A stretch of 64,000 bases of DNA from Bryobacterales bacterium (GTDB taxonomy: Bacteria > Acidobacteriota > Terriglobia > Bryobacterales > Bryobacteraceae). The position numbers and the translations under genes are program-made. The stretch's first letter is position 1; every line of letters starts with the position of its first letter. Positions 1 to 64,000 of this stretch are shown piece by piece. The notes beneath the pieces are model-generated. The model did no database searches. It saw only the letters and a list, made by a program, of their open reading frames with translations, and was not told where the DNA came from. The stretch is taken from contig PLRS01000036.1 of the NCBI GenBank assembly GCA_003164035.1, positions 1-64,000 on the forward strand, written 5' to 3'.

Positions 1-74
1 TCCACTTCTACGTCGCGCACCCGGCTCGTATAGGGCGATGCAAGGTCGGGAAAGCCGCGATCGGGCACCGGCAA
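1..74 (-). CDS. Possible 5' end of a gene leaving the left edge
   Basis: After the chemotaxis receptor stops at 94, the minus strand stays open to the window edge in one frame. Possible starts are TTG at 74 or GTG at 68 and the start of the product reads roughly MPDRGFPDLASPYTS. It lies in the direction of transcription of the receptor with only about 20 bp between them, so it could be the next chemotaxis gene. About 22 codons are visible, there is no convincing ribosome-binding site, and no family can be named. Confidence 0.25.
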   Translation of the reverse strand, partial: MPVPDRGFPDLASPYTSRVRDVEV

Positions 75-93
75 CGCCGTAACTACGCCGCTT

Positions 94-1542
94 TCAGCGG
101 TCTCCGCCGATGACGGCCGTTAACCTTCCGGCGATGTCTTCGAGTGCCGCCGAGTGATGGTTCAGTTCCGCCGCCGCCGCCGAGCTGTGCTGGGCAGCGG
201 CCGCCGACCGTTGGGTCACCTGCCGCATTTCGTCAATCGCTCCGACGACGCGCTCAATGCGCTTGGACTGTTCCTCGCTCGACTCGGCCAGCCGTTCGGC
301 AATCCGCTGCACTTCCCCCCGTATTCCGGCGCTCTGTTGGAGCAAGCCCAGCACGGCTTCCAGCCTCGAGGCCGCTTCGTGGACTTTGGAGTCGTTTCCC
401 TCCACCAGTTCAGCGGTGTCCTTGGCCGCTTGCGCCGAGCGCTGCGCCAGAGACCGGACCTCGTCGGCCACGACGGCGAAGCCCGCTCCGGCTTCACCGG
501 CGCGCGCGGCTTCGACGGCCGCGTTGAGCGCCAGTATATTGGTTTGAAACGCGACTCCATCGATCACGCTGAGGACTTTCGAGATCTTGTCGCTGGAGGC
601 TTTCATCGCGTTCATGGTCTCTGAGAGCTGCGCCACGGCTCCCAACCCTCCCCGCCCGATCTCTTGGGCGCGCGCCATGGTTTCGGCGCACTCCTGCGCC
701 ATGGCCGCGTTCTGCTTCGTCAGCCCGGCGATCTCGCCGACGGAAACCGACGTTGCGTCCAGACAGGCGGCTTGCCGGGACGACCCTTGCGCCAGCGACT
801 GGCTGCCGGAGGATAGTTCGGTCCCGGAGCCGGCCACCTCCCGAGCCCCCACGAGCAACGATTCCGCCGTCCCTCGTAAAGCCCGGAACAGTCCGGCCAC
901 GATCCAATAGACGCCAAACCCGATGAGCGCCGACAGCAGCGCGAATCCTCCCGCGAACAGCTTCGTCGTCTCTCCAATCCGATCGAGAGCGCCGGTGGCG
1001 ACGCCCGTCGCGGCCTTTTGACGGTCGGCGTTGCCTTGGCCGAGTTGGATGGCGCTCTTTTGCAGCGCATCCATGATGGGCGTGGTCTTCTGGAGCGTGA
1101 GCTGGTGCGCTTCCTCGCCCTTACCGGCGGCGCAGAGGGCCGCAAATTCCTGGAAATTTGCCCGCCACTGTTCGAGGCCTGTCCGGATCGCACCCACGGC
1201 CTCGCGGTCGTGCGGCGAAAGATCCGCCGCATCCATTCGCTGGATAGCGTCTGCAATCTGGCCAGCCGACGAATCGAACACGGACCGCGCCTTTTCCACC
1301 TGGTCCGGATTTTTCTCCACGGTAAACAAAGTCACGCCCCGCGTGGCGCTGCGCATATTGGCAATGGCGATTGTGATCTGCCGCGCCTGGTCCAGCCGCG
1401 ACCCGCTGCCCACTATATCGGCGACCTGCCCCTGTACGCCGCGAGTGGTCGACAGGGACTCGACCGACGCAATCATGGCGACCGCCAGGATCACGCCAAA
1501 GCAAACCAGTAGCTTAAGCTTCAAGTTCTCTTGCTGTCGCAC
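94..1542 (-). CDS. Methyl-accepting chemotaxis protein
   Basis: Transmembrane chemoreceptor that would pass ligand binding on to the CheA/CheW complex. Of 482 residues, the first transmembrane helix lies at about 9-27, a periplasmic four-helix-bundle-like sensor at 30-190, and the second helix at about 194-216. The cytoplasmic part is coiled coil with the highly conserved hairpin tip near residues 330-380 ([19 protein letters not shown], then [20 protein letters not shown]), which is diagnostic of the family. No clear HAMP domain is seen between the second helix and the signalling part, and there is no C-terminal CheR-binding pentapeptide. The start is GTG at 1542. A sigma-28-like promoter sits about 80 bp upstream (1624-1651). 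The rest of the 345-bp gap 1543-1887 shows nothing recognisable. Confidence 0.93.
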
Positions 1543-1623
1543 TCGTTTTCGACCGTTCTTTGTAGTGGATTTCCGCGCTTCGATACGCTTGCCATCCGGG
1601 GTTGCGGAGCGGACTCAACTCAG

Positions 1624-1651
1624 ATATCGGCAAATCCGGCGGGTTTCTTTA
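1624..1651 (-). promoter_or_regulatory. Sigma-28 (FliA)-like promoter upstream of the chemoreceptor
   Basis: On the minus strand TAAAGAAA is followed by GCCGATAT. Counted from TAAA the spacer is 16 bp. The known flagellar sigma-28 consensus is TAAA, 15 bp, GCCGATAA, so the -10 matches 7 of 8 and the spacer is one base long. Transcription would begin near 1615, giving a leader of about 73 nt before the GTG at 1542. Chemoreceptor genes are classical sigma-28 targets, which makes the match more believable. Inferred from sequence only. Confidence 0.5.
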
Positions 1652-1887
1652 GGAACGGCTTATTTCCGCTCGTTGTCCGATGGGACAGGCCATTTTCGTT
1701 TGGCCGCCCAAAATGCCGAGGCCGGGAATTTGGGTCGAGCCGGGTTTCGATCTCGGCGGCACACGGCCGGGCTGGCCCGGCTGGACCGATTGACGATCGG
1801 TCCGCAGGTTGCCCCACAAAAACGGGTCGGGCCATTTTTCCGGACGGCGCCAGATGCCGGGGTGACATCAGGAGTTCGGAGCCTCAA

Positions 1888-4875
1888 CTACTTGCCGATT
1901 TCCGCACGGCCGCCGGTGCGGCCAGGTTCCCCGGGGCGTTCGTTTGCTGGCGAAGTCGTGGTCGGGCCCGCCGCCGCTTTCACCGTCACCGTCACCGGCG
2001 CGCTGTCCTGCGCCATGCCCAGGGACCGCACTTCCACCACCTGGGTTCCGGTCGGCAGATTGGTGGGAATCTGGGCTTGAATCTGGCCCGCGGAAGTGGA
2101 GATCAGCGGGATTGCCGTTTCCCCCATGGTGACGCACGACCCTCCCAGCACGGTCGGCGGCGGAATGGTGGAAGCCGTCGCGGTCGCGGCCAGGTTGGAG
2201 CCATTGACCGTAATGAACGAGCCCGGTATCAGGCCGCTCGATCCACTGCTGGCATTCACCACGCTGGTAATGGCCGGTACGGTGGAAGTTGTCGCGGCCG
2301 CCAGCGGAATCGCGCTCATGCCGGAAAGCGTGATGGCGTAAGCCGTCGAGCCGGTCGCGTCCACCACCATCTGCCGCGCCGTGGTATTGAAGCGGGTGGT
2401 GCCGAAGACCTCGGCAATCGGGTTTTCGGCGGTCGCGCCCACCAGCGTATCGTTGCCGGTGAGCACGTTCACTTTTTCCAGAATGGTGCGGGAATCGTCG
2501 GTGGTGGTGGAGGTGATGGCCGTACGCACCGGCGTGGTCAGGCGCAGGAAATACGTATCGTCGATGGGAGCTACCGCGGCCACGTTGCGGCCCGGCAGCC
2601 CGTTGGTGGTAGTGGCCGACGGCGTGGCCGTGCCGTAGAGTGTGGTCAACGAAGGATTTAGCACCAGCCCATTGGCCAGATAGTAAGTGCCTCCGGGCGA
2701 TCCGCCTAACACGCCGTAGTAACCTTGAACAGTCGAAAACAGCAGCCGGCCGGTCTGATAAGTGTCGGTGATCGAGTTATACAGATAGGCGTTGCCGTTG
2801 CCCGACATAGTTAGTATGTAAGAGTTATCCGGCGTGGCGATCATGTTATAACCCGGACCCATGCTGTCGCCCGTATTGGCCAGCGCCACGGGCGTTACCG
2901 TGTTAGCCGGCCGCGGCACCGCCGTGCCATTGACGACTTCCCACTGCGAGCCGTCCGACATCACGAATTCCAGCCCGAACAATCCCATCGCCAGGGTGCG
3001 CGGGTAGACCACCGAGCTGGTGCCGTTGCGCGGAATGGGCGGAAACGTCACGTTGCCGGTTACCTGAAGCTGATTCAAATCGACGATGCTGATCACTTCC
3101 GAACCGGTGTTGCCCACGTAGAGCGTGCTCGAATCGGTCGAAAGCGCCATCTGGTGCGGCAACTGGCCCACCGGGATCGCAGCCAGGAAAGCCTGCTCGC
3201 CAATATCGAAAACCTCAATCCGGTTGTAGCCGGAATTGGAAATGTACACCCGGTTGTGAACCGCGTCGTAGACGATATCCTGCAGCCCTTCGTTGCCGTT
3301 GGCGTTGGTGGTGCCGCCCGAGCTGCTGTTGGGCGTGGTCGGGATGGGATAGATGACGCCGCGCTGGTCGCTCAGCCGGTAGTTCATGTATACCCGCACG
3401 GTGTTCGGAACGTTCACCGCGTCGGAGGAAGTAAAGGTCACGTTGAGGGCCGTGCCGCTTTGGGTGCCGTAGGTGGTGGCCGTTCCGGTCCAGAGATTGG
3501 TGCCGCCGTAGCGGGTGAGCCCGGTGCGGCCGGGGTCCATCGAAAACGTCACCTTGCTGGGCGCCACGCCGCTTGACAGGGCATAATCCAGAGCCGCCGT
3601 GGTGGGAGGCGAAACGGTATAGGTCAGTTTGCCGGCGCCCGCGTTAGCCACCTGCAGGGTGCCGCTGGCCAGCCCGCGGTTGCAATCATCCATGGCCAGA
3701 AATACGTCGGTCGAGGCCGGCATCAGCAGCGGGTAGGTGTACAGGTTGGCGAGCGGCAGGTGGATCAGGCCGGAATCGGAGAGCCCCCACGCCTGGGAGC
3801 CTTCGGCCGTAATCACCATCTTGGCCACGATGCTTTCCGGCAGGCTGATTCCCAGGCTGATGGCCAGGTTGGAGGGATTGTTCACCAGCAGCGTCGACGC
3901 GCTGGCCGGCGGCGTCGGCGTGGTGGAAGCGGCCGTGTTGAAGACGCTGTAGAGGGTGCTGCCGTCGGGCGAAAACACGCTTCCGCCCACGTTCTGCAGC
4001 GTATTGACGGCGGAAGTAAAGGCGAAGGGCGCGTTGGCGTTGTTCTGCTGGGCCAGGATGGCGAGCGTGCCGATGTCGAACATGGTGAACCCGGCCATGA
4101 ATTTCGACCCGTCCGGCGCCATAGCCAGAACTGTGGATGCGCCCGCGATGGTGCGGTTGCGCAACACGGCGCCGGAAGCTACCTCGTACACGAAAAAGTA
4201 AGTAGTGGAACTGGTGGGAGTGATGCCGCCCACGATGTAGTCGCCCGCCGGCGTGCGCAGCAGCTTACTGGTGAAGGTGGTCTGCGGCTTGGTGGGCAGG
4301 GTGGGCGCGGGCAGCGTGGCGGGGGTGGAAGGCAGCGCGGGCACGATCACCGAACCGACGCTCTGGTTCGATGGGTCGTAGAGCAGCAGCGTGCCCTGCG
4401 GCACGCCTGATACCACCCCGGTGCCCGCCGCGCTGATCAGCACCCGCCCGTCGTTGCCCACCTCAACGCCCTGCGGCGCCGACGCCAGCGAAACCGTTTG
4501 CGTCACGCTCATCTGGTTCAGGTTGATGACGTTCAGGGTGGAATTGCCGCTGCAGGTCACGTACAACCAGGCGTTATCCATGGAAATCGCCGCCGCCAGC
4601 GGCGTACTGCCCACGCCAATGGTATTCACCACCTGGTTGGTGGCGTAGTCGAGGACATAAACCGCGTTGGTGTTGTTATTGACCAGGTACAGGTAGTGGC
4701 GCGACTCGTCCAGCACGATGTCCGATGGCGTGCCGCCCGTCAGCGCAATCACGCTGCCAAAAGTCGCTGCCGTTCCGCCGGTCACCTGTGCCATGCCCAG
4801 GCGCGCATACGGCGCCGCCAGGGCCAGCCATCCCCAGATCAAGACACGTTTCGTCACCAAGCTGTACCTTTTCAC
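1888..4875 (-). CDS. Secreted YVTN/NHL-type beta-propeller protein with Solibacter-type C-terminal domain
   Basis: A 995-residue exported protein with an N-terminal signal peptide (hydrophobic stretch IWGWLALAAPYA). Two propeller-like halves (about 35-400 and 525-850) contain repeats of the YVTN type, such as DIVLDESRHYLYLVNN, YVLDYATNQVVNTIGVG and SIVDLNQLQVTGNV. The last 100 residues (VVNASSGSSGLIPGSFITVN, ending in a VEVRSLGMAQDSAPVTVTV-like strand) match the Ig-like C-terminal domain known as TIGR03437, found mainly in Solibacter relatives. It is probably a cell-surface or secreted binding protein; the substrate is unknown. The coordinates use GTG at 4875, but TTG at 4860 has AAAAGG about 6 bp upstream and may be the true start. 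Confidence 0.8.
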   Translation of the reverse strand: MKRYSLVTKRVLIWGWLALAAPYARLGMAQVTGGTAATFGSVIALTGGTPSDIVLDESRHYLYLVNNNTNAVYVLDYATNQVVNTIGVGSTPLAAAISMDNAWLYVTCSGNSTLNVINLNQMSVTQTVSLASAPQGVEVGNDGRVLISAAGTGVVSGVPQGTLLLYDPSNQSVGSVIVPALPSTPATLPAPTLPTKPQTTFTSKLLRTPAGDYIVGGITPTSSTTYFFVYEVASGAVLRNRTIAGASTVLAMAPDGSKFMAGFTMFDIGTLAILAQQNNANAPFAFTSAVNTLQNVGGSVFSPDGSTLYSVFNTAASTTPTPPASASTLLVNNPSNLAISLGISLPESIVAKMVITAEGSQAWGLSDSGLIHLPLANLYTYPLLMPASTDVFLAMDDCNRGLASGTLQVANAGAGKLTYTVSPPTTAALDYALSSGVAPSKVTFSMDPGRTGLTRYGGTNLWTGTATTYGTQSGTALNVTFTSSDAVNVPNTVRVYMNYRLSDQRGVIYPIPTTPNSSSGGTTNANGNEGLQDIVYDAVHNRVYISNSGYNRIEVFDIGEQAFLAAIPVGQLPHQMALSTDSSTLYVGNTGSEVISIVDLNQLQVTGNVTFPPIPRNGTSSVVYPRTLAMGLFGLEFVMSDGSQWEVVNGTAVPRPANTVTPVALANTGDSMGPGYNMIATPDNSYILTMSGNGNAYLYNSITDTYQTGRLLFSTVQGYYGVLGGSPGGTYYLANGLVLNPSLTTLYGTATPSATTTNGLPGRNVAAVAPIDDTYFLRLTTPVRTAITSTTTDDSRTILEKVNVLTGNDTLVGATAENPIAEVFGTTRFNTTARQMVVDATGSTAYAITLSGMSAIPLAAATTSTVPAITSVVNASSGSSGLIPGSFITVNGSNLAATATASTIPPPTVLGGSCVTMGETAIPLISTSAGQIQAQIPTNLPTGTQVVEVRSLGMAQDSAPVTVTVKAAAGPTTTSPANERPGEPGRTGGRAEIGK

Positions 4876-5102
4876 GCGCGGTCGCTTTAATGATACAACG
4901 AAGAGCGGTGCAAAGCCCGACGCTTCAATTGTTTAGACTGTTAAGAGTGCCTGAGGACCAAACCCAATCCGACCGGTGCAAGCGGCAGACTGACCCGGCG
5001 GCCCGCAGTTTCGGACAGTATCATCTGATACACTTGGCATAGTCCATAGTCCATGGGCCGCGCGCCAATTGTTATGCTGTTCGCCGTCTCAATTCGGCTT
5101 GT

Positions 5103-5400
5103 CTTTGCAAATCCGGCGCCAACATTCGATCCAATCAGGCCTACACGTATGACGGCAACGGGCAGCGGGTGAGCAAGACGGAGAACGGCGTGACCACGAC
5201 CCACGTCTATGATGCCTTCGGCAACCTGGCGGCGGAATACGGGTCCACAACGGGGAGCATGTGCGATACGGCCACCCGCTATCTGACCCAGGATCGCTTG
5301 GGCAGCCTGCCGACGGTGGCGGATGCGAACGGCGCCGTGACGCGGCGGTACGACTACTTGCCGGTGTATTCGCTGTGGGACGGTCCTCCTGGCCCGTCGA
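5103..5400 (+). pseudogene. RHS/YD-repeat fragment
   Basis: The frame reads NQAYTYDGNGQRVSK, then a VTTTHVYDAFGNLAAEYG-like stretch, then DRLGSLPTVADANGAVTRRYDYLP. These are characteristic YD repeats and the conserved core region of RHS toxins and wall-associated proteins, which normally run to well over 1000 residues. Here only about 100 codons survive, with no start and no upstream repeats, and after RRYDYLP the expected core sequence dissolves, suggesting a frameshift. It is a remnant of a polymorphic-toxin or RHS gene. The flanking 4876-5102 holds only a small palindrome (GTATCATCTGATAC, 5018-5031). Confidence 0.75.
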
Positions 5401-5484
5401 CGGCCTGCATGCCGTCGCGAACTCGCACCTTGCAGCATCGCTGTAACCGTCGCCGGCGCTAGCAGAGAATAGCTAAGAGGGAAT

Positions 5485-5997
5485 ATGCCAACAAGAAGAC
5501 GCCTAATTACAACGGCACTAGTAGTGTTGACCATTTCAGGATCGAGGGCCCAATTAGCCAATCAGTCACAAGCAGCGACCCACAGCTTGACGATTCGCGC
5601 CAAACAATCGCAGTATCGAGCTGGATCGCAGGTCTCAATAGAGGTTATCACCAAGAACGTCTCCGATCACGAGATTGAAGCGATCGAGACGGATCGTACT
5701 CCATCAGCTACCGAACTCCAGATCGATGTGCGCGACGCAACGGGCAAGCCTGCGACGGAGACAGCCTTGAACAAAGCGATCAGAGGCGGCGAGGCCTTGC
5801 GGGTGGTGAGCTCGCTGGGAGGTCTAGGGGAGCATTCAATGTTGCAACCCGGAAAGTCCAGAACTGACGAAATCCGCATCGATCAGATGTTTGATCTGAG
5901 CCACCCAGGCAAATACACGGTCCAAGTTCAGCGGCGCGATGACAAGACTGGTGCAGTCGTAAGATCGAACAGTGTGGCGATTGCGGTCGCAGAGTAA
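5485..5997 (+). CDS. Secreted Ig-like hypothetical protein
   Basis: A 170-residue protein with a signal peptide (hydrophobic LITTALVVLTISGSRA) and then a single all-beta domain. It begins LTIRAKQSQYRAGSQVSIEV and ends in a strand pattern HPGKYTVQVQRRDDKTGAV, like intracellular-proteinase-inhibitor or CARDB-type Ig folds. No catalytic motif. It has AAGAGGGAA just upstream of the ATG as a plausible ribosome-binding site. It lies between the RHS scrap and repeat array A and has no evident operon partner. The function is unknown; by fold it could be an exported binding or inhibitor protein. Confidence 0.6.
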   Translation: MPTRRRLITTALVVLTISGSRAQLANQSQAATHSLTIRAKQSQYRAGSQVSIEVITKNVSDHEIEAIETDRTPSATELQIDVRDATGKPATETALNKAIRGGEALRVVSSLGGLGEHSMLQPGKSRTDEIRIDQMFDLSHPGKYTVQVQRRDDKTGAVVRSNSVAIAVAE

Positions 5998-6124
5998 TCG
6001 TCTCGGAACCGGGCTGAACCCCGGGGGAATGCGGGACGGGAATGCGGGACAGGGAATGCGGGACAGACGGAGCTCTCTCGGATTCCGAAGGGCTCAGCTT
6101 GACGTGAGCCCTTGGCGATTTGTA

Positions 6125-6265
6125 GAAAACCGGTGACAGGTAGAAAACCGGTGACAAGAAAACCGGTGAAAGAAAACCGGTGACACAGAAAGAAAACCGG
6201 TGACAAAGAAAACCGGTGACAGAAAACCGGTGACAAGAAAACCGGTGACAGGCTACGTGTTTCCC
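6125..6265 (+). repeat. CCGGTGAC tandem array A (8 copies) with cap
   Basis: Eight imperfect copies of GAAAACCGGTGAC are separated by 0-6 variable bases, so the period is irregular (about 13-19 bp). The array ends in the cap AGGCTACGTGTTTCCC (about 6250-6265). The same cap ends arrays B (7142-7254) and C (50432-50475). In this array every copy carries AAAACCGG, while array B carries GAACCCGG, so copies are more alike within an array than between arrays. It is not a CRISPR: the spacers are too short and there are no cas genes. Confidence 0.85.
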
Positions 6266-6455
6266 AGTTTTCAGGGTGGGCCGCCGTGCCCCGATTCATT
6301 CTTCAGCTTGCCGCCAGGCGCGCATCCGGCGCGCCGACGAGCAATGCTGGCGGTCGCGGCGGGTTTGGCTGCGCAGGAACCAGCGGGCACAGATGGGCCC
6401 GGCAGCGAGGTGAAAGTGCGTGGCTGGGGCGCTTTGCGCCGGGTTATTCGCGCGG

Positions 6456-6737
6456 TTAGGCGGCTTCCAGAACGTGCATTTCGATGCGTAAGCCCGCGGC
6501 TGTCGCCATGTTCACCAGCGCGTCGAGGGCAAACAAGTTGATCTTGCCACGCATCAGGTCGGAGACGCGCGGCTGCGTCACGCCGAAAAGCTGGGCCGCT
6601 TGCGCCTGGCTCATCCCGGTACGGGTGATGCGATCCTTTAGGGCGATCATCAGGACCGAGCGCAGCTTCATGTTGGCGGCCTGCTCGGGCGTGTCTTCGA
6701 TAGCGTCCCACACACTGGTAAAACGTTGCTTGTTCAT
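6456..6737 (-). CDS. HigA-like XRE-family antitoxin
   Basis: A 93-residue helix-turn-helix protein (start MNKQRFTSVWDAIEDTPEQ at 6737). The HTH (HTH_37/XRE type) lies at about residues 38-70: MSQAQAAQLFGVTQPRVSDL, followed by RGKINLFALDALVNM. It would neutralise the adjacent toxin and, with it, bind the palindrome upstream of the toxin gene. It overlaps the upstream toxin gene by 4 bp (ATGA), so the two are translationally coupled in toxin-first order, as is usual for HigBA. A longer frame to 6770 is open, but the overlap start fits better. Confidence 0.85.
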   Translation of the reverse strand: MNKQRFTSVWDAIEDTPEQAANMKLRSVLMIALKDRITRTGMSQAQAAQLFGVTQPRVSDLMRGKINLFALDALVNMATAAGLRIEMHVLEAA

Positions 6738-7078
6738 TGCCCTAGCTCCTTCAGCAACTCGCGGTAACACTTGGCGGCAAGCTCCACGTCCGCCTTGCTG
6801 GTTTTCTCGGTCTTCTTCTGGAAGCAGTGCAGCACGTAGATCGCATCGGCGAATTTCGCCACGTAGAGGACGCGGAACACGCCAGCCGCACCCCGAATTC
6901 GAATCTCCTTAACACTCTGGCCCACCGTGTTCATGGGCTTCCAGTCGTCCGGCTCCCGGCCATTTTGCACCTGGTCCAACTGATGGCCGGCCTCACGCCT
7001 GGCCGTCAGCGGGAAGGCGCGCAAGTCTTCCAAGGAACTGCCCCGAAACTCGACAGGTTTGGAATCAGCCACATCCAT
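6734..7078 (-). CDS. HigB-like toxin (phage-derived Gp49/RelE superfamily)
   Basis: A 114-residue protein starting MDVADSKPVEFRGSSLEDL. The core WKPMNTVGQSVKEIRIRG, then GVFRVLYVAKFADAIYVLHC, then FQKKTEKTSKADVELA is typical of the Gp49-like (PF05973) ribosome-dependent mRNA interferases. The frame is open further upstream, but that part is a translation of repeat array B, so ATG at 7078 is chosen. This start lies immediately after a TATACT -10 box, so the transcript may have almost no leader. It is first in a two-gene operon with the XRE antitoxin. Confidence 0.87.
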   Translation of the reverse strand: MDVADSKPVEFRGSSLEDLRAFPLTARREAGHQLDQVQNGREPDDWKPMNTVGQSVKEIRIRGAAGVFRVLYVAKFADAIYVLHCFQKKTEKTSKADVELAAKCYRELLKELGQ

Positions 7079-7106
7079 AGTATACAAAATTTTGTATGGC
7101 CAGCAA
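7079..7106 (-). promoter_or_regulatory. higBA promoter with embedded operator palindrome
   Basis: On the minus strand TTGCTG (7106-7101) and TATACT (7084-7079) are 16 bp apart and fit sigma-70 boxes. The spacer and -10 are covered by a perfect 16-bp palindrome, ATACAAAATTTTGTAT (7082-7097). That is the expected position for autorepression by the HigA dimer. The ATG of the toxin directly follows the -10 box, so the mRNA would be leaderless or start a few codons inside. Confidence 0.65.
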
Positions 7107-7141
7107 GCGGCCGCCCGGCCCCGAGTCCGCTGAGCGTGGTA

Positions 7142-7254
7142 GGAACCCGGTGACGGAACCCGGTGACAGGCTACGTGACGGAACCCGGTGACAGGAACCC
7201 GGTGACAAGGAACCCGGTGACACAAGGAACCCGGTGACAGGCTACGTGTTTCCC
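7142..7254 (+). repeat. CCGGTGAC tandem array B (6 copies) with cap
   Basis: Six copies of GGAACCCGGTGAC occur, the first two directly abutting. After copy 2 there is a partial cap (AGGCTACGTGA), then four more copies, and the full cap AGGCTACGTGTTTCCC closes the array at 7239-7254. It has the same orientation as array A, so the two arrays bracket the HigBA locus as direct repeats about 0.9 kb apart. Confidence 0.85.
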
Positions 7255-7401
7255 GATTTACCCTAACGCACAAATCCTCCACCGCCAACGTCCGAAACGC
7301 AGTGCGCAACCCTGGTCGGTGTCCGAACCGGGCCTCCCGAGCGATCGCTACACGCCGGTTGCGTGGAGCGCGGGCCCAAACTCCAGCCAGATTGGGGGAG
7401 T

Positions 7402-7435
7402 GCTAGCTACTTTCTGGCGCAAGAAAGTAGCTAGC
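7402..7435 (-). terminator. Strong hairpin downstream of the 7486-8076 gene
   Basis: Perfect 14-bp inverted repeat, GCTAGCTACTTTCT (7402-7415) and its complement (7422-7435), with a 6-nt loop. It lies 50 bp beyond the stop of the minus-strand gene ending at 7486. No T-tract follows, so it may act as a Rho-independent terminator only weakly or as an mRNA-stabilising hairpin. Confidence 0.55.
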
Positions 7436-7485
7436 AGCCCCTTCTTTCGGAAGTGAACGAATAGCGCGCCGCCAGGCCCGCAGCG

Positions 7486-8076
7486 CTATTCCAGCGGGAC
7501 CTCGAAGAACATGAGTTCCTCTCCGGTGGCCGTATCCACCAGGCCGCTCACATAGATGGTTGCGCCCTTCTGGATGCCGGTTCGGAAATAAAAAAAACCG
7601 TAGGCCTGATTGCCGGCGGGAAGCGCCTGGGCGGCGAAGGCGCGTCCTTCGATTTCCCATTCGTCGAACGGATTTTTCTTGCCTTTGGCCGGCAACCCCA
7701 TGGGACCGGGGATCATACTTGGCCGTTGCGGCGGAACGGTATAGCGTACGTCTTTGGCCGGGGTCGCTTCGGTGCGGTCTCCATGCGGGCCGACGTACCA
7801 CACCTGGATGCCATCGAGCTTGACGGTTCGTCCGCTATCGTTTTGAATCGCCACCAGCACCGGCAGCACGCCACGTTCGTACGGCACCAACTTGCCGAAG
7901 GCGTCCTTCACTTTGTCGCCGGCGACGTAGGGTTCCGCGCCTAGGGTTACCTTGTTATTGGTCTGATGGTGGGCAAACTCGGCCGCGGAGGGTGCCTTAA
8001 AAGGAGTCTGCTTGTCGGCGGCCAGCCCGGCGGCTATACTCATAAAGAAAGCCAAACGTTTGAAAACAAAAGGCAT
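7486..8076 (-). CDS. Secreted hypothetical protein
   Basis: A 196-residue protein with an N-terminal signal peptide (KRLAFFMSIAAGLAA). The mature part is predicted all-beta, with segments such as GVLPVLVAIQNDSGRTVKLD and ALPAGNQAYGFFYFRTGIQ, resembling an Ig-like domain of the kind seen in many acidobacterial exported proteins. No active-site motif was recognised. The ATG at 8076 has GAGGAG 6-10 bp upstream, so the start is well supported. Its first codons overlap the start region of the divergent KdtA-LpxK gene, so the promoters of the two genes must lie inside each other's coding sequence. Confidence 0.6.
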   Translation of the reverse strand: MPFVFKRLAFFMSIAAGLAADKQTPFKAPSAAEFAHHQTNNKVTLGAEPYVAGDKVKDAFGKLVPYERGVLPVLVAIQNDSGRTVKLDGIQVWYVGPHGDRTEATPAKDVRYTVPPQRPSMIPGPMGLPAKGKKNPFDEWEIEGRAFAAQALPAGNQAYGFFYFRTGIQKGATIYVSGLVDTATGEELMFFEVPLE

Positions 8077-10450
8077 TTATCTCCTCTACCGGGTCCTCCA
8101 AGGGTTTGCGATGCCCCTGGTCCTATTGTATTGGGTGTGGCGCGGCCTGAGGAACCGTGCCTACTGGGCTTCCCTGCCCGAGCGCTTCGGCTTCCTGCCA
8201 TCCTCATTTACTCAGACCGGCCAGGGCGCCATCTGGTTGCACGCGGTTTCGGTGGGGGAAGTGCTGGGTGCGATGGAACTGGTGAGGGGGCTTCGGGCGG
8301 CATTTCCCCGCACCGCGATTTTCGTTTCCTCCGGCACGCTGGCGGGCCACGCCACCTCCCAGGCGAAACTGGACGGGCTGGTGGACGGGGTTTTCTTTGC
8401 CCCCATGGACTACGTCTTCGCCGTGCGCCGGGTGCTGCGCACGTTGCGGCCGGCGGTGGTGCTGGTGGTGGAAACCGAGATTTGGCCCAACCTGTTCCGC
8501 GAGTGCCAACGGACGGGCGCCGGGCTGGCGATACTCAACGGCCGCATTTCGGACCGCGCCTTTCCCCCGTATCGCCGCTGGGCGTGGTGGTTCAGCGCCG
8601 TCTGGTCGGTGGACCGGATCCAGGTGCAGAGCGCGGAGATGCGCGCGCGCTACCTGGCGCTGGGCGCGCCGCCGGAGCGGGTGGAAGTGGCGGGCAATTT
8701 CAAGTACGATTTCGCCGCCCTCGCGGCCGCGGCGGATTCTCCGGTCAGGAGTTGGCTGGCGGCCCGGCAGCCGGCGGCGGTGTGGATCGCGGCCAGCACC
8801 ATGCCGGGCGCCGAGGCCGGCGACGTGGATGAAGACCAGTGCGTGGTGGAAAGCTGGCTCCGGCTCGCCCTTCGCCATCCCGGCCTGGTGCTGATCTGGG
8901 CCCCGCGCAAACCGGAGCGCTTCGACCTGGCCGCCGAGAAACTTGCCGCCGCCGGGATCGCCTATGATCGCCGTTCGCAGCTTGGTGGGGCGGACCCCCT
9001 GGTCCGCGCTCTTCCGCCTCGCGTTCTCCTGCTCGACACCATCGGCGAGTTGAGCGGGCTGTTCGACACCGCCGATGTGGTCTTCATGGGCGGCACGCTG
9101 GCGCGGCGCGGCGGGCACAATATTCTGGAGCCGGCGCTGTTCGCGAAAACTGTCATTGTCGGGCCGCACATGGAGAATTTCACGGCCATTGCCGACGAAT
9201 TCCGGCGGGCCGGAGCGGTTGTCGAAATCGCCGGGCCGGCCGAACTGGCCGAAACCGTATCGGCGCTGCTCGATGACCCGGAGCGGCGGCGCGAGCTTGG
9301 CCGGCGCGCGCTGGGTGCCGCCGAAGCGCGCCGCGGCGCCACCGCGCGCGCCCTGGCGGCGGTGCGCGAGCTTTATGCCACCCGCGTACCGGTGTACCGG
9401 CCGGCCTGGCCGTGGTATCCGGTGGCGCGTCTCCTGGCGGGCGCGTGGATGATCGCCTCCGGCCTGCGGCAGAAGCGGCACCAAGGCGCCGCCCGCAGCC
9501 TGCCGGTGCCGGTGATCTCGGTCGGCAACCTCACCATGGGCGGCACCGGCAAGACTCCCTGCGTGCTGTGGTTGGCTGCCGGGCTGATCGAGCGCGGGCA
9601 CGCTCCGGGCATCCTCACGCGGGGCTACGGCCGGATTTCTCCCGAGCCGATTTCGGTACTGGAACGGGGCGCCCAGGCCAGCTCGGCCGAGACCGGCGAC
9701 GAGCCGCAGATCTTCCTCCGTTCCGGCCTGGCTCCGGTGGGCATCGGCGCCGACCGGTTTCGTGCCGGCCAACTTCTGCTGGCCCGCTTTCCAGCGGTCG
9801 ACCGGGTCCTGCTCGACGACGGGTTGCAGCACCGCCGGTTGGAACGGGCGGTGAACCTGGTACTGGTGGATGCGCTCGATCCGTTCGGCGGAGGCGGCGT
9901 GTTTCCACTGGGCCGGCTGCGCGAGCCACTGGACGCGCTGGCGCGGGCGGATATTTTCCTGATCACACGCGCCGATCTTTCCGGCGGCGTCCCGGCGCTG
10001 GAGCGAGCCCTGCGCGCGCGCAACGGCCGGGCCCCGATTTTTCACGCCGTCACGCGCCCGCACGCCTGGGTGGAAGCCGCCAACGGGCGCGAATACGGTC
10101 CCGCCGCCGCGCCCTTCGACCGCCCGGCAGGTTTCTGCGGGCTGGGCAATCCGCAGTCGTTCCGCCGTATCCTGAATGCACTGGGCATCCACCCGGTAGA
10201 CTGGATCCGGTTTCCCGACCATCATCGCTACCGCCCGGCCGAGCTGAAGCGGATGGGCCGCTGGCTGCGGGATGAAGGCGCGCGGTCATTGGTCACGACC
10301 GAAAAAGATGCCGTGAACCTGTGCGAAGGCTTTGAAGACCTGCTGGCGCCCCTGCCGTTGTTCTACCTCAAAATCGCCCTGGAAATCGCCCGCCGAGACG
10401 AGTTGCTGGACGCCATCGAACAGCGCACTACACGCGCCGGAGACACGTAG
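8060..10450 (+). CDS. KdtA-LpxK fusion: Kdo transferase + tetraacyldisaccharide 4'-kinase
   Basis: One polypeptide of about 796 residues joins two consecutive lipid A steps at the inner membrane. The N-terminal 420 residues are a GT30 Kdo transferase: membrane anchor near the start, WLHAVSVGEV with the catalytic Glu, VVETEIWPN, and MGGTLARRGGHNILEPALF. From about residue 440 LpxK follows, with P-loop VGNLTMGGTGKTP, TRGYG, LLDDGLQHRR, and VTTEKDAVNL near the end. LpxK phosphorylates the lipid A disaccharide and KdtA then adds Kdo. No internal stop or start separates them. The start is taken as TTG 8060; GTG at 8012 is also open, but both overlap the divergent neighbour. Confidence 0.93.
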   Translation: MKTKGIYLLYRVLQGFAMPLVLLYWVWRGLRNRAYWASLPERFGFLPSSFTQTGQGAIWLHAVSVGEVLGAMELVRGLRAAFPRTAIFVSSGTLAGHATSQAKLDGLVDGVFFAPMDYVFAVRRVLRTLRPAVVLVVETEIWPNLFRECQRTGAGLAILNGRISDRAFPPYRRWAWWFSAVWSVDRIQVQSAEMRARYLALGAPPERVEVAGNFKYDFAALAAAADSPVRSWLAARQPAAVWIAASTMPGAEAGDVDEDQCVVESWLRLALRHPGLVLIWAPRKPERFDLAAEKLAAAGIAYDRRSQLGGADPLVRALPPRVLLLDTIGELSGLFDTADVVFMGGTLARRGGHNILEPALFAKTVIVGPHMENFTAIADEFRRAGAVVEIAGPAELAETVSALLDDPERRRELGRRALGAAEARRGATARALAAVRELYATRVPVYRPAWPWYPVARLLAGAWMIASGLRQKRHQGAARSLPVPVISVGNLTMGGTGKTPCVLWLAAGLIERGHAPGILTRGYGRISPEPISVLERGAQASSAETGDEPQIFLRSGLAPVGIGADRFRAGQLLLARFPAVDRVLLDDGLQHRRLERAVNLVLVDALDPFGGGGVFPLGRLREPLDALARADIFLITRADLSGGVPALERALRARNGRAPIFHAVTRPHAWVEAANGREYGPAAAPFDRPAGFCGLGNPQSFRRILNALGIHPVDWIRFPDHHRYRPAELKRMGRWLRDEGARSLVTTEKDAVNLCEGFEDLLAPLPLFYLKIALEIARRDELLDAIEQRTTRAGDT

Positions 10451-10454
10451 CGGG

Positions 10455-10542
10455 AAGCCCGGAACCGGCCGCAACGACATTGTGCCCCTGCGGCAGCAAC
10501 AAGAAATACAAACATTGCTGCCTCGGTAAGTGCTTGTATTAA
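10455..10542 (+). pseudogene. SEC-C zinc-motif remnant
   Basis: Just after the LpxK stop the sequence encodes KPGTGRND in one frame and CPCGSNKKYKHCCLGK in the next. Together they make the classic SEC-C tail (GRND-CPCGSGKKYK-CC) known from SecA and from many DUF proteins. The two halves are separated by a one-base shift (ATTG where three bases are expected). Only the tail exists; there is no upstream domain in either frame. Its stop overlaps the convergent DUF2254 gene. It is probably a leftover of a lost gene or of a former C-terminal extension. Confidence 0.5.
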
Positions 10543-11870
10543 TCCGGCGCTGAGGCTCCGGTCATATTCTCCAGCGCGGCCCAGCGGCGGCGCAGGGGGT
10601 GCATTTCTTCCTCGCCCAATTCCCGAGCGCAACCCTCGACAATCCGTTCGCCCAGGGCGTGAAGCGTTTGGCGGAGCGACGGGGACGCGGTGGTGGCGGC
10701 GATATCCCCAAGCGCCCGCAGCAGGCGCAGGCTCACCGCGGCATCGGCGCGTGCATACAACCGGATCTGTTCGAAAGCCGAAGTCGAGAGCCGGTCGAAA
10801 TCGATCCAGGGGATGGCGACGCGAAAGACGCCGGGCGGGTCGTAGAGCAGGCTTTCGGGCGGCTCGCGGGAGGCGACGCGGATCATGATGCGGCTGAGCT
10901 GATCGACACAACTGATGGCGGTGGTGGGATCGTTGACAGCCGGCGAGATGGCTTTCAGGGCGATGTCGACAATCTGCAGAACGCCGAACTCGACATCCTG
11001 CTGCAAGGTTCTGGATGGCCCGAGATCGATTGCGCGGCGAAGCTCATGGATCGCGTCGGGAGTGAGCCGATCGCCTTTGTGAGCGAGCAGCAGTGGCGTT
11101 CCGGCCGGAACAAAAAGCCCGACTCTCCGGACCAGCCGAAGCTTCACCCGATAGGCCTTGGCCAGGGACAGCAGCAGGGCAGTGTCGACGAAGCGGATGT
11201 AACCGGAGGAGTCGGCCAGCACGGGCGCGTCCCAGGCGAACTGCGGCGCGGGGGCGGGATCGGGGCGAACCCCGTCGCGACGGCGCCAGGGCATCATCTG
11301 GTCGATGACGGTTTCGGTTTCGGCGGCAACGCGGTCGACGATGTGGCTGACGCTGATGGCTTGGGAGATGTGTTGAATGAAGAAGAGCAGCCAACCGACA
11401 CAGACCAAAGCCAGCAGCATGGCACCCACCACGGTAGCGACGGGAGCGAAGGGCTTGGGCTGAAAGCGGGCGGAAGGAAGGGCGGCCATACAGTAACAGA
11501 ACGTTCCCAGAAAGACGCCCAAGGTCCACTGGGTGACACGGTCCCTGGCAAAGCTGACGATGATGCGCGGCGAGAACTGCATGGATGCCAGGGTCAGCGT
11601 CATGAGCAGGATGGCGAAGACGATCGAAACCACGGTCATAATCGAGGCTGCGATGCCGCCGAGAATCACTTGAGCGACCTGGGGATCGGCGTGGGACGGG
11701 AACAGGACGGTGGGCATCCAGTCGCTGAAAACCGGGAAGGTCTCCTCCAGCCAGGAGAGGACGGCGCCGGCGCAGCCGAGGGTCAGCGCAATCGCCAGCG
11801 GGCGGACCAGAAAACCGCCGCGGAGGTTATACATGGCGCGGCGGATCGACAATGGCAGAGGTCTGTTCAC
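10539..11870 (-). CDS. DUF2254 family membrane protein
   Basis: A 443-residue inner-membrane protein. Four hydrophobic helices occupy the first 175 residues (for example AIALTLGCAGAVLSWL, ASIMTVVSIVFAILLMTLTL, VVGAMLLALVCVGWLLFF). They are followed by a soluble C-terminal part with the conserved stretch ISPAVNDPTTAISCVDQL and a regulatory-looking helical region. SMQFSPRIIVSFARDRVTQW between helices 2 and 3 is typical of the family. The function of DUF2254 is not established. It is monocistronic, convergent with KdtA-LpxK and divergent from the aldo/keto reductase gene across a 141-bp gap carrying one palindromic repeat. Confidence 0.85.
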   Translation of the reverse strand: MNRPLPLSIRRAMYNLRGGFLVRPLAIALTLGCAGAVLSWLEETFPVFSDWMPTVLFPSHADPQVAQVILGGIAASIMTVVSIVFAILLMTLTLASMQFSPRIIVSFARDRVTQWTLGVFLGTFCYCMAALPSARFQPKPFAPVATVVGAMLLALVCVGWLLFFIQHISQAISVSHIVDRVAAETETVIDQMMPWRRRDGVRPDPAPAPQFAWDAPVLADSSGYIRFVDTALLLSLAKAYRVKLRLVRRVGLFVPAGTPLLLAHKGDRLTPDAIHELRRAIDLGPSRTLQQDVEFGVLQIVDIALKAISPAVNDPTTAISCVDQLSRIMIRVASREPPESLLYDPPGVFRVAIPWIDFDRLSTSAFEQIRLYARADAAVSLRLLRALGDIAATTASPSLRQTLHALGERIVEGCARELGEEEMHPLRRRWAALENMTGASAPD

Positions 11871-11926
11871 GATGCTATTCGATCAAGTGTACCCACACTG
11901 GCGCGGGGACGCGAAATCGCGGAAGA

Positions 11927-11948
11927 GGGCAGGCGGCACCGCCTGCCC
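11927..11948. repeat. Palindromic repeat of the GGCAGGCGG..CCGCCTGCC family
   Basis: GGGCAGGCGG and CGCCTGCCC with a 3-nt loop form a 9-10 bp hairpin. Related hairpins occur at 14343-14360, 57613-57630 and 57663-57684. They always lie between genes and are typical of REP-like elements. Confidence 0.6.
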
Positions 11949-12011
11949 CACCTGGATGCTCCCCCGGACGGGATCACGGGGTGATATTCTCGGTCCAGGC
12001 AGGGAGGGTAT

Positions 12012-12983
12012 ATGGACACTTCACGACGCGAGTTTCTGCAACGCACCGCCGCGGTGGCGGGACTGACCGGAGCGCTTTCGGGCGCCGAGAGCCCGCTTCC
12101 CATGCGCCCATTGGGGAAGACCGGCGAGCGCGTCTCCATCCTGGCGTGCGGCGGCGGCCAGCGCTTTTATCAGACCCGCAACGACGAGGAAGCGGTGCGC
12201 TTCATCGTGCAGGCGGCGGGGGCGGGCGTCACCTACTTCGACACGGCCGACAGCTACGCCCGCGGCCGCAGCGAGCAATTGTACGGCAAGGCGTTCGAGG
12301 CGCGCGGGGGAACGCGGGGGCTGTTCGTGGCCACAAAGGTCAGCACTCGTGACGGTGCCAAGGTCCAGGGCATCATCGAGCAAAGTCTGAAGAATTTGAA
12401 AATGGACCAGGTGGACCTCGTCCACATCCACTCGCTCGAAAACGAAGACGACCTGGCGCGCATCGAGGCCACCGGCGGCGTGCTGGAAAACCTTCTCAAG
12501 GCGCGCGAACAGAAGCTCACGCGGTTCATCGGCATCACCAGCCACGACAGTCCGGCGGCCATGAAACTGGCTCTGGAACGCCACGATTTCGATTGCTGCC
12601 AGATGGCTCTGAACGCCGCCATGGCCGATATGATCGGCACAACCAGGCCGGTGACGGCCGGCGACCGCAGCTTCGAATCGCTGGCGCTGCCGGTGGCCCG
12701 GAGCAAGAACATCGGCGTGATTGCGATGAAGGTATTCGCCCGCGACGGGCTGGCCGGCCAGGCCGAGGCCACCGCGCGCAACCTGATCTACTATGCGCTT
12801 TCGCTACCCATCGCGACGGCCGTGATCGGGCACCCCACGGTGGAGCACCTGGAGCAGAACGTCCGTCTGGCGAAGGCCTTCCAGCCTCTTCCCAAGACGG
12901 AAATGGAGCAACTGGCGCGGGCCCTTTCGACCCGCAACAAGGCTGGGCTGATCGAGTTTTTCCGCCACCACGTGGACGCCTGA
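12012..12983 (+). CDS. Tat-exported aldo/keto reductase
   Basis: NAD(P)H-dependent oxidoreductase of 323 residues. The N-terminus has a Tat motif (SRREFLQRTAAVAGLTGALSG), so the folded enzyme is probably exported with its cofactor. The AKR tetrad is visible: Asp and Tyr in FDTADSYARGRSEQL, Lys in FVATKVS, His in DLVHIHSLEN. The later strand RFIGITSHDSP and AVIGHPTVEHLEQN are also conserved. GGGAGGG lies just before the ATG. It is followed 48 bp later by another RRxFL-bearing enzyme in the same direction, so both probably form one operon acting on sugars or sugar acids outside the cytoplasm. Confidence 0.88.
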   Translation: MDTSRREFLQRTAAVAGLTGALSGAESPLPMRPLGKTGERVSILACGGGQRFYQTRNDEEAVRFIVQAAGAGVTYFDTADSYARGRSEQLYGKAFEARGGTRGLFVATKVSTRDGAKVQGIIEQSLKNLKMDQVDLVHIHSLENEDDLARIEATGGVLENLLKAREQKLTRFIGITSHDSPAAMKLALERHDFDCCQMALNAAMADMIGTTRPVTAGDRSFESLALPVARSKNIGVIAMKVFARDGLAGQAEATARNLIYYALSLPIATAVIGHPTVEHLEQNVRLAKAFQPLPKTEMEQLARALSTRNKAGLIEFFRHHVDA

Positions 12984-13031
12984 ATCCGGGTCGAACCGTC
13001 CAGTGGCCGCACTTTCCATGGAGGTTCCGCG

Positions 13032-14252
13032 ATGAATAGAAGAGATTTTCTGACGGCCGGCTCGCTCGTGGGCCTGCCCTTCCAGGCTGCGGCGATGCCG
13101 CAGACGGCGCCCCGCTACACCGGCAAGCCGGAGCTGAAGATCACCAACGTCGAGGCGTTCGTCGTCAACGCCGGCCGAAACTACGTGTACGTGAAGGTGT
13201 CCACCGACCAGGGCATTCACGGCTGGGGCGAAGCCTATTCGGCCGGACCCGACGAAGCCACGGCCGCCACCATCCGCGATTTCAAAGACTGGCTGGTGGG
13301 CAAGGATCCGCGCAACGTCGAGTATCTCTGGGCGACGATGTACAACTTCACGCGCTTCCCCGGAGGGCTGGTGGTGAACGCCGCCATCAGCGGCATCGAG
13401 CAGGCTCTGTGGGACGTGGCGGGCAAAGCCGCCGGCCTGCCGGTGTACATGCTGATGGGCGGAAAATGCCGCAATAAAGTGCGGTGCTATCAGGCGGCCA
13501 ACAGCCCGGAACAGGCGCAAGCGCTGATCTCGAAATACGGGTACACGGCGCTGAAGGCCACGCTGGGCTTCACCGACGCGGTTCCGATGAGCGCCACGGT
13601 TCGCGCTTTCGGAGAGAGAGCCGAAGCCATGCGTAAAGCCATCGGCGCGAATGTCGACCTGTGCTTCGATGCGCACGCCAGGATTTTCGCCCCTTATGTG
13701 GCCTACGAACTGGCGGAAGTTCTGAAGCCGGTCCAACCGCTGTTTCTGGAGGAAGCCATCCGCCCCGAGAACATGGATTCGATGGCCGAACTGCGAAAGA
13801 AAGTGCGGATCCCCATCGCCACCGGCGAGGAGCTCTATACCAAGTTTCAATTTCAGCAGTTGCTGACGGCGGGCGGCGCCGACATCATTCAGCCGGACAT
13901 CTGTCTGGCGGGCGGATTCCTGGAGCAGAAGAAAATCGCGGCAATCGCCGAATCGCACTATGTGGAAGTGGCGCCTCACAACCCGCTCGGTCCGCTGGCC
14001 ACGCTGGTCAACATTCACTTCGCCGCCTGCACGCCGAATTTCGTCATTTTGGAATACCATCCGGACGACGAATCTCCGCGCAAAGACCTGGTGAAAGGCG
14101 ACACCATCGTGGTGAAAGACGGCTATCTGGCCATCCCCGATAAACCGGGTTGGGGCTATGAGATGGATGAAGAAGCCTTCAAGCGGATGCCGGCGAAGCC
14201 GTGGCACCGGGCTTTCTCATTCACACCCGACGGGGCTCCGAGTTTCATCTGA
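13032..14252 (+). CDS. Enolase-superfamily dehydratase (mandelate racemase/muconate lactonizing, galactonate-dehydratase-like)
   Basis: A 406-residue protein with an RRDFL Tat-like leader. The fold is that of the MR/MLE family: N-terminal capping domain (about 33-150), then the barrel. Metal ligands are in VDLCFDAHAR, LFLEEAIRPEN and ATGEELYTKF. The His of the catalytic His-Asp pair is in VAPHNPLGP. This last pattern and the length are closest to D-galactonate dehydratase and its relatives, which turn a sugar acid into its 2-keto-3-deoxy form; the exact substrate cannot be read. A GGAGG lies 8 bp before the ATG. It is coupled with the upstream aldo/keto reductase, suggesting oxidation followed by dehydration of a sugar. 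Confidence 0.87.
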   Translation: MNRRDFLTAGSLVGLPFQAAAMPQTAPRYTGKPELKITNVEAFVVNAGRNYVYVKVSTDQGIHGWGEAYSAGPDEATAATIRDFKDWLVGKDPRNVEYLWATMYNFTRFPGGLVVNAAISGIEQALWDVAGKAAGLPVYMLMGGKCRNKVRCYQAANSPEQAQALISKYGYTALKATLGFTDAVPMSATVRAFGERAEAMRKAIGANVDLCFDAHARIFAPYVAYELAEVLKPVQPLFLEEAIRPENMDSMAELRKKVRIPIATGEELYTKFQFQQLLTAGGADIIQPDICLAGGFLEQKKIAAIAESHYVEVAPHNPLGPLATLVNIHFAACTPNFVILEYHPDDESPRKDLVKGDTIVVKDGYLAIPDKPGWGYEMDEEAFKRMPAKPWHRAFSFTPDGAPSFI

Positions 14253-14257
14253 GGACA

Positions 14258-14360
14258 CAACCGCTCCCTCGCGGTCGCGGCTCGGTTACGAGTGGCAGTC
14301 ACTTACCGCGACCGTCGGGAGCTGGGGATTAAATCGCAAGTCGCAGGCGGAACCGCCTGC
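14258..14360. repeat. Degenerate CGCTCCCT palindrome followed by a GCAGGCGG hairpin
   Basis: Left arm CCGCTCCCTCGCGGTCGCGG (14261-14280) and the partly decayed right arm ACCGCGACCGTCGGGAGC belong to the same family as 18958-19140, 22666-22798, 27450-27576 and 32857-32990. It is followed by the hairpin GCAGGCGGAACCGCCTGC (14343-14360). It fills the gap between two convergent genes. Confidence 0.65.
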
Positions 14361-14366
14361 GCCACC

Positions 14367-16085
14367 TTACTTTTTGGTCAACTCCTGCGCCTTCGCCAAA
14401 TCGGCGTCGGCACCGGCTTTGTCGCCCAGCAGGCGGCGTGCGGCGGCGCGGTTCTGGTAGGCGTTGGCGTAGGCGGAGTTGAGGCGGATGGCCTGGTCGA
14501 AATCCGCGGCCGCCTCCTTATATTGGAGGAGCCTGAGGTGAGCGTAGCCGCGGGCATTGTAGGCGAGCGATAAACCCGGATCGAGGTGGATGGCTTCATT
14601 GAGCTCGCCGATGGCCTCGCGGAACTGTTCGGCGTCCATCAGCTTGCGAGCGCGCATGTGGTGAACGATGGCGGCGTCCTCGGCGGTTTGAGGCTCCGGC
14701 GCGGCCGGCGGTTTCGGCTGCGGAGGTTCCACCTTGGGTGCGGCCGGCTCCGGTCTCGGCTGCGGGGGTTCCACGGCGGCCGCAGGCGGAAGCGGCCCGG
14801 GCTGCGTTTGGGGTGCCTCGGGATCCGGTTTGGGCGCGGGCAAGGTGATCGCAACGGTATCGGGAGCGGCTTCGGTGGCGCGCTGGCGATCGACGGTTTC
14901 CTTCACTTTGGCCTGCGCCAGATCGAGCAGTTGCCGGGCTTGCTGGCCGGAGGGATCGAGCGCCACGGCGTGTTTCAAATCGGCGAGGGCTTCGTCGAAG
15001 CGGCCCAGCAAATAGTAGGCGTTGCCGCGGGCCAGCCAGCCGGCCGGCGAGTTGGGGTCGAGGCCGATGGCCATGGTGTTATCGGCGAAAGCTTTCTCGT
15101 GGTCGCCCATGGCGTGGTACGTAGCGGCGCGGGCAGTGTAGGCATCGGGGCTGTGAGCGTCCAGCAGCACGGCCCGATTGCGGTCGGCGAAGGCTTCCGG
15201 GTGTTTGCCGTGGCGAGCGTAGATGGCACCGCGCGCCAGGAACAGGCGAACGTCGGTAGGATCGTAGCGCATGGCCGCGGTGTAATCGGCGATGGCGCCG
15301 TCGTCGTCGCTCAGCCGTTCCCGCACCGCGCCGCGGGTTCGCAAAGCGCGCGGATCCTCGGGCCGCAGGCGGACGGCGACGTCGAGATCGGCCCGCGAAT
15401 GTTCGAAATCGGCCAACCCGGCGTAGGAGAGGGCTCGTTCCACGTAGACTTCCTGGTAGTCGGGACGGTGGCTCAGGCAGATGGTGAAGTCTTCTATGGC
15501 TTCGCGGTATTTAGCCTGGTTTTCGAGGGCGATGCCGCGGCCTTTGTAGGCCTCCGGGTTATCGGGGCGGAGCTTGATGGCCTGGGTGAAATCGTCGATC
15601 GCTTTGGGGTACTGGGCGGTGGCCAGGAAGGCATTGCCGCGGCCGGTGTACACCTCGGTGCGCTCCAGGCGCAGGCCGATGGCGGTGTTGTAATCGGGAA
15701 TGGCGCGGGCCGGCGCGCCGATGGCGGCAAAGAAGCCGGCGCGGGCCAGGTAGTTGGCGGGATCGCCGGGGGCCACCGCGACCGCGCGATCGAAATCGGC
15801 CGAGGCTTTGTCGCGTTCTCCCTGGGCCGAGTAATCGCCGGCGCGGGCGCGATAGGCAGCCGCATTCGAAGGATCCAGCAGCACGGCTTCCGAGTAGGCG
15901 GCAATGGCGTCGGCGCGCTGCCCGTGCTTGTCGTCTTCCAGACCGCGCTGGTAAGCGGCTTGCGCCTTCTTCTTGTCGACTTTGGCATCGGCGGCGAAGA
16001 TCGCGCCGGTCAGGCTCACTGCAATCGCCGTTGCAACGGCCATGGCCAGCCAACCGCGCCATCCAACTCGTCGGGTCCGGGCCAT
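14367..16085 (-). CDS. Exported TPR-repeat protein with proline-rich linker
   Basis: About 572 residues with a signal peptide (WLAMAVATAIAVSLTGAIFA). Residues 38-385 hold about ten consecutive tetratricopeptide repeats with the A..Y..RG...L pattern (GLEDDKHGQRADAIAAYSEA, AIDDFTQAIKLRPDNPEAY). A Pro-rich linker follows (about 405-470, PKPDPEAPQTQPGPLPPAAA). Two more TPRs (IGELNEAIHLDPGLSLAYNA, then YKEAAADFDQAIRLNS) end the protein. It is presumably a periplasmic scaffold; no enzymatic domain. ATG 16085 is chosen over the in-frame TTG at 16088. It is divergent from the adenosyltransferase gene, with a small palindrome AGTGTACACT (16093-16102) between them. Confidence 0.85.
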   Translation of the reverse strand: MARTRRVGWRGWLAMAVATAIAVSLTGAIFAADAKVDKKKAQAAYQRGLEDDKHGQRADAIAAYSEAVLLDPSNAAAYRARAGDYSAQGERDKASADFDRAVAVAPGDPANYLARAGFFAAIGAPARAIPDYNTAIGLRLERTEVYTGRGNAFLATAQYPKAIDDFTQAIKLRPDNPEAYKGRGIALENQAKYREAIEDFTICLSHRPDYQEVYVERALSYAGLADFEHSRADLDVAVRLRPEDPRALRTRGAVRERLSDDDGAIADYTAAMRYDPTDVRLFLARGAIYARHGKHPEAFADRNRAVLLDAHSPDAYTARAATYHAMGDHEKAFADNTMAIGLDPNSPAGWLARGNAYYLLGRFDEALADLKHAVALDPSGQQARQLLDLAQAKVKETVDRQRATEAAPDTVAITLPAPKPDPEAPQTQPGPLPPAAAVEPPQPRPEPAAPKVEPPQPKPPAAPEPQTAEDAAIVHHMRARKLMDAEQFREAIGELNEAIHLDPGLSLAYNARGYAHLRLLQYKEAAADFDQAIRLNSAYANAYQNRAAARRLLGDKAGADADLAKAQELTKK

Positions 16086-16132
16086 CAATTTTAGTGTACA
16101 CTCGCGCGCCCAAAAACTCGGACAATAAGAGC

Positions 16133-16783
16133 ATGAGCGATTCGACGTTTCACGCGCCGCGGCTGGCCATCAATCGGGTATACACCCGAGGCGGAGATAC
16201 GGGGCAAACCAGCCTGGTGGGCGGCCAGCGAGTATCCAAAGACGCGCTCCGGATCGAAGCTTACGGGACGGTGGACGAGCTGAATGCGTGGGTAGGGCTG
16301 GCGCGAGCCACGGTCGACGAAGTAGCGGCGCGGCACGCGGCGGTTGCGGAGTTGGCGGCGATTTTGTTGCGGGTGCAGCACGAACTGTTCAACCTGGGCT
16401 CGATATTGGCGACCCTGCCCGAGGATCAGCACCCGCGGCAGGCGCGCGTGACCGCGACCGAGATCGAGCGGCTGGAGCGGGAAATCGACCGCATGAACGG
16501 GGCGCTGCCGCGGCTGCGCTCCTTCGTGCTGCCAGGCGACAGCCGCCTGAACGCGGAGTTGCACGTGTGCCGCACGGTGTGCCGCCGGGCGGAACGGCTG
16601 CTGGTGGGGTTGGCGCGGGCCGAATCCATACCGGCCGAAGCGGTGCGGTACCTGAACCGTTTGAGCGACGCGCTGTTTGTGTGGTGCCGCTGGGTGAGCG
16701 ATGCCATGGGCGTGGCGGAGACGCTTTGGGAGCCCAACGGCTCGGCATCGGGACAGGCCGCTTCGGGAGAGAAGGCGGAATGA
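16133..16783 (+). CDS. Cob(I)alamin adenosyltransferase, PduO type
   Basis: Transfers adenosine from ATP to cob(I)alamin to make coenzyme B12. The 216 residues begin MSDSTFHAPRLAINRVYTRG. The family fingerprint is complete: TRGGDTGQTSLVGGQRVSKD near the start, the EAYGTVDELNAWVGLA helix, and late motifs RSFVLPGDSRLNAELHVCRT, CRRAERL and YLNRLSDALFVWCRW. The frame extends upstream to 16031, but that part reads over the divergent promoter region, so ATG 16133 is used. It stands at the head of a run with the kinase-like gene and hpt. Confidence 0.93.
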   Translation: MSDSTFHAPRLAINRVYTRGGDTGQTSLVGGQRVSKDALRIEAYGTVDELNAWVGLARATVDEVAARHAAVAELAAILLRVQHELFNLGSILATLPEDQHPRQARVTATEIERLEREIDRMNGALPRLRSFVLPGDSRLNAELHVCRTVCRRAERLLVGLARAESIPAEAVRYLNRLSDALFVWCRWVSDAMGVAETLWEPNGSASGQAASGEKAE

Positions 16784-16811
16784 GCATGGACGCGACGACG
16801 GGCACGGTTCG

Positions 16812-17765
16812 ATGGCGCTGATTGCGGTTTCGGGACATCCGGGTTGCCGCTTCGAGGAAGTGGCGCGCCTCGCGGCGCGGCGTATGGGTTTTGAGCTGTT
16901 GACGCAGGCGCGCGTGCGCGAACTGGCGGGCGAGGAATTCGGCAAGGAAGTGCCGGTTCCGGACAAAGCCTATGCCAGCATGGCGACGTCGATTCTGGCG
17001 CGGCTGGCCACCGAACATCACCTGGTGTTTTGCGCCGACGGCGGCGAGGTGCAGGCGCGGCACTTTCCGGGCACGCTGCGGGTCCACGTGGTGGCACCGG
17101 AAAACGTGCGTATCGGCAACCTGATGCTGGACCATCGTTTGGACCGGCCGGCGGCGCGCCGCCTGCTTCTCGATCTGGAGTCGGCTTCGCGCGCCGAGCG
17201 CAAGGCCCGCTACGGCACCACCAGAGCCACCGCCGAAATATTCGACATGGTGATGAATGCCGAAGCGCTGTCGAGCGAACAGATGGCCGCGCTGATCGCG
17301 CGCGCGGTGGAGGAAACCGGCATGGCCGAGCGCGGTTACCTCTCCGCCGCCGCCGAGGCCCAATTGCAGTTTCAAATGCGCCTCAAGCTGGCCCGCCACG
17401 GCATGGTGCCTCCCGATAAAATCACGCTGCGCAAAAAGATGTTCGCCAACCAGAGCGAAGAGATCTTTGCCAACCTGCTGGACTTTTATCGCATCGCGTG
17501 GGAATACGAGCCGCGCAGTTTTCCGGTGCAACGCGATCCCAACGGCAATGTTACCGAGGCGTTTACGCCCGACTTTTACCTGCCGGAATTAGATTTGTAT
17601 GTCGAACTAACTACCATGAAACAATCCCTGGTAACTCGTAAGAATCGAAAAGTACGTTTGTTGCGCGAACTTTACCCGCAGCTCCATATTCAGGTCTACT
17701 ATCAAAAGGACTTCGAGAACCTGGTGTTCAAGTACGGGTTAGCCGGGCAGCCGGCGAAGGTATGA
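16812..17765 (+). CDS. Cytidylate-kinase-like protein with degenerate P-loop and nuclease-like C-terminus
   Basis: A 317-residue protein. Residues 1-200 resemble the cytidylate-kinase-like family (MALIAVSGHPGCRFEEVARL, LVFCADGGEVQARHFPGTLR, VHVVAPENVRIGNLML, then RAERKARYG). The Walker A Lys-Ser/Thr is absent: SGHPGCRFEE replaces the usual glycine-rich GKS/T loop. The C-terminal 90 residues (ITLRKKMFANQSEEIFANLL, then TEAFTPDFYLPELDLYVELT and KNRKVRLLRELYP) look like a PD-(D/E)xK-type fold, with Asp in TPDF and Glu in VELT. It ends in a 4-bp ATGA overlap with hpt, so the two are translationally coupled. A role in nucleotide metabolism is inferred from context only. Confidence 0.7.
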   Translation: MALIAVSGHPGCRFEEVARLAARRMGFELLTQARVRELAGEEFGKEVPVPDKAYASMATSILARLATEHHLVFCADGGEVQARHFPGTLRVHVVAPENVRIGNLMLDHRLDRPAARRLLLDLESASRAERKARYGTTRATAEIFDMVMNAEALSSEQMAALIARAVEETGMAERGYLSAAAEAQLQFQMRLKLARHGMVPPDKITLRKKMFANQSEEIFANLLDFYRIAWEYEPRSFPVQRDPNGNVTEAFTPDFYLPELDLYVELTTMKQSLVTRKNRKVRLLRELYPQLHIQVYYQKDFENLVFKYGLAGQPAKV

Positions 17766-18307
17766 GCGGCGAGCCGCTGGCGGGAGTGGAACGCGTTCTA
17801 TTCACCGCCGAGGAAATCGACGCTCGTATCCGCGCGCTGGCGGCCGAGATTTCGAGCGACTATCGCGGTAAGACCATCAAACTGGTGGGTGTGTTGAAGG
17901 GATCCGTCTTCTTTCTCACCGCACTGGCGCGCTACCTGGAGCCGCCGGTGAAGATCGATTTCCTCGGCATCTCGAGTTTTTCCAATAAGAGCGGGGCTCC
18001 CGGGTTGGTACGCATAGCTAAGGACCTCGACGAGAGTATCGAGGGCGAGGACGTGCTGCTGGTGGAAGATATCGTGGACACCGGCTTCACCTTGCGGTAC
18101 CTTCTGCAAACGTTGGCAGGACGGGCGCCGAACTCCCTGGCGGTCTGTACCTTTCTCGACCGCAACTCGCGGCGCATCGTGCAGGTGCCGGTGGACTATC
18201 GCTGTTTCGAAATTCCGGACCGGTTTGTGGTGGGTTTCGGGTTGGATTACAACCAGTTACACCGTAATCTCGGCTTTGTGGCCGTTTGGAAACATGAGAA
18301 GAGTTAG
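17762..18307 (+). CDS. hpt: Hypoxanthine phosphoribosyltransferase
   Basis: Purine salvage enzyme joining hypoxanthine or guanine to PRPP. Its 181 residues fit the family length. Key motifs: LVGVLKGSVFFLTALARYL, the flexible-loop region FLGISSFSNKSG, the PRPP-binding VLLVEDIVDTGFTLRYLL, and the late VVGFGLDYNQLHRNLGFVAV. Translation is coupled to the preceding kinase-like gene by an ATGA overlap. A small hairpin follows 34 bp after the stop. Confidence 0.95.
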   Translation: MSGEPLAGVERVLFTAEEIDARIRALAAEISSDYRGKTIKLVGVLKGSVFFLTALARYLEPPVKIDFLGISSFSNKSGAPGLVRIAKDLDESIEGEDVLLVEDIVDTGFTLRYLLQTLAGRAPNSLAVCTFLDRNSRRIVQVPVDYRCFEIPDRFVVGFGLDYNQLHRNLGFVAVWKHEKS

Positions 18308-18340
18308 AAAGACAACTTTGGCCGAAAACTTTCTTGAGAA

Positions 18341-18357
18341 ATAAGCGCCGCGCTTAT
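18341..18357 (+). terminator. Small hairpin after hpt
   Basis: ATAAGCG, CCG, CGCTTAT forms a 7-bp stem with a 3-nt loop, 34 bp after the hpt stop. No T-run follows. It could be a weak terminator or part of the regulatory region of the next gene. Confidence 0.35.
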
Positions 18358-18402
18358 CACTTTCAGATAGAATGATACTACACACAGAAAGTGAGGCGTG
18401 AC

Positions 18403-18801
18403 TTGGACTCTTCCGTTCTGTTCATCTCTGCTTACCCGGACGACGCAAACCGCCTCTCTCAAATGCTGCAAGCGCTTCCATTGGGATTGGTGCATGTTAA
18501 CAACCTCAAACTGGCGCGCCATGAGTTGCAGCATCATCCTTACTCCGTGATCTTGAGCGAAGCGTTTCTGCCCGACGGGAAATGGTTGGATGCGCTGGAC
18601 TTGGCCAGAGAGTACGACGGCCGGGTGGAAGTCATTGTCACCGATCAGGACGCGGATGCCCGATTGTGGGCCGAAGCTCTGAATTTGGGCGCCTACGACG
18701 TGCTCAGCCAGCCCTTCTATGAGCCCGAAGTGCGGCGGATTCTGCACAATGCCTGCTCGCGTGTGGAGTGCCGGCCACGAGGCTTCGCGGCCGCCAACTG
18801 A
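18403..18801 (+). CDS. Pseudo-receiver domain protein
   Basis: A stand-alone protein of about 132 residues with the layout of a response-regulator receiver (VLFISAYPDDANRLSQMLQA, then YSVILSEAFLPDGKWLDAL, VEVIVTDQDADARLWAEAL, GAYDVLSQPFYEPEVRRI). The phosphorylation chemistry is altered. The acidic pair after strand 1 is SA, the phospho-accepting Asp aligned with LSE is Glu, and the conserved Lys of the TKPF motif is Gln (SQPF). It is therefore unlikely to be phosphorylated and may be locked in one state. TTG 18403 has GAGG 6 bp upstream; GTG 18391 is also open. There is no output domain and no adjacent kinase. Confidence 0.7.
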   Translation: MDSSVLFISAYPDDANRLSQMLQALPLGLVHVNNLKLARHELQHHPYSVILSEAFLPDGKWLDALDLAREYDGRVEVIVTDQDADARLWAEALNLGAYDVLSQPFYEPEVRRILHNACSRVECRPRGFAAAN

Positions 18802-18819
18802 GCCGGGAGAGTTTCGGTG

Positions 18820-18888
18820 GGACGGGCGATTCGCCTGCCCGTGGCGGAACGAAGAGCGGATGAGAGCGGGCGAGTCGATCGCCCGTCC
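18820..18888. repeat. Palindrome GGACGGGCGAT..ATCGCCCGTCC
   Basis: Perfect 11-bp arms (18820-18830, 18878-18888) enclose 47 bp, right after the pseudo-receiver gene. It may work as a terminator hairpin; the arms also resemble intergenic repeat sequences elsewhere in the window. Confidence 0.5.
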
Positions 18889-18957
18889 GACAAGAACGCT
18901 GAATCGCGCCTGTGCGCGAATCACTTCACATTCCCCCGTCCGGCAAATGTGGCGTGC

Positions 18958-19140
18958 GCACTCATTCCGGTGGGGTGCTTAACCGACCTGGGGATTTCGC
19001 AGTTGAGGCACGGCAACCGCTCCCTAACGGTTGCGGCTCGGTAACGGGCACCGCGTGTTTGCAGTCACTTACCGAGCCGCGACCGTCAGGGAGCGGTTGC
19101 CGGGAACTAACTCCCCAAATCGGTTAAGCACTCATTCCGG
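18958..19140. repeat. CGCTCCCT palindromic element, complete copy with flanking direct repeats
   Basis: The core is a long inverted repeat: GGCAACCGCTCCCTAACGGT (from 19012) against its near complement ending at about 19102, with a loop GTAACGGGCACCGCGTGTTT. Outer arms are TGCTTAACCGACCTGGGGA (18977 onward) and TCCCCAAATCGGTTAAGCA (up to 19130). The 13-bp GCACTCATTCCGG stands directly repeated at both ends (18958-18970 and 19128-19140). The look is that of a small non-autonomous element. This and the preceding palindrome fill the 370-bp gap 18802-19172. Confidence 0.75.
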
Positions 19141-19172
19141 CGCCTGGGCCACCGACAGACTGCTAAAATCGA

Positions 19173-20468
19173 ATGAGTGCCGTGCTTTCAGGTTCTATAA
19201 CTAGAGTTATTTCAGGGTGTTGGCTTCTGCTCATGCTGGCAGCCTGCCAGCCCGCCGCGGAGCATGCCCCAACAATCGGATACGCCTATGTGGGCCCGGA
19301 GCTACTAAAGATCCGAAAGGAGATTTCGACACAATCGCCGACGGTGGCGACAGTGCGGCATGGCGCACGGCTGGAACTGCTGCAGCAAAGGCGGCGATTC
19401 CTGAAGGTCCGCGCCTCTTCCGGGGCGGAAGGCTGGGCCGACGAAAACCAATTGCTGAGCGAAGGCGACATGGAGATGCTGCGCGATCTGGCGAGCCGCT
19501 CCGCCATACTGCCCTCGCAAGGCAGGGCCGGCGTTCTGGGCGATCTCCGCGTGCATATTCAGCCCGCGCGTCTCTCGCCCGGTTTTGCCATGATCAAGCC
19601 TGGTGAAAAAGTGGAGGTGCTGGCGCACACCGCGACGCCGCACACGTTTGTACCGCCGCGGCGTCCTCTGTTCACGCCGGCTCCCAAGACTCCGCGGCCG
19701 GCCGCTACCAAGAAAGCTCCTAAATATCCGCCTCCGCCGATGCCCAAACCGCCGGGGCTGCCGGAAAATTGGCTGGAGTTGTCGGGTATCGACCCGGAAG
19801 ACCCCGATCCGGCCCCTCAGCCGGCGCAACCGGCCGAACCTTCCAAGCCGGTGCCGACCGAGGATTGGAGCCTGATCAAAGCGCCTGACGGGGAGGTGGG
19901 CTGGGTGCTGACGCGCCCGCTGCAAATGGCCATTCCCGACGAGGTCCAGCAGTACGCCGAAGGGCACCGCATCGTGTCGTTCTTCTCCCTGGGCAAGGTG
20001 CATGATGGCGATCTCACCAAGGATACCTGGGTGTGGACCACAATCTCCGATTCGTCGCCGCGCACCATCGACTTCGACAGCTTCCGGGTGTTTGTCTGGA
20101 GCATTCGCCACCACCGCTACGAAACCGCCCACGTGGAGCACGATCTGGACGGCCATTCGCCCGTCCTGGTGCACGAAGTCCATTACATTCCGGGCGTCAG
20201 GAACTCCGGTGATGCGGGCACGTATCCCGGCTTTTCGGTTTGCGCGGAGTGGACCGAGGGAGCTTTGGAACGCCACGACTATGCGCTGCTGGGCAACGTC
20301 GTGCGCCGGGCGGGAGTAGAGCCATGCACGCTGCCGCCGCCTATGTTCGACTGGCAGGCGCCCCCACCCGCCGCGAATCGGCCCGCGCCGGTGCCGCCGC
20401 CAGCGCCCTCCACGCCAAGCCTCACCGAGCGGCTTCGCCGCCGCGTGCTGCACTGGTTCGGAAAGTAG
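19173..20468 (+). CDS. SH3-domain lipoprotein
   Basis: A 431-residue exported lipoprotein (lipobox LLMLAAC at about residue 25). An SH3b domain lies at 35-100 (GPELLKIRKEISTQSPTVAT, then RRRFLKVRASSGAEGWADE). A second, split one has an inserted Pro-rich stretch at 160-240 (KTPRPAATKKAPKYPPPPMP) and ends at GEVGWVLTRPLQM. The C-terminal region VWTTISDSSPRTIDFDSFRV, ending RTGVEPC-like, is conserved in acidobacteria but of unknown function. It is probably anchored in the outer membrane and may bind peptidoglycan or glycan. ATG 19173 directly follows the palindromic element. Confidence 0.75.
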   Translation: MSAVLSGSITRVISGCWLLLMLAACQPAAEHAPTIGYAYVGPELLKIRKEISTQSPTVATVRHGARLELLQQRRRFLKVRASSGAEGWADENQLLSEGDMEMLRDLASRSAILPSQGRAGVLGDLRVHIQPARLSPGFAMIKPGEKVEVLAHTATPHTFVPPRRPLFTPAPKTPRPAATKKAPKYPPPPMPKPPGLPENWLELSGIDPEDPDPAPQPAQPAEPSKPVPTEDWSLIKAPDGEVGWVLTRPLQMAIPDEVQQYAEGHRIVSFFSLGKVHDGDLTKDTWVWTTISDSSPRTIDFDSFRVFVWSIRHHRYETAHVEHDLDGHSPVLVHEVHYIPGVRNSGDAGTYPGFSVCAEWTEGALERHDYALLGNVVRRAGVEPCTLPPPMFDWQAPPPAANRPAPVPPPAPSTPSLTERLRRRVLHWFGK

Positions 20469-20510
20469 CTCTCTCGGCTACCGGCTTTCCCGCGCGGCGG
20501 TGTGGCTGAA

Positions 20511-20642
20511 CTACTTGCGCGAACCTCGCTGCGGATTTCGCAAAGCCGTCTGCCGCATCTTGTGCTTCTTCCGCTTGGGCTTGCTGATGAGGAATGTGCC
20601 GCTACCTACATACTCCGCCCGATAAAGTTTGTCTTCCGCCAA
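20511..20642 (-). CDS. Possible 43-residue basic protein
   Basis: A minus-strand frame begins at TTG 20642 with AGGAG 8 bp upstream and encodes AEDKLYRAEYVGSGTFLISK, followed by a very basic tail (PKRKKHKMRQTALRNP). The balanced start and charged end look more like a protein than random sequence, and it sits alone in the 282-bp gap between 20468 and 20751. No family is recognised. The low confidence reflects its length and the TTG start. Confidence 0.3.
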   Translation of the reverse strand: MAEDKLYRAEYVGSGTFLISKPKRKKHKMRQTALRNPQRGSRK

Positions 20643-20750
20643 GAGAACTTCTCCTTCTGTTTGGTTGGTTCGACTCGAACCTGGTTTGATGATTCATTGT
20701 AACGCGCGCGCATGGTAGCGCGCATGATGGCGCGGGCATTATCCTGAAGG

Positions 20751-21995
20751 TTGACCATTCTCCGTCAACGGTTCTTCCCAAGCCGCGGACTAGCGGCTCT
20801 GTCCCTTATGGCCGCCGCCGCGGCGTGGGCCCAAACTCCCTCCGAGCGGGAATCCGTCTGCGCCCAGGTCCCAGCCATCACGCGGCAACTTACCGAGATC
20901 TCCGGCCTCAGGCTGAAACACCCCGTGCCCTGCCACTTCATCAGCAAGGACGAAGTGAACCGGTTTCTCAAGAAACGGATCAAAGAAGCCGCCAGCCCGG
21001 AGGAGATTCGCGCCGAAGAGCTGACGCTCAAGAAATTCGGCCTGGTGCCGGCCGACTACGACCTTGCCAAGAACACCATCGACCTGCTCACCGAACAGGC
21101 CGCGGCTTTCTACGATTTCGACCGCAAGAAGTTGTTCATTACCGAGACCACGCCTTTTGAGACGCAGGAGCCGGTGCTGGCGCACGAGCTGTCCCACGCG
21201 CTGGCGGACCAGAACTTCGACCTGGCGCGCTACACCCGGCAGGGGCGCAAGAGCGACGACGGCTCCACGGCGCGGCTGGCGGTGATGGAAGGCCAGGCCA
21301 CCTGGCTGATGTCCGAATACCTGGCGCGGCGCAATGGCACCAGCCTGAAAGACAATCGCGAGATGGCCAACGCCATGTCCGGCATGACGGATAGTTCCGG
21401 CGGCCAATATCCGGTTTTCGAAAACGCCCCGCTCTACCTGCGCGAGACGCTCGTCTTCCCTTACACCAAGGGCATGTTGTTCCAGCAAGCGGTTTTCGAG
21501 CGGGACGGGCAGTCCTCTTTCGCCGAGGTGTTCCGCAAGGCGCCGGTTTCCACTCAGCAGATCCTGCATCCGGAGCGGTATTTTTCGGGCGCCCAACCCA
21601 CCGACCCGCACCTGCCCGACCCGCACCTGGGCCACGGATATAAAGCGTTGATCGGCGGCAGCCTGGGCGAGTTGGAGCACGGCATTATGCTTCGCCAATA
21701 CGCCGGCCAAAAGACCGCCGATAAGCTGGCGCCGCACTGGCGCGGTTGCAATTTCGAGCTGCGCGAAAACAAGAAAGCGGGCCGGGCCGTGCTGTTGTAC
21801 GTCGTCGAGTGGGACAGCGCGGACGCCGCCCAGGGCTACTTCGATGCTTATCGGGAGCTGCTGCAAAAGAAGTGGAAGAAGATGGAAATCTCGAGCCGCG
21901 GCCCCGACAGCGTGACCGGCTCCGGCGACGACGGCCGTTTCGAGTTGCGCCGCAACGGAGCGCTGGTGACCAGCGTGGAGGGATTGGAGCCGTAG
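20751..21995 (+). CDS. Secreted HExxH metallopeptidase-like protein
   Basis: A 414-residue protein with a signal peptide ending near AAAAAWAQ. Zinc site: PVLAHELSHALADQNFDLAR at about residues 144-163 gives HExxH, and the downstream RLAVMEGQATWLMSEYL supplies a Glu in the position of a third ligand, as in gluzincin-type enzymes. The pattern EPVLAHELSHALADQ is frequent in acidobacterial and actinobacterial secreted peptidase-like proteins. The C-terminal 120 residues form a separate domain without recognised motif. The start is TTG 20751; no strong ribosome-binding site is seen. The substrate is unknown. Confidence 0.7.
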   Translation: MTILRQRFFPSRGLAALSLMAAAAAWAQTPSERESVCAQVPAITRQLTEISGLRLKHPVPCHFISKDEVNRFLKKRIKEAASPEEIRAEELTLKKFGLVPADYDLAKNTIDLLTEQAAAFYDFDRKKLFITETTPFETQEPVLAHELSHALADQNFDLARYTRQGRKSDDGSTARLAVMEGQATWLMSEYLARRNGTSLKDNREMANAMSGMTDSSGGQYPVFENAPLYLRETLVFPYTKGMLFQQAVFERDGQSSFAEVFRKAPVSTQQILHPERYFSGAQPTDPHLPDPHLGHGYKALIGGSLGELEHGIMLRQYAGQKTADKLAPHWRGCNFELRENKKAGRAVLLYVVEWDSADAAQGYFDAYRELLQKKWKKMEISSRGPDSVTGSGDDGRFELRRNGALVTSVEGLEP

Positions 21996-22043
21996 CTGCA
22001 GAGAGAACCGGCGACAAGATCGCCGGCGCTACACTGGTGAAAT

Positions 22044-22598
22044 ATGTTGTCCATGCGAATGATTTCGGTTGCGTGCGCGGCGGCGCTCGCGCTGGCCGCG
22101 CAGCAAGTGCCGCGGAAGGCTACCGAGCTCGGCGTCGAAACCACCGACGGAAAGAGTGTGGCCCTCTCGCAGTACCGCGGTAAACCGCTGGTGCTGGCGT
22201 TCATTCTCACCGGCTGCCCGCACTGCCAGCACACGGTGGGGCTGCTCGGCCAGTTGGCGCCGCGCTATCAATTGCGCGGGCTCGAGATGCTGGCCGTAGC
22301 CCTGGATCGGGACGCCGAGGCCGCCATTCCCGGCTTCCTGCAGACCTTCCATCCGCCATTTTCGGTCGGGTTTCTTCGCGACAACCGCCTGGCCGCCGAT
22401 TTCTGCCAAATCCCGCCGATGCACGTTCCCCACATGCCTATCGTGCTGTTTATCGACCGCGAAGGAACCATCCGCCAGCAGCACGAGGGCACTGAGCCGT
22501 TTTTCGAAGATGGCCAACAGGAGGAACACTTGACGGCCGCGATCGAAAAGCTGCTCCAGCCGGCGGCGAAGCGAGCGTCCGGCGCCGCGCCACGATAG
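22044..22598 (+). CDS. Exported thioredoxin-like (TlpA/AhpC-TSA) protein
   Basis: A 184-residue thioredoxin-fold protein with a signal peptide (MISVACAAALALAAQQV). The active site is LVLAFILTGCPHCQHTVGLL, a CPHC pair at the start of helix 1. The cis-Pro loop is in PHMPIVLFIDREG. It would catalyse thiol-disulfide exchange or act as a periplasmic reductant. Length and motif are those of TlpA/ResA-like proteins. The start could be ATG 22044 or 22053. It stands alone between the peptidase gene and a repeat-rich gap. Confidence 0.8.
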   Translation: MLSMRMISVACAAALALAAQQVPRKATELGVETTDGKSVALSQYRGKPLVLAFILTGCPHCQHTVGLLGQLAPRYQLRGLEMLAVALDRDAEAAIPGFLQTFHPPFSVGFLRDNRLAADFCQIPPMHVPHMPIVLFIDREGTIRQQHEGTEPFFEDGQQEEHLTAAIEKLLQPAAKRASGAAPR

Positions 22599-22665
22599 GG
22601 GAGCGCGGGCCTGCCCCACATAAGGCAGGGCGCCGCCCGCGCCTAAATGGGTCGGCTCATCAAGC

Positions 22666-22798
22666 ACTCCATTTCGGAATTACGGCCACATAATGAGCAA
22701 CCGCTCCCTAACGGTCGCGGCTCGGTTTCGCGCGTTTCCGAGCCGCGACCGTTAGGGAGCGCTTTTCTTGATACGTGGCCGTAATTCCGAAATGGAGT
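22666..22798. repeat. Nested CGCTCCCT palindromic element
   Basis: Outer perfect 24-bp arms begin ACTCCATTTCGGAATTACGG (22666-22689) and return at 22775-22798. Inner perfect 24-bp arms begin CGCTCCCTAACGGTCGCGGC (22702-22725) and return at 22738-22761. The core is shared with the copies at 19.0, 27.5 and 32.9 kb, but the outer arms are different from theirs. It is the first half of the 423-bp gap 22599-23021, which holds no gene. Confidence 0.8.
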
Positions 22799-22808
22799 AC
22801 TAAGGGCT

Positions 22809-22985
22809 CGTCAAGAAACAACTGTGCCATTTCGGCGTGGCGCACGCACTCGTGCGTGCCGCGTCGGCACTTTTGCCGACGCTCGGCGTACCGTACGCAA
22901 GCGGGTGTCGAGAAAAGTCTCGACACGGCACGCACGAGTGCGTGCGCCACGTCGCGCTCCAGGATTTGGCATGGTTATTTCATGA
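22809..22985. repeat. GGCATGGTTATTTC-ended palindromic element, copy 1
   Basis: Perfect 25-bp arms start GTGGCGCACGCACTCGTGCG (22837-22861) and return at 22926-22950. Between them are two hairpins, GTCGGCA/TGCCGAC (22863-22880) and TGTCGAGA/TCTCGACA. The right end GGCATGGTTATTTCATGAC (22968-22986) matches the end of the element at 61081-61350; the left end GTCAAGAAACAACTGTGCC is its diverged inverse. No coding capacity. Confidence 0.7.
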
Positions 22986-23021
22986 CGATTCCTAAGCTAG
23001 CGCTCCACCAAAATCGCATCG

Positions 23022-23819
23022 CTATTGCAGACATGAATTCAGCACCGTGGCCAGGCGCACGCCGGCTTTTTCGATCTGTGCGGCGACCACGCCATCGGCG
23101 GCCTGTTCGTAAGCCGCGTCCAGCACAATCGCGCCATCGGCGCCGGGTTTGGGCAGTTTGCCGTAGGTGACCTTTTGCGCCAGACGGTGCGACTGCCCGG
23201 TCCAATCCTCCACTCGCCCTTGGGACCATTTCTTGCGGTGTTGCTCCGCCTGCCGGTCGAGTTGGGGGAATAGCTCCGGCTCTTTGGGCATATGGTTGAG
23301 CAGGCCGCTGTCCCAGAGGCTGTGTAGATTGGTGGGCCGGCCGTGGAAGACCACTTTGACGTCATTACCGCCCTTGTCGTGGTTATCGACCGAGTGCAGC
23401 GGCTGGTGCAGGTCGCCTACGAAATGCACCACGAACAGGAGCGCTTCCTTGCGTCGCTCCGGGCTTGCCCGCGGATCTTGCAGCACCACTTCGAAGCCCT
23501 CCAGGCTGGCCACGATGCACTGGCTCTTGGGACAATCGCGCGCCATGTCGAGGCGCCGGGCGTCCAGAGGGATATCGACGTAGTGCCATGGCCCCGTATC
23601 CGGCCGGGAGCGGCGGATTTCGTCAGGCCAACTGGCCAGTTCGGCGATGGATTGCCCGGGCCCGAGAATTTCGGCGATCCGGACTTTGGCTTTGTCGGTA
23701 AGTTCGCGCTCCGCGATGCGCGCTACCAGCCGGTGACCTTCCGGTCCCCATGCAAACGCGGGCATCCGCAGGCTCAGTGCCGCTACCACCAGAAATTTGC
23801 GCAAGTCCCAGGCTAGCAT
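23022..23819 (-). CDS. S1/P1-type nuclease
   Basis: Zinc-dependent secreted single-strand nuclease/phospholipase-C fold. The signal peptide (LRKFLVVAALSLRMPAFA) is cleaved to leave Trp as first residue (WGPEGH), as required because the N-terminal Trp binds zinc. Further ligands: ELASWPDEIR, GPWHYVDIPLD, FVVHFVGDLHQPLHSVDNHD, and GGNDVKVVFHGRPTNLHSLW with the His-Asp pair. ATG 23819 fits the signal peptide; longer starts up to 23867 are possible. It is divergent from the BNR giant at 23956. A role in nucleic-acid scavenging is likely. Confidence 0.9.
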   Translation of the reverse strand: MLAWDLRKFLVVAALSLRMPAFAWGPEGHRLVARIAERELTDKAKVRIAEILGPGQSIAELASWPDEIRRSRPDTGPWHYVDIPLDARRLDMARDCPKSQCIVASLEGFEVVLQDPRASPERRKEALLFVVHFVGDLHQPLHSVDNHDKGGNDVKVVFHGRPTNLHSLWDSGLLNHMPKEPELFPQLDRQAEQHRKKWSQGRVEDWTGQSHRLAQKVTYGKLPKPGADGAIVLDAAYEQAADGVVAAQIEKAGVRLATVLNSCLQ

Positions 23820-23955
23820 GGGCGGCATGGGTTGCCGGGCGCGAGCCGCCTGAACAACCTGAAGCATGCGCCACCCGTTTGACCCCTGCCCCGGCGATTC
23901 GCTACACTCAGCAGAAAATCTTCAATCCTCGTTAGCCGGAAGGGGTACCCGCATC

Positions 23956-26900
23956 ATGCGACGCACAATCGGTTTCGCCGTTCTTATTTCGATGGCCTCG
24001 ATCCACGCACCGGCACAACGGCGTGGAGGCGGTGCCGCTCTGCCGCAGAGCCTGCAATTTCGATTCATGGGCCCGGCCGTGGGCAACCGCATCTCCGCCG
24101 CGGCGGGCATCCCCGGCGACCCGACCACTTATTACGCCGGCGCGGCTTCGGGCGGCGTGTGGAAATCCACCGACAGCGGTAAAAGCTGGGTACCTATTTT
24201 CGATAACGAGCCCGTGCAGGCTATCGGATCGCTCGCCGTGGCGCCCAGCGATCCCAAGGTCGTATGGGCCGGCACCGGCGAAGCCTGGGCCATCCGCGAT
24301 AGCGACATGATGGGCGACGGCATCTACAAATCCACCGACGCCGGCGCCACCTGGCAGCACATGGGACTGGCCGAAACCGGCCGCATCGGCCGCATTTCGA
24401 TTCATCCCACCGACCCCAACATCGTCTACGCCTGCGCCACCGGACGCCTCACCGGCCCGCAGCGGGAGCGCGGCGTGTTCAAAACCACCGATGGCGGCCG
24501 CACCTGGGAGCAGGTTCTGTTCGTCGACCCCAACACCGGCTGCAGCGGCCTCAGCATGGATGCCCACGATCCGGAAACCCTCTTCGCCGGCACCTGGCAG
24601 GCCGAAATGCACACGTATGGCATGTACAGCGGCGGGCCGGGCAGCGCGGTCTACGTCACCCACGACGCCGGGGCCCACTGGAAGAAGCTGGAAGGCCACG
24701 GCCTGCCGCATTCGCCCGTCGGCAAGGTCGATGTGGCCATCGCGCCCACCGATTCCAAGCGGGTTTACGCTCTGATCCAGACCGCCGATCAGGGCTCCAT
24801 CTGGCGATCCGACGACGGCGGCGAAACGTGGAACAACGGAAGCTGGCAGCGGGCTCTCATTGGCCGCGCAGGCTACTATATCCACCTGGCCGTTTCCACC
24901 TCCAATCCCGACGAGGTGCTGGTGGCCAATTCCAGCTTCTGGCTTTCCACCGATGGCGCCAAGAGTTTCGTCGAGGTGCATTGGGGCGGCGACACCCACG
25001 ACATCTGGATCGACCCCAAAGATAGCAAACGCATCCTGGTCACCCACGATGGCGGCATGTATATGACCACCGACCATGGCGCCACCTCCACCACCGTGAC
25101 TCTCCCCATCGGCCAGATCTACCACGTGGCCGTGGATAACGACGTGCCGTATCACATCTACGGCAACATGCAGGACGACGGCACCATGCGCGGCCTCAGC
25201 ACCACGCAGGAAGCCGGACCGAACGTGCCGGGACAAAGCCAGGGCGGGCGCGGATACGGCGGGCGCGGCGGCTTCGGCGTAGGCACGTGGGAGCACACCC
25301 TCGGCGGCTGCGAATCCGGCTTCACCCTCCCCGACCTCACCGATACCAACATCGTCTGGGCCACCTGCTACGGCAACGAAGTCACCCGTTACGACACGCG
25401 CACCAAGCTGGCGCGCTCGGTCAGCCCGTGGCTGCATACGCTCGATGCCGCGCCCGACCAGGTGAAATACCGCTGCCACTGGAGTCCGCCGCTGGCCATC
25501 GACCCCTTCGATCACAACGCCGTGTATTACGGTTGCCAGAAGATTCTCCGCACCACCAACGGCGGCATGAGCTGGAGCGAAGTGAGCGGCGATCTTTCCA
25601 CTCAGAACCCCAGGTTTAACACTTCCTCCGGCGGCATCGTGGGCGATAACCTGGGCCAGTTCTACGGCGAGGTGGTGTTTTCGATCGCCTTCTCGGAAAT
25701 TCGCAAGGGCCTCATCTGGGCCGGCACCAACGACGGCAAAATCTGGTATTCGCCGGATGGCTCGAAGACCTGGGTCGACGCGAGCAAGAATTTGACCGGC
25801 CTGCCGGCGCGCGGCGTGATTTCCAAAATCGAACCGTCCCACTTCGACCCGGCCGCGGCCTACATTTGCGTCGACTTCCACCTGATGGACAACCGCGATC
25901 CCTGGATCTATAAAACCACCGATTTAGGCAAGACCTGGACCAAGGTCAGCGGCGATCTGCCCACCGGCCATCCGCTCGACTACGCGCGGGTAATTGCCGA
26001 GAACCCCAACCGGAAGGGCAACCTGTTCGCCGGTACCGGCCGCGCGCTCTACTACACCCTCGACGACGGCGCTCACTGGAAGCAATTGAAGGACGGACTA
26101 CCGGCGGCGCCGGTCTCCTGGGTGGTGGTGCAGAAGCAGGCCCACGACCTGGTGGTTTCCACATACGGGCGCGGCTTCTACATCATGAACGACATCACCC
26201 CGCTGGAGCAGGGTCTGATGGAGCCGTCCCACACCGAGCCGGTTTCGCTCGCGGCGCCGCGGCCCGTCTATCGCCTTTTCCAGGGCGCCCGTGCCGATAT
26301 TTCGTTCCTGTTGAAGTCCGTGCCCAAATCGCCCGTCGAGATCGAAATTCTCGACGCCAAAGGCGCGCTGGTGAACAGGCTTCCCACGCCGCCCAATCCG
26401 CACCAAGGTCTGAACCGGGTTGCCTGGGACCTGCGCTACCAAGCGCCGCGAGCCGTGGCGCTGCGTACCACCCCTCCCGAGAATCCTCACATCTGGGAGG
26501 AGCCGCGCTTCCGGAATCAGGATACCCGGCCCATCACCCACTGGGGTCTGGCCGAAGCCGAAGTCGGCCCTATCGCCGCACCCGGCGATTATACTCTGAA
26601 GCTGACTGTCGATGGCCAGAGCTTCACTCAGCCGCTCCGCATCCTGCTGCCGCCAGCGAGCCACGGCACCGAAGCCGACATTCAAGCGTCGGTCCGGCTG
26701 CAGCTCAAAGTGCGTGACGACATCACCACCGCCGCCAACATGACCAACCAGGTCGAGTGGCTGCGCAAGCAGCTCGCCGACGACGAGAAAACCGTGGCCG
26801 GGAAGACCGAGTTGCTAAAGGCCATCGACGACCTCGACAAGAAGATGCAGGCCGTAGAATACCAGTTGATCACCCGCGCCGACGCCTTGAGCGACGACAA

Positions 26901-27183
26901 GTATTTTCAAACCGCCGACAAACTGTATCTCAATCTGATCTGGCTGAACGGTGAGATCGGCACCGGCGGCGGCGACGTGGCCGGCACGGCCGATTATGGT
27001 CCCACCGAAACCGCCGTGGGCCTGGTGCTGGGGCTTGAAAAAGAACTCCAGGGCGTCCAGGAGCAATACAAATCGGTAATGGAGAAAGACGTTCCGGAGT
27101 ACAACCGGTCAATCGGCGGCACGGGCCTTAAGCCGTTGAAGACCGGCGACGCACCGCCACCGCCAGCCGGGAGCGGCGGGTGA
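23956..27183 (+). CDS. Giant secreted BNR/VPS10 (sortilin-like) propeller protein 1
   Basis: 1075 residues with a signal peptide. Residues 30-780 hold more than ten BNR/Asp-box motifs (WKSTDSGKSW, YKSTDAGATW, FKTTDGGRTW, RSDDGGETW, YSPDGSKTW, YKTTDLGKTW) making a large propeller related to VPS10/sortilin and to xyloglucanase-like BNR proteins. Then comes an Ig-like segment (VSLAAPRPVYRLFQGARADI) and a helical end, about 925-1040. The order matches the family often annotated as glycosyl hydrolase, but no catalytic acids are assignable, so activity is uncertain. ATG 23956 follows GGAAGGGG by 10 bp. A paralogue lies at 37482-40613. Confidence 0.88.
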   Translation: MRRTIGFAVLISMASIHAPAQRRGGGAALPQSLQFRFMGPAVGNRISAAAGIPGDPTTYYAGAASGGVWKSTDSGKSWVPIFDNEPVQAIGSLAVAPSDPKVVWAGTGEAWAIRDSDMMGDGIYKSTDAGATWQHMGLAETGRIGRISIHPTDPNIVYACATGRLTGPQRERGVFKTTDGGRTWEQVLFVDPNTGCSGLSMDAHDPETLFAGTWQAEMHTYGMYSGGPGSAVYVTHDAGAHWKKLEGHGLPHSPVGKVDVAIAPTDSKRVYALIQTADQGSIWRSDDGGETWNNGSWQRALIGRAGYYIHLAVSTSNPDEVLVANSSFWLSTDGAKSFVEVHWGGDTHDIWIDPKDSKRILVTHDGGMYMTTDHGATSTTVTLPIGQIYHVAVDNDVPYHIYGNMQDDGTMRGLSTTQEAGPNVPGQSQGGRGYGGRGGFGVGTWEHTLGGCESGFTLPDLTDTNIVWATCYGNEVTRYDTRTKLARSVSPWLHTLDAAPDQVKYRCHWSPPLAIDPFDHNAVYYGCQKILRTTNGGMSWSEVSGDLSTQNPRFNTSSGGIVGDNLGQFYGEVVFSIAFSEIRKGLIWAGTNDGKIWYSPDGSKTWVDASKNLTGLPARGVISKIEPSHFDPAAAYICVDFHLMDNRDPWIYKTTDLGKTWTKVSGDLPTGHPLDYARVIAENPNRKGNLFAGTGRALYYTLDDGAHWKQLKDGLPAAPVSWVVVQKQAHDLVVSTYGRGFYIMNDITPLEQGLMEPSHTEPVSLAAPRPVYRLFQGARADISFLLKSVPKSPVEIEILDAKGALVNRLPTPPNPHQGLNRVAWDLRYQAPRAVALRTTPPENPHIWEEPRFRNQDTRPITHWGLAEAEVGPIAAPGDYTLKLTVDGQSFTQPLRILLPPASHGTEADIQASVRLQLKVRDDITTAANMTNQVEWLRKQLADDEKTVAGKTELLKAIDDLDKKMQAVEYQLITRADALSDDKYFQTADKLYLNLIWLNGEIGTGGGDVAGTADYGPTETAVGLVLGLEKELQGVQEQYKSVMEKDVPEYNRSIGGTGLKPLKTGDAPPPPAGSGG

Positions 27184-27198
27184 TTTGTTTTCGGGCGG

Positions 27199-27397
27199 TC
27201 ACGGGCGGGTCCAGCGGTCCTCTATCACGCTGAGACGTGTATCGATATCGGCTATTTTGCCGGTCATGATCTTGATGTCCGAGCGGATTTCGCGGATGTC
27301 CTCGCGTACGCCGCTTAGGGTGAAGAGGCTGACTGTCATGCTGGCCAGGACGGCGAGAGTGGGAATTCCGATGGCCAGGTAAAGTTGCCGCCCACAT
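27199..27397 (-). pseudogene. Small membrane-anchored coiled-coil protein, frameshifted
   Basis: One minus-strand frame encodes a transmembrane helix and coiled coil (QLYLAIGIPTLAVLASMTVS, then REDIREIRSDIKIMTGKIAD, DIDTRLSVIEDRW). It lacks a start and is preceded directly by a stop. If one G of the GGG at codon 2-3 is removed, the ATG at 27397 comes in frame and gives MWRQLYLAIGIPTLAV, the usual beginning of these small proteins, which are common in acidobacteria. So either a one-base insertion disabled the gene or the sequence has an error. Confidence 0.65.
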
Positions 27398-27449
27398 TAC
27401 GCAGTGGCCTCGGGGGTCCTGTTTTAGCGCCTATACGCCGGGGGGGCGG

Positions 27450-27576
27450 GGCGCTTAACCGATTTTGGGGGAGTTAGTTTCCCGCAACTGCTCCCTGGCG
27501 GTCGCGGCTCGGTAAGTGACTGCAAACACGCGGTGTCCGTAACCGAGCCGCGACCGTCAGGGAGCGGTTGCCGGCA
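27450..27576. repeat. CGCTCCCT palindromic element, reverse-oriented copy
   Basis: Left end GCGCTTAACCGATTTTGGGG, then arms CTCCCTGGCGGTCGCGGCTC and GAGCCGCGACCGTCAGGGAG around a loop GTAAGTGACTGCAAACACGC. The loop is the reverse complement of the loop in the 19.0-kb copy, so the two copies are oppositely oriented. The right outer arm is missing. Together with the frameshifted small gene it fills the gap 27184-27613. Confidence 0.75.
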
Positions 27577-27613
27577 GAATTGCCCCACAACTTAGACCAC
27601 GTTCCTCCCGCGC

Positions 27614-29374
27614 CTACGGCACCGACGGCGGTGTGACCCTTCGCTTGGTCGCCTGTTCAAACGCATAACCCATTTCGAGCAGCTTCGGTTCGCTGCACGC
27701 CATTCCGGTGAAGGCAACTCCGAACGGCTGGGGCTTGGCGTCGAAACCGGGCGGGAAGGGAGGCGTGGGGGCGTCGGGCACCATCCCGAAGGGCACAATG
27801 ACCGTCGGGTACCCGGGCCGGGCGGCGATCGCGGCGCCGCTGGCGCCGGGGAATAGCAGCGCGTCCAGGCGGTCGGCCTTCATGACCGCGTCGATACCCT
27901 CGGTGGCGGCCAGCCGAATGTCTTTGGCGCGGTCGGCTTCGTATCGCGCTCGGTCGCGCTCCACGTCCATCTCATCGGAGATATCCAGTTGCGACTGCCC
28001 GTATTTGATGGCGCCGGCAACGGTGTGAGTGATGTTCCATTCGCGCAGCTCGGTGAGCGAGTGGATCGGCACCGAGGCTCCCAGCGTCGCCAGCCAGGCG
28101 TTGAAGTCGCGCTTCATGCCGTACTTCAGCACCACGGAACAATCGGTGTCCTTACCCTTGGAGTTGTTCACCCCGGAGCACTGTCCCCACAGCGCAAAGT
28201 TCTGCGACGGGTCCTGGCTCACGATACTCGGGATGTTGGCCGGATCCACGATTTCGGCGCCTTGCTGTTTGAGAATCGCAATCGCTTCGGTCATGACGCG
28301 CGTCTGTTCCGGTGTGAGGCCGTTGCCGAAACCGCCGCCTCCGCCGCCCCTCCCTCCGCGGCCGTGTCCGCCGGGTAGGTCGGTATGGTCGTAGTAATAT
28401 GCGCGCGGGATGCCGATACGCACGCCCTTCAAGCCATCGGCTTTGAGAAACTGCGTGTAATCGCGGCCCGGCGGCGGCGTGCAGGTTTTGGTGGCGGCAT
28501 CGTTGGGATCGGGTGCGGGGCTTTCGAGCGCGCCCAGCATGATGGCGGCGTCGGTCACCGTGCGGGCCATCGGGCCGGCCGTATCCTGGTCGGCGGTGAT
28601 GGGGATCACGCCATAGCGGCTGATGCGGCCCACGGTCGGCTTCACCGCCGCCAGCATGTTCTGGTTCGACGGGCTCAGAATCGAACCCGACGTCTCCGAG
28701 CCCACGTTGCCGGCCCAGAAACTCGCGGCCGTGCCCACGCCCGAACTCGAACCGCCGGTTTGCAAGGCCGGACGGCCGTCGAAAGAGCCTTCGCGCGGAT
28801 CGCGCCGCGGGTCGTAGGGATTGAAGCCGAAGCCGCGGATGGCGTTGTAGTTGCCCGGCATGGGAGTAGGCGCGCCAGCCACCCAGTTGGCCAGCTCCGA
28901 AAGCCCGGTCTTGGCGATGATCACCGCCCCCGCGCCGCGCAGGTTTTTCACCACCGTGGCGTCGTAGGGCGGCACATACCCGTCGAACGCCAGCGCGCCG
29001 CCGGTGGTGACGATATCGTGGGTGAGCACGTTGTCCTTGAGCGCGATCGGAATGCCGTGCAGCGGGCCGCGAACGTGTCCCTCGGCCCGTTCGCGGTCGC
29101 GCTCATCGGCTTCTTCCAGTACGTGCGGATTGACCGTGACGATGCAGTGGAGCTTGTCTTCGTACATGCCGATGCGGGCCAGAAAGAGCGTCACCAGTTG
29201 GCGCGAGGTGAGGCGCTTCTGCTCCATCGCCGCGCGCATTTCCGGGATGGTCGATTCCAACACTTGGAACGGCTGCGGCGCGGCCGGCTTGGTCTGGCCC
29301 TCCAGCGCGCCGCGCCAGCAGAGAGCTGCCGCCGCGGCGGCCAGGGCAAAGGGTAAAAGGCGAATTGGTCTCAT
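27614..29374 (-). CDS. Secreted amidase (amidase-signature family)
   Basis: 586 residues with a signal peptide (IRLLPFALAAAAAALCWRGA). The Ser-cisSer-Lys triad of the family is visible: Lys in GIPIALKDNVLTHD, the first Ser in LQTGGSSSGVGTAASFW, the nucleophile Ser in NVGSETSGSILSPS. A Gly-rich insert (GGHGRGGRGGGGGGFGNG) is unusual. Such exported enzymes cleave linear amides; the substrate cannot be inferred. The frame is open far upstream, but that part is antisense of the Oar gene tail; ATG 29374 lies 15 bp after the Oar stop, so the two form an operon. Confidence 0.9.
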   Translation of the reverse strand: MRPIRLLPFALAAAAAALCWRGALEGQTKPAAPQPFQVLESTIPEMRAAMEQKRLTSRQLVTLFLARIGMYEDKLHCIVTVNPHVLEEADERDRERAEGHVRGPLHGIPIALKDNVLTHDIVTTGGALAFDGYVPPYDATVVKNLRGAGAVIIAKTGLSELANWVAGAPTPMPGNYNAIRGFGFNPYDPRRDPREGSFDGRPALQTGGSSSGVGTAASFWAGNVGSETSGSILSPSNQNMLAAVKPTVGRISRYGVIPITADQDTAGPMARTVTDAAIMLGALESPAPDPNDAATKTCTPPPGRDYTQFLKADGLKGVRIGIPRAYYYDHTDLPGGHGRGGRGGGGGGFGNGLTPEQTRVMTEAIAILKQQGAEIVDPANIPSIVSQDPSQNFALWGQCSGVNNSKGKDTDCSVVLKYGMKRDFNAWLATLGASVPIHSLTELREWNITHTVAGAIKYGQSQLDISDEMDVERDRARYEADRAKDIRLAATEGIDAVMKADRLDALLFPGASGAAIAARPGYPTVIVPFGMVPDAPTPPFPPGFDAKPQPFGVAFTGMACSEPKLLEMGYAFEQATKRRVTPPSVP

Positions 29375-29388
29375 TGGGGCAAAAGGTA

Positions 29389-32300
29389 TCAGAAGACCAT
29401 GCGCAGGGCGAACTGGATCTGCCGCGAGCTGGCCCGCGAATCCTGCACGCCCGCCGAAGTGATCTTGCCGAAGGTCGAGCTCGTCTCGGTCACGCTCGGG
29501 TTGTCGAAGTTCGGATGGTTGAACAGGTTGAAAATCTCCCCACGGAATTGCAGGTAGCGCTCTTCTCTGCCCAGCGGGAAACGCTTCAACATGGAAAAAT
29601 CGAAGTCGTGCGTGGGCGGCCCGATGATGATGTCGCGGCCGGCACTGCCGTAGCGTCCGAGAAAGCTGTCGGAGAAGCAGGAGACGTTGAACCATTCCGC
29701 CGGGTCGTGGTTGAATGCATTGGGATTGCAAGTCACGTCCGGCCGCGTGCCGGTCTGGGTGCCCGAAAGTTGCAAGCCGGTGGTGGGATCGAGCGGATTG
29801 CCGGATTGAACCGTGACGATGCCGTTGGTTTGCCATTCGCCGACCAATAGGTTCAGCAGCGTCGAGCTCCTGCCTCCGAACGGCCGTCCATGACCGTAGG
29901 GCAGGTCGTAGGTGTAACTGGTAATGAAGCGGTTGCGCGTGTCGAAAGTCGACAGGCCTCGCTCCAGGTGAAAGTTAGTAACATCCACCACCGATCCGTT
30001 CCACAACGACGAATCGTCAATCGATTTCGAAAAAGTATAGGCGGCCAGGAATTGCAGCCCGTGCGAGAAGTTCTTCTGGTAGCTGGCCTGCAAGGAGTCA
30101 TAGATCGAAGACGCCGAGGGCGACCGGACGCTGATCGACGCGTACTCCGGATATTTGCGCAGCGCTTGCGTGAAGGATGCCGTGGGCGCCGGTTCGTTGT
30201 AATCGTAGGCGCGGTCCAGATGGGTGCCCTTCGACCCCACGTATCCGAGCGTGAAGCCCATGGTCGAGCTGAGCTGGTGTTGCACGTTGACGTTCCACTG
30301 CTGCATGTAGCCGTCGCGGAAAGGATTTTCCACCCAGGAAGCGCTGGGAAAGGCGGGCGTGACGGTGCCGCCGTACGGGTTCGCCAGGTTGATGTTGGGA
30401 ATGCCGGTGGTGCTCTGGTTATAACTGTAGGCCGTAAGGAACGGCGCCGTCAGGTTGGAGTTGAGAATGATGTTCAGAATCTTGACGTCCCAGAAAACGC
30501 CGTAGCCGCCGCGAATCACGGTCTTCGGTCCGAACGGCGTCCAGGCCAGGCCCAGGCGCGGCGCGAATTCACGCTTCGACGCGTTATAGATGTTGGGCGT
30601 CTGCGGCGTGGAAATGCGCAGGTCCGGCAGCGGCGTGCTGTTGGGGTAGGTTGGATCGAAAGTCGCCAGATGGTCGTACTTGTCGGTGGTGGGTGCGTTG
30701 TACTCCCAGCGGATGCCGAGGTTCAGCGTCAGGTTCGGCAGCACGCGAAAATCGTCCTGCGCGAACAGGTTGGTGGACGTCTGGCGCAGGCCCGCCACGG
30801 TGTTGGCGTTAATGCCTGCGAATGACCGGCTGACGCTGGACGTATCGGCGTCGCCCAGCAGCAAATCGGCGATGGCGTTGCCCGTTCCCGTAACCGCGTT
30901 GACCACCCCGGCGGATGTTTCCGAAGCTTGCGCGGTATAGAACGGGGTGAAGCTGATGGTGCCTCTGGCGCTGGAATCGAATAGAAAGCTTTCCTGAAAA
31001 TGGCGGATCTCGGCGCCGAACTTGATGGTGTGCCGGCCGCTCGTCCACGACAGCGAATCGGCATATTCGTACGTATTGTCGTGCCGGTCCTGCGGCAGGT
31101 TGGTGGCCTCGCCCAGGTGATCGTATCCGGTGACGTTGATCACCGGCACACCGAAGTCTTTGGGACTGCGCGAGGTGCCTTCAATTCCCAGGTCGGTCGA
31201 AACGTCGTCGCCCTCGTGCTGCTGGAAAATGCCGCCGCGCACGCGAGTGAACGAAACACGGGCGTCGTTCACCTTGGTGGGGCCGAGCAGCCGGATGTAA
31301 TCGGCTACCGCCTGCTGGCCTCCGTTGAGCGTGTTGCAGCCGAAGCCGGGCACGTTGTTGCTGCTCGCGCAGAACGAATCGAACGTGTCGAAGCGGTTCT
31401 CCTTGATGTAGCTGTAGCGGCCGAACAGCGTGTTGTTGTCGTTGAAGCGGTGGTCCACCCGCACCGTGAACTGGTCGAAGTTGTCCACCTTGGTGGGGCT
31501 CGACGTGTATAGCCCGTTAGCCGCCGAAGTTCCAGGTCCGTTGGGAGCCGGGTAGAGCCCCAGTACGTTGCTGCCGACCTGGGAAATATCCGACGCCGGA
31601 ATGATGTTGCCCGGGAATGGATTGCGCAGCGCCGTTCCGTTGCCCGTTTGCAGGGAAGACGGGTCGTAGATCAGGGTGGGAAGGGCCGAAAAATCGCCGG
31701 TTTTCATCGCCTGGGTGGGCTCGGTGGCTACCTTGGTGATGCCTTGCCGGACGCGCGTTCCCTCGTAATTGCCGAAGTAAAACGTCTTGTTTTTCTTGAT
31801 CGGACCGCCGATGGACGTGCCGTACTGGTTGCGTTTGTAGCCCGGAATCGGACCGGGGCGGTCGAAGAAGTTCTTGGCGTCCAGATCGTCGTTGCGCAGA
31901 TATTCGTACACCACGCCGTGAATCTGGTTGGTGCCGCTCTTGGTTGCGATATTGATTTGCGCTCCAGGGCTGCGGCCAAACTCGGCCGAATAAGTGCTGA
32001 CCTGGTCTTTGAACTCGAGAATGGCCTCGGTCGAAATCGCCACCGCGTACTGGTTGATGGCGAGGTCGTTGTTGTCCATTCCGTCCAGCAGGAAGTTATT
32101 GGATTGCTCGCGCGCGCCGTTGACCGTGAAGGAGCCTCCCTGGGTCTGGTTTTGCGAGCCCTTGACGCCGGTGTTGGCGCCCGGCCCGAGGAGTTGGAGT
32201 TGCAGGAAATTGCGGCCGTTAAGAGGCAGCTCGGTGACCTGCCTGTTGTCCACCACATTGCCGACGGTGGACGAATCCGTGCTCACCACGGCGGCTTGGG

Positions 32301-32664
32301 CCGCGACCATGACCACCTCGGAAACCTGCCCCATGGCCAGCGTGATGTCCTGGCGCAGGCGGTCGTCGACGCGCAACTCGATGCCGGTTCTCTCCGTCTT
32401 TTTGAAGTTGGGATCTTCCACTACCAGGTCGTAGCGCCCGGCGGGAATCTGCGGAATGGAATACTCACCCTCGTCGTTGGTAAGTTCGGAGCGGGTAAGT
32501 CCGGTCGAAACCTCTCTGACTGTAACTTTGGCTCTGCGGACAACGGCGCCCGAAGGATCGGTGACCGTGCCCAGAATGGTGCCGCGAACGGTTTGGGCCA
32601 CGGCTGGTGCCGCGGCAAGAATCGAGAATAAAAGTACACTTATAGCGCGAGACTTGCGAAGCAT
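29389..32664 (-). CDS. Oar-like TonB-dependent receptor with carboxypeptidase-regulatory domain
   Basis: An outer-membrane protein of 1091 residues. Signal peptide VLLFSILAAAPAVAQ, then a carboxypeptidase-regulatory-like beta sandwich (about 25-110, GTILGTVTDPSGAVVRRAKV), a plug (DNRQVTELPLNGRNFLQLQL), and a large barrel ending LRMVF, with terminal Phe as needed for BAM insertion. This architecture is greatly expanded in Solibacter and related acidobacteria and is thought to import oligosaccharides or other polymers. ATG 32664 has GGGGAG 5 bp upstream. It is the first gene of an operon with the secreted amidase. Confidence 0.92.
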   Translation of the reverse strand: MLRKSRAISVLLFSILAAAPAVAQTVRGTILGTVTDPSGAVVRRAKVTVREVSTGLTRSELTNDEGEYSIPQIPAGRYDLVVEDPNFKKTERTGIELRVDDRLRQDITLAMGQVSEVVMVAAQAAVVSTDSSTVGNVVDNRQVTELPLNGRNFLQLQLLGPGANTGVKGSQNQTQGGSFTVNGAREQSNNFLLDGMDNNDLAINQYAVAISTEAILEFKDQVSTYSAEFGRSPGAQINIATKSGTNQIHGVVYEYLRNDDLDAKNFFDRPGPIPGYKRNQYGTSIGGPIKKNKTFYFGNYEGTRVRQGITKVATEPTQAMKTGDFSALPTLIYDPSSLQTGNGTALRNPFPGNIIPASDISQVGSNVLGLYPAPNGPGTSAANGLYTSSPTKVDNFDQFTVRVDHRFNDNNTLFGRYSYIKENRFDTFDSFCASSNNVPGFGCNTLNGGQQAVADYIRLLGPTKVNDARVSFTRVRGGIFQQHEGDDVSTDLGIEGTSRSPKDFGVPVINVTGYDHLGEATNLPQDRHDNTYEYADSLSWTSGRHTIKFGAEIRHFQESFLFDSSARGTISFTPFYTAQASETSAGVVNAVTGTGNAIADLLLGDADTSSVSRSFAGINANTVAGLRQTSTNLFAQDDFRVLPNLTLNLGIRWEYNAPTTDKYDHLATFDPTYPNSTPLPDLRISTPQTPNIYNASKREFAPRLGLAWTPFGPKTVIRGGYGVFWDVKILNIILNSNLTAPFLTAYSYNQSTTGIPNINLANPYGGTVTPAFPSASWVENPFRDGYMQQWNVNVQHQLSSTMGFTLGYVGSKGTHLDRAYDYNEPAPTASFTQALRKYPEYASISVRSPSASSIYDSLQASYQKNFSHGLQFLAAYTFSKSIDDSSLWNGSVVDVTNFHLERGLSTFDTRNRFITSYTYDLPYGHGRPFGGRSSTLLNLLVGEWQTNGIVTVQSGNPLDPTTGLQLSGTQTGTRPDVTCNPNAFNHDPAEWFNVSCFSDSFLGRYGSAGRDIIIGPPTHDFDFSMLKRFPLGREERYLQFRGEIFNLFNHPNFDNPSVTETSSTFGKITSAGVQDSRASSRQIQFALRMVF

Positions 32665-32856
32665 AACTCCCCCTCTTGATAGCACTGTGGAATTATGCCG
32701 CTGGCTTGGCAGCGAACGAAGCTGGTTAAGCCTTTGCCTGACCTACGTAGAGGTACGACAGCATATTGGTAGAAGTATAAGGACCGGGTGCGGGAAAGTC
32801 AATTGATATCTCAGGATTTCTCATCGCATTGTAAGCGATGCCGTATCCGCGGTGCG

Positions 32857-32990
32857 GCTCGCGGGCAAGAACTCCTGGCGGTCGCGCCTCGGTTACGAGG
32901 GCCGTGTTTCAGTCGCTTACCGAGGCGCGACCGCCAGGGAGTTCTTGCCCGCGAGCGAATTTCCCCGGATCGGTTAAGCGCCAGCCGCCG
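32857..32990. repeat. CGCTCCCT-family palindromic element with compensated arms
   Basis: Arms GCTCGCGGGCAAGAACTCC... (32857-32893) and their complement (32919-32956) pair over 37 bp with one bulge. Compared with other copies, both arms carry matching changes (GCCTCGG with CCGAGGC; AAGAACTCC with GGGAGTTCTT), so pairing has been kept. The right end ATCGGTTAAGCG is as in the other copies, and CTCATTCCGG recurs at 33041-33050. The remaining gap 32686-33194 shows no gene. Confidence 0.75.
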
Positions 32991-33139
32991 CCCCATGGAA
33001 CGGAGCCTGCGGCAGTCTGCTAGTCTAAACGTTGGGGAAGCTCATTCCGGCATCGCTTGGCTAACGGATCGGGTGCGTGGTAGAGGAATACCGCGGTGCA
33101 AAGATTCGCCAGCTTCCGTTTCCGAAAACCCGTGTACCC

Positions 33140-33169
33140 TTGCTCCGGGCGACGGAAAGGCGTTATACC
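33140..33169 (+). promoter_or_regulatory. Possible sigma-70 promoter of the sugar-binding lipoprotein
   Basis: TTGCTC (33140-33145) and TATACC (33164-33169) are separated by 18 bp, with the ribosome-binding AAGGAGG at 33183-33189 and ATG at 33195. Each box deviates from the consensus; a weak call based on position. Confidence 0.35.
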
Positions 33170-33194
33170 TAATATGCTTGCCAAGGAGGATATC

Positions 33195-34184
33195 ATGAAG
33201 AAAACGCTCGCTGCACTCGCTTCCGCAACGTTGATTGCGGCGCTTGCGGCATGCAGCAGTTCCCGGCACGAAGCGACGGAAAAATATTACCTGGTAGTCC
33301 TGAACTCCAAACTCGCCTACTGGCAGGCGGCCGGCGCCGGGCTCGACCGCGCGGCGCGCGGTTTAGGAGTGGCTTCCGAAACGGTTGGCCCCGACACCTA
33401 CGATGCCCAAGCCGAGGTGCAGGCGTTCCGTGACGCCGTGGCCAAGAAACCAGCCGGCATTCTGGTCTCCGCAGGCGATCCGACGCTTATGAAAGACCCC
33501 ATCGATGCCGCCATCGCGCAAGGCATCCCGGTGGTCACCATCGACGCGGACGTTCCCGGCAGCAAGCGTCTGACTTTTGTCGGCACCAATAACTATCAGG
33601 CCGGGCTGATGGGCGGCCGCACCCTGGCCGAGCGCTTGCACGGCAAGGGGGACGTGGTAGTGTACACCATGCCGGGCCAGAATAATCTCGACGAGCGGCT
33701 TCAGGGCTACAAGAACATCCTCGCCGAACACCCGCAGATCAAGATTGTCCGCGTCGTCGACGTGAAGGGCACGCCGTCCATTGCATTCGATACCACCGAA
33801 GAAATTCTCAAGGGCAAATCGGTGCCGGACGGTTTCGTTTGCCTCGAAGCCACCGCCTGTCAGGAGGTCGCCGACGTACTCGACCGGAACAAAGTGGACG
33901 GCAAGGTCATCGTCGCCATGGATTCCGACGCGAATACGCTCACCTGGATTCAGAAGGGGAAGATCGCCGCCACCATCGCCCAGAAACCCTACACCATGGC
34001 GCACTTCGGCGCTCTGATCCTGGACACCGTGCACCACTACAAGCTGCCGACTTTGGAGGGGAACTGGAGCGAAGACACGCGCTCCCCCGTGCCGGTGTTT
34101 GTCGACACCGGCGCCACCCTCATCGACAAGGGCAACGTGGATGCATTCCTGAAAGCGCAAACGCCCGCCCCCAGCGGGAACTAG
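33195..34184 (+). CDS. Periplasmic sugar-binding lipoprotein (RbsB-like, ABC type)
   Basis: 329 residues. Lipoprotein signal with lipobox LAACSSS, then a type-I periplasmic binding fold: YYLVVLNSKLAYWQAAGAGL at the first strand, the hinge region KKPAGILVSAGDPTLMKDPI, IPVVTIDADVPGSKRLTFVG, NNYQAGLMGGRTLAERL, and VIVAMDSDANTLTWIQKGKI. These are standard signs of ribose/galactose-type binding proteins of ABC importers. A perfect AAGGAGG sits 5 bp before the ATG. No permease or ATPase genes are nearby, so it either works with components encoded elsewhere or senses sugars for another system. Confidence 0.9.
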   Translation: MKKTLAALASATLIAALAACSSSRHEATEKYYLVVLNSKLAYWQAAGAGLDRAARGLGVASETVGPDTYDAQAEVQAFRDAVAKKPAGILVSAGDPTLMKDPIDAAIAQGIPVVTIDADVPGSKRLTFVGTNNYQAGLMGGRTLAERLHGKGDVVVYTMPGQNNLDERLQGYKNILAEHPQIKIVRVVDVKGTPSIAFDTTEEILKGKSVPDGFVCLEATACQEVADVLDRNKVDGKVIVAMDSDANTLTWIQKGKIAATIAQKPYTMAHFGALILDTVHHYKLPTLEGNWSEDTRSPVPVFVDTGATLIDKGNVDAFLKAQTPAPSGN

Positions 34185-34189
34185 CGGAG

Positions 34190-34301
34190 AAATCCAGCCG
34201 CCGATGAGCACCGATGAAGAAATCAAAGGATTTATCGGCGTTCACCCGCGTTCATCGGCGGCTGGAATTTGATTTTTCAAAGCCTGGAATTTGATTTTTC
34301 A
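34190..34301 (+). terminator. Long inverted repeat (likely terminator) followed by an 18-bp direct repeat
   Basis: AATCCAGCCGCCGATGA (34191-34207) pairs with TCATCGGCGGCTGGAATT (34252-34269) over about 17 bp, followed by TGATTTTTC, so it can terminate the sugar-binding gene that ends at 34184. The 18-mer CTGGAATTTGATTTTTCA is directly repeated (34262-34279, 34284-34301), overlapping the right arm. Confidence 0.6.
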
Positions 34302-34383
34302 CGACTCGTATCGAATCTTCGTGGAGTAGGCGTTTACGCCTGCGCTTTTTCGGTTGCGGTTGCCACAGTTGAACTCCACCTAG

Positions 34384-34415
34384 GTGGGACAGACGATCGC
34401 TTTTTGTCGTCTGTC
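34384..34415. repeat. ACAGACGATCG palindrome, short copy
   Basis: GTGGGACAGACGA and TCGTCTGTC form a hairpin with a T-rich loop. The same sequence forms the left part of the larger element at 45623-45730, and a relative lies at 57507-57536. It sits just downstream of the ThDP-enzyme gene, which runs toward it. Confidence 0.6.
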
Positions 34416-34455
34416 ATTGCCTCCGCATTAGCCGGTCGCCCGGCAACGACGGCCT

Positions 34456-36009
34456 TCACGCGGGGTCGAGCACGGCTTCGATCAGCCTGGGGCCCGGTTC
34501 CCGCATGGCCGCGGCGAATTCGCGGATGAATTCGTCCGCCGTGGCTGCCCGCGCCGCCTGGACTCCGAAACCTTCGGCCAGTTTGATCCAGTCCGGCTCC
34601 GGGTGAGTAAGGTCGATCATCTCATCGGCGCGCGGCCCCACCGCGCCGGCGCCGGTCCGCCGCATCTCGATATCGAGGATGCGGTAACGGCGGTTGGCCA
34701 GGATGACGACGGTGACGTCCAACCGCTCGCGGGCCATGGTCCAGAGCGATTGCAGGGTATACATGGCGCTGCCGTCGGCTTCGAGCGCCACCACTTTGCG
34801 GCCGGGGCAGGCCAGCGCGGCGCCCATGGCCACCGGCAATCCCTGGCCGATCGCGCCGCCCGTTACAGGGAGGTGGTCGTGCCTTCGCGCCCCGGCCAGG
34901 CTGGGCCAGATCGGCTCGCTCGAGGATACCGCCTCGTCGGAAACGATGGCTCCCTCCGGCAAGAGCGCGCCCACGGCGCTGCCGACGGTTGCCGCGCTGA
35001 GCGGCTCGCCGGTCGGTAGATTCGGTCGCGGTGGAAACGGCAGGGCAATTCCCAACGGCCCCGCACCCAGTTCGTCGGCCAGGCACTCGAGCGCGCCCGC
35101 GCCGTCCTGATCCTCGGATGCGAGCACATCGAAGGCGCAACCGTCCGGCGCCAGCGAGCTTCTCAGGCCGGGATAGCCGAAAAACGAGACCGGCGGACGC
35201 GCTTCCACCAGGACCAGCCGCTCGAATCCGGCCAGCAACTCCTGCGCCGGCTCGGGGAAATAGGGAATGCGCTCCACGGCGGGAATGTCACCCCCGCGGG
35301 CCATCCGGGCGGCGTACCGGTCGGCGAAGACTCTCACCCCGCAAGCGCCGCGCACGCGCTCGGCCGCGCGCAGCCCGCGGACGTCAAGCGCGGAACCGCT
35401 GAGCAGCAGTCCGGCGTTGCCCGAGCGTAGCGCCGCCGCGGCGTCGCGGACCCGTTCAGCAGCCGGCAGAGACGGCGAAAACCGGGGAGCGGGACAGCCC
35501 GGATCGCCGGCTTCGCTCCAGGAAAAATCGGCGGGCACGATCAGGCTGGCCACTATTCCCGGCGGTCCCAGGGCTGCCGCCACCGCGGCCGATGCCGCTT
35601 CCCCCATGGCGGCGGCGTGCTCCACCGTCCGCACCCAACCCGACACCGGGCGGGCGAAAGCGGCCGTATCGGCGGTCAGGGGAGCGTCGTAACGGAGGTG
35701 CTGGGTGGAATGCTCGCCCACGATGTTGACCACCGGAGAGCGCGCCTTGCGCGCATTGTGGAGGTTCGCCAGCGCATTCGCCAGGCCCGGTCCGAGGTGC
35801 AGCAAGTTCGCCGCCGGCTTTCCGGTCATGCGGGCATAACCGTCCGCCGCGCCGGAACAGACGCCCTCGAACAGCCCGAGAACGCCGCGCATACGCGGCA
35901 CGCGGTCGAGCGCCGCAACAAACTGCATTTCGGACGTCCCCGGATTCATCAGGCACAGATCCACCTGGTTGGTCAGCAAGGTTCTGAGGAGACACTCGGC
36001 GCCATTCAT
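34456..36009 (-). CDS. ThDP-dependent enzyme (acetolactate-synthase / benzoylformate-decarboxylase-like)
   Basis: 517 residues with the three-domain order of the family: N-terminal PYR domain with the catalytic Glu in LGLFEGVCSGAADGYARMTG, a central domain, and the C-terminal PP domain with the cofactor motif VALEADGSAMYTLQSLW ending in ANRRY (a GDG-N variant). NPGTSEMQFVAALD near the start and TGGAIGQGLPVAMGAALACP are also typical. The length is shorter than anabolic acetolactate synthases (about 560-590) and no FAD-site features are evident, so a decarboxylase or lyase role is as likely. No ilvN or other pathway gene is adjacent. Confidence 0.85.
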   Translation of the reverse strand: MNGAECLLRTLLTNQVDLCLMNPGTSEMQFVAALDRVPRMRGVLGLFEGVCSGAADGYARMTGKPAANLLHLGPGLANALANLHNARKARSPVVNIVGEHSTQHLRYDAPLTADTAAFARPVSGWVRTVEHAAAMGEAASAAVAAALGPPGIVASLIVPADFSWSEAGDPGCPAPRFSPSLPAAERVRDAAAALRSGNAGLLLSGSALDVRGLRAAERVRGACGVRVFADRYAARMARGGDIPAVERIPYFPEPAQELLAGFERLVLVEARPPVSFFGYPGLRSSLAPDGCAFDVLASEDQDGAGALECLADELGAGPLGIALPFPPRPNLPTGEPLSAATVGSAVGALLPEGAIVSDEAVSSSEPIWPSLAGARRHDHLPVTGGAIGQGLPVAMGAALACPGRKVVALEADGSAMYTLQSLWTMARERLDVTVVILANRRYRILDIEMRRTGAGAVGPRADEMIDLTHPEPDWIKLAEGFGVQAARAATADEFIREFAAAMREPGPRLIEAVLDPA

Positions 36010-36093
36010 GTCGGTTTCCTTTTATCTCAACACATCGCACCGGAGCCGGCGTTCTCCTCTCCCGGCAGGCTGGCGGTACTATTTTAGTGGGGT

Positions 36094-36309
36094 GTGGCCA
36101 TGTTGCAAGCGAACCAAGCCGAGGTTACCTGGGACTCTAAGAAGAAGCAGTGGCATGTGATGATTGACGTCGGCGCCGAGTCGATTAAGCGCTGGAGCGC
36201 CGCCAATGGGCGCGAAGCGGGCGACGACGTGCTACGGACAATGGCAGTCGAAACCGCCCGCGACGAAGGGTATGAACTGGAGGTGCAGCGGGTCTCGATT
36301 ATGCGGTAA
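36094..36309 (+). CDS. Small conserved-looking protein
   Basis: 71 residues, MAMLQANQAEVTWDSKKKQW, then HVMIDVGAESIKRWSAANG and a helical end (DDVLRTMAVETARDEGYELE). Codon use, the balanced charge, and strand-helix alternation look like a real small domain of the type often encoded near other acidobacterial genes. The start is GTG 36094 or ATG 36100. It is divergent from the ThDP enzyme gene, 84 bp away. The following gap to 36591 shows only a small hairpin GGCGCCGTCTGGCGCC. The function is unknown. Confidence 0.6.
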   Translation: MAMLQANQAEVTWDSKKKQWHVMIDVGAESIKRWSAANGREAGDDVLRTMAVETARDEGYELEVQRVSIMR

Positions 36310-36591
36310 GGCCAGGGATTGTGCGGATTTGTGCATCTCGGGCGCCGTCTGGCGCCGTCCGCGTGCTCCCGCCGGAACCCGGTCACGGCATTTTGTAAAA
36401 TGTTTCCCCTTATTGTGCAACCGGTTGGCCGCTCACGCTGCCGGGTGGCGTAGGGCCGGCATGTTACTGTTCGGTCGTGTGGGAGTCCACCACCACTTTC
36501 GGCTCGGGCCGTGTCATGGCGGTCCGCGGAGAAGGTGGTGCGGCGTACTGGCGGCGGCAATGGGGGTTGCCGCCGCCAGGAGTCGGGCACG

Positions 36592-36810
36592 CTACTTTTT
36601 CTTTTCCAGGTTCCATAGCTCCCGCGACAGCACGCGTCCGCAAAACGGGCAGTAGTGCAAACCCACGTACTGGTGCCGTTCCTCTCCGAAGACCAGGAAA
36701 TATTCGGTGTCAATATCGGTGATAATGGTGCCGCCCGAGAGCTGGTGAGGCTGGGCGCGCCGCGCGAGCTCGCGGTCCAGCAGACGTTCGAAGTTCGCGC
36801 AGCAGGTCAT
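36592..36810 (-). CDS. Small zinc-ribbon protein
   Basis: 72 residues: MTCCANFERLLDRELARRAQ, then IITDIDTEYFLVFGEERHQY, ending YCPFCGRVLSRELWNLEKKK. The two Cys pairs (CC at 3-4 and CPFC) can bind one zinc. It starts 8 bp after the stop of the AAA ATPase gene and is certainly in the same operon. It may be an accessory or adaptor for that ATPase. No enzyme motif; family not identified. Confidence 0.75.
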   Translation of the reverse strand: MTCCANFERLLDRELARRAQPHQLSGGTIITDIDTEYFLVFGEERHQYVGLHYCPFCGRVLSRELWNLEKKK

Positions 36811-36818
36811 CGCCTGGC

Positions 36819-37418
36819 CTATTGGATCGTACTGGCGCCGTGGATGCCCATGTCGGTCGATACCACGTTGCGGTTGATATGGCGATCCAGGTCGATCACG
36901 TAGGTATCCGCCGATTCGATCAGCACCGGCGAATGGGTGGCGCAGACGATGCGGAATTGTTTCCGGTCCACCAGCTCTTTGAGCATCTTGAGGACGCGGT
37001 GCTGGTTCGAGACCGAAAGAGCCATTTCCGGCTCGTCGAGCAGGAGGATGGTGCCGTCCGGCAGCTTGGGGAAGCTCTCTCGGAACAGCGACAGCATCAC
37101 CTGTCCGTGGCTCGCCATTTTCAGAAACTCCACCATGTCCGGCTGTTCGCGAAACGCATCGAGTTGCAACCGCGGGTTGTGCTGCTCGGCGTCGAACAGA
37201 TAGGCGCTTTCGACCACCACCTTGCCCGCATCCAGACGATACACATAGCCCTCCACCGTCTGCCCTTTGAGGGCGCAGAAAATGGAGGCCAGCAGGGTAG
37301 ACTTGCCCGACCCGTTTTCCCCGGTCAGCATGATGAGCGGATGCGAGAGATCCACAATCATGGGCATGTGAAAGTTGAGGACGGGGAAAATGGGGTGAGC
37401 CAGAATCTTCAGGTGCAT
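36819..37418 (-). CDS. Small AAA/ABC-type ATPase (COG3910-like)
   Basis: 199 residues forming a single SMC/ABC-like nucleotide-binding domain. Walker A LTGENGSGKSTLLASIFCAL, signature-like ALSVSNQHRVLKML region, Walker B DGTILLLDEPEMA, and H-loop IVCATHSPVLIESAD are complete. It has no membrane part. Proteins of this size and pattern are predicted ATPases whose partners vary; some belong to conflict systems. The open frame runs on to 38648 upstream, but that is antisense to the BNR gene; ATG 37418 lies right beside the palindromic promoter. It is followed by the zinc-ribbon gene. Confidence 0.88.
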   Translation of the reverse strand: MHLKILAHPIFPVLNFHMPMIVDLSHPLIMLTGENGSGKSTLLASIFCALKGQTVEGYVYRLDAGKVVVESAYLFDAEQHNPRLQLDAFREQPDMVEFLKMASHGQVMLSLFRESFPKLPDGTILLLDEPEMALSVSNQHRVLKMLKELVDRKQFRIVCATHSPVLIESADTYVIDLDRHINRNVVSTDMGIHGASTIQ

Positions 37419-37426
37419 CAGATGCC

Positions 37427-37472
37427 CAGTATATCGTGGCGGAGCTTGCTCCCGCCTCGCCACGATATACTG
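37427..37472. promoter_or_regulatory. Palindromic divergent promoter
   Basis: Arms CAGTATATCGTGGCG (37427-37441) and CGCCACGATATACTG (37458-37472) are a perfect 15-bp inverted repeat. Each arm contains TATACT facing outward: on the minus strand at 37433-37428 and on the plus strand at 37466-37471. The two ATGs (37418 minus, 37482 plus) are 9-10 bp beyond each box. So one symmetrical site may carry both -10 boxes and an operator, giving nearly leaderless transcripts. The loop has a further GGAGC/GCTCC hairpin. The possibility that it is only a hairpin repeat remains. Confidence 0.5.
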
Positions 37473-37481
37473 AGCGGGTAA

Positions 37482-40400
37482 ATGAACTCCTTTAAGCCTT
37501 ATCGACTGGCGTTTGCCGCGCTGGTCTTTTCCAGCGTCCTGTTCGGCCAACTGGACGAGAAGCTTCTGAAGGGAATGCAGTATCGGCTGATCGGGCCGTA
37601 TCGCGGCGGTCGCGTGCTGGCCGTGGCGGGAGTGGCCGGCGATCCCCAGACCTACTACTTCGGCGCGGCGGCGGGCGGGGTGTGGAAGAGCGTGGATGGT
37701 GGGGCGCACTGGAGTCCGGTGTTCGATGGACAGCCTGTATCGTCGATTGGGAGCATCGCGGTGGCGCCATCGGATGCGAACGTGGTGTACGCCGGCACGG
37801 GCGAAGGCTGCCTGCGCGGCGACATCTCTTATGGCGACGGCGTGTATCGATCCAACGACGGCGGCAAGACCTGGAAAAACATGGGCCTGGGCGACACGCG
37901 GCACATCCCCCAGGTGATCGTGGATCCGCACAATCCCGACATCGTCCTGGTGGCGGCCATGGGCCACGCCTTCGCGCCCAGCCCGGAGCGCGGGGTATTC
38001 CGTTCGACCGACGGCGGCCGCAACTGGGCCAAGGTCCTCTACGTCGACGACCGCACCGGCGCCACCGACCTGGCGTTCGATCCCGCCAATCCGCGCGTGA
38101 TTTTCGCCGCCATGTATCAATTCCAGCGCGAACCGTGGACCATGACTAGCGGCGGACCGGGCAGCGGTCTGTACCGCTCCACCGATGGCGGCGTCACCTG
38201 GAAGCGGCTCGCGGGGAACGGCCTGCCGGCGGGGGTGCTCGGGCGCATCGGCGTGTCGGTTTCGGGCGGGGATTCGAGCCGCGTCTACGCCCTGATTGAA
38301 GCCGAGAAAGGCGGGCTGTTCCGTTCCAGCGACGGCGGCGATAAATGGGAACTGGTCAACGAGGACGAGCGTTACCGCCAGCGCGCCTGGTATTTCAGCC
38401 ACGTCTTCGCCGATCCGAAGAACGCCGACACGGTCTACACCCTCAACACGGGAATGTTCCGTTCCACCGATGGCGGCAAGACGTTCACCCTGCTTTCGGC
38501 GCCGCACGGCGATCACCATGGGTTGTGGATCGATCCCGCCAACGCGCTGCGCATGATCAACGGCGACGATGGCGGCGCCACCATTTCCATCGACGGCGGC
38601 AAGAACTGGACCCCGCAGCTCAACCAGCCGACCGCCCAGTTCTACCACGTGGCCACAGACAATCGCTTCCCGTACTACGTTTTCGGCGCGCAGCAGGACA
38701 ACACTCCCGTGGCGACCGCCAGTTGGAGCGACAGCGGCCTGATCGGCCTGCGCAACTGGTATGAAGTGGCGGGTGCGGAGAGCGCCTTCATGGCGGCCGA
38801 TCCGCGCGACGGCAACATTGTGTATTCCGCCGGCCAGGGTGTGGCCCGTTTCGATAAGAAGAACGAACAGGGAACCGACATCTCGCCCTGGCCGCTCAAT
38901 TCATCCGGCCACGGAGGCGGCGATTTTCCGCACCGTTTCCAGTGGACCGAACCGATCCTGTTTTCTCCGCACGATCCGAACGTTCTCTACACCGCCGGCG
39001 AAGTGGTCTTCAAGACCACCAACCAGGGCAAGAGCTGGAGCGCGATCAGCCCCGACCTGACGCGCAACGACAAATCCAAACAGCAATCTTCGGGAGGGCC
39101 AATTACCAAGGACAACACCAGCGTCGAATACTATGACACCATCTTCGCGCTGGCCGAATCGCCGCTGGAAAAGGGGCTGCTGTGGGCGGGCAGCGACGAC
39201 GGCTTGATCCACATCACGCGCAACGGCGGCGGTTCCTGGCGGAACGTCACCCCGCGCGAGATGCCGGAGTGGAGCATGGTCAGCCTGATCGATCCCTCGC
39301 CGCACGACGCCGGAACCGCGTACGTGGCGGTAGATCGCCACAAGCTCGCCGATTTCGCGGCGTACATTTACAAGACCGCCGATTACGGCCAGAGTTGGAC
39401 GCGCATCTCGAACGGCATTCCGGCCGGCGATTACGTACACGCCGTGCGGGAAGATCCCAAACGCAGAGGGCTCTTGTATGCCGGGACCGAGATGGGCGTT
39501 TGGGTCTCCTTCGACGACGGCGCTCACTGGCAGCGGCTGAAGCTCAACCTGCCCAGCGCTCCGGTACACGACCTGGTGGTGAAGGACGACGACCTGGTGG
39601 TCGCCACCCACGGGCGGGCTTTCTGGATTTTGGACGACATCACGCCGCTGCGCAAGCTGGTGCCGGGCGATGCCGAAACCGATGCGAAGCTGGTTCCCCC
39701 GCGCGCGGCTTATCGCCTGCGCTTCCCCGATTCCGTGGATCGGCGCCAGCCCGCCGGCGAGAACCCTCCGCCGGGAGCGATCGTCTATTACTATCTGAAA
39801 GCGAAGCTCACCGAGGAAGTGAAGCTCGAAATACTCGACAGAGAAGGCAACTTAGTCAAGAGTTACTCCAGTATCAAGAAGACTGAAATCGCCGGTCCGG
39901 CCGAATGGCCCGACGTACAGCATCCGAGCGAGGTGTTGCCGGCCGAAGAAGGGCTGAACCGGTTCTATTGGAACCTGCGGTACGAAGGTCCTATCACGGT
40001 GCCCGGAGCTTTCTACGAAGCCGACATTCCGCCCAAGGGGCCCATGGCGCTGCCGGGAAATTACCAGGTGCGGCTCACCGTCGCCGGCAAGAGCCAGACG
40101 GCGCCGCTGGAGCTTCGCCTGGACCCGCGCATTCACGCGACGCCCGAGGAATTGCAAAAGCAGTTCGACCTGGAGCGCGACCTGTCCCGCCGGCTGACTT
40201 CCCTGCACCGCGCCGTGAACGAGATCCGCGATTTGCGCGCCCAGTTGAACGCGCTCGGCGCGCGCTACCGGAATGCCGCGGCCTGGCAACCCCTGAAGCC
40301 GCTGGCGGCGGAGCTGCTGAAGAAGATCGGCGAGGTGGAAGAAAACGTCATTCAGACCCACATGAAAAGCACTGAAGGCGACCTGCGCTATCCCACCATG

Positions 40401-40613
40401 ATCGACGAGCAGCTTATCTCCTTGAGCTGGAGCGTCGATGCCACCGACGCCGCGCCCACCGATGGCCAGCAGCAGCTCTTCGCCGAGCTGAGCGGCAAGC
40501 TGCAGGAGCAGTTGAACCAGTGGGATAAGATTCTGAGCGTGGAGGTGACCGGTTTCACCCGCACCGCGGAGAGACAGAGAATCCCGGTGGTGGAAGTGAG
40601 TAACCAGAAGTAA
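37482..40613 (+). CDS. Giant secreted BNR/VPS10 (sortilin-like) propeller protein 2
   Basis: 1043 residues with a signal peptide (YRLAFAALVFSSVLFG). The propeller of Asp-box repeats spans about 20-730 (WKSVDGGAHW, YRSNDGGKTW, FRSTDGGRNW, YRSTDGGVTW, FRSTDGGKTF, KTADYGQSW). It continues into an Ig-like region (PRAAYRLRFPDSVDRRQPAG) and a helical end (EELQKQFDLERDLSRRLTSL). It is a paralogue of the 23956-27183 protein, with the same order throughout. The catalytic role is not shown. The start ATG is next to the palindromic promoter. The GT-C gene begins 8 bp after its stop, so they are cotranscribed. Confidence 0.88.
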   Translation: MNSFKPYRLAFAALVFSSVLFGQLDEKLLKGMQYRLIGPYRGGRVLAVAGVAGDPQTYYFGAAAGGVWKSVDGGAHWSPVFDGQPVSSIGSIAVAPSDANVVYAGTGEGCLRGDISYGDGVYRSNDGGKTWKNMGLGDTRHIPQVIVDPHNPDIVLVAAMGHAFAPSPERGVFRSTDGGRNWAKVLYVDDRTGATDLAFDPANPRVIFAAMYQFQREPWTMTSGGPGSGLYRSTDGGVTWKRLAGNGLPAGVLGRIGVSVSGGDSSRVYALIEAEKGGLFRSSDGGDKWELVNEDERYRQRAWYFSHVFADPKNADTVYTLNTGMFRSTDGGKTFTLLSAPHGDHHGLWIDPANALRMINGDDGGATISIDGGKNWTPQLNQPTAQFYHVATDNRFPYYVFGAQQDNTPVATASWSDSGLIGLRNWYEVAGAESAFMAADPRDGNIVYSAGQGVARFDKKNEQGTDISPWPLNSSGHGGGDFPHRFQWTEPILFSPHDPNVLYTAGEVVFKTTNQGKSWSAISPDLTRNDKSKQQSSGGPITKDNTSVEYYDTIFALAESPLEKGLLWAGSDDGLIHITRNGGGSWRNVTPREMPEWSMVSLIDPSPHDAGTAYVAVDRHKLADFAAYIYKTADYGQSWTRISNGIPAGDYVHAVREDPKRRGLLYAGTEMGVWVSFDDGAHWQRLKLNLPSAPVHDLVVKDDDLVVATHGRAFWILDDITPLRKLVPGDAETDAKLVPPRAAYRLRFPDSVDRRQPAGENPPPGAIVYYYLKAKLTEEVKLEILDREGNLVKSYSSIKKTEIAGPAEWPDVQHPSEVLPAEEGLNRFYWNLRYEGPITVPGAFYEADIPPKGPMALPGNYQVRLTVAGKSQTAPLELRLDPRIHATPEELQKQFDLERDLSRRLTSLHRAVNEIRDLRAQLNALGARYRNAAAWQPLKPLAAELLKKIGEVEENVIQTHMKSTEGDLRYPTMIDEQLISLSWSVDATDAAPTDGQQQLFAELSGKLQEQLNQWDKILSVEVTGFTRTAERQRIPVVEVSNQK

Positions 40614-40621
40614 CCCGGCTG

Positions 40622-42304
40622 ATGTTTCTATTCGATCTGTTCCGCTCGTTTCTGCCCCTGCACAATCCGCTGGGGTTCGGCGTCGGCGACTTTCTGCTGC
40701 TGGCGCTGGCGCTGTTGCTGGCGGTCTGCGCCATCGGCTTCATGCGGCTCCAGCCGCTGGTGCAGCGCCTGGGGTCGCATACGCGCTGGACGATGTTGTT
40801 CTTGGCCGCGCTTCCGGTGTTGCTGCGGCTGGCTCTGCTGCCGCGCTTCCCCGCCCCGGCGCCGGCCGGCGCGGACGATTTCGGCTACCTGCTGCTGGCC
40901 GATACGCTGCGCCACTTGCGCCTGGCCAACCCGGCGCATCCGCTCCATCGGTTCTTCGAAGCGGTGTTCGTGCTACAGGAACCGACCTACAGCGCCATTT
41001 TCCCGCCCGGCCAGGGGCTGGCGCTGGCTTTCGGCTGGACCATCCTGGGCCATCCGTGGGCGGGGGTGGTACTGCCGGTAGCGGCGTTCTGCGCGCTCTG
41101 CTTCTGGATGCTGCGGGGCTGGACCACGCCGGGTTGGGCGCTGGTAGGCGGCTTGCTGGCGGTAGCCGAATTCGGACCGCTGAACCAATGGATGAACCTG
41201 TATTGGGGCGGTGCGGTGGGCGCCGCGGCGGGCTGCCTGGTATCCGGCGCGCTGCCGCGAATGAAAGCGGCCGGCCGGCGGCGCGACGCGGCACTCCTCG
41301 GCGCGGGACTCGGCCTCGCCCTGCTCACGCGGCCGTTCGAGTTTCTGCTGCTGGGTCTTTGCGTCCTGGCGTATTCGGCGTGGCAATTGCGCGTCGGTTG
41401 GCGACGCTGGGCCGTCCCCTGCGCTGCGGCGTTCGCTCCCGCCGTGTTGCTGATGCTGGCGCAGAATTACGCCGTCACCGGAAGCTTCGCTACCATGCCG
41501 TACCAGCTCAGCCGCTACCAATACGGCGTCCCGGCCACGTTCACGTTTCAATCCGACCCCGTGCCGCACCGCGCGCTCACCGCGGAGCAGGCGCTCGATT
41601 ACCGCGCGCAGTCGCTGATGCACGATGAAGCCGGCGCGACGACGCCGGCCGAACGGCTGGGCGAGCGCCTGCATTTCTATCGTTTCTTCTTCTACCCGGC
41701 GCTGCTGCTCGCGCTGCCAGCGTTTCTGTTTGCGCTGCGCGAATTCCGATTTGCCTGGGCCGCGGGCTGCATCATCGTCTTCGCACTCGGCACTGCCTTC
41801 TATCCTTATTTCTATCCGCACTATGTCGCCGCGCTCACCTGCTTGTTTGTGCTCGCCGCGGTGACCGCACTGGAGCGGCTCAGCCGATGGACCATTCGCG
41901 GCCACGCGGTAGGCGCCGAGGCCGCGCGTGTGGTAGCGTTCCTCTGCGCCGCACACTTCGTCTTTTGGTACGGTATGCATTGCGGCAGCCAACCGCTGCT
42001 GATGGCCGCGGGAAGGTACGACACCGCCGATTTCATCAACTACGGCGACCCCGAAGGCCGCATTCGCATCGCCTCGGAACTGGCCGGGCAGCCCGGCAAA
42101 CACTTGGTGTTTGTCCGCTATAGCCGCGAGCACCAGTTCCACGAATGGATTCACAACGCCGCGGACATCGACGCCGCCGATGTGGTTTGGGCCGCCGATC
42201 TCGGCCCAGAGGAAGATCAAAAGCTGCGCGCCTATTACCCGTCACGCACCGTCTGGCTGTGCGAGCCGGACGCCAGGCCGCCGCTGTTGACGCCATACCG
42301 ATAA
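40622..42304 (+). CDS. GT-C type membrane glycosyltransferase-like protein
   Basis: 560 residues with about ten hydrophobic helices (for example GDFLLLALALLLAVCAIGF, WTMLFLAALPVLLRLALL). The first periplasmic loop has PAGADDFGYLLLADTLRH, an Asp pair in the place of the catalytic acid of GT-C (ArnT/PMT-like) transferases. LQEPTYSAIFPPGQGLALAF is also typical of this group. The C-terminal 90 residues are soluble. It would use a polyprenyl-phosphate sugar to glycosylate a lipid or protein in the periplasm. It is 8 bp downstream of the BNR gene. Confidence 0.75.
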   Translation: MFLFDLFRSFLPLHNPLGFGVGDFLLLALALLLAVCAIGFMRLQPLVQRLGSHTRWTMLFLAALPVLLRLALLPRFPAPAPAGADDFGYLLLADTLRHLRLANPAHPLHRFFEAVFVLQEPTYSAIFPPGQGLALAFGWTILGHPWAGVVLPVAAFCALCFWMLRGWTTPGWALVGGLLAVAEFGPLNQWMNLYWGGAVGAAAGCLVSGALPRMKAAGRRRDAALLGAGLGLALLTRPFEFLLLGLCVLAYSAWQLRVGWRRWAVPCAAAFAPAVLLMLAQNYAVTGSFATMPYQLSRYQYGVPATFTFQSDPVPHRALTAEQALDYRAQSLMHDEAGATTPAERLGERLHFYRFFFYPALLLALPAFLFALREFRFAWAAGCIIVFALGTAFYPYFYPHYVAALTCLFVLAAVTALERLSRWTIRGHAVGAEAARVVAFLCAAHFVFWYGMHCGSQPLLMAAGRYDTADFINYGDPEGRIRIASELAGQPGKHLVFVRYSREHQFHEWIHNAADIDAADVVWAADLGPEEDQKLRAYYPSRTVWLCEPDARPPLLTPYR

Positions 42305-42314
42305 GAACCGTGTC

Positions 42315-42416
42315 GCAGGCTGTCAAGCCTGCTGATGCCGGTGTTTCAGCACGACCAGGCAGACCCCCAGGAGACTCGGAATCTCGACGCTGCAGGCAGA
42401 GCGTCTGCGCCACGAA
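42315..42416. repeat. Repeat fragments: GCAGGCTGTCAAGCCTGC and CGTGGCGCAGACGCTC-type
   Basis: GCAGGCT/AGCCTGC hairpin at 42315-42332 (related to 60340-60356), followed by a stretch that on the minus strand reads TTTCGTGGCGCAGACGCTCT. This latter stretch is nearly identical to the segment at about 61138-61160 inside the 270-bp element. These are scraps of mobile palindromic repeats in the 142-bp intergenic gap. Confidence 0.5.
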
Positions 42417-42446
42417 AGCCGGAGGTGGGTCCGCTCCACCGCCGAA

Positions 42447-43115
42447 TCAGAATTCGTTGGCCCTGGGGGACGGCGCAACGTCCCGAGCCCAAGGCGCGGA
42501 GCTATGATGCAAGCCGGCGCTCATTCGCTCCATGCCGAGCTTGTCCAGGCGCAGCACGCCATTCAGCAGATCTTCGACCGAATAAGCCGCTTTGCTGACG
42601 CCCGAGCCGTGCCGCTGGGTGTTGGCGAAAATGTGGTAGATCTCGTGGGCGAGCACGCGTCCCAGCGCGCGGCCAAAGACCGCCGCGCGTTCCGGCGGGG
42701 GAAGGTGCAGCATGCCGGCCTCCAAGAAGTCGCGCAGCCGGTTGCAATCCACGTCGGTAAAATGCAGGATGGCGCCGTCGCTGATGTGGGTCCATCCCAA
42801 CGGGCCCGGGTTTGGTGTGTGGGACACCAGACTACCGGTGTCACACCGTCCGAAGAACCGTGCCACCGCAATTTCCGTGGCTGGAGGAGCGTGGCCGGCA
42901 TCGGCGGTGGAGCGCCAGTCGAACCGCAGTCCGGCGGGCCGCATGATGGCGAGCAGTTCCCGCTCCATGGCATCGGCGACAGCGACCGGCGGTGGTTCGG
43001 AAAACTGGGTATAGAGAGCGACTGAAATCGGGTCTGGCGATTGGGCCCAAACCTGCACGTGCGCCAGGATCAGAAACGATGCCGGCCCGGCAACGAGCAA
43101 GCCGAAGGATTTCAT
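42447..43115 (-). CDS. Secreted HExxH putative protease
   Basis: 222 residues with a signal peptide (LLVAGPASFLILAHVQVWA). The zinc motif is VLAHEIYHIFANTQRHGSG at about 155-173, with His and Glu in the first helix and a further His eight residues after the second His, an unusual spacing for a metzincin (normally six). WTHISDGAILHFTDVDCNRL precedes it. It starts 5 bp after the Cys-rich membrane protein gene, so the pair forms an operon. The substrate is unknown. Similar small secreted HEIYH proteins occur in Solibacter-like genomes. Confidence 0.65.
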   Translation of the reverse strand: MKSFGLLVAGPASFLILAHVQVWAQSPDPISVALYTQFSEPPPVAVADAMERELLAIMRPAGLRFDWRSTADAGHAPPATEIAVARFFGRCDTGSLVSHTPNPGPLGWTHISDGAILHFTDVDCNRLRDFLEAGMLHLPPPERAAVFGRALGRVLAHEIYHIFANTQRHGSGVSKAAYSVEDLLNGVLRLDKLGMERMSAGLHHSSAPWARDVAPSPRANEF

Positions 43116-43119
43116 AAGT

Positions 43120-43656
43120 TCACGTCCGCAAGGAGCGGTCCGTGATCAGATCCGGGTGATCTTGCACCATGCGATTCGCCATATGGCAGGCGAAGCAGAT
43201 GGGTTTAGACTCGGCCAGTATTTCGCGCAATCGATCGACGGGGATCTCGCTCCATTCCACGCTCATCTTATCGGCACTCAGCACCGCGGGTTGAGCGCCG
43301 GCGGCCAAAATCGCTCCGAACGGCCGGCCGCAGGAACAGCAGGATTTGCCGGCGTACCATTGGAGCACGATGTTCCGCACAAGGCAGTCGCCCGGACGGG
43401 ATTCGATTTCCCGCAGGCACTCCTGCCCGCACCCGGCCTTCTCCGGCCAGCGGGTGCATTCCATCAGTTGTAGTTTGGGAGGATGCAGCAGGCCGCCGAG
43501 GGCGGCGCGGGAAGAATCCAGCCGTACTCCGGCGGGACGCTGGTTTTCCGGGCACGTCACCAGACGGCGTCCGCGGTACTTCCACCAGCCGTACAATCCA
43601 CGCAGCACTGCTGCCAACAGGACCAGAGCGACAAGGACCCAGACCTGAAACGGCAT
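43120..43656 (-). CDS. Single-pass Cys-rich membrane protein
   Basis: About 178 residues. One transmembrane helix at the N-terminus (FQVWVLVALVLLAAVLRGLY) is followed by a soluble part with several Cys pairs (CTRWPEKAGCGQECL, CCSCGRPFG, CFACHMANRM) that could bind metal ions, possibly several zinc sites or heme-like CxxCH (CFACH). ATG 43656 has GGAG 6 bp upstream. It is the first gene of an operon with the HEIYH protein. The function is unknown; the CxxCH-like stretch could be a c-type heme site, but the protein would lie in the cytoplasm or periplasm depending on topology. Confidence 0.65.
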   Translation of the reverse strand: MPFQVWVLVALVLLAAVLRGLYGWWKYRGRRLVTCPENQRPAGVRLDSSRAALGGLLHPPKLQLMECTRWPEKAGCGQECLREIESRPGDCLVRNIVLQWYAGKSCCSCGRPFGAILAAGAQPAVLSADKMSVEWSEIPVDRLREILAESKPICFACHMANRMVQDHPDLITDRSLRT

Positions 43657-43831
43657 AAACAACTCCGGAATCCCTTTAGCACGAACCGTGCCACAGGCGA
43701 AGCCTCTGCCGCCACGATCAGTGCTCCTGGTTTCAATGACATGCGCGTTACAGGGTGGTTACCCCTGAGGGTCTTGCCCCAGACCAGGCAACGAATTGGC
43801 TGTGATCAGCGTCTATTCCCACATGTCCGGG

Positions 43832-44380
43832 ATGGTGAAAGGTGCGATCTGGCTGGTATCGGCGGCCTGTTTATTGGCCACGGCCGGCGAGTACGCCACC
43901 GCGAAGCACAAGCTCGACCTGATCGATTCCGACCTTCTTCGCCCCGGCGCGACGCTGCAATTGACCGTGGGCGAGCTAAACGCCTACGCGGCCGGCGAGG
44001 CCCCGGCGGGAGTCCGCGATACCCGTATCCGGTTTCCCGCGCCCGGCCAGGCGACCGGCAGCGCGACCGTCGATTTTCTCAAGTTACGGCGCGCGCAGGG
44101 AGCGCAGCCGGGCTGGCTGATGTCCAAGCTGCTCGAGGGCGAGCGGCCGGTGAGCGTCACGGCGCGGCTCCACTCTTCCGGCGGTTATGCGACAGTGGAT
44201 GTCGACGAAGTGACCATTTCGGGCGTCAGCATCGACGGCCGCACCCTCGATTTCCTCATCAAGGACGTGCTGCTGCCGCTTTATCCGGCCGCTGCCGTGG
44301 GCCGCCCGTTCGAGCTGGGACACCGCATTCAAAGCGTCGACGTGACGCCCGCGGGAGTGACGGTGCGGATTAGGCGGTAG
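43832..44380 (+). CDS. Secreted lipid-binding-like hypothetical protein
   Basis: About 182 residues with a signal peptide (KGAIWLVSAACLLATAGEYA). The mature chain is beta-rich with LTVGELNAYAAGEAPAGVRD, then VTARLHSSGGYATVDVDEVT and SIDGRTLDFLIKDVLLPLYP. This layout resembles DUF2993/LmeA-like or other lipid-transfer beta proteins, but no clear assignment is possible. The start used is ATG 43832; the frame opens at TTG 43796. Convergent with the HTH/SEC-C gene. Confidence 0.55.
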   Translation: MVKGAIWLVSAACLLATAGEYATAKHKLDLIDSDLLRPGATLQLTVGELNAYAAGEAPAGVRDTRIRFPAPGQATGSATVDFLKLRRAQGAQPGWLMSKLLEGERPVSVTARLHSSGGYATVDVDEVTISGVSIDGRTLDFLIKDVLLPLYPAAAVGRPFELGHRIQSVDVTPAGVTVRIRR

Positions 44381-44506
44381 GGGTACGCCGGTTGCCTGTT
44401 TCAAGCGCTCACATGGAACCCGACACAGAGAGCGGGAGGACTGTCCCAAGGGGACATGTGTGGCGGAGGGCCTCCATTGCCACGGAGCGATTTTGGGGTG
44501 CAGATT

Positions 44507-45040
44507 TTATCGGGCGGCGGCGGTTTGGGGTTTGTTGAGGCAACATTGTTTGAATTTCTTGCCGCTACCGCAGGGACAGCGGTCGTTGCGGCCGGTTTTG
44601 GGGTCGGGGCGGCGATAGGGCTGTTGGAGAATTTGTGCATTTTTGTGCGCGAAATCGGGGTTTTGGGTGGCGGGCTCCTGGGCGGATTTTGGAAGGGCGG
44701 GGGTGGCGCAGCGCTCCTTCGCGGGAGAAGGCAAGGCGTGGCTGAGGATGAAGATGGCGGCGCGGAGGCGGGCGGAGGTGGAGGATTTCGGGTCTTGGAG
44801 GATCTGTTCGAGAGCCCCGAAGGCCAGCTCAGCGCGGGCGACGGCCTCTTCGTGCAGCATGTCGGCGCGGTCGTTTTGGGCGTCGCGGAGGGCCGCCTCA
44901 AAGGCCGGCGAGGTGTGGCGCCAATAGGCGATGGTGTTGCGGTGAACGCCGGCCTGGTCGGCGGCGGCATTGAGGTTGGCGCCGTTCAAGAGGGCGTCGA
45001 CAACCTTGAGCTGAGGAGCGGCGAGGGCGGAATCGGGCAT
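44507..45040 (-). CDS. HTH protein with C-terminal SEC-C zinc motif
   Basis: 177 residues. An N-terminal helix-turn-helix (LNAAADQAGVHRNTIAYWRH, then TSPAFEAALRDAQNDRADML) resembles those of phage small terminases and transposon-type regulators (phBC6A51-like). A linker of about 60 residues follows, then the SEC-C tail KTGRNDRCPCGSGKKFKQCC. SEC-C binds zinc and is known from SecA and many accessory proteins; its fusion to this HTH is seen in acidobacteria. ATG 45040 is chosen; the region upstream is repeat-derived. The role is unknown but DNA binding is likely. Confidence 0.75.
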   Translation of the reverse strand: MPDSALAAPQLKVVDALLNGANLNAAADQAGVHRNTIAYWRHTSPAFEAALRDAQNDRADMLHEEAVARAELAFGALEQILQDPKSSTSARLRAAIFILSHALPSPAKERCATPALPKSAQEPATQNPDFAHKNAQILQQPYRRPDPKTGRNDRCPCGSGKKFKQCCLNKPQTAAAR

Positions 45041-45213
45041 TGGAGCTACCTTTCGGCCACTACGATAGCTTGCGAGCGCGGGGGAAGCGGGTGTCCGGAG
45101 GGGACGGATTTGGCGGAAGTGGCCTGGAATGAAGGGGAAGGGAATATTTAGAAAACCCGTGACCGGCTTTTGGGTGGGGGTGGGTTTTCGGGGTCTCGCC
45201 CCGTTGTCGGGGG

Positions 45214-45705
45214 TTACTGCCGCTGCGATACGACGCGAAAAGGGACCGGCACCGAATGAGCGACCGCGTACGGTATTAGCGGTGCCGAAGGGGAACCCGG
45301 ACTCACCACTCCTATCTGCGGCGGTAGACCTCCGAAGGGTTGCCACGTCACCGTCACGATGTAGTCCCCAGCTCGGTCCGGCAGGCGCCCCTCCCCGGAA
45401 AGCGTCAACCCCAGGATGGGCACAAGCTTCCCCTGGGGGTAGCCTTGCGTCCAGCCGTGACCGGAACAAATAGAGGTGCCAACTGCCTCAACTGCCCGTC
45501 CGTTTGACTCGCGAACAGCGACCGTCAATCGAGCGCTACATGGCAATTCCCCGCTCCAGATGTCGCCGATCGCAGAAAGGTTCTCCACCGCGAGCCGCGG
45601 CCAAGGGAAAATGACCTGACCCAGAGGGTGGGACAGACCCACAGACGATCGTTTTTCGTCGTCTGTCAGGCTGTTACCGCCTGGCGAGCAGCCGACAGAC
45701 CACAA
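45214..45705 (-). CDS. Hypothetical protein, 5' end replaced by a repeat element
   Basis: An open frame of 163 codons. From about residue 30 the sequence looks coding (WPRLAVENLSAIGDIWSGEL, then GRLPDRAGDYIVTVTWQPFG), probably an Ig-like secreted domain ending VPFRVVSQRQ. The first 28 residues are a translation of the palindromic element 45623-45730. The original start and any signal peptide appear lost, so it is probably a truncated gene. No function can be given. Confidence 0.4.
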   Translation of the reverse strand: MWSVGCSPGGNSLTDDEKRSSVGLSHPLGQVIFPWPRLAVENLSAIGDIWSGELPCSARLTVAVRESNGRAVEAVGTSICSGHGWTQGYPQGKLVPILGLTLSGEGRLPDRAGDYIVTVTWQPFGGLPPQIGVVSPGSPSAPLIPYAVAHSVPVPFRVVSQRQ

Positions 45706-45730
45706 AAGACGATGGTCTGTCCCACCCTCT
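45623..45730. repeat. AGAGGGTGGGACAGACC-ended element (108 bp)
   Basis: Perfect 17-bp terminal inverted repeats, AGAGGGTGGGACAGACC at 45623-45639 and its complement at 45714-45730. Inside are two further hairpins, ACAGACGA/TCGTCTGT with a T-rich loop and GACAGACCA/TGGTCTGTC. It contains no gene. It covers the 5' end of the 45214-45705 frame. Short relatives are at 34384-34415 and 57507-57536. Confidence 0.8.
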
Positions 45731-45861
45731 CTCCGGCGAAACCGGACTTACCCCAAATTCCACGACTTCAGGAGTTCGGAGACTCGTCTCGACGCGCTTT
45801 GGTTCGATTGGGAGACTCCCTTGTCGTGGCGCGATTCCGAGCCCTCAAACGCACGTCGCGG

Positions 45862-46182
45862 CTAACGGCGCCCCTGTTTCTCGCGTACGCCGCGCAACCG
45901 CCACGCGCCCGCGAGCCCCCGAGCCGCACCCAGCAGCGCCAGCGTGGACGGCTCGGGCGTCGCGGGGCCTTCCGAAGATGGAACGAAAGGCGTGGTGCTG
46001 ACTTCCACGTCGGCATCGGTAATGTATAGATAATCGTCGGGCTCGCCGGTCTGAACGACTCGAACATACGAAGTATCGTCCCCTTGGAAGGAGACGGTGA
46101 TCAGGGTTGGGCTCGCAACCGAGCCGGTGTACATCTGCGGCCCGTTGTGGAGCTCGATAATCGTAGCCGCTCTATTCGCGAT
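45862..46182 (-). pseudogene. C-terminal fragment of a PEP-CTERM protein
   Basis: The minus strand encodes a beta-rich stretch (YTGSVASPTLITVSFQGDDT, SYVRVVQTGEPDDYLYITDA) followed by TPEPSTLALLGAARGLAGAW and RLRG, i.e. the PEP motif, hydrophobic helix and basic tail of a PEP-CTERM sorting signal. Upstream of about 46182 the frame is only antisense to another remnant and no signal peptide exists. The protein has lost its N-terminal part. PEP-CTERM proteins are exported and processed by exosortase in EPS-making bacteria. Confidence 0.65.
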
Positions 46183-46224
46183 CGTGCCGCGCCCCAGCGG
46201 TACGGCCGGTGCGCCGCCGCCCAT

Positions 46225-46670
46225 GCCCCGCCGCCTCACGGCGTTTCCCGGCCGCGAGGAAAGCCGAGTTTTTCTCCCGATGGCGCCCGTTTTGCTTTTG
46301 CCTGGAACGGCGAGCGGCAAGACCGTTTCGATATCTACATAGGAAGCGTCTCCGGGAGCGGTTCGCCGGTCTGGTTCACCTCGTCCGGCCTGAATATGCA
46401 TCCACGCTGGTCCCCGGACGGCAAGTGGATCGCCTGGTGGAGGGATGAGACCCGCCGACGCTGTCGATAGCGAGGACCCAATGGCGGTCAAAACGGTTTA
46501 ACTTCTATTCGTTCCAGACCCGCCTGCAACGGAAGATCGCCCAACTCTCCGGCGATCTTAACCCGAATACTCCCGACTTCCACGTGTCTGGGGACTTTAA
46601 ACAGATTGCGTTCGGCCGGCTGGACGCAGCCAATAGCGATATCGAAGTGTTCGCCTGGACCGGGAGGTAG
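46225..46670 (+). pseudogene. Remnant of a PD40/TolB-like propeller protein
   Basis: Plus-strand fragments in three frames give RRLTAFPGREES, then SFSPDGARFAFAWNGERQDR and FDIYIGSVSG, then HPRWSPDGKWIAWWRD, and after a stop FYSFQTRLQRKIAQLSGDLN and FKQIAFGRLDAANSDIEVF. These are the PD40 repeats and the C-terminus of the WD40-like receptors and kinases abundant in Solibacter. The order is right but frameshifts, deletions and no N-terminus show a decayed gene. It abuts the PEP-CTERM remnant on the other strand. Confidence 0.65.
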
Positions 46671-46794
46671 GGGGCGCAGCCACGCTCCGGAATTTGTGGG
46701 GCAGTCCAACAGTTGGCAGCCGACAGTCGTGGCTCGGGTACACCTGATAGAATCAGTTTCGTTTATCCGTAAAGGACGGACAGGAACTACTCTG

Positions 46795-49152
46795 ATGAGA
46801 ACACTTCGGTATAGTTGGCTCGCTTTGGTCCTCGGATCCCTCTGGCAGGTGGCCGCGGCTTCGGGCACACCGCCGCAGGCCTGGAGCGCGGAATGGATCG
46901 CCTCCGCCGATGGCCCGGCGCGCGAGGATAACGTCAGCTACTTTCGAAAGTCGCTGCCGCTCGAAAAAGTTCCCGCGCAATTCCTGGTGGACGTCAGCGC
47001 GGACACGCGTTTCGAGCTTTACGTGAATGGCAGGCGCGTGGGCAACGGGCCGGCGCTGGGAGATTTGCACCACTGGCATTATGAGACTTTCGACCTGTCC
47101 GGGTACCTAAGTAGCGGGTCGAACCTGATCGCGGCGATGGTGTGGAACCACGGCACGATCTCCGCCTTGTCGCACATGAGCTCGCGGACGGCGTTTCTGC
47201 TGTCGGCGGAGGACGCGGCCAACGCCGCCGTCAATACCGGAGCGCGCTGGCAGGCGAGCCGCGAAATGGGGCGAGGCGTGGCGCCGTCCGGAGCGCGCGG
47301 CTATTATGCCGCCGGACCGCCGGAGTCGATGGATGGCAGGAAGATGGACTGGAACTGGGACAGCCCCGAGAGCGACCCGGGCCGCTGGACGGGAGCGCGA
47401 TCTTTAGGGCGCGCGGCGGTTCGCGGAGTGCAGGATAGCGGCACTCCCTGGATGCTAGTCAGGGACCCGCTGCCGCCGATGAGCTATGCGCCGATTTCGG
47501 CCGGGCGAGTGGTCCGCGTCTCCGGCCTGGGGGCCACGGCGCCTGCTTCGCTCGAAGAGCCGCTGACGGCTCCGCCGCATAGCGAAGTCACCATCCTGGT
47601 CGATCGCGGCACTCTTACCACGGCTTATCCAACGCTTGAAACCAGTGGCGGCCGAGACGCTTCGATCGGCCTCACTTATGCGGAGGCGCTGTATGATGCG
47701 GACCACAAGAAAGGCAATCGCAATGAGACGGCGGACCGACACATCGAGGGCGTGCGCGACCAGATCGTTTCGGATGGAGGCAAACGGACCTATCGCACGC
47801 TCTGGTGGCGCACCTGGAGATATCTGCAGGTCGAAGTCAGGACCGGGGAGACGCCACTTACGATTGAGAAGCTTTCGGGCTTTTATACGGCCTATCCGTT
47901 CCAGGCAGTGGCGCACTTTGAGAGCGACGACGCCGAGCTCGCCAGGATATGGGAAACCGGATGGCGAACGGCGCAGTTATGCGCCCATGAAACCTACATG
48001 GATACGCCGTATTGGGAGCAACTGCAGTATATCGGCGATACCCGAATTCAAGCGCTCATTTCGTACGGTGTGGCTGGAGACGACCGGCTAGCCCGCCAGG
48101 CCTTGCAGGCGTTCCATAACTCGCTCATGCCGGATGGGCTCACGCAGAGCCGCTATCCGTCGTCGCTCACGCAGATCATCCCTCCGTTCTCGCTGCTCTG
48201 GGTGGGGATGCTGCACGATTACTGGCAGTATCGCGACGATCCGGCTTTCGTTAGTTCACTGGTACCCGGAACGCGCGGCGTTCTCGATTGGTTCGCGGCG
48301 CGGCAGCGGCCGGATGGCCTGCTGGGCCAGATCGAGTGGTGGCCGTTTGTCGATTGGAGCCCGCCGGATTTTGTCTCGGGCGTGCCTCCTCAGGATGCCG
48401 ACGGCGGCTCGTCGGCTTTGACTCTCCAATTTATCGAAGCGCTGCGCAACGCCGCGGCGCTCGAAGACGAATTCGGAGAGAAAGACCGCGCGCGACAATA
48501 TCGCGAACGGGAGCGCCGAGCGTCGGAAGCGCTGCTGCGGCTGAACTGGGATGAAGGAGCGGGGCTGCTCGCCGACACACCCGCCCGGAAACATTTCAGC
48601 CAGCAGGCCAATGCGCTGGCGGTGTGGCTCGACGTAATTGGTACCGCGCGGCAGCAGGCGGTGATGCGGAAAGTTCTGGCCGCGGGGAATGGAACGCCTA
48701 TGTCGCCGGCGAGCTACTATTTCCGCTTCTATGTTGCCCGCGCCATGGTTCATGCCGGGTTAGGCGACTTATACATCCCGCAGCTCGAGCCCTGGCGCAA
48801 CATGCTCCAGCTCGGTCTCTCCACATGGGCCGAGACACCGGAACCTACCCGCTCCGATTCGCACGCGTGGAGCGCCCATCCGACGTTCGATCTGATGACG
48901 ATTGTGGCCGGCATCGGCCCCGGCGCGCCGGGATTCCGCACGGTCGCCATTACCCCTCACCTGGGTAAACTGCAGCACGCGGCGGCCTCCATGCCCACTC
49001 CGCACGGCGCGGTCGAAGTGTCCTATGACAGGCGGAACGGCAACTGGAGCGCGAGCATCAAGCTCCCCGAGAATGTTTCCGGCAAGCTGAGCTGGCGCGG
49101 GCGGATGCTGCCGTTGCATGCGGGGGCGCAGACGGTGGAACTCGGGCAGTAG
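46795..49152 (+). CDS. GH78 alpha-L-rhamnosidase-like protein
   Basis: 785 residues with a signal peptide (WLALVLGSLWQVAAASG). An N-terminal beta domain (FELYVNGRRVGNGPALGDLH) and a second one are followed by an alpha/alpha6 barrel at about 390-700: ETYMDTPYWEQLQYIGDTRI, LLGQIEWWPFVDW and SDSHAWSAHPTFDLMTIVAG are typical of GH78, with acids near the substrate. The C-terminal beta domain ends the protein. It would release terminal L-rhamnose from plant or bacterial polysaccharides in the periplasm or outside. ATG 46795 follows AGGA by 9 bp. Confidence 0.88.
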   Translation: MRTLRYSWLALVLGSLWQVAAASGTPPQAWSAEWIASADGPAREDNVSYFRKSLPLEKVPAQFLVDVSADTRFELYVNGRRVGNGPALGDLHHWHYETFDLSGYLSSGSNLIAAMVWNHGTISALSHMSSRTAFLLSAEDAANAAVNTGARWQASREMGRGVAPSGARGYYAAGPPESMDGRKMDWNWDSPESDPGRWTGARSLGRAAVRGVQDSGTPWMLVRDPLPPMSYAPISAGRVVRVSGLGATAPASLEEPLTAPPHSEVTILVDRGTLTTAYPTLETSGGRDASIGLTYAEALYDADHKKGNRNETADRHIEGVRDQIVSDGGKRTYRTLWWRTWRYLQVEVRTGETPLTIEKLSGFYTAYPFQAVAHFESDDAELARIWETGWRTAQLCAHETYMDTPYWEQLQYIGDTRIQALISYGVAGDDRLARQALQAFHNSLMPDGLTQSRYPSSLTQIIPPFSLLWVGMLHDYWQYRDDPAFVSSLVPGTRGVLDWFAARQRPDGLLGQIEWWPFVDWSPPDFVSGVPPQDADGGSSALTLQFIEALRNAAALEDEFGEKDRARQYRERERRASEALLRLNWDEGAGLLADTPARKHFSQQANALAVWLDVIGTARQQAVMRKVLAAGNGTPMSPASYYFRFYVARAMVHAGLGDLYIPQLEPWRNMLQLGLSTWAETPEPTRSDSHAWSAHPTFDLMTIVAGIGPGAPGFRTVAITPHLGKLQHAAASMPTPHGAVEVSYDRRNGNWSASIKLPENVSGKLSWRGRMLPLHAGAQTVELGQ

Positions 49153-49292
49153 CGGCGGGGGCGAGTGAGCCTTGCACTTTAGCAAAGCGCCGTCACCGGA
49201 GTGACGTCCCCGGGTTCCTCCCCCCGCAGATTTCCAGGGAACACGCGGGCTGTCCCCAGGTTTCCCCGCGTTTCCCCCCGGAAATATTGTAA

Positions 49293-49892
49293 AGCACCGT
49301 CTGTCCCGCGTTTCCGCGCTGGGCTGCCCGGCTGCGGGACGACCTCGTACTTCGCAAAGACAGCGTCTGCCTGCTGCACGACGCCACGGCCTTGTGCCGC
49401 ATCGGCACAGGCCTCGGCGAATCCATCGCCTGCGCCGATTTCGTGGTCTTCTTCGGCCACGGCACGCAGGACGAATGGATCGCCGTTCCGGAGTTAGCTA
49501 GCGCCGCCCAGCCCGTAGCGGCGATCGCGGTAGTCGACAGCAAGACCATCGACGTTCTCGATGAACGAAAAGCCTGCGGCGCCTGCTGCTGGAGTTTGAA
49601 AGGGCTTGGCAAGACCTACATCGGCAAGTACAGAAACACGGAGTTCATCGGCTACGATCAGGAATTCGATTTCAGTTTTCGAAATGAAAAGTACTTCGGC
49701 GAAGTGGTGAATCAGTCGATCATCAGTTTCGTGAACGGCACCCCGGCGAAAACGGTCGCCCAGGATCTACAGGCCGAATGGCAAAGTCTGAAGGTTGACT
49801 TCAAGACCGGCAAACTCAAAAATCAGCAGGACGCCCCCGCCGCTTGGCTGGCGGCTGAACGCAACAGCCAGCGAGTGGGCAGTCTGCCATGA
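49293..49892 (+). CDS. Caspase-like (CHAT/C14) protease, N-terminus apparently missing
   Basis: The frame opens after a stop at 49290 and encodes WAARLRDDLVLRKDSVCLLH at its start, a typical early caspase-fold segment, then ACADFVVFFGHGTQDEWI with the catalytic His, and KACGACCWSLKGLGKTYIGK with the Cys (C-x-S). The later GYDQEFDFSFRNEKYFGEVV is as in CHAT-type peptidases. The usual N-terminal strand before LRDDL is absent and there is no ATG; in-frame TTG lies only at 49392. So it is truncated or starts at a non-standard codon. The Trypco2-like gene follows after 9 bp. Confidence 0.65.
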   Translation, partial: STVCPAFPRWAARLRDDLVLRKDSVCLLHDATALCRIGTGLGESIACADFVVFFGHGTQDEWIAVPELASAAQPVAAIAVVDSKTIDVLDERKACGACCWSLKGLGKTYIGKYRNTEFIGYDQEFDFSFRNEKYFGEVVNQSIISFVNGTPAKTVAQDLQAEWQSLKVDFKTGKLKNQQDAPAAWLAAERNSQRVGSLP

Positions 49893-49901
49893 GGAGGAGC
49901 G

Positions 49902-50372
49902 ATGGATCAGGTCAATGAAGTGGTCGAACTGGTAAAGGATGTGGAAGCCGCGCTGGCTATCGTCACTACCAGGGTCGCGACGGACATGAAACTCACCCTG
50001 GTGAAGGCGGAGGTCGAGATGGCTCTCACCAGTTCCAATGAAGTCAAAGGGGGAGTCAAAATCGGCTTCCTGGATGCCTCGACCAATTGGGCATGGGTGG
50101 ACGGTCATACGCTTTCGCTGGAACTGACGCCGAAGGGTGGCACGGGATCGGCCGGAGCAAAAGAGACGGATGCGCTGGCTGCGGGAATCCTAGAATTGTT
50201 GACGCTGTACAAAGAAGTGCAGTCAATCCCCAATTCGGCCTTCGCGGTGGGGACGCTGAAATTGTCCGTCCAGTTTGAACGGACCACGGCCGGTACCCTG
50301 CAAGTCGTCGGCGGAGGCGGAAAGAGCTCGAAGTCCACCCAAAGAGTGAACCTCACGCTCCGTCCCAAATAG
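49902..50372 (+). CDS. Protein with two Trypco2-like domains
   Basis: 156 residues. Two related halves: residues 5-75 (VELVKDVEAALAIVTTRVAT, then LVKAEVEMALTSSNEVKGGV) and 90-156 (LELLTLYKEVQSIPNSAFAV, ending SKSTQRVNLTLRPK). Each has a helix, a strand with alternating Glu, and a short Gly-rich loop with final beta strand, the pattern of the Trypco2 domain (trypsin-co-occurring domain 2). That domain is described as a partner of protease effectors in predicted bacterial conflict systems. GAGGAG lies just before the ATG. It is coupled with the caspase-like gene and is probably its regulator or sensor. Confidence 0.6.
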   Translation: MDQVNEVVELVKDVEAALAIVTTRVATDMKLTLVKAEVEMALTSSNEVKGGVKIGFLDASTNWAWVDGHTLSLELTPKGGTGSAGAKETDALAAGILELLTLYKEVQSIPNSAFAVGTLKLSVQFERTTAGTLQVVGGGGKSSKSTQRVNLTLRPK

Positions 50373-50431
50373 ATTCGCGACCGACGTTCGCGGTCGACCG
50401 TAAATTCGCTGGCGAAAATCAAGCACTCATT

Positions 50432-50475
50432 GAAAAACCGGTGACGAAAAACCGGTGACAGGCTACGTGTTTCCC
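50432..50475 (+). repeat. CCGGTGAC tandem array C (2 copies) with cap
   Basis: Two abutting copies of GAAAAACCGGTGAC (50432-50459) and the cap AGGCTACGTGTTTCCC (50460-50475). It lies 60 bp after the Trypco2-like gene, in the same orientation as arrays A and B. A poor single match (GAAAACCCGTGACCGGC) is at about 45150. Confidence 0.8.
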
Positions 50476-50674
50476 CATTTCTTGGCCGCCAGGCACAGTG
50501 TCGCTCAGCCGGAGCGTCGCTCTTGCCGCCCATCTTCCTGTATCTGTCGCCGGTCTGCCGGCCGGAACCGCCCTGTCTTCCAGTTCACGCCGTTGTCACA
50601 GAGCCGGGGCGGTCAGTGCGAATCTTTACCTTCCCGTCACGCGAGTGAAAACAATTTCGGCGCCCAATGTTGTT

Positions 50675-51826
50675 ATGAGACCCATACGGCAACTGTCGAG
50701 CTTCGCTCCTCAGGTGGAGTGCCTCTGGAGAAATGCCGAGGCGACGGAAGGTTACACGTCGGCCGTTTCCCTGCATAGCCACACCCTGCACTCGCGCGAA
50801 TCGTTGGACTTTCTGCCGCACGTGCTGGAGAAGATTCCGCCGATCCATGCCATCGTCAAACGGGCCAGCGACCGGCGCAAGGCGCGCTGCGGGCGGGCGG
50901 TGGATTTCAACCGCGCGTTCTGGCGGCCGCCGCTGCACGCACAGGCAGCCTACGAACTGGAGGCGGCGCAGATTCGCACCGTGCTGGGCTTGCGGCCGAT
51001 GGTGTCCCTCACCGACCACGACGAGCTGGAGGCGTGCGCGGAACTGAACGCGCTGGGCATCGCGGCGCCCATCTCGGTGGAATGGACGGCGCCGTTCGGG
51101 GCCGCGGTATTCCACCTCGGGGTGCACAATCTGCCGGCGGAGGCGGCGCGGGGCTGGATGGCGGAAATGGCGCGTTACACGGCTGCCCCAAACGAGGAAC
51201 TGCTGGGGCGCCTGCTGGCGGAGTTCGACCGGATGCCGGAGGTTCTGGTGGTGCTGAACCACCCCTACTGCACCGAGCAGCGGATCTCCCGCGCGCTGCA
51301 AGTCGAGGAGCTGACGCGATTCCTGGCGGCGCACGGTAGCCGCATGCACGCGCTGGAGCTGAACGGGTTGCAGCCGGCTTCCGACAATCGGGAGGTGGTA
51401 CGGTTGTCGCGCGAAACGGGGATTCCGCCGATCTCCGGCGGCGACCGGCATTGCCTGGAACCAAACGCCAATCTGAACCTCACCAACGCCGGCAGCTTCG
51501 CCGAGTTCGTCGACGAGGTCCGAGTGCAAAAACTGAGCCGGGTGCTGTTCCTGCCGCAGTATCGGGAGCCGCTGGCGGCGCGGATTATCGAATTCATTTG
51601 GCACGCGGTGAAGAACCATCCCGACCTGCCCGGCCGCGAGCGGTATATGGACCGCATTTTTTACGATCACGAAACCCGCGGCGTGCAGCCGCTCTCGGCG
51701 ATTTGGCCGGCAGGGGAGCCGGGCGCGCTGAACGCCCTGATTGCGGCGATCGGGTTTCTGGCCAATCCGGGCGTGCGGGCGACACTGCGGCGGGCCATCG
51801 GCAGGCAGGAACCGACCGAGGCATAA
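50675..51826 (+). CDS. PHP-domain metal-dependent phosphoesterase
   Basis: 383 residues. Metal-binding motifs of the PHP family: SLHSHTLHSRES (HxH), MVSLTDHDELEA (DHD), VLVVLNHPYC (NHP) and PISGGDRHCLEPN (GDRH). The protein lacks a polymerase domain, so it is a stand-alone phosphoesterase, perhaps acting on a phosphosugar or nucleotide. ATG 50675 is chosen because all family motifs lie after it. It is followed 4 bp later by a glycosyltransferase gene, suggesting work on sugar phosphates in glycan synthesis. Confidence 0.85.
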   Translation: MRPIRQLSSFAPQVECLWRNAEATEGYTSAVSLHSHTLHSRESLDFLPHVLEKIPPIHAIVKRASDRRKARCGRAVDFNRAFWRPPLHAQAAYELEAAQIRTVLGLRPMVSLTDHDELEACAELNALGIAAPISVEWTAPFGAAVFHLGVHNLPAEAARGWMAEMARYTAAPNEELLGRLLAEFDRMPEVLVVLNHPYCTEQRISRALQVEELTRFLAAHGSRMHALELNGLQPASDNREVVRLSRETGIPPISGGDRHCLEPNANLNLTNAGSFAEFVDEVRVQKLSRVLFLPQYREPLAARIIEFIWHAVKNHPDLPGRERYMDRIFYDHETRGVQPLSAIWPAGEPGALNALIAAIGFLANPGVRATLRRAIGRQEPTEA

Positions 51827-51830
51827 CGAC

Positions 51831-52997
51831 ATGGCGACGGCTCGCGTGGCCCTGTTGGCCGATACCTACCACGAGGTGAATGGGGCCGCGCGCACGTGCC
51901 GCGAATGGCTGGGCTACGCGCGGCGGGAGGGGCTTCCGTTTCTGTGCGTGCGCTGGAGCAGCGCGGCGGGGGCGCGCGATGAGGGGTCGGTGCGAACGGT
52001 GGACCTGGTGCGCAGCTCCTGGGCGGTACCGGTGGATTCGGACCTGCGATTCGACCCCTGGCTGGCGCGCGTCATCGAACCGATTGAAGCGGAACTGGAC
52101 CGCTTCCGTCCCGACGCGATTCATGTCACCAGCCCGGGCGACCTGGGCATTGTGGGCGCGATTCTGGCGGCTCGCCGCAAGACGCCACTGGCGGCATCGT
52201 GGCACACGAATCTGCACGAGTTTGCCGGCCGGCGGCTGGGCCGCTGCCTACGCTGGCTGCCGGGCGCGGCCGGCGAACGGTTGGGTTCCACGCTGGAGAG
52301 TTTCGTGATGGACCGCGTGTGCCGGTTCTTCTCGCGCGGCGAGCTGTTGTTCGCGCCCAATCCGGAGTTACGCGGCATATTGCGGAGGCGGACAGGCAGG
52401 CCGGTGTACCCGATGCGGCGCGGGGTGGATACGACTCTCTTCACACCGGCGCGCCGCGACCGCACGGATGGCGACGTGGTGGTGGGTTTCGTGGGCCGGC
52501 TGATGCCGGAAAAGAACGTGGCGCTGCTGACCCGCGTTGAAACAGGTTTGCGCGAAGCGGGCCTCGCCAAGGTGCGGTTTCAAATCACCGGCACGGGCAG
52601 CGAGCGGCCATGGCTGGAACGGAATCTGGACAACGCGGTTTTCACGGGAGTGCTGAGCGGGGTGGAGTTGGCGCGCGCTTATGCCAACCTGGACATCTTC
52701 GCGTTTCCCTCCAAGACCGATACCTTCGGGAACGTGGTGCAGGAAGCGCTGGCGTCGGGCGTGCCCGCGGTAGTGACGGACGCGGGCGGCCCGCGGTTTA
52801 TCGTGCGCCACGGCGAAACGGGCTTCGTGGCGGCGGACGATGAAGAGTTTTGCGCCCGCGTGGTGGAGTTGGCGAGGCGGCAAGACTTGCGCCGGGAGAT
52901 GGCCGCGGCGGCGCGCCGACAGATGGAATCGCTTTCCTGGGATGGGGTATTTGCGGAAGTATATCGGGGCTATGCGAGCTGGCTGGGAATGGCTTAA
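51831..52997 (+). CDS. GT4-family glycosyltransferase
   Basis: 388 residues, GT-B fold. N-terminal half: VALLADTYHEVNGAARTCRE, and PDAIHVTSPGDLGIVGAILA with ASWHTNLHEF. C-terminal half has the nucleotide-sugar site: VVGFVGRLMPEKNVALL, then FAFPSKTDTFGNVVQEALAS with the conserved Glu pair region (E-x7-E type) and the GGPRFIVRHGETGF loop. It transfers a sugar from a nucleotide donor to a lipid or glycan. The order PHP, glycosyltransferase, TPR protein looks like one operon. Confidence 0.9.
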   Translation: MATARVALLADTYHEVNGAARTCREWLGYARREGLPFLCVRWSSAAGARDEGSVRTVDLVRSSWAVPVDSDLRFDPWLARVIEPIEAELDRFRPDAIHVTSPGDLGIVGAILAARRKTPLAASWHTNLHEFAGRRLGRCLRWLPGAAGERLGSTLESFVMDRVCRFFSRGELLFAPNPELRGILRRRTGRPVYPMRRGVDTTLFTPARRDRTDGDVVVGFVGRLMPEKNVALLTRVETGLREAGLAKVRFQITGTGSERPWLERNLDNAVFTGVLSGVELARAYANLDIFAFPSKTDTFGNVVQEALASGVPAVVTDAGGPRFIVRHGETGFVAADDEEFCARVVELARRQDLRREMAAAARRQMESLSWDGVFAEVYRGYASWLGMA

Positions 52998-54192
52998 GGC
53001 CAACCAAAAAATCATCAGGCGGTTCCAGGGTCGCGCACGTACTTGTGCCGACGCTGGACGCAGCCTGTGCGAATGGGTGTCGACAGGAGTCTCGACACGG
53101 CACGCACGAGTGCGCGCGCCACGTTGGTTCCCAGGATTTGGCACGCTTAAGTGCCTGCTGGCGCTGGCGGCGTTGGCGGCGGCAGCGGCCGAGACACCGG
53201 AGCAACTGATTGAAGCGGGACACTGGAAGAGGGCGCGGGCGTTGGTGGAGGCCGGGCCGGGGTGCGTGGAGCGGAATCCGGCGGGCTGTTTCCTTTTATC
53301 GCAGATCCGCAACGCGTTTGGCGATCGCAAGACGCCGCTTCCGCTGGCGGAAAAAGCCGTGAGCCTGGACGGGCACGTGGCGCGCTTTCACCGGCAATTG
53401 GCGGAGGCGCTGGGCGTCGAGGCGCAATCGGCAAACCCGTTCCAGCAGCTCTTTCTGGCGCGGCGTTTCAAAAAGGAGATTCAGCTCGCGCTGGGGCTGG
53501 ACGGGCGCGACCTGCAGGCGCAAGAAGACCTGATGGAGTTCTATCTGCTGGCACCGGGGATCGCGGGCGGCGACCGCGGCAGGGCCGAGGAGGTCGCCCG
53601 GGGCATCGCGCGCATCGACGCCTCGCGCGGATTTCTGGCCGAGGCCCGGCTGGCGGAATTGGACAAGCGCGCCGACCGTGAGGCGGCGATGCTGCGCCAG
53701 GCCGTGGACGCGGACAGGTCCAGCTACCGGGCACGGATCGCGCTGGCCCGGTTCTCGCTCGGAGCCGGTCACGAAGACGCCGACGAGGCCGCGCGGCAGG
53801 CTGGCGAGGCGGCCCGCATCGATCCCGGCCGGGTGGACGGGTACGCGGTTCTGGCCGAAGCGGACGCCATGCGGGCGGACGGGAGCGCGCTGGACGCTCT
53901 GATGGCGCGCGCAACCGAAAACGTGCCCGACGACCTGGCGCCGTATTGCCGGGCCGCAGCCAAGCTGCTGGCGGCGCGCAAGGATTTGGCGCGCGCCCGC
54001 CGCTATCTGGAAAAATATCTGAGCCAGGAGCCGGAGGGAAATCAACCTACGCTGGGGGAAGCCCATTGGAAGTTAGGCGACGTGCTGGAGAAACTGGGCG
54101 AGTTGCCGGGCGCGCGGACCGAGTGGCGCGAAGCCGTGCGGCTCGACCCGGAATCCGACGCTCGCGGCGAGCTGAAGCGGGCGGGGAACTGA
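52972..54192 (+). CDS. TPR-like protein with repeat-altered N-terminus
   Basis: About 406 residues. From residue 62 on there is a hydrophobic stretch LKCLLALAALAAAAAETPEQ that looks like the native signal peptide, followed by TPR-type helices (LIEAGHWKRARALVEAGP, AREVARGIARIDASRGFL-like, LGDVLEKLGELPGARTEWRE). The 60 residues before it are a translation of a GGCATGG-type repeat (about 53030-53140) and no ATG exists right at the signal sequence. ATG 52972 overlaps the glycosyltransferase end by 26 bp; the true start may differ. The role is probably periplasmic scaffold. Confidence 0.6.
   Translation: MRAGWEWLKANQKIIRRFQGRARTCADAGRSLCEWVSTGVSTRHARVRAPRWFPGFGTLKCLLALAALAAAAAETPEQLIEAGHWKRARALVEAGPGCVERNPAGCFLLSQIRNAFGDRKTPLPLAEKAVSLDGHVARFHRQLAEALGVEAQSANPFQQLFLARRFKKEIQLALGLDGRDLQAQEDLMEFYLLAPGIAGGDRGRAEEVARGIARIDASRGFLAEARLAELDKRADREAAMLRQAVDADRSSYRARIALARFSLGAGHEDADEAARQAGEAARIDPGRVDGYAVLAEADAMRADGSALDALMARATENVPDDLAPYCRAAAKLLAARKDLARARRYLEKYLSQEPEGNQPTLGEAHWKLGDVLEKLGELPGARTEWREAVRLDPESDARGELKRAGN
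53030..53143. repeat. GGCATGGTTATTTC-family element, partial copy
   Basis: TGTCGACAGGAGTCTCGACA, CGGCACGCACGAGTGCGCGC and CCAGGATTTGGCA match the right half of the element at 22809-22985. The left half is partly preserved (TTGTGCCGACGCTGG against TTTTGCCGACGCTCG). It spans the junction between the glycosyltransferase and TPR genes. Confidence 0.7.
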
Positions 54193-54266
54193 GATCGCCG
54201 GCTGCTAGCGGAGTGTCCACGAAATAGGTGGGCAGGTGCGCAAAGGGAAGAGCCGGCCGCTCCTGG

Positions 54267-55199
54267 CTACTTCCGGCACAGGGCCGTCAGGAACCGTCCG
54301 TCCGAGGATGGGTATTCCCGCACGATTTCGAGGCCGCCCTGTTCCGACAGCAGCCAACGAAACGCTTCGGCCGTATAGGCGTATTGGAAATTCAACCCGA
54401 TGCGTTCGCCGCGTTCGAGCGAAATCTCCTGGCTGGCGACGGTCGCCGACAGGTCCCGGCTGGCGCGGAAATGACGCGTGACCAGGTGCAGCCCGGCGTG
54501 GCGGGAATCGTTCTTCAAATTGAACCGGATTTCGCCGTCGGGCTCGCTGATACCGACTCCCGCCAGCAGGGCGAAGATGAACCGCCGCACGGCCGGATTG
54601 TCGCGCCGCGCCAGGGTCAATTCCGGATGAAACACCTCGCCGTCCACCAGCAGGCGGTCTCCCGGCTTCAGACACTGCGCCACCGAACGAATCTGCGCCA
54701 GCGGGTCGAACGACCCCATGGTATTGCCCGAGAACACGAACAGGCGAGGCGGGTCGGCGGCGTCGGCCGCATACACCAGGTGCATGGGGCTCGAAATGTC
54801 GGCTTTGATGCCGACCGTTTCGATGTCTTCGTCTTCGGCCCCGGCCGAGGCCATCTCCAGCATGCTCTGGCTGGCATCCACCGGATAGTAGAAACATTCC
54901 GCGCCGGTCTTCTTCAGCGCATCCATCAGCAGCCGGTCGCGCGCCCCGTCGCCGGCGCCGAAGCTGATCACCGGAAGCCTGGCAGGGAAAATCTCGGCCA
55001 GCAGAGGAGCCTCCGCCGCAATCTGGGTCCAGGTCTGCCACAGGCCGCCGTGCAGGTCGGTGTCGGAAGCCAGCGTTACCCATTCGGCGGCCGACCGCGG
55101 GAACCAGAAGAAGAACTTCTCCGGCAGATCGCGCGCCTCCATCGCCTCGGTAAACTCCTGGGTGATGTCGGCTTCCGTCAATACCACTTCGACTCTCAT
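54267..55199 (-). CDS. EgtD-like SAM-dependent methyltransferase
   Basis: 310 residues. SAM-binding features: LPVISFGAGDGARDRLLMDA, FYYPVDASQSMLEMA, and LFVFSGNTMGSFDPLAQIRS. This combination is characteristic of the histidine-specific methyltransferase/EgtD-like family (Methyltransf_33). Known members trimethylate histidine for ergothioneine; others act on other amino acids or diphthamide-like targets. No EgtB partner is adjacent, so the substrate is uncertain. It begins directly after the fabI stop (no gap), so it shares that transcript. Confidence 0.75.
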   Translation of the reverse strand: MRVEVVLTEADITQEFTEAMEARDLPEKFFFWFPRSAAEWVTLASDTDLHGGLWQTWTQIAAEAPLLAEIFPARLPVISFGAGDGARDRLLMDALKKTGAECFYYPVDASQSMLEMASAGAEDEDIETVGIKADISSPMHLVYAADAADPPRLFVFSGNTMGSFDPLAQIRSVAQCLKPGDRLLVDGEVFHPELTLARRDNPAVRRFIFALLAGVGISEPDGEIRFNLKNDSRHAGLHLVTRHFRASRDLSATVASQEISLERGERIGLNFQYAYTAEAFRWLLSEQGGLEIVREYPSSDGRFLTALCRK

Positions 55200-55973
55200 T
55201 TAGAACCCCATTACATGCATACCGGAATCCACGAAAATCACGTTGCCGGTTACGCCGCGGGCCAGATCGCTGGCCAGGAAGACCGCCGTATCGGCCACCT
55301 CCGCGGGGTCCGTGTTGCGCCGCAGGGGGGTTCTGTCGCCGGCTTCCAGAATGCTCGAAAAGCCCTTGATGGCGCGGGCCGAAGCCGTTTTCACCGGACC
55401 GGCCGAAATGGCATTCACGCGAATCCCGCGCTCCCCCAGTTCGCTGGCCAGGTACCGCACCGAAGCTTCCAGCGCCGCTTTGGCCACGCCCATCACGTTA
55501 TAGTTCGGCACCACGCGCGTGGACCCCAGGTAGGTCAAAGTGCTGATCGATCCACCCGCGGTCATCACCGGCACCGCCGCCCGCGCCACGCCCACCAGCG
55601 AATACGCGCTCACGTTCTGCGCCAGCAGGAAACCTTCCCGGCTGGTTTCGGTGAAAGGCCGCTCCAGGTCCTCGCGGTTGGCGAACGCCAGGCTGTGAAC
55701 TACGGCGTGAAGCGGGCGGCCCAGCGCCAACAGCGAAGCCGCCAGCGCCGCCATTTCCTCGTCTTTGGTGACGTCGCAGGGGATCAGGGCGGCGATGTCG
55801 AAATCCTGGGAAAGCTCGGAGATCGCCACCTTCTGCCGCTCCCCCAAATAAGTGAGCACCAGCGACGCGCCCTCCCGCGAAAACGCCTGGGCAATGGAGT
55901 AGGCCAGGCTCCAACGGTTGGCGATGCCGAGAATGAGGGCCAGTTTGCCCTCCAGTAGCTTGGACATGGACAC
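55200..55973 (-). CDS. fabI: Enoyl-ACP reductase
   Basis: 257 residues. Last reduction of each fatty-acid elongation cycle. NADH-binding ALILGIANRWSLAYSIAQAF, a variant of the FabI Gly motif, then VHSLAFANREDLERPFTET. The catalytic Tyr-x6-Lys pair is in VPNYNVMGVAKAALEASVRY. ISAGPVKTASARAIKGF and NVIFVDSGMHVMGF at the end are FabI hallmarks. The start is ATG 55973 or 55967. It is followed by the methyltransferase gene in the same operon. Confidence 0.95.
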   Translation of the reverse strand: MSMSKLLEGKLALILGIANRWSLAYSIAQAFSREGASLVLTYLGERQKVAISELSQDFDIAALIPCDVTKDEEMAALAASLLALGRPLHAVVHSLAFANREDLERPFTETSREGFLLAQNVSAYSLVGVARAAVPVMTAGGSISTLTYLGSTRVVPNYNVMGVAKAALEASVRYLASELGERGIRVNAISAGPVKTASARAIKGFSSILEAGDRTPLRRNTDPAEVADTAVFLASDLARGVTGNVIFVDSGMHVMGF

Positions 55974-56055
55974 TTTAGTGTAACCGAACGCTTGCGTTCA
56001 GGCTTCGCGGTGGCGCGAATCGCGAAGGTGGCGGGCTAAGCGCGGCCAGGTTGCC

Positions 56056-56373
56056 TCACTCTCTGCCTCTCAGGATCGCGGCCATGACACGCGGGCTGCG
56101 GCGTCCGTGCATCACTGCGACAACCCACAGAGGTTTCTCCTCCGGCGCATACGCAATCAGGTAATCGCGCGCGCGAGTGAATCGCAGCGGCCGGGAGGTG
56201 AGGTCCGGCCGCCGATGGCCCTCGTGGGGAAACCGCACCAGCGCACGGATAGCTTCACGCAACTCTTCACGGACGCGGCGAGCGGCGGCCGGATTGTCCG
56301 CCACAATGTATTCCCAGATCTCCCGGATGTCCCGGGCGGCTAACGGATGAAGACCAAAGCCCCGTTCGCTCAT
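56056..56373 (-). CDS. ParE/RelE-type toxin
   Basis: 105 residues of the ParE fold: FGLHPLAARDIREIWEYIVA at the N-terminus, HEGHRRPDLTSRPLRFTRAR, and YLIAYAPEEKPLWVVAVMHG with the C-terminal strand. Toxins of this family poison gyrase or cleave mRNA; the subgroup cannot be told. It overlaps its antitoxin gene by 4 bp (56370-56373). Confidence 0.87.
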   Translation of the reverse strand: MSERGFGLHPLAARDIREIWEYIVADNPAAARRVREELREAIRALVRFPHEGHRRPDLTSRPLRFTRARDYLIAYAPEEKPLWVVAVMHGRRSPRVMAAILRGRE

Positions 56374-56621
56374 CCAAGCGAGCGCTGCCGGAGCAGTTCT
56401 TCTTCGCCCAGGCTATCAAAAAACGCTTCCCCGTCAATCGGCTTTACCTTGTCACTCTTAAGATCGTCGTAGCGGCTATCGAGCATCCCACGTATTTGCG
56501 CCAATTCGTCAAAATAGCCAGCCATGGCATCCTCGACCAACTCATCCGCAAGGCGTCCGGTTTCGGCCACCCACTGGTCTAACTTCGCCCTGAGGTCGGG
56601 ATTGTTGAGATGTACTTCCAT
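56370..56621 (-). CDS. Antitoxin of the ParE-type pair
   Basis: 83 residues: MEVHLNNPDLRAKLDQWVAE at the N-terminus, TGRLADELVEDAMAGYFDEL, and a C-terminal tail with VKPIDGEAFFDSLGEEELLR, the common toxin-binding segment of this ParD-like antitoxin group. It precedes the toxin gene and overlaps it by 4 bp. No DNA-binding palindrome is obvious upstream. Confidence 0.82.
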   Translation of the reverse strand: MEVHLNNPDLRAKLDQWVAETGRLADELVEDAMAGYFDELAQIRGMLDSRYDDLKSDKVKPIDGEAFFDSLGEEELLRQRSLG

Positions 56622-56674
56622 GTCCTTAGCCTAGAAGGCGGGAGTGGCGGGTGTCAATCGGCGCTCGCTTCGCC

Positions 56675-57517
56675 CTACGTCCCCAGCACTTCGAAGCTCA
56701 CGCCGTCCACCCAGACCCGCCCGCGGCCTACCGACATCACACCTATATTAATGAAGCGGGCGTCGGGCGCCACCGGGCCGGTGATCTCGACGTGGGTCCA
56801 TTGGCTCGAGCGGATGGGGCGGTCGTCCATATTGTCGAAAAAGCCCTGCTGGCGGTTCTCGCGGTCCACGCTCAGCCACATCTGGGCGCGATCCTCGGGG
56901 TCGGCCGATTCCAGCCGGAGCCAAGCGCCCAGACGAACCGTTTTTCCACGATAGGCCGCCGCGCTGAAGCTCTGCGACAGAGTGCTGAACGGCCGGGGAG
57001 CGTTGGACGGCACCAGCACCACCGCGCACCCCACCGAATCCCGGCAGCCGGCGCGGCTGAGCGCGGCCAGATAATCGGCGTCGCGCGGCAGCGCCGGAAC
57101 GAACCAGCCGGGTGGCACCTTGCCGGGCTGGCCTTCAGCGAAATTGAGATTGCGCGGGCCGGAAATGGCGTCCTCCGGCTCGGCGATCTGACGGCGCGCT
57201 TCGGCCGCCTCTTCGGTCTGGTCGGAATAATCCCGCAGCAGGCGGCGATACTGCGCTTCCGCCTGCGCGCGCAGCCCGAGTTTCTCCAGGCAATGCGCCA
57301 GCCCCAATACGGCGCGAGCCGCCATCTCGCGCGAAACGCCGGTCTCGGCGGCAAGCGCCCGGTATTCCTCGCCGGCGCCCTTCAGATCGCCGACTACGGC
57401 CTCGCGGTACCGCGCCGCCTCCATCCGGCGTTCCGGTTGCCCGTCCGGCGCAAGCTGAGCCGCGAACGCAACCGCCAACAAAGCGGCGGCAATCACTCCG
57501 GCTGTGGGGCAGACCAT
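56675..57517 (-). CDS. Secreted protein with TPR-like region and C-terminal beta-sandwich
   Basis: About 280 residues. Signal peptide (GVIAAALLAVAFAAQ), a short TPR-like helical part (LGLAHCLEKLGLRAQAEAQY, RRLLRDY), then a C-terminal carbohydrate-binding-like beta sandwich: PRPFSTLSQSFSAAAYRGKT, then VRLGAWLRLESADPEDRAQM and WTHVEITGPVAPDARFINIG. GTG 57496 fits the signal peptide best; ATG 57517 lies inside the palindrome 57507-57536. The function is unknown; the end resembles domains fused to peptidases in acidobacteria. Confidence 0.65.
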   Translation of the reverse strand: MVCPTAGVIAAALLAVAFAAQLAPDGQPERRMEAARYREAVVGDLKGAGEEYRALAAETGVSREMAARAVLGLAHCLEKLGLRAQAEAQYRRLLRDYSDQTEEAAEARRQIAEPEDAISGPRNLNFAEGQPGKVPPGWFVPALPRDADYLAALSRAGCRDSVGCAVVLVPSNAPRPFSTLSQSFSAAAYRGKTVRLGAWLRLESADPEDRAQMWLSVDRENRQQGFFDNMDDRPIRSSQWTHVEITGPVAPDARFINIGVMSVGRGRVWVDGVSFEVLGT

Positions 57518-57684
57518 CGTTCTTCGTGGTCTGCCCTGATCTGTGTTCTCGAGCGCCGCCTCTGACGAGGCTTGGGACCGCTCCCTTAGAAGCTGTGAAA
57601 AAATCACAAGTCGCAGGCGGAACCGCCTGCGCCACCAAAGCAACTGCATCGTTTTCAATGGTGGGGCAGGCGGTTCCGCCTGCC
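57507..57684. repeat. GGGCAGACCA hairpin plus two GCAGGCGG hairpins
   Basis: GGGCAGACCA/TGGTCTGCCC (57507-57536) belongs to the ACAGACGATCG family. GCAGGCGGAACCGCCTGC (57613-57630) and GGGCAGGCGGTTCCGCCTGC (57663-57682) follow. All are in the gap between the secreted protein and the response-regulator gene; the first one overlaps a possible start codon. Confidence 0.65.
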
Positions 57685-57719
57685 CAGCGCATACGGTCGC
57701 GGCTCTGGCTTCAACCTTC

Positions 57720-58397
57720 CTACCCATCGAACCTATACCCCAACCCGCGCAAATTCCGCAGGTAAATCGGATTGGCCGGATCGGGCTCGATCTTCCGCCG
57801 CAGGTTGGCGATATGGTTATCCACGATCCTGTCGCTGGCATACGTATCCGGGCCCCAGGCTCCGGCCAGCAGGCGGTCGCGGCTCATCACCCGGCCGCGC
57901 GCGCGCACGAACAGCGCCAACAGTTTGAACTCGATGGGGGTGAGATCCAAAGCCTGGCCGTTGCGCCGCAGCTCGCCGCGTTCGAAGTCCACCTCCACTT
58001 CGCCGAAGCGGTAGGTTTCGACGGCCGGCTCCGCGGAAGCGCGCCGCAACAGGGCCTTGATGCGAGCCCGCAGCTCGCGCGTGCCGAAGGGCTTGGTGAC
58101 GTAATCGTCGGCGCCCAGTTCGAAGCCCAATACTTTTTCGGCTTCCTGGGTCCTGGCGGTCAGCATCAGGATGGGGGTGCGCAAGCCGGCGCGGCGCAGC
58201 TCGCGGCAGACCTCGAAACCGTCCTTGCCGGGCAGCATGACGTCCAGCAGGATCAGGTCGAAAGCCGTCTGGCGGGCGAGGCGGGCGGCCTCGGCGCCAT
58301 CGCCCAGCACCTCCACCTCATAGCCCTCCATCTTGAGGTCGTCCTCCAGCCCCAGGGCAATTCCCGGTTCGTCCTCCACCACCAGAATGCGCGTCAT
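57720..58397 (-). CDS. OmpR/PhoB-family response regulator
   Basis: 225 residues. Receiver domain: ILVVEDEPGIALGLEDDLKM with the acidic pair, phospho-Asp in FDLILLDVMLPGKDGFEV, and Lys in GADDYVTKPFGTRELRARIK. Then a winged-helix DNA-binding domain (LDLTPIEFKLLALFVRARGR, then RIVDNHIANLRRKIEPDPAN) ending in the typical NLRGLGYRFDG. It starts 7 bp downstream of the histidine-kinase stop and thus forms a two-component pair with it. The regulon cannot be inferred. Confidence 0.94.
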   Translation of the reverse strand: MTRILVVEDEPGIALGLEDDLKMEGYEVEVLGDGAEAARLARQTAFDLILLDVMLPGKDGFEVCRELRRAGLRTPILMLTARTQEAEKVLGFELGADDYVTKPFGTRELRARIKALLRRASAEPAVETYRFGEVEVDFERGELRRNGQALDLTPIEFKLLALFVRARGRVMSRDRLLAGAWGPDTYASDRIVDNHIANLRRKIEPDPANPIYLRNLRGLGYRFDG

Positions 58398-58404
58398 ATT
58401 CTTC

Positions 58405-60306
58405 TCATACCCGCTCCATCGCCGGCAGCAGCACGGTGAAGGTGCTGCCCTGCCCCACCTGGCTGGCCACGCGGATGGCGCCGCCGTGCGCCGCCACGAT
58501 GTGCCGCACCATCGCCAGTCCCACGCCGGAACCCTTCACGTTGCCCTCCGCCGCGGCGCTGCCGCGCACGAACTTGCGAAAAATCGCCCTACGTTCCCTG
58601 GGCTGAATGCCGACCCCTTTATCGCGCACGCGAATGGCCACGAATTCCCGTTGCCGTCCCCACTCCACCCATACGGTCGGGCATGCGGGCGAATATTTGA
58701 TGGCGTTGTCGACCAGGTTGCGCAGCACCACCGACATGGCTTCCGGGTCGGCCTCGATGGTGCAGCCGTCCCCCCCGCCCACAAGCTCGATGTGCCGCCC
58801 CTGCCCGGCGATCTGCGGCTCGAATTCAGCCACCACGCGCTCCACCAGGGTCGCGGCCTCGAGCTCTTCGAAGTGATATTGCCGCGCGCCCGCTTCCATG
58901 CGCCCGAAGTTCAACAGCGCTTCCACCAGCCGCTGCAGCCGCCCCGTCTCGCGCACCAGGGTTTCGTAGTAAACCTGGCGCCGGTCTTCGTTGGGCACCC
59001 GGCCCAGCGCCAGAATTTCGGCGAGTTGGCGCATGGAAGTGAGCGGCGAGCGAAACTCGTGCGAGACCGCCGAAACAAAATCGGACTGCATGCGGGAAAC
59101 TTCCATCTCCCGCCGGATGGCGCGGCCGATGAAATACGTGCCGCTGATCAGGAACAGGACCATGATGCCCATTCCGGCCACCAGAAACCGCTGGCGCGCC
59201 GATACCCCCGCGTCGCCCGCCGTCAGGGTGCCGCCGACGTACAGGGTCCAGGGCAACTGGCCCTCGGCCGCCGGACGAACCGCCGGATGCCGCCCGGTTG
59301 GCGCGCGCCCGGCCACCACCCGGCCTTCGTTATCGGCCGCCTCCCATTCCACCGCTTCGCGCGAGAGCACCGGCCGCAGAATCGCCTCCGGACGCACCAG
59401 CCACAAGGCACGCCGTTCCGGGGCGCCGCGCCACACCGCGAACCACGGGCGCCCGTCCACCCATAAGGTGGTTTGGCCGCGTGCCGCCGGCGGCCGGTTG
59501 CGCGGATCCCAAAGCTGCATGGCCGCCTCGGTTAGAGCGACCGCCTCGGGCGAAGGCGAAACCTCGCGGCCGGCCGCGCGCGCCGCGGCGTCCCAATAAA
59601 ACTCGAACTGGCCGCGGGTGAGTTGCCATCGCGCGGCGCGCAAGTCGGCCAGCAAAGCGTTGCCCTCGTTACGCCGGCCCGGAAGCTCGGCCAGCGCCAG
59701 CCGCGCCGCCAGGTCGGCGGGCGCTCCCGCCACCTTGGCCGAAGGGATAGCCTCCAGTTGCCGGTAGGCTTCTTCGGCGCCCATCGCTTGCCCGGCATTG
59801 CGCGCCACGCGCGCCAGCCGCATCAGCGCCCCGGCCCGCACGGCCGGGTCGGTGGAACCCGCCAGGCGCGTATACCAGGCCGCCGCCAGCTCCGGTTTGG
59901 GTTGCGGATACTCCAGCCGCTCGCCTTCCGCGAACGCCTCCTCGGGAGCTTCCGGCAGCGGCGACGGGAGCGGCTGATAGAGCAGCCTCCCGCCCGGCGA
60001 GGACTCCAGCAGATCTCCGGCGAGCAGCAGGAACACGCCGTCTTCCGGCTTCACCTCCGGCATGGGGAACGCTAGCCACGTGCCCAGCCGGTCGCCGGTT
60101 TCCGCCAGCGACCCGCGCAGCGTCGCCGCAATCCGGTCGGCGCTCTGTTCCAGGTGCTCGCGGGCGTGCTGCGCCTCCACCAGCCGTTCCTGGTCGAGCA
60201 GCCGCCACCCGAACCAGGCCAGCGTCGAGATCGAGGCCAGCGTCAATAAGAACAGGCCAACCAGCAAGCTGCGCGGCGGCCGCAGCCACTCGTCGAGCAG
60301 CGTCAT
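58405..60306 (-). CDS. Sensor histidine kinase
   Basis: 633 residues. Two transmembrane helices (RSLLVGLFLLTLASISTLAW near the start and FLVAGMGIMVLFLISGTYFI at about 375) enclose a large periplasmic sensor with helical, TPR-like stretches. Then DHp with H-box FVSAVSHEFRSPLTSMRQLA and the catalytic domain: N-box LRNLVDNAIKYS, G1 DKGVGIQPRERR, F FRKFVRG, G2 GSGVGLAMVRHIVAAHGG. The kinase is complete. It is cotranscribed with the OmpR-type regulator. The ligand is unknown. Confidence 0.93.
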   Translation of the reverse strand: MTLLDEWLRPPRSLLVGLFLLTLASISTLAWFGWRLLDQERLVEAQHAREHLEQSADRIAATLRGSLAETGDRLGTWLAFPMPEVKPEDGVFLLLAGDLLESSPGGRLLYQPLPSPLPEAPEEAFAEGERLEYPQPKPELAAAWYTRLAGSTDPAVRAGALMRLARVARNAGQAMGAEEAYRQLEAIPSAKVAGAPADLAARLALAELPGRRNEGNALLADLRAARWQLTRGQFEFYWDAAARAAGREVSPSPEAVALTEAAMQLWDPRNRPPAARGQTTLWVDGRPWFAVWRGAPERRALWLVRPEAILRPVLSREAVEWEAADNEGRVVAGRAPTGRHPAVRPAAEGQLPWTLYVGGTLTAGDAGVSARQRFLVAGMGIMVLFLISGTYFIGRAIRREMEVSRMQSDFVSAVSHEFRSPLTSMRQLAEILALGRVPNEDRRQVYYETLVRETGRLQRLVEALLNFGRMEAGARQYHFEELEAATLVERVVAEFEPQIAGQGRHIELVGGGDGCTIEADPEAMSVVLRNLVDNAIKYSPACPTVWVEWGRQREFVAIRVRDKGVGIQPRERRAIFRKFVRGSAAAEGNVKGSGVGLAMVRHIVAAHGGAIRVASQVGQGSTFTVLLPAMERV

Positions 60307-60557
60307 TCTACCCCGATTGTACTCTCAGGCTGTCGGTGGCGCAGGCTGTCAAGCTTGAAGCGCCGCGATTCTTCGGGGCGTTTGGGACCCACGAACCGAC
60401 TGCGCCCGACGCGCGCAGCGGCGGGCCAGGGGCACTCGAACCCGCTGGCACGGCGCAAACCTGGTGTTGGGATCTCGGAGCGGACATAACACCGGATTAT
60501 CGGAAGTTGATGTTCGGTTGCGCAAAATCGCGGCACGAGAATTGCTACCCTGTTTCA

Positions 60558-60842
60558 ATGAAAACCGATCTCTACACCAAAGCCGTTCTCACCGTGATCA
60601 TGCTCGCGCTGGTGATGATTGCCTGCAACCAGTACGTTCACCCGGCCGCGACCGCCGAAGCCCAAGGGGCTTTCGCCGGGGTCCAACTCGGACCAGGTCT
60701 CACCTTCTTCGACACGCGAAGCGGCGAAATATGGGTCTATAGCCAGTACCCGGGTGTTGCAGGGGAGCAAGGTCCAGTCCACTCTAAACTGCGGCTCACC
60801 AAGCTCGGTCAGCCGCTTCTCGACGAATTCGAAGCGAAGTAA
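60558..60842 (+). CDS. Small conserved secreted protein
   Basis: 94 residues: MKTDLYTKAVLTVIMLALVM, IACNQYVHPAATAEAQGAFA, then GVQLGPGLTFFDTRSGEIWV ending in LRLTKLGQPL. The N-terminal hydrophobic stretch with IAC could be a lipobox or a transmembrane anchor. Such short proteins with MKTDLYTK at the start and FFDTRTGE/WxY in the middle recur in acidobacteria and deltaproteobacteria; the function is unknown. The 251-bp upstream gap (60307-60557) holds one repeat scrap at about 60340 (GCAGGCTGTCAAGC). Confidence 0.75.
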   Translation: MKTDLYTKAVLTVIMLALVMIACNQYVHPAATAEAQGAFAGVQLGPGLTFFDTRSGEIWVYSQYPGVAGEQGPVHSKLRLTKLGQPLLDEFEAK

Positions 60843-61080
60843 AGAGCTCACTAGGTTTTAGAACATTTCCAACGCTTCCCGTTGATGCGCACGATAAAGG
60901 ACGTAGTGCCCGCCACGGAGCTCTGAATGTGCTCCGCGTCGGGACTTATGCGTGCGGGCACTACCGATGGGACCGGCGGACCGGGACAGCCTGATGTGTC
61001 CCAGAGAGTGGATCTGTCGTTTCAGATCCCGCGAGGCCGCCTGTCCGACGAGGAAAGTTTAGCGCGCCTCTTGAGGGATC

Positions 61081-61350
61081 GTCATGAAATAACCACGCCA
61101 AATCCCGTAGCTCGACGTGGCGCAAATGGCGGGGCGGTTTCGTGGCGCAGACGCTCCGCCTGCAGCGCCGAGATTCGTCTCGGCGCTTCCTCGATCGGAG
61201 TGAGAACCCGGCTTTCGGTAACCCGCTCGGCCGGCGCAGGATCGCCATTGGTCGAACGTACCAAACTGGCGAGGAAGCGCCGAGACGAATCTCGGCGCCG
61301 CAGCCAAAAGTGGCCGCGCCACGCCGGAATTGGCATGGTTATTTCCTGAC
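61081..61350. repeat. GGCATGGTTATTTC-ended element, 270-bp copy
   Basis: Ends GTCATGAAATAACCACGCC (61081-61099) and GGCATGGTTATTTCCTGAC (61332-61350) are inverted. Inside are 29-bp perfect arms beginning GCGCCGAGATTCGTCTCGGC (61165-61193 and 61270-61298), each arm itself a hairpin, around 76 bp of unrelated sequence. The ends agree with the copy at 22809-22985, but the inner arms are wholly different. It fills most of the 514-bp gap 60843-61356, which has no gene. Confidence 0.75.
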
Positions 61351-61356
61351 AGGCAC

Positions 61357-61664
61357 TTATTGGCGAATGCGCCGGTTCAGGAAGGCCGGTATGTCGCGCG
61401 AGCCTTGGGTCACGGCCACGATCTCGACAGGCCGGCGTTCGGCACGGTAAATGATGAGATAAGCGCCGACGGCCAGAACAGAACCGGATAGACGGTAAGG
61501 TCTTCGCGCCGGTGGCCCATGCCCGGTGTTTGCCCAAGGGCCGCAAATGCATCGAACAGCTTTCCGATCCAGCGATCGGCGGCGTCGATATTATCCGCGG
61601 CGATGTATTCCCAAATCTCGTCGAGATCGAACTCGACAGCCTTGCCGAGGATGTAGCCGCTCAC
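61357..61664 (-). pseudogene. ParE toxin with a one-base frameshift
   Basis: The start MSGYILGKAVEFDLDEIWEY and MGHRREDLTVYPVLFWP is clear ParE. After LFWP the frame goes off, while the next frame continues with VGAYLIIYRAERRPVEIVAV and TQGSRDIPAFLNRRI, the normal ParE C-terminus, to a stop at 61357. One base has been lost at the TGGCC/GTCGGC junction. The toxin is inactive unless this is a sequence error. The upstream antitoxin is intact and overlaps the toxin start by 4 bp. Confidence 0.8.
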
Positions 61665-61927
61665 ACTCGGGGCTTCCGGCGCTGCTCGGATTTGCGCTGC
61701 AATCGGGAGCGGGCCGCGATCGGGTCAACCACTTCACCGCGGTCAAGGGCGGCAAGACGCCGGCCAAGTTCCCCGTTGAATTCCGCCAGTTGGACGGCGC
61801 GGGCGGAGTCGTGCTCCTCCAAAAGCCGCAGGGCTTCCCGGACGACCTCGCTTGCCGAGTTGTAGCGGCCGGACTCCACTTTGGTGGCTACGAATTTTTC
61901 CAGTTCAGGCGTGAGAGAGACGTTCAT
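61661..61927 (-). CDS. ParD-type antitoxin
   Basis: 88 residues. MNVSLTPELEKFVATKVESG, then RYNSASEVVREALRLLEEHD is the ribbon-helix-helix of ParD/CopG type; the C-terminal part (LAALDRGEVVDPIAARSRLQ) wraps the toxin. ATG 61927 has GGAG 9 bp upstream. The cognate parE is frameshifted, so this antitoxin may be an orphan. Confidence 0.85.
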   Translation of the reverse strand: MNVSLTPELEKFVATKVESGRYNSASEVVREALRLLEEHDSARAVQLAEFNGELGRRLAALDRGEVVDPIAARSRLQRKSEQRRKPRV

Positions 61928-62114
61928 AATGCCGAACTCCGCGTGGCTGTCACCTTGAGGATAGGCTGCATAGCGAAGATTGTCAATGTCTGTTATTGAC
62001 CGTCGTGACTTGTTCAGCCCGTGAATTTGTCCGACAAATCCGTCACCATGGCGCTGCCGCGAAAAGAACACCGGCCCGTCGCCCGGCACCCGATTCCTAT
62101 AGAATGAAGACATT

Positions 62115-62290
62115 GTGAGTGCCCAAAGCGTTCCGAAACTGCTTTCCGTGGAGGAGTACGAACGAACGCCCGATCCTCCTGGTGGACGGTACGAACTGCA
62201 TCATGGAGAGTTGGTGTTTGTGACCTGGCCTGTCCGGCAGCATAAGGATGCCCGTGCCCTCCATCGAAGGCTCGATTCCCCTCGATCGGC
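62115..62290 (+). pseudogene. Truncated Uma2-family (DUF820) gene
   Basis: GTG 62115 starts SAQSVPKLLSVEEYERTPDP, then PGGRYELHHGELVFVTWPVR, the usual beginning of Uma2 putative endonucleases. After QHKDA the expected helix and the PD-(D/E)xK motifs fail to appear; later frames contain only unrelated sequence. Full-length members are about 180-200 residues. It is broken by the insertion of sequence ending in the intron-like remnant at 62395-62485. Confidence 0.6.
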
Positions 62291-62394
62291 TATTTACGGC
62301 CTTCTAACCGGCTGGCGCCGCGCCGGTACTCCTCCGGAAGATGGCGCCAGAGGTCGCGGGCATCGTGAGGGGGCGCCGACTGGGACTGGGGGCG

Positions 62395-62485
62395 GGTTGG
62401 TCGCGGTAGGGACGGCCATTGCCGACCGCCCCCCGCACAGATCCGTACGAGCGCTGCTAGCGCATACGGCTCCTACCTTCCTTGG
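62395..62485 (+). other. Possible group II intron scar
   Basis: TAGGGACGGCCATTGCCGAC, CGCCCCCCGCACAGATCCGT and a hairpin (CCGTA, GCGCT, GCT, AGCGC, TACGG) ending GGCTCCTACC. Sequences of this type flank the reverse-transcriptase gene in many bacterial group II introns. No reverse-transcriptase gene is present. The identification is from memory of the consensus and is tentative. The rest of 62290-62537 shows nothing. Confidence 0.35.
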
Positions 62486-62537
62486 ATGTGTGGCGTCGAA
62501 GCGGACATCCGGTCCCCTTTTACACTCAATACCGCGC

Positions 62538-62981
62538 TCACGCGCTTCCGATCAAAACGACATCCCCTGGGTCCGCACCTTGCACTGCCTTCAAGGGGAT
62601 GGAACGGTCGAAGGTGGCGAGCCGGCCGTGATTCCGAACAGCCAGACCAAGCAAATATGCATCCGTGATTTTCCGATGCCCGCCGATCGTCGACAGCCGA
62701 AAAAGCGTGTCGTCCGTCGGAGAAACCGAGTCCGGCCAGAAATGGTGGTCCGCCGTGGCGCAAAGGCTTCGCAGGCGGCTGGCCACTTCGGCGGGTGTCG
62801 CTTCCACCGTCCGATAGGCAGGGTTGCTCAGAATGCGAATGCAGCCATTCGCGGTGATCGGGCAGGTTGCCCAACCGTGTTTTCGGTTCCGGCCGAACCA
62901 GCGGTGCGCGTCCTCGTGGTTGATGTGGGCAGGATCGAACAAAGCCACCAGCACGTTCACGTCAAGAAGGGCAATGCTCAT
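62538..62981 (-). CDS. VapC-type PIN-domain toxin
   Basis: 147 residues. PIN-domain acids: first Asp in IALLDVNVLVALFDP, later Glu in ATPAEVASRLRS region, Asp in GGHRKITDAYLLGLAV, and the last in GRLATFDRSIPL. This is the usual four-acid Mg site of VapC ribonucleases that cleave tRNA or rRNA. It starts 3 bp after the VapB stop. The sequence is complete. Confidence 0.9.
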   Translation of the reverse strand: MSIALLDVNVLVALFDPAHINHEDAHRWFGRNRKHGWATCPITANGCIRILSNPAYRTVEATPAEVASRLRSLCATADHHFWPDSVSPTDDTLFRLSTIGGHRKITDAYLLGLAVRNHGRLATFDRSIPLKAVQGADPGDVVLIGSA

Positions 62982-62984
62982 GCC

Positions 62985-63203
62985 TCAGTCCCGCAACTCG
63001 TTTACTATTCGGAGATCGGGCTTCGGGGCGCCGGCCTTCGGCACAAAGAGCAAAACGCCATTGCGCACCTTCTGCGGTGCTCTGGCGGCGAGGGACTGCC
63101 GGGCCAGCGCGGAGATGAGCTGCCCGAGCGTCACCCCTTGTTCTTGAGCCAATTGCCGTGCGCTCGCGAGGAGGTCGTCGTCAAGCTCTAAGGTGGTTCG
63201 CAT
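62985..63203 (-). CDS. VapB-type antitoxin
   Basis: 72 residues. MRTTLELDDDLLASARQLAQ at the N-terminus is the ribbon-helix-helix strand and helix of VapB antitoxins; the C-terminal end (VLLFVPKAGAPKPDLRIVNE) binds VapC. ATG 63203 is preferred over upstream starts to 63224. Followed by VapC. Confidence 0.85.
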   Translation of the reverse strand: MRTTLELDDDLLASARQLAQEQGVTLGQLISALARQSLAARAPQKVRNGVLLFVPKAGAPKPDLRIVNELRD

Positions 63204-63260
63204 AGCGTCAGAATACCACATCACACATCAGCTATGGTGATGCGTGATGCGCCCTATCCC

Positions 63261-63839
63261 CTATTTCAGCCTTTGCGCTTTGTCGAAATCGTCCTTGAGC
63301 TGCTGGGTGATCTTGTCGGCCACATCCGAGCTGGCGCCGCGAAACTTGGCACCCATGCTTTCCTGGGTGGTGGACCAGATCACGTCGCCATCTTTATTCA
63401 CCAGGCGGACGGCGGCGATGGCCTCGTGGCGGCGCTCGACGGAGTGTTCGGATTCGTTATCGCCGATGCCGATGCCGGCGGCGTTGCTCACGTGCGAGCC
63501 GTAGCCGCCGCGGGTGCCGCTCAGGTTAGCGTGGGCGTTGATGCCGTCGGCGCTCTGGTGGGTTTCGGAAAACACCAGGTCTTCGGCCGCCCCGCGCAGG
63601 ATGGCGTCGGCTTTGTCCTCCTTTTCGGTCACGATGAATAGCCGGGTCCCGGCCATGCTGCTGATGAGGATGTCGCGCATCTGCGCGGCGGTTTCGCCCC
63701 CCGTGAGGCGGTCCACGTAGACGCGGCGCAAGGTGAGCAACTGGCGCAGATTGGCGGCTTCCAGGGGCGACGGCGCGGGGGGATCGGCGGCGCTCGCCAC
63801 CCACCCGATTGCCAACAGGATAACCAGGGCGGGCTTCAT
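63261..63839 (-). CDS. Secreted hypothetical protein (acidobacterial)
   Basis: 192 residues with a signal peptide (ALVILLAIGWVASAA). The mature part includes RVYVDRLTGGETAAQMRDIL, RLFIVTEKEDKADAILRGAA, and the C-terminal VRLVNKDGDVIWSTTQESMG with a final FRGASSDVADKITQQLKDDF. The pattern (a strand-helix domain that recognises damaged or low-abundance polymers) resembles CsgG-like or DUF-type periplasmic proteins, but no family can be fixed. It overlaps the upstream gene by 4 bp, so they form an operon. Confidence 0.65.
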   Translation of the reverse strand: MKPALVILLAIGWVASAADPPAPSPLEAANLRQLLTLRRVYVDRLTGGETAAQMRDILISSMAGTRLFIVTEKEDKADAILRGAAEDLVFSETHQSADGINAHANLSGTRGGYGSHVSNAAGIGIGDNESEHSVERRHEAIAAVRLVNKDGDVIWSTTQESMGAKFRGASSDVADKITQQLKDDFDKAQRLK

Positions 63840-64000
63840 CCCCTGCCTGCCTTGCGCGCTTCGTCGTCCTGGTATTCCACGCGTCGGCCGGTGCGCGCTT
63901 CCAGACCGATGAGGAGGCCGCGAATGTCGCCCTTTTCCACCCGGAAAACCAGCGCCTGCTGCCGGCCGTCGGCATCCACAAACCCCAACGTGACGAAGTG
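63836..64000 (-). CDS. 3' end of a gene entering from the right edge
   Basis: The last 54 codons of a minus-strand gene: HFVTLGFVDADGRQQALVFR, then VEKGDIRGLLIGLEARTGRR, VEYQDDEARKAGRG and stop. The stop TGA overlaps the ATG of the next gene (ATGA). This end resembles a small beta domain; the full product cannot be judged. Confidence 0.7.
   Translation of the reverse strand, partial: HFVTLGFVDADGRQQALVFRVEKGDIRGLLIGLEARTGRRVEYQDDEARKAGRG

Follow-up and report, generated by a model that had tools for sequence, protein, structure and literature searches.

The window (64,000 nucleotides of contig PLRS01000036.1 from the Bryobacterales bacterium assembly GCA_003164035.1) contains, at 32.9 kb, a long hairpin built from an inverted pair of REP-like units, and further copies of the same units at four other places. 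At 32.9 kb, positions 32857-32893 pair with 32919-32956 in one stem with a single unpaired base, made up of the blocks 32857-32875/32938-32956 (19 bp, 100%) and 32874-32893/32919-32938 (20 bp, 100%). Folded as single-stranded DNA, this hairpin has an energy of -54.8 kcal/mol and a z-score of -11.9 against dinucleotide shuffles, with 0 of 200 shuffles as good; the near-perfect pairing claimed in the original prediction is thereby borne out. The five places that it gave for the element (14258, 18958, 22666, 27450 and 32857) are right, with three remarks on individual copies; position 18,958 belongs to the flank of a hairpin spanning 19,011-19,102. Matches to GGTCGCGGCTCGG at up to 2 mismatches number 21 in the window versus 9.4 expected, a count reached by none of 100 shuffles.

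The repeated unit, here called a REP-like arm, is about 26 nt long and can fold alone. It has a foot of the form CnGA, then a stem of 5 bp, a tandem G.A mismatch, two further base pairs and a GNNA loop, and reads CnGA-GCCGC-GA-CC-GNNA-GG-GA-GCGGT on the foot strand. The arms, and the outer repeats (the "shell") that enclose some of them, are placed in the window as follows.

14260-14285, minus strand: REP-like arm, 7/7 pairs; the downstream partner (right arm of the 14,258 copy) is partly deleted
18964-18972, plus strand: 9-bp target duplication on the left of the 19-kb element, 8/9 match
18973-19133, plus strand: complete shell element, GGGTGCTTAACC...GGTTAAGCACTC, enclosing an inverted REP pair
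19016-19041, minus strand: REP-like arm in the 19-kb element, 7/7 pairs
19072-19097, plus strand: REP-like arm in the 19-kb element, 7/7 pairs
19134-19142, plus strand: 9-bp target duplication on the right of the 19-kb element
22663-22801, no strand: 22.7-kb pair, its loop short and its outer inverted repeat of another sequence (AGCACTCCATTTCGGAATTACGGCC, GCACTCCATTTCGGAATTACGGCC)
22700-22725, minus strand: REP-like arm of the 22.7-kb pair, 7/7 pairs
22738-22763, plus strand: REP-like arm of the 22.7-kb pair
27451-27469, plus strand: shell end on the left of the 27.5-kb pair (terminal inverted repeat, 3 mismatches)
27487-27512, minus strand: REP-like arm of the 27.5-kb pair
27543-27568, plus strand: REP-like arm of the 27.5-kb pair, 7/7 pairs
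32857-32956, no strand: the 32.9-kb hairpin, two inverted REP-like arms whose pairing extends further outward
32868-32892, minus strand: left REP-like arm, 1 base short of consensus, with its CCGA foot on this strand
32893-32919, no strand: linker separating the two feet, about 28 nt, its sequence partly conserved in the family
32920-32945, plus strand: right REP-like arm, foot CCGA at 32920-32923
32963-32982, minus strand: CCCCGGATCGGTTAAGCGCC, the shell's terminal inverted repeat on the right of the 32.9-kb copy

Other palindromes lie among these features. A second strong palindrome family without the REP core (TGGCGCACGCACTCGTGCGTGCC..., at 22833-22954) recurs in the family, and similar letters adjoin REP arms at loci L183 and L234. 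The palindrome GCAGGCGGAACCGCCTGCGCCACC is found at 57613-57683 and at about 14347-14366, and the same repeat adjoins REP arms in L003, L007, L018 and L140; from its position beside arms, palindromic repeats in this genome seem to fuse or insert into one another.

Arms within 2 mismatches of the consensus number about 614 (310 + 304; control 0) in the 8.0-Mb genome, and the exact doublet GGTCGCGGCTCGGT...ACCGAGCCGCGACC occurs 100 times, with none for the reversed-pattern control. That exact doublet was found in 0 of 395 other genomes drawn from the phylum, whereas 123 of 200 family genomes, counting the source genome, have matches to a full element at E <=0.01. A family alignment was built of 125 rows, 31 of which were dropped for gaps in an arm, leaving 94 with both arms and 93 distinct copies. 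The stem sequence in this alignment is nearly invariant save for its outer end and two adjacent positions, which are the middle of the GNNA loop. Single arms show modest folding: across 8 of them, computed as DNA, between 0 and 61 of 200 shuffles did equally well (12 for the arm of the source genome), and folding energies by themselves are weak evidence for the arm hairpin. Variant arms were seen in L232, L248 and L249 and in L229, L257 and L272, some with a three-base loop and others with a one-base stem bulge (AGTCGG).

Many pairs lie in the shell, an element of about 160 bp (158-bp consensus) with terminal inverted repeats; arms also occur without it and inside other outer repeats. An outer repeat resembling that of the 22.7-kb pair is present in L158 and L162 as well, which suggests a second kind of shell. 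The shell-end pattern GTGCTTAACCGATCTGGGG, preceded by GG, has 139 + 117 matches in the genome at up to 3 mismatches (controls 0 and 1), and both arms are present in 55 of the 60 elements of 120-170 bp; copies were sampled partly by way of the shell ends, so the sample does not give the share of all arms that lie inside shells. Directly outside the GG...CC ends, a 9-bp direct repeat matching at 7 or more of 9 positions flanks 32 of the 60 elements versus 0.7 by re-pairing, and mean identity is 0.694 at a spacing of 9 and 0.25-0.35 at spacings of 4-8 and 10-14. Of 19 elements taken from genomes of the family (L165-L183), 8 show a shell end on either side, 7 of these with both arms at up to 2 mismatches. 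At the 32.9-kb copy no left terminal inverted repeat was found at up to 5 mismatches; its empty site was not found in 40 relatives, two of which match the downstream flank of the query only.

The terminal inverted repeats and 9-bp direct repeats are of the kind by which ISKra4-type MITEs are recognized. According to the available text of PMC3942029, ISKra4 and related groups have 8-9-bp direct repeats, terminal inverted repeats of 18-39 bp and a terminal C. IS200/IS605-type transposases, in the portion of PMC2817692 that was available, are not known to make 9-bp target duplications, and the shell elements thus depart from the absence of any larger target-site duplication that marks IS200/IS605 elements. 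The 160-bp elements were therefore probably spread by a DDE transposase, judging from their ends and flanks. ISKra4 matches are present in 12 of 16 relatives that have such elements or arms, in 7 of them over the cut-off. The ISKra4 of L200 (genome G460) has 22-bp perfect ends, GGGTGCTTACGCGTTTCCGGGA, starting GGGTGCTTA and identical at 17/21 positions to that genome's own MITE end; that of L208 (G551) has a right end, CCCCAAACCGGTTAAGCACCC, identical at 19/21 positions to the MITE end, and its left end was not found. No matching 9-bp repeat was found at three ISKra4 elements examined. The source genome itself has only three ISKra4 fragments, all below the cut-off, and a transposase enclosed between two exact shell ends was not found in it. 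Decayed or cut ISKra4 fragments at L193 (G000:C63:6500-10247) and L194 have another end, GGGTGCGCGACGTAGAAGTGGAGG, with only GGGTGC in common with the MITE ends. Separately, at L065:1501-1744 ISKra4-like ends as in the MITE, with a direct repeat matching at 8 of 9 positions, enclose a quite different interior, partly common to L050; these interiors indicate that the shell carries other cargo too.

Elsewhere in the source genome, an intact-looking Y1_Tnp gene (G000:C48:9609-10100; 164 aa, no stops) is bracketed by two perfect CCGA arms, CCGAGCCGCGACCGTGAGGGAGCGGT and its inverse. It is one of 12 Y1_Tnp profile matches in the genome (C48:9789-9974 falls in this ORF). The protein scores 26.9 bits against Pfam Y1_Tnp (cut-off 23) and only 33.8 bits against NCBIfam REP_Tyr_transpos (cut-off 80), and a PDB search by sequence returned nothing at E 0.01. 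Its motifs are SHVH, WA and YVVEEQ, the HVH and Y being invariant among 12 aligned proteins. A second homologue is a 57-residue fragment at C1:6982-7152. In an arm search at the 12 Y1_Tnp loci, 8 had no arm within about 1.5 kb, with this gene among the remaining four, and the arm sequence was absent at the other 11; two weak structural arm matches at one of these (L187) look unrelated. A "class 3" of TnpA_Y1 with a CnGA foot has been published for Planctomycetes and Acidobacteria, and the available text of that report (PMC6006769) gives its criteria as an NHVH-type HUH motif, YV[VI][AENY]EQ, W[TA] and a length of about 178 aa. Motifs, CnGA foot and host group agree with assignment of the 164-aa protein to class 3, as a prediction from its sequence. 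A classic RAYT beside the repeats was considered and rejected, in that the foot is mostly CnGA, not GTAG/GTGG, and the transposase is of the predicted class 3 type.

Class 3 homologues were found in 69 of the 200 family genomes, and named protein relatives are mostly from Bryobacterales and Solibacter-type acidobacteria, with some from Legionella, other Proteobacteria and planctomycetes and one Lentisphaerae record; a planctomycete host, considered at first, was rejected on the basis of the close relatives. Downstream of the gene (at most 75 nt from the stop, at least 17/24 matches), at 26 of 30 loci with the ORF located, 20 arms face outward and 2 inward, 3 loci have none and 1 meets a contig end. 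In a wider set, selected for an arm just downstream of the gene, 33 of 37 distinct loci have that arm in outward orientation, and 61 of 77 class 3 loci in named genomes have an arm within about 600 bases. Gene and repeat co-occur imperfectly across the family: the median arm count is 41 in the 69 gene-positive and 1 in the 131 gene-negative genomes (p 7e-12, uncorrected for kinship), with exceptions in 6 gene-positive genomes that have no arm at up to 2 mismatches and 36 gene-negative ones that have 10 or more. Distances between TnpA proteins and between arms were not significantly correlated (Mantel rho 0.10, p 0.18, n 37). In kind the original prediction holds: the arms are REP-like units of a Y1 (HUH) transposase, with a cognate-looking gene in the same genome. 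The suggestion of a RAYT-type gene elsewhere in the genome holds insofar as a Y1 transposase flanked by two inverted arms is there, and fails in that this is, by prediction, class 3 and not a GTAG-type RAYT; similarly, the proposal of a REP-like element moved by a transposase is supported by this gene with its two arms, whereas the 9-bp duplications of shell copies indicate a DDE route for those.

Arms beside class 3 genes allow the fold to be compared across species. Set A2 comprised 53 aligned arms from 30 family loci with class 3 genes, hand-chosen for similarity to the consensus and not for pairing; the foot is CnGA in 42 of the 53, and in 9 of the remaining 11 it still ends in GA. For the single-arm structure, 90.3% of cells are paired and 21 cells are changed on both sides versus a shuffled mean of 4.0 (0/500), with a covariation score of 0.251 versus 0.108 shuffled and at most 0.106 for slid structures, all against controls that leave relatedness in. 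Pair 12-19 is seen as C-G, G-C, A-T and T-A, and pair 8-23 as G-C, C-G, A-T and T-A. A second set, chosen automatically from named genomes, held 119 distinct arms; in the 78 outside A2, and with relatedness likewise left in the controls, 34 cells are changed on both sides versus 7.6 shuffled (maximum 16 in 500) and 81.5% of cells are paired versus 74% shuffled, and one slid structure reached 22 both-changed cells. On the foot strand G.T exceeds A.C by 42:4 in A2 and 47:11 in the second set (12:4 and 20:8 without the outermost pair), and the CnGA strand is therefore likely the folded one. Compensatory change of this sort across species supports selection that acts on the single arm as a single-stranded hairpin.

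Within the genome, the two arms of a pair were compared at 25 conserved positions in 93 pairs (2,308 cells). Changes in one arm number 52 and cells changed in both number 10, spread over 5 copies, with 4 in the 32.9-kb copy and 3 in L055. The original claim that both arms changed together at 32.9 kb is correct for that copy, which has 4 co-changed positions and no singly changed one in the conserved stem relative to the family consensus; as a rule for copies across the genome it fails, since single changes outnumber paired ones. Across species it is the single arm that covaries, and not the long stem between arms; selection on the hairpin as single-stranded DNA, also part of the original prediction, is supported for the single arm and unlikely for the long stem.

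Compensatory selection on the long arm-to-arm stem, as a cruciform or a single-stranded DNA substrate, might nevertheless be put forward for the changes at 32.9 kb. The 10 co-changed cells exceed those of re-paired arms (0.43 on average, maximum 5 in 500 trials), and the 32.9-kb copy has four without a single change; however, any co-change is confined to 5 of the 93 copies, 7 of the 10 cells lie in two of them, and the paired tract runs past the family stem, so that this selection is an unlikely source of the changes. Moreover, at the two loop positions, which are unpaired in the arm's own hairpin, the arms of a pair agree in 130 of 186 cells (0.699) versus 0.396 when re-paired. Agreement at bases that need no match points to shared descent or copying between arms as the main source of likeness within pairs.

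Retention of the long hairpin as RNA (a terminator, mRNA-stability element or small RNA), with selection for RNA pairing as the cause of the paired changes, would accord with the strength of the hairpin and with the apparently intergenic position of the copies in the window. It is a very improbable explanation, given that the window has no Rfam match at gathering scores, that the arm-to-arm stem gives no RNA strand signature within the genome (G.U 47 versus A.C 56), that Watson-Crick pairing is lacking in 41 of 93 copies at the position of this stem that varies most, and that what is conserved in each arm is its sequence and not just its pairing. The paired variants could also belong to an old subfamily whose founder was already changed in both arms, with later copies lost or unsampled. 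One arm each of L003, L097 and L116 does show this substitution (C to G, arm column 6); both changed arms, however, are common to none of the other aligned copies, and a search of the source genome with the 32.9-kb copy gave as next matches, among the 40 scored of 155 candidates, only ones at 89% or less over part of the element. An old subfamily thus has a small chance of being the explanation. Most likely, the joint change at 32.9 kb was a single event in which one arm templated the other, and not serial compensatory substitutions. The 32.9-kb copy ranks first of 94 in complementarity past the family stem (6/7; mean 3.1, sd 1.0), which fits a single event of copying from one arm to the other, and this reading draws on one or two copies. 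The paired changes had been offered as a sign of selection on the hairpin itself; with copying of one arm favoured, they are not good evidence for it.

These comparisons bear as well on whether the elements are plain MITEs, in which an ISKra4-type transposase moved along a long hairpin that is just an ancestral inverted duplication, the Y1 gene having inserted next to two arms by coincidence. The 9-bp repeats, the terminal inverted repeats and the excess of single over paired arm changes would all be expected of such an element. Yet arms adjoin class 3 genes in many genomes, mostly facing outward, they are found without the shell and with other outer repeats, and the arm covaries across species; the flanking arms largely refute the plain MITE, which we consider improbable.

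Each part of the element has known counterparts. The class 3 TnpA_Y1 systems, in the available text of PMC6006769, resemble the present one in the protein (HVH and YVVEEQ), the CnGA foot, the flanking inverted structures, the hundreds of copies (about 600 of the class 3-associated structure in Solibacter usitatus Ellin6076) and the acidobacterial relatives, and differ in that the pairs here sit in a MITE-like shell with 9-bp repeats. In 2018 these proteins were set apart as possible insertion-sequence/REP intermediates, with "atypical" flanking structures spotted by eye; the tandem G.A/GNNA fold and its covariation were measured here, and the fold may already be drawn in PMC6006769. RAYT/REP/BIME systems, as far as the available part of PMC2817692 describes them, likewise have the gene between two inverted REPs, doublets with a linker, counts that track the gene and complementary mutations noted in the REPs, whereas here the foot is CnGA, not GTAG/GTGG, and the hairpin is weaker, with G.A mismatches. 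ISKra4 (p-MULT 4) and its MITEs, in the accessible text of PMC3942029, share the GGGTGC...GCACCC ends and 9-bp repeats, the ends resembling the ISKra4 of relatives; unlike ISKra4, the shell has no transposase inside and its cargo is the REP pair of another transposition system. The kind of arm is thus already known, and the hybrid packaging, a REP pair in a MITE shell, is the new and unexpected part. A literature search at title and abstract level, with most subscription journals outside its coverage, recognized no REP-in-MITE hybrid and no class 3 follow-up.

Taken jointly, we hold with good confidence that the elements are foot-to-foot REP pairs of a class 3 TnpA_Y1 (HUH) system, captured in an ISKra4-type MITE, with one-arm templating at 32.9 kb. 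The class 3 transposase would bind the CnGA-foot strand as single-stranded DNA and would have made the arms multiply, and selection by this protein would keep the hairpin of the arm. An ISKra4-type DDE transposon may then have captured an inverted REP pair between its ends, and its transposase would have spread the captured pair as a MITE. At the 32.9-kb copy, one arm may have templated the other by a template switch or by quasipalindrome correction. A more far-reaching description is offered tentatively and is somewhat doubtful as a whole: a composite of two unrelated systems, with DDE (ISKra4/Mutator-type) ends and 9-bp duplications around an HUH single-stranded hairpin pair, copyable by either, and a non-canonical fold kept by compensatory evolution across phyla.

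In summary, the alignments give the class 3 structure an explicit definition, with covariation over several phyla, which opens its binding and cleavage to tests with defined oligonucleotides. Should the hybrid reading be true, REP sequences can spread on the machinery of another transposon, and the usual assumption that the number of REPs reflects the activity of their cognate transposase would be loosened.
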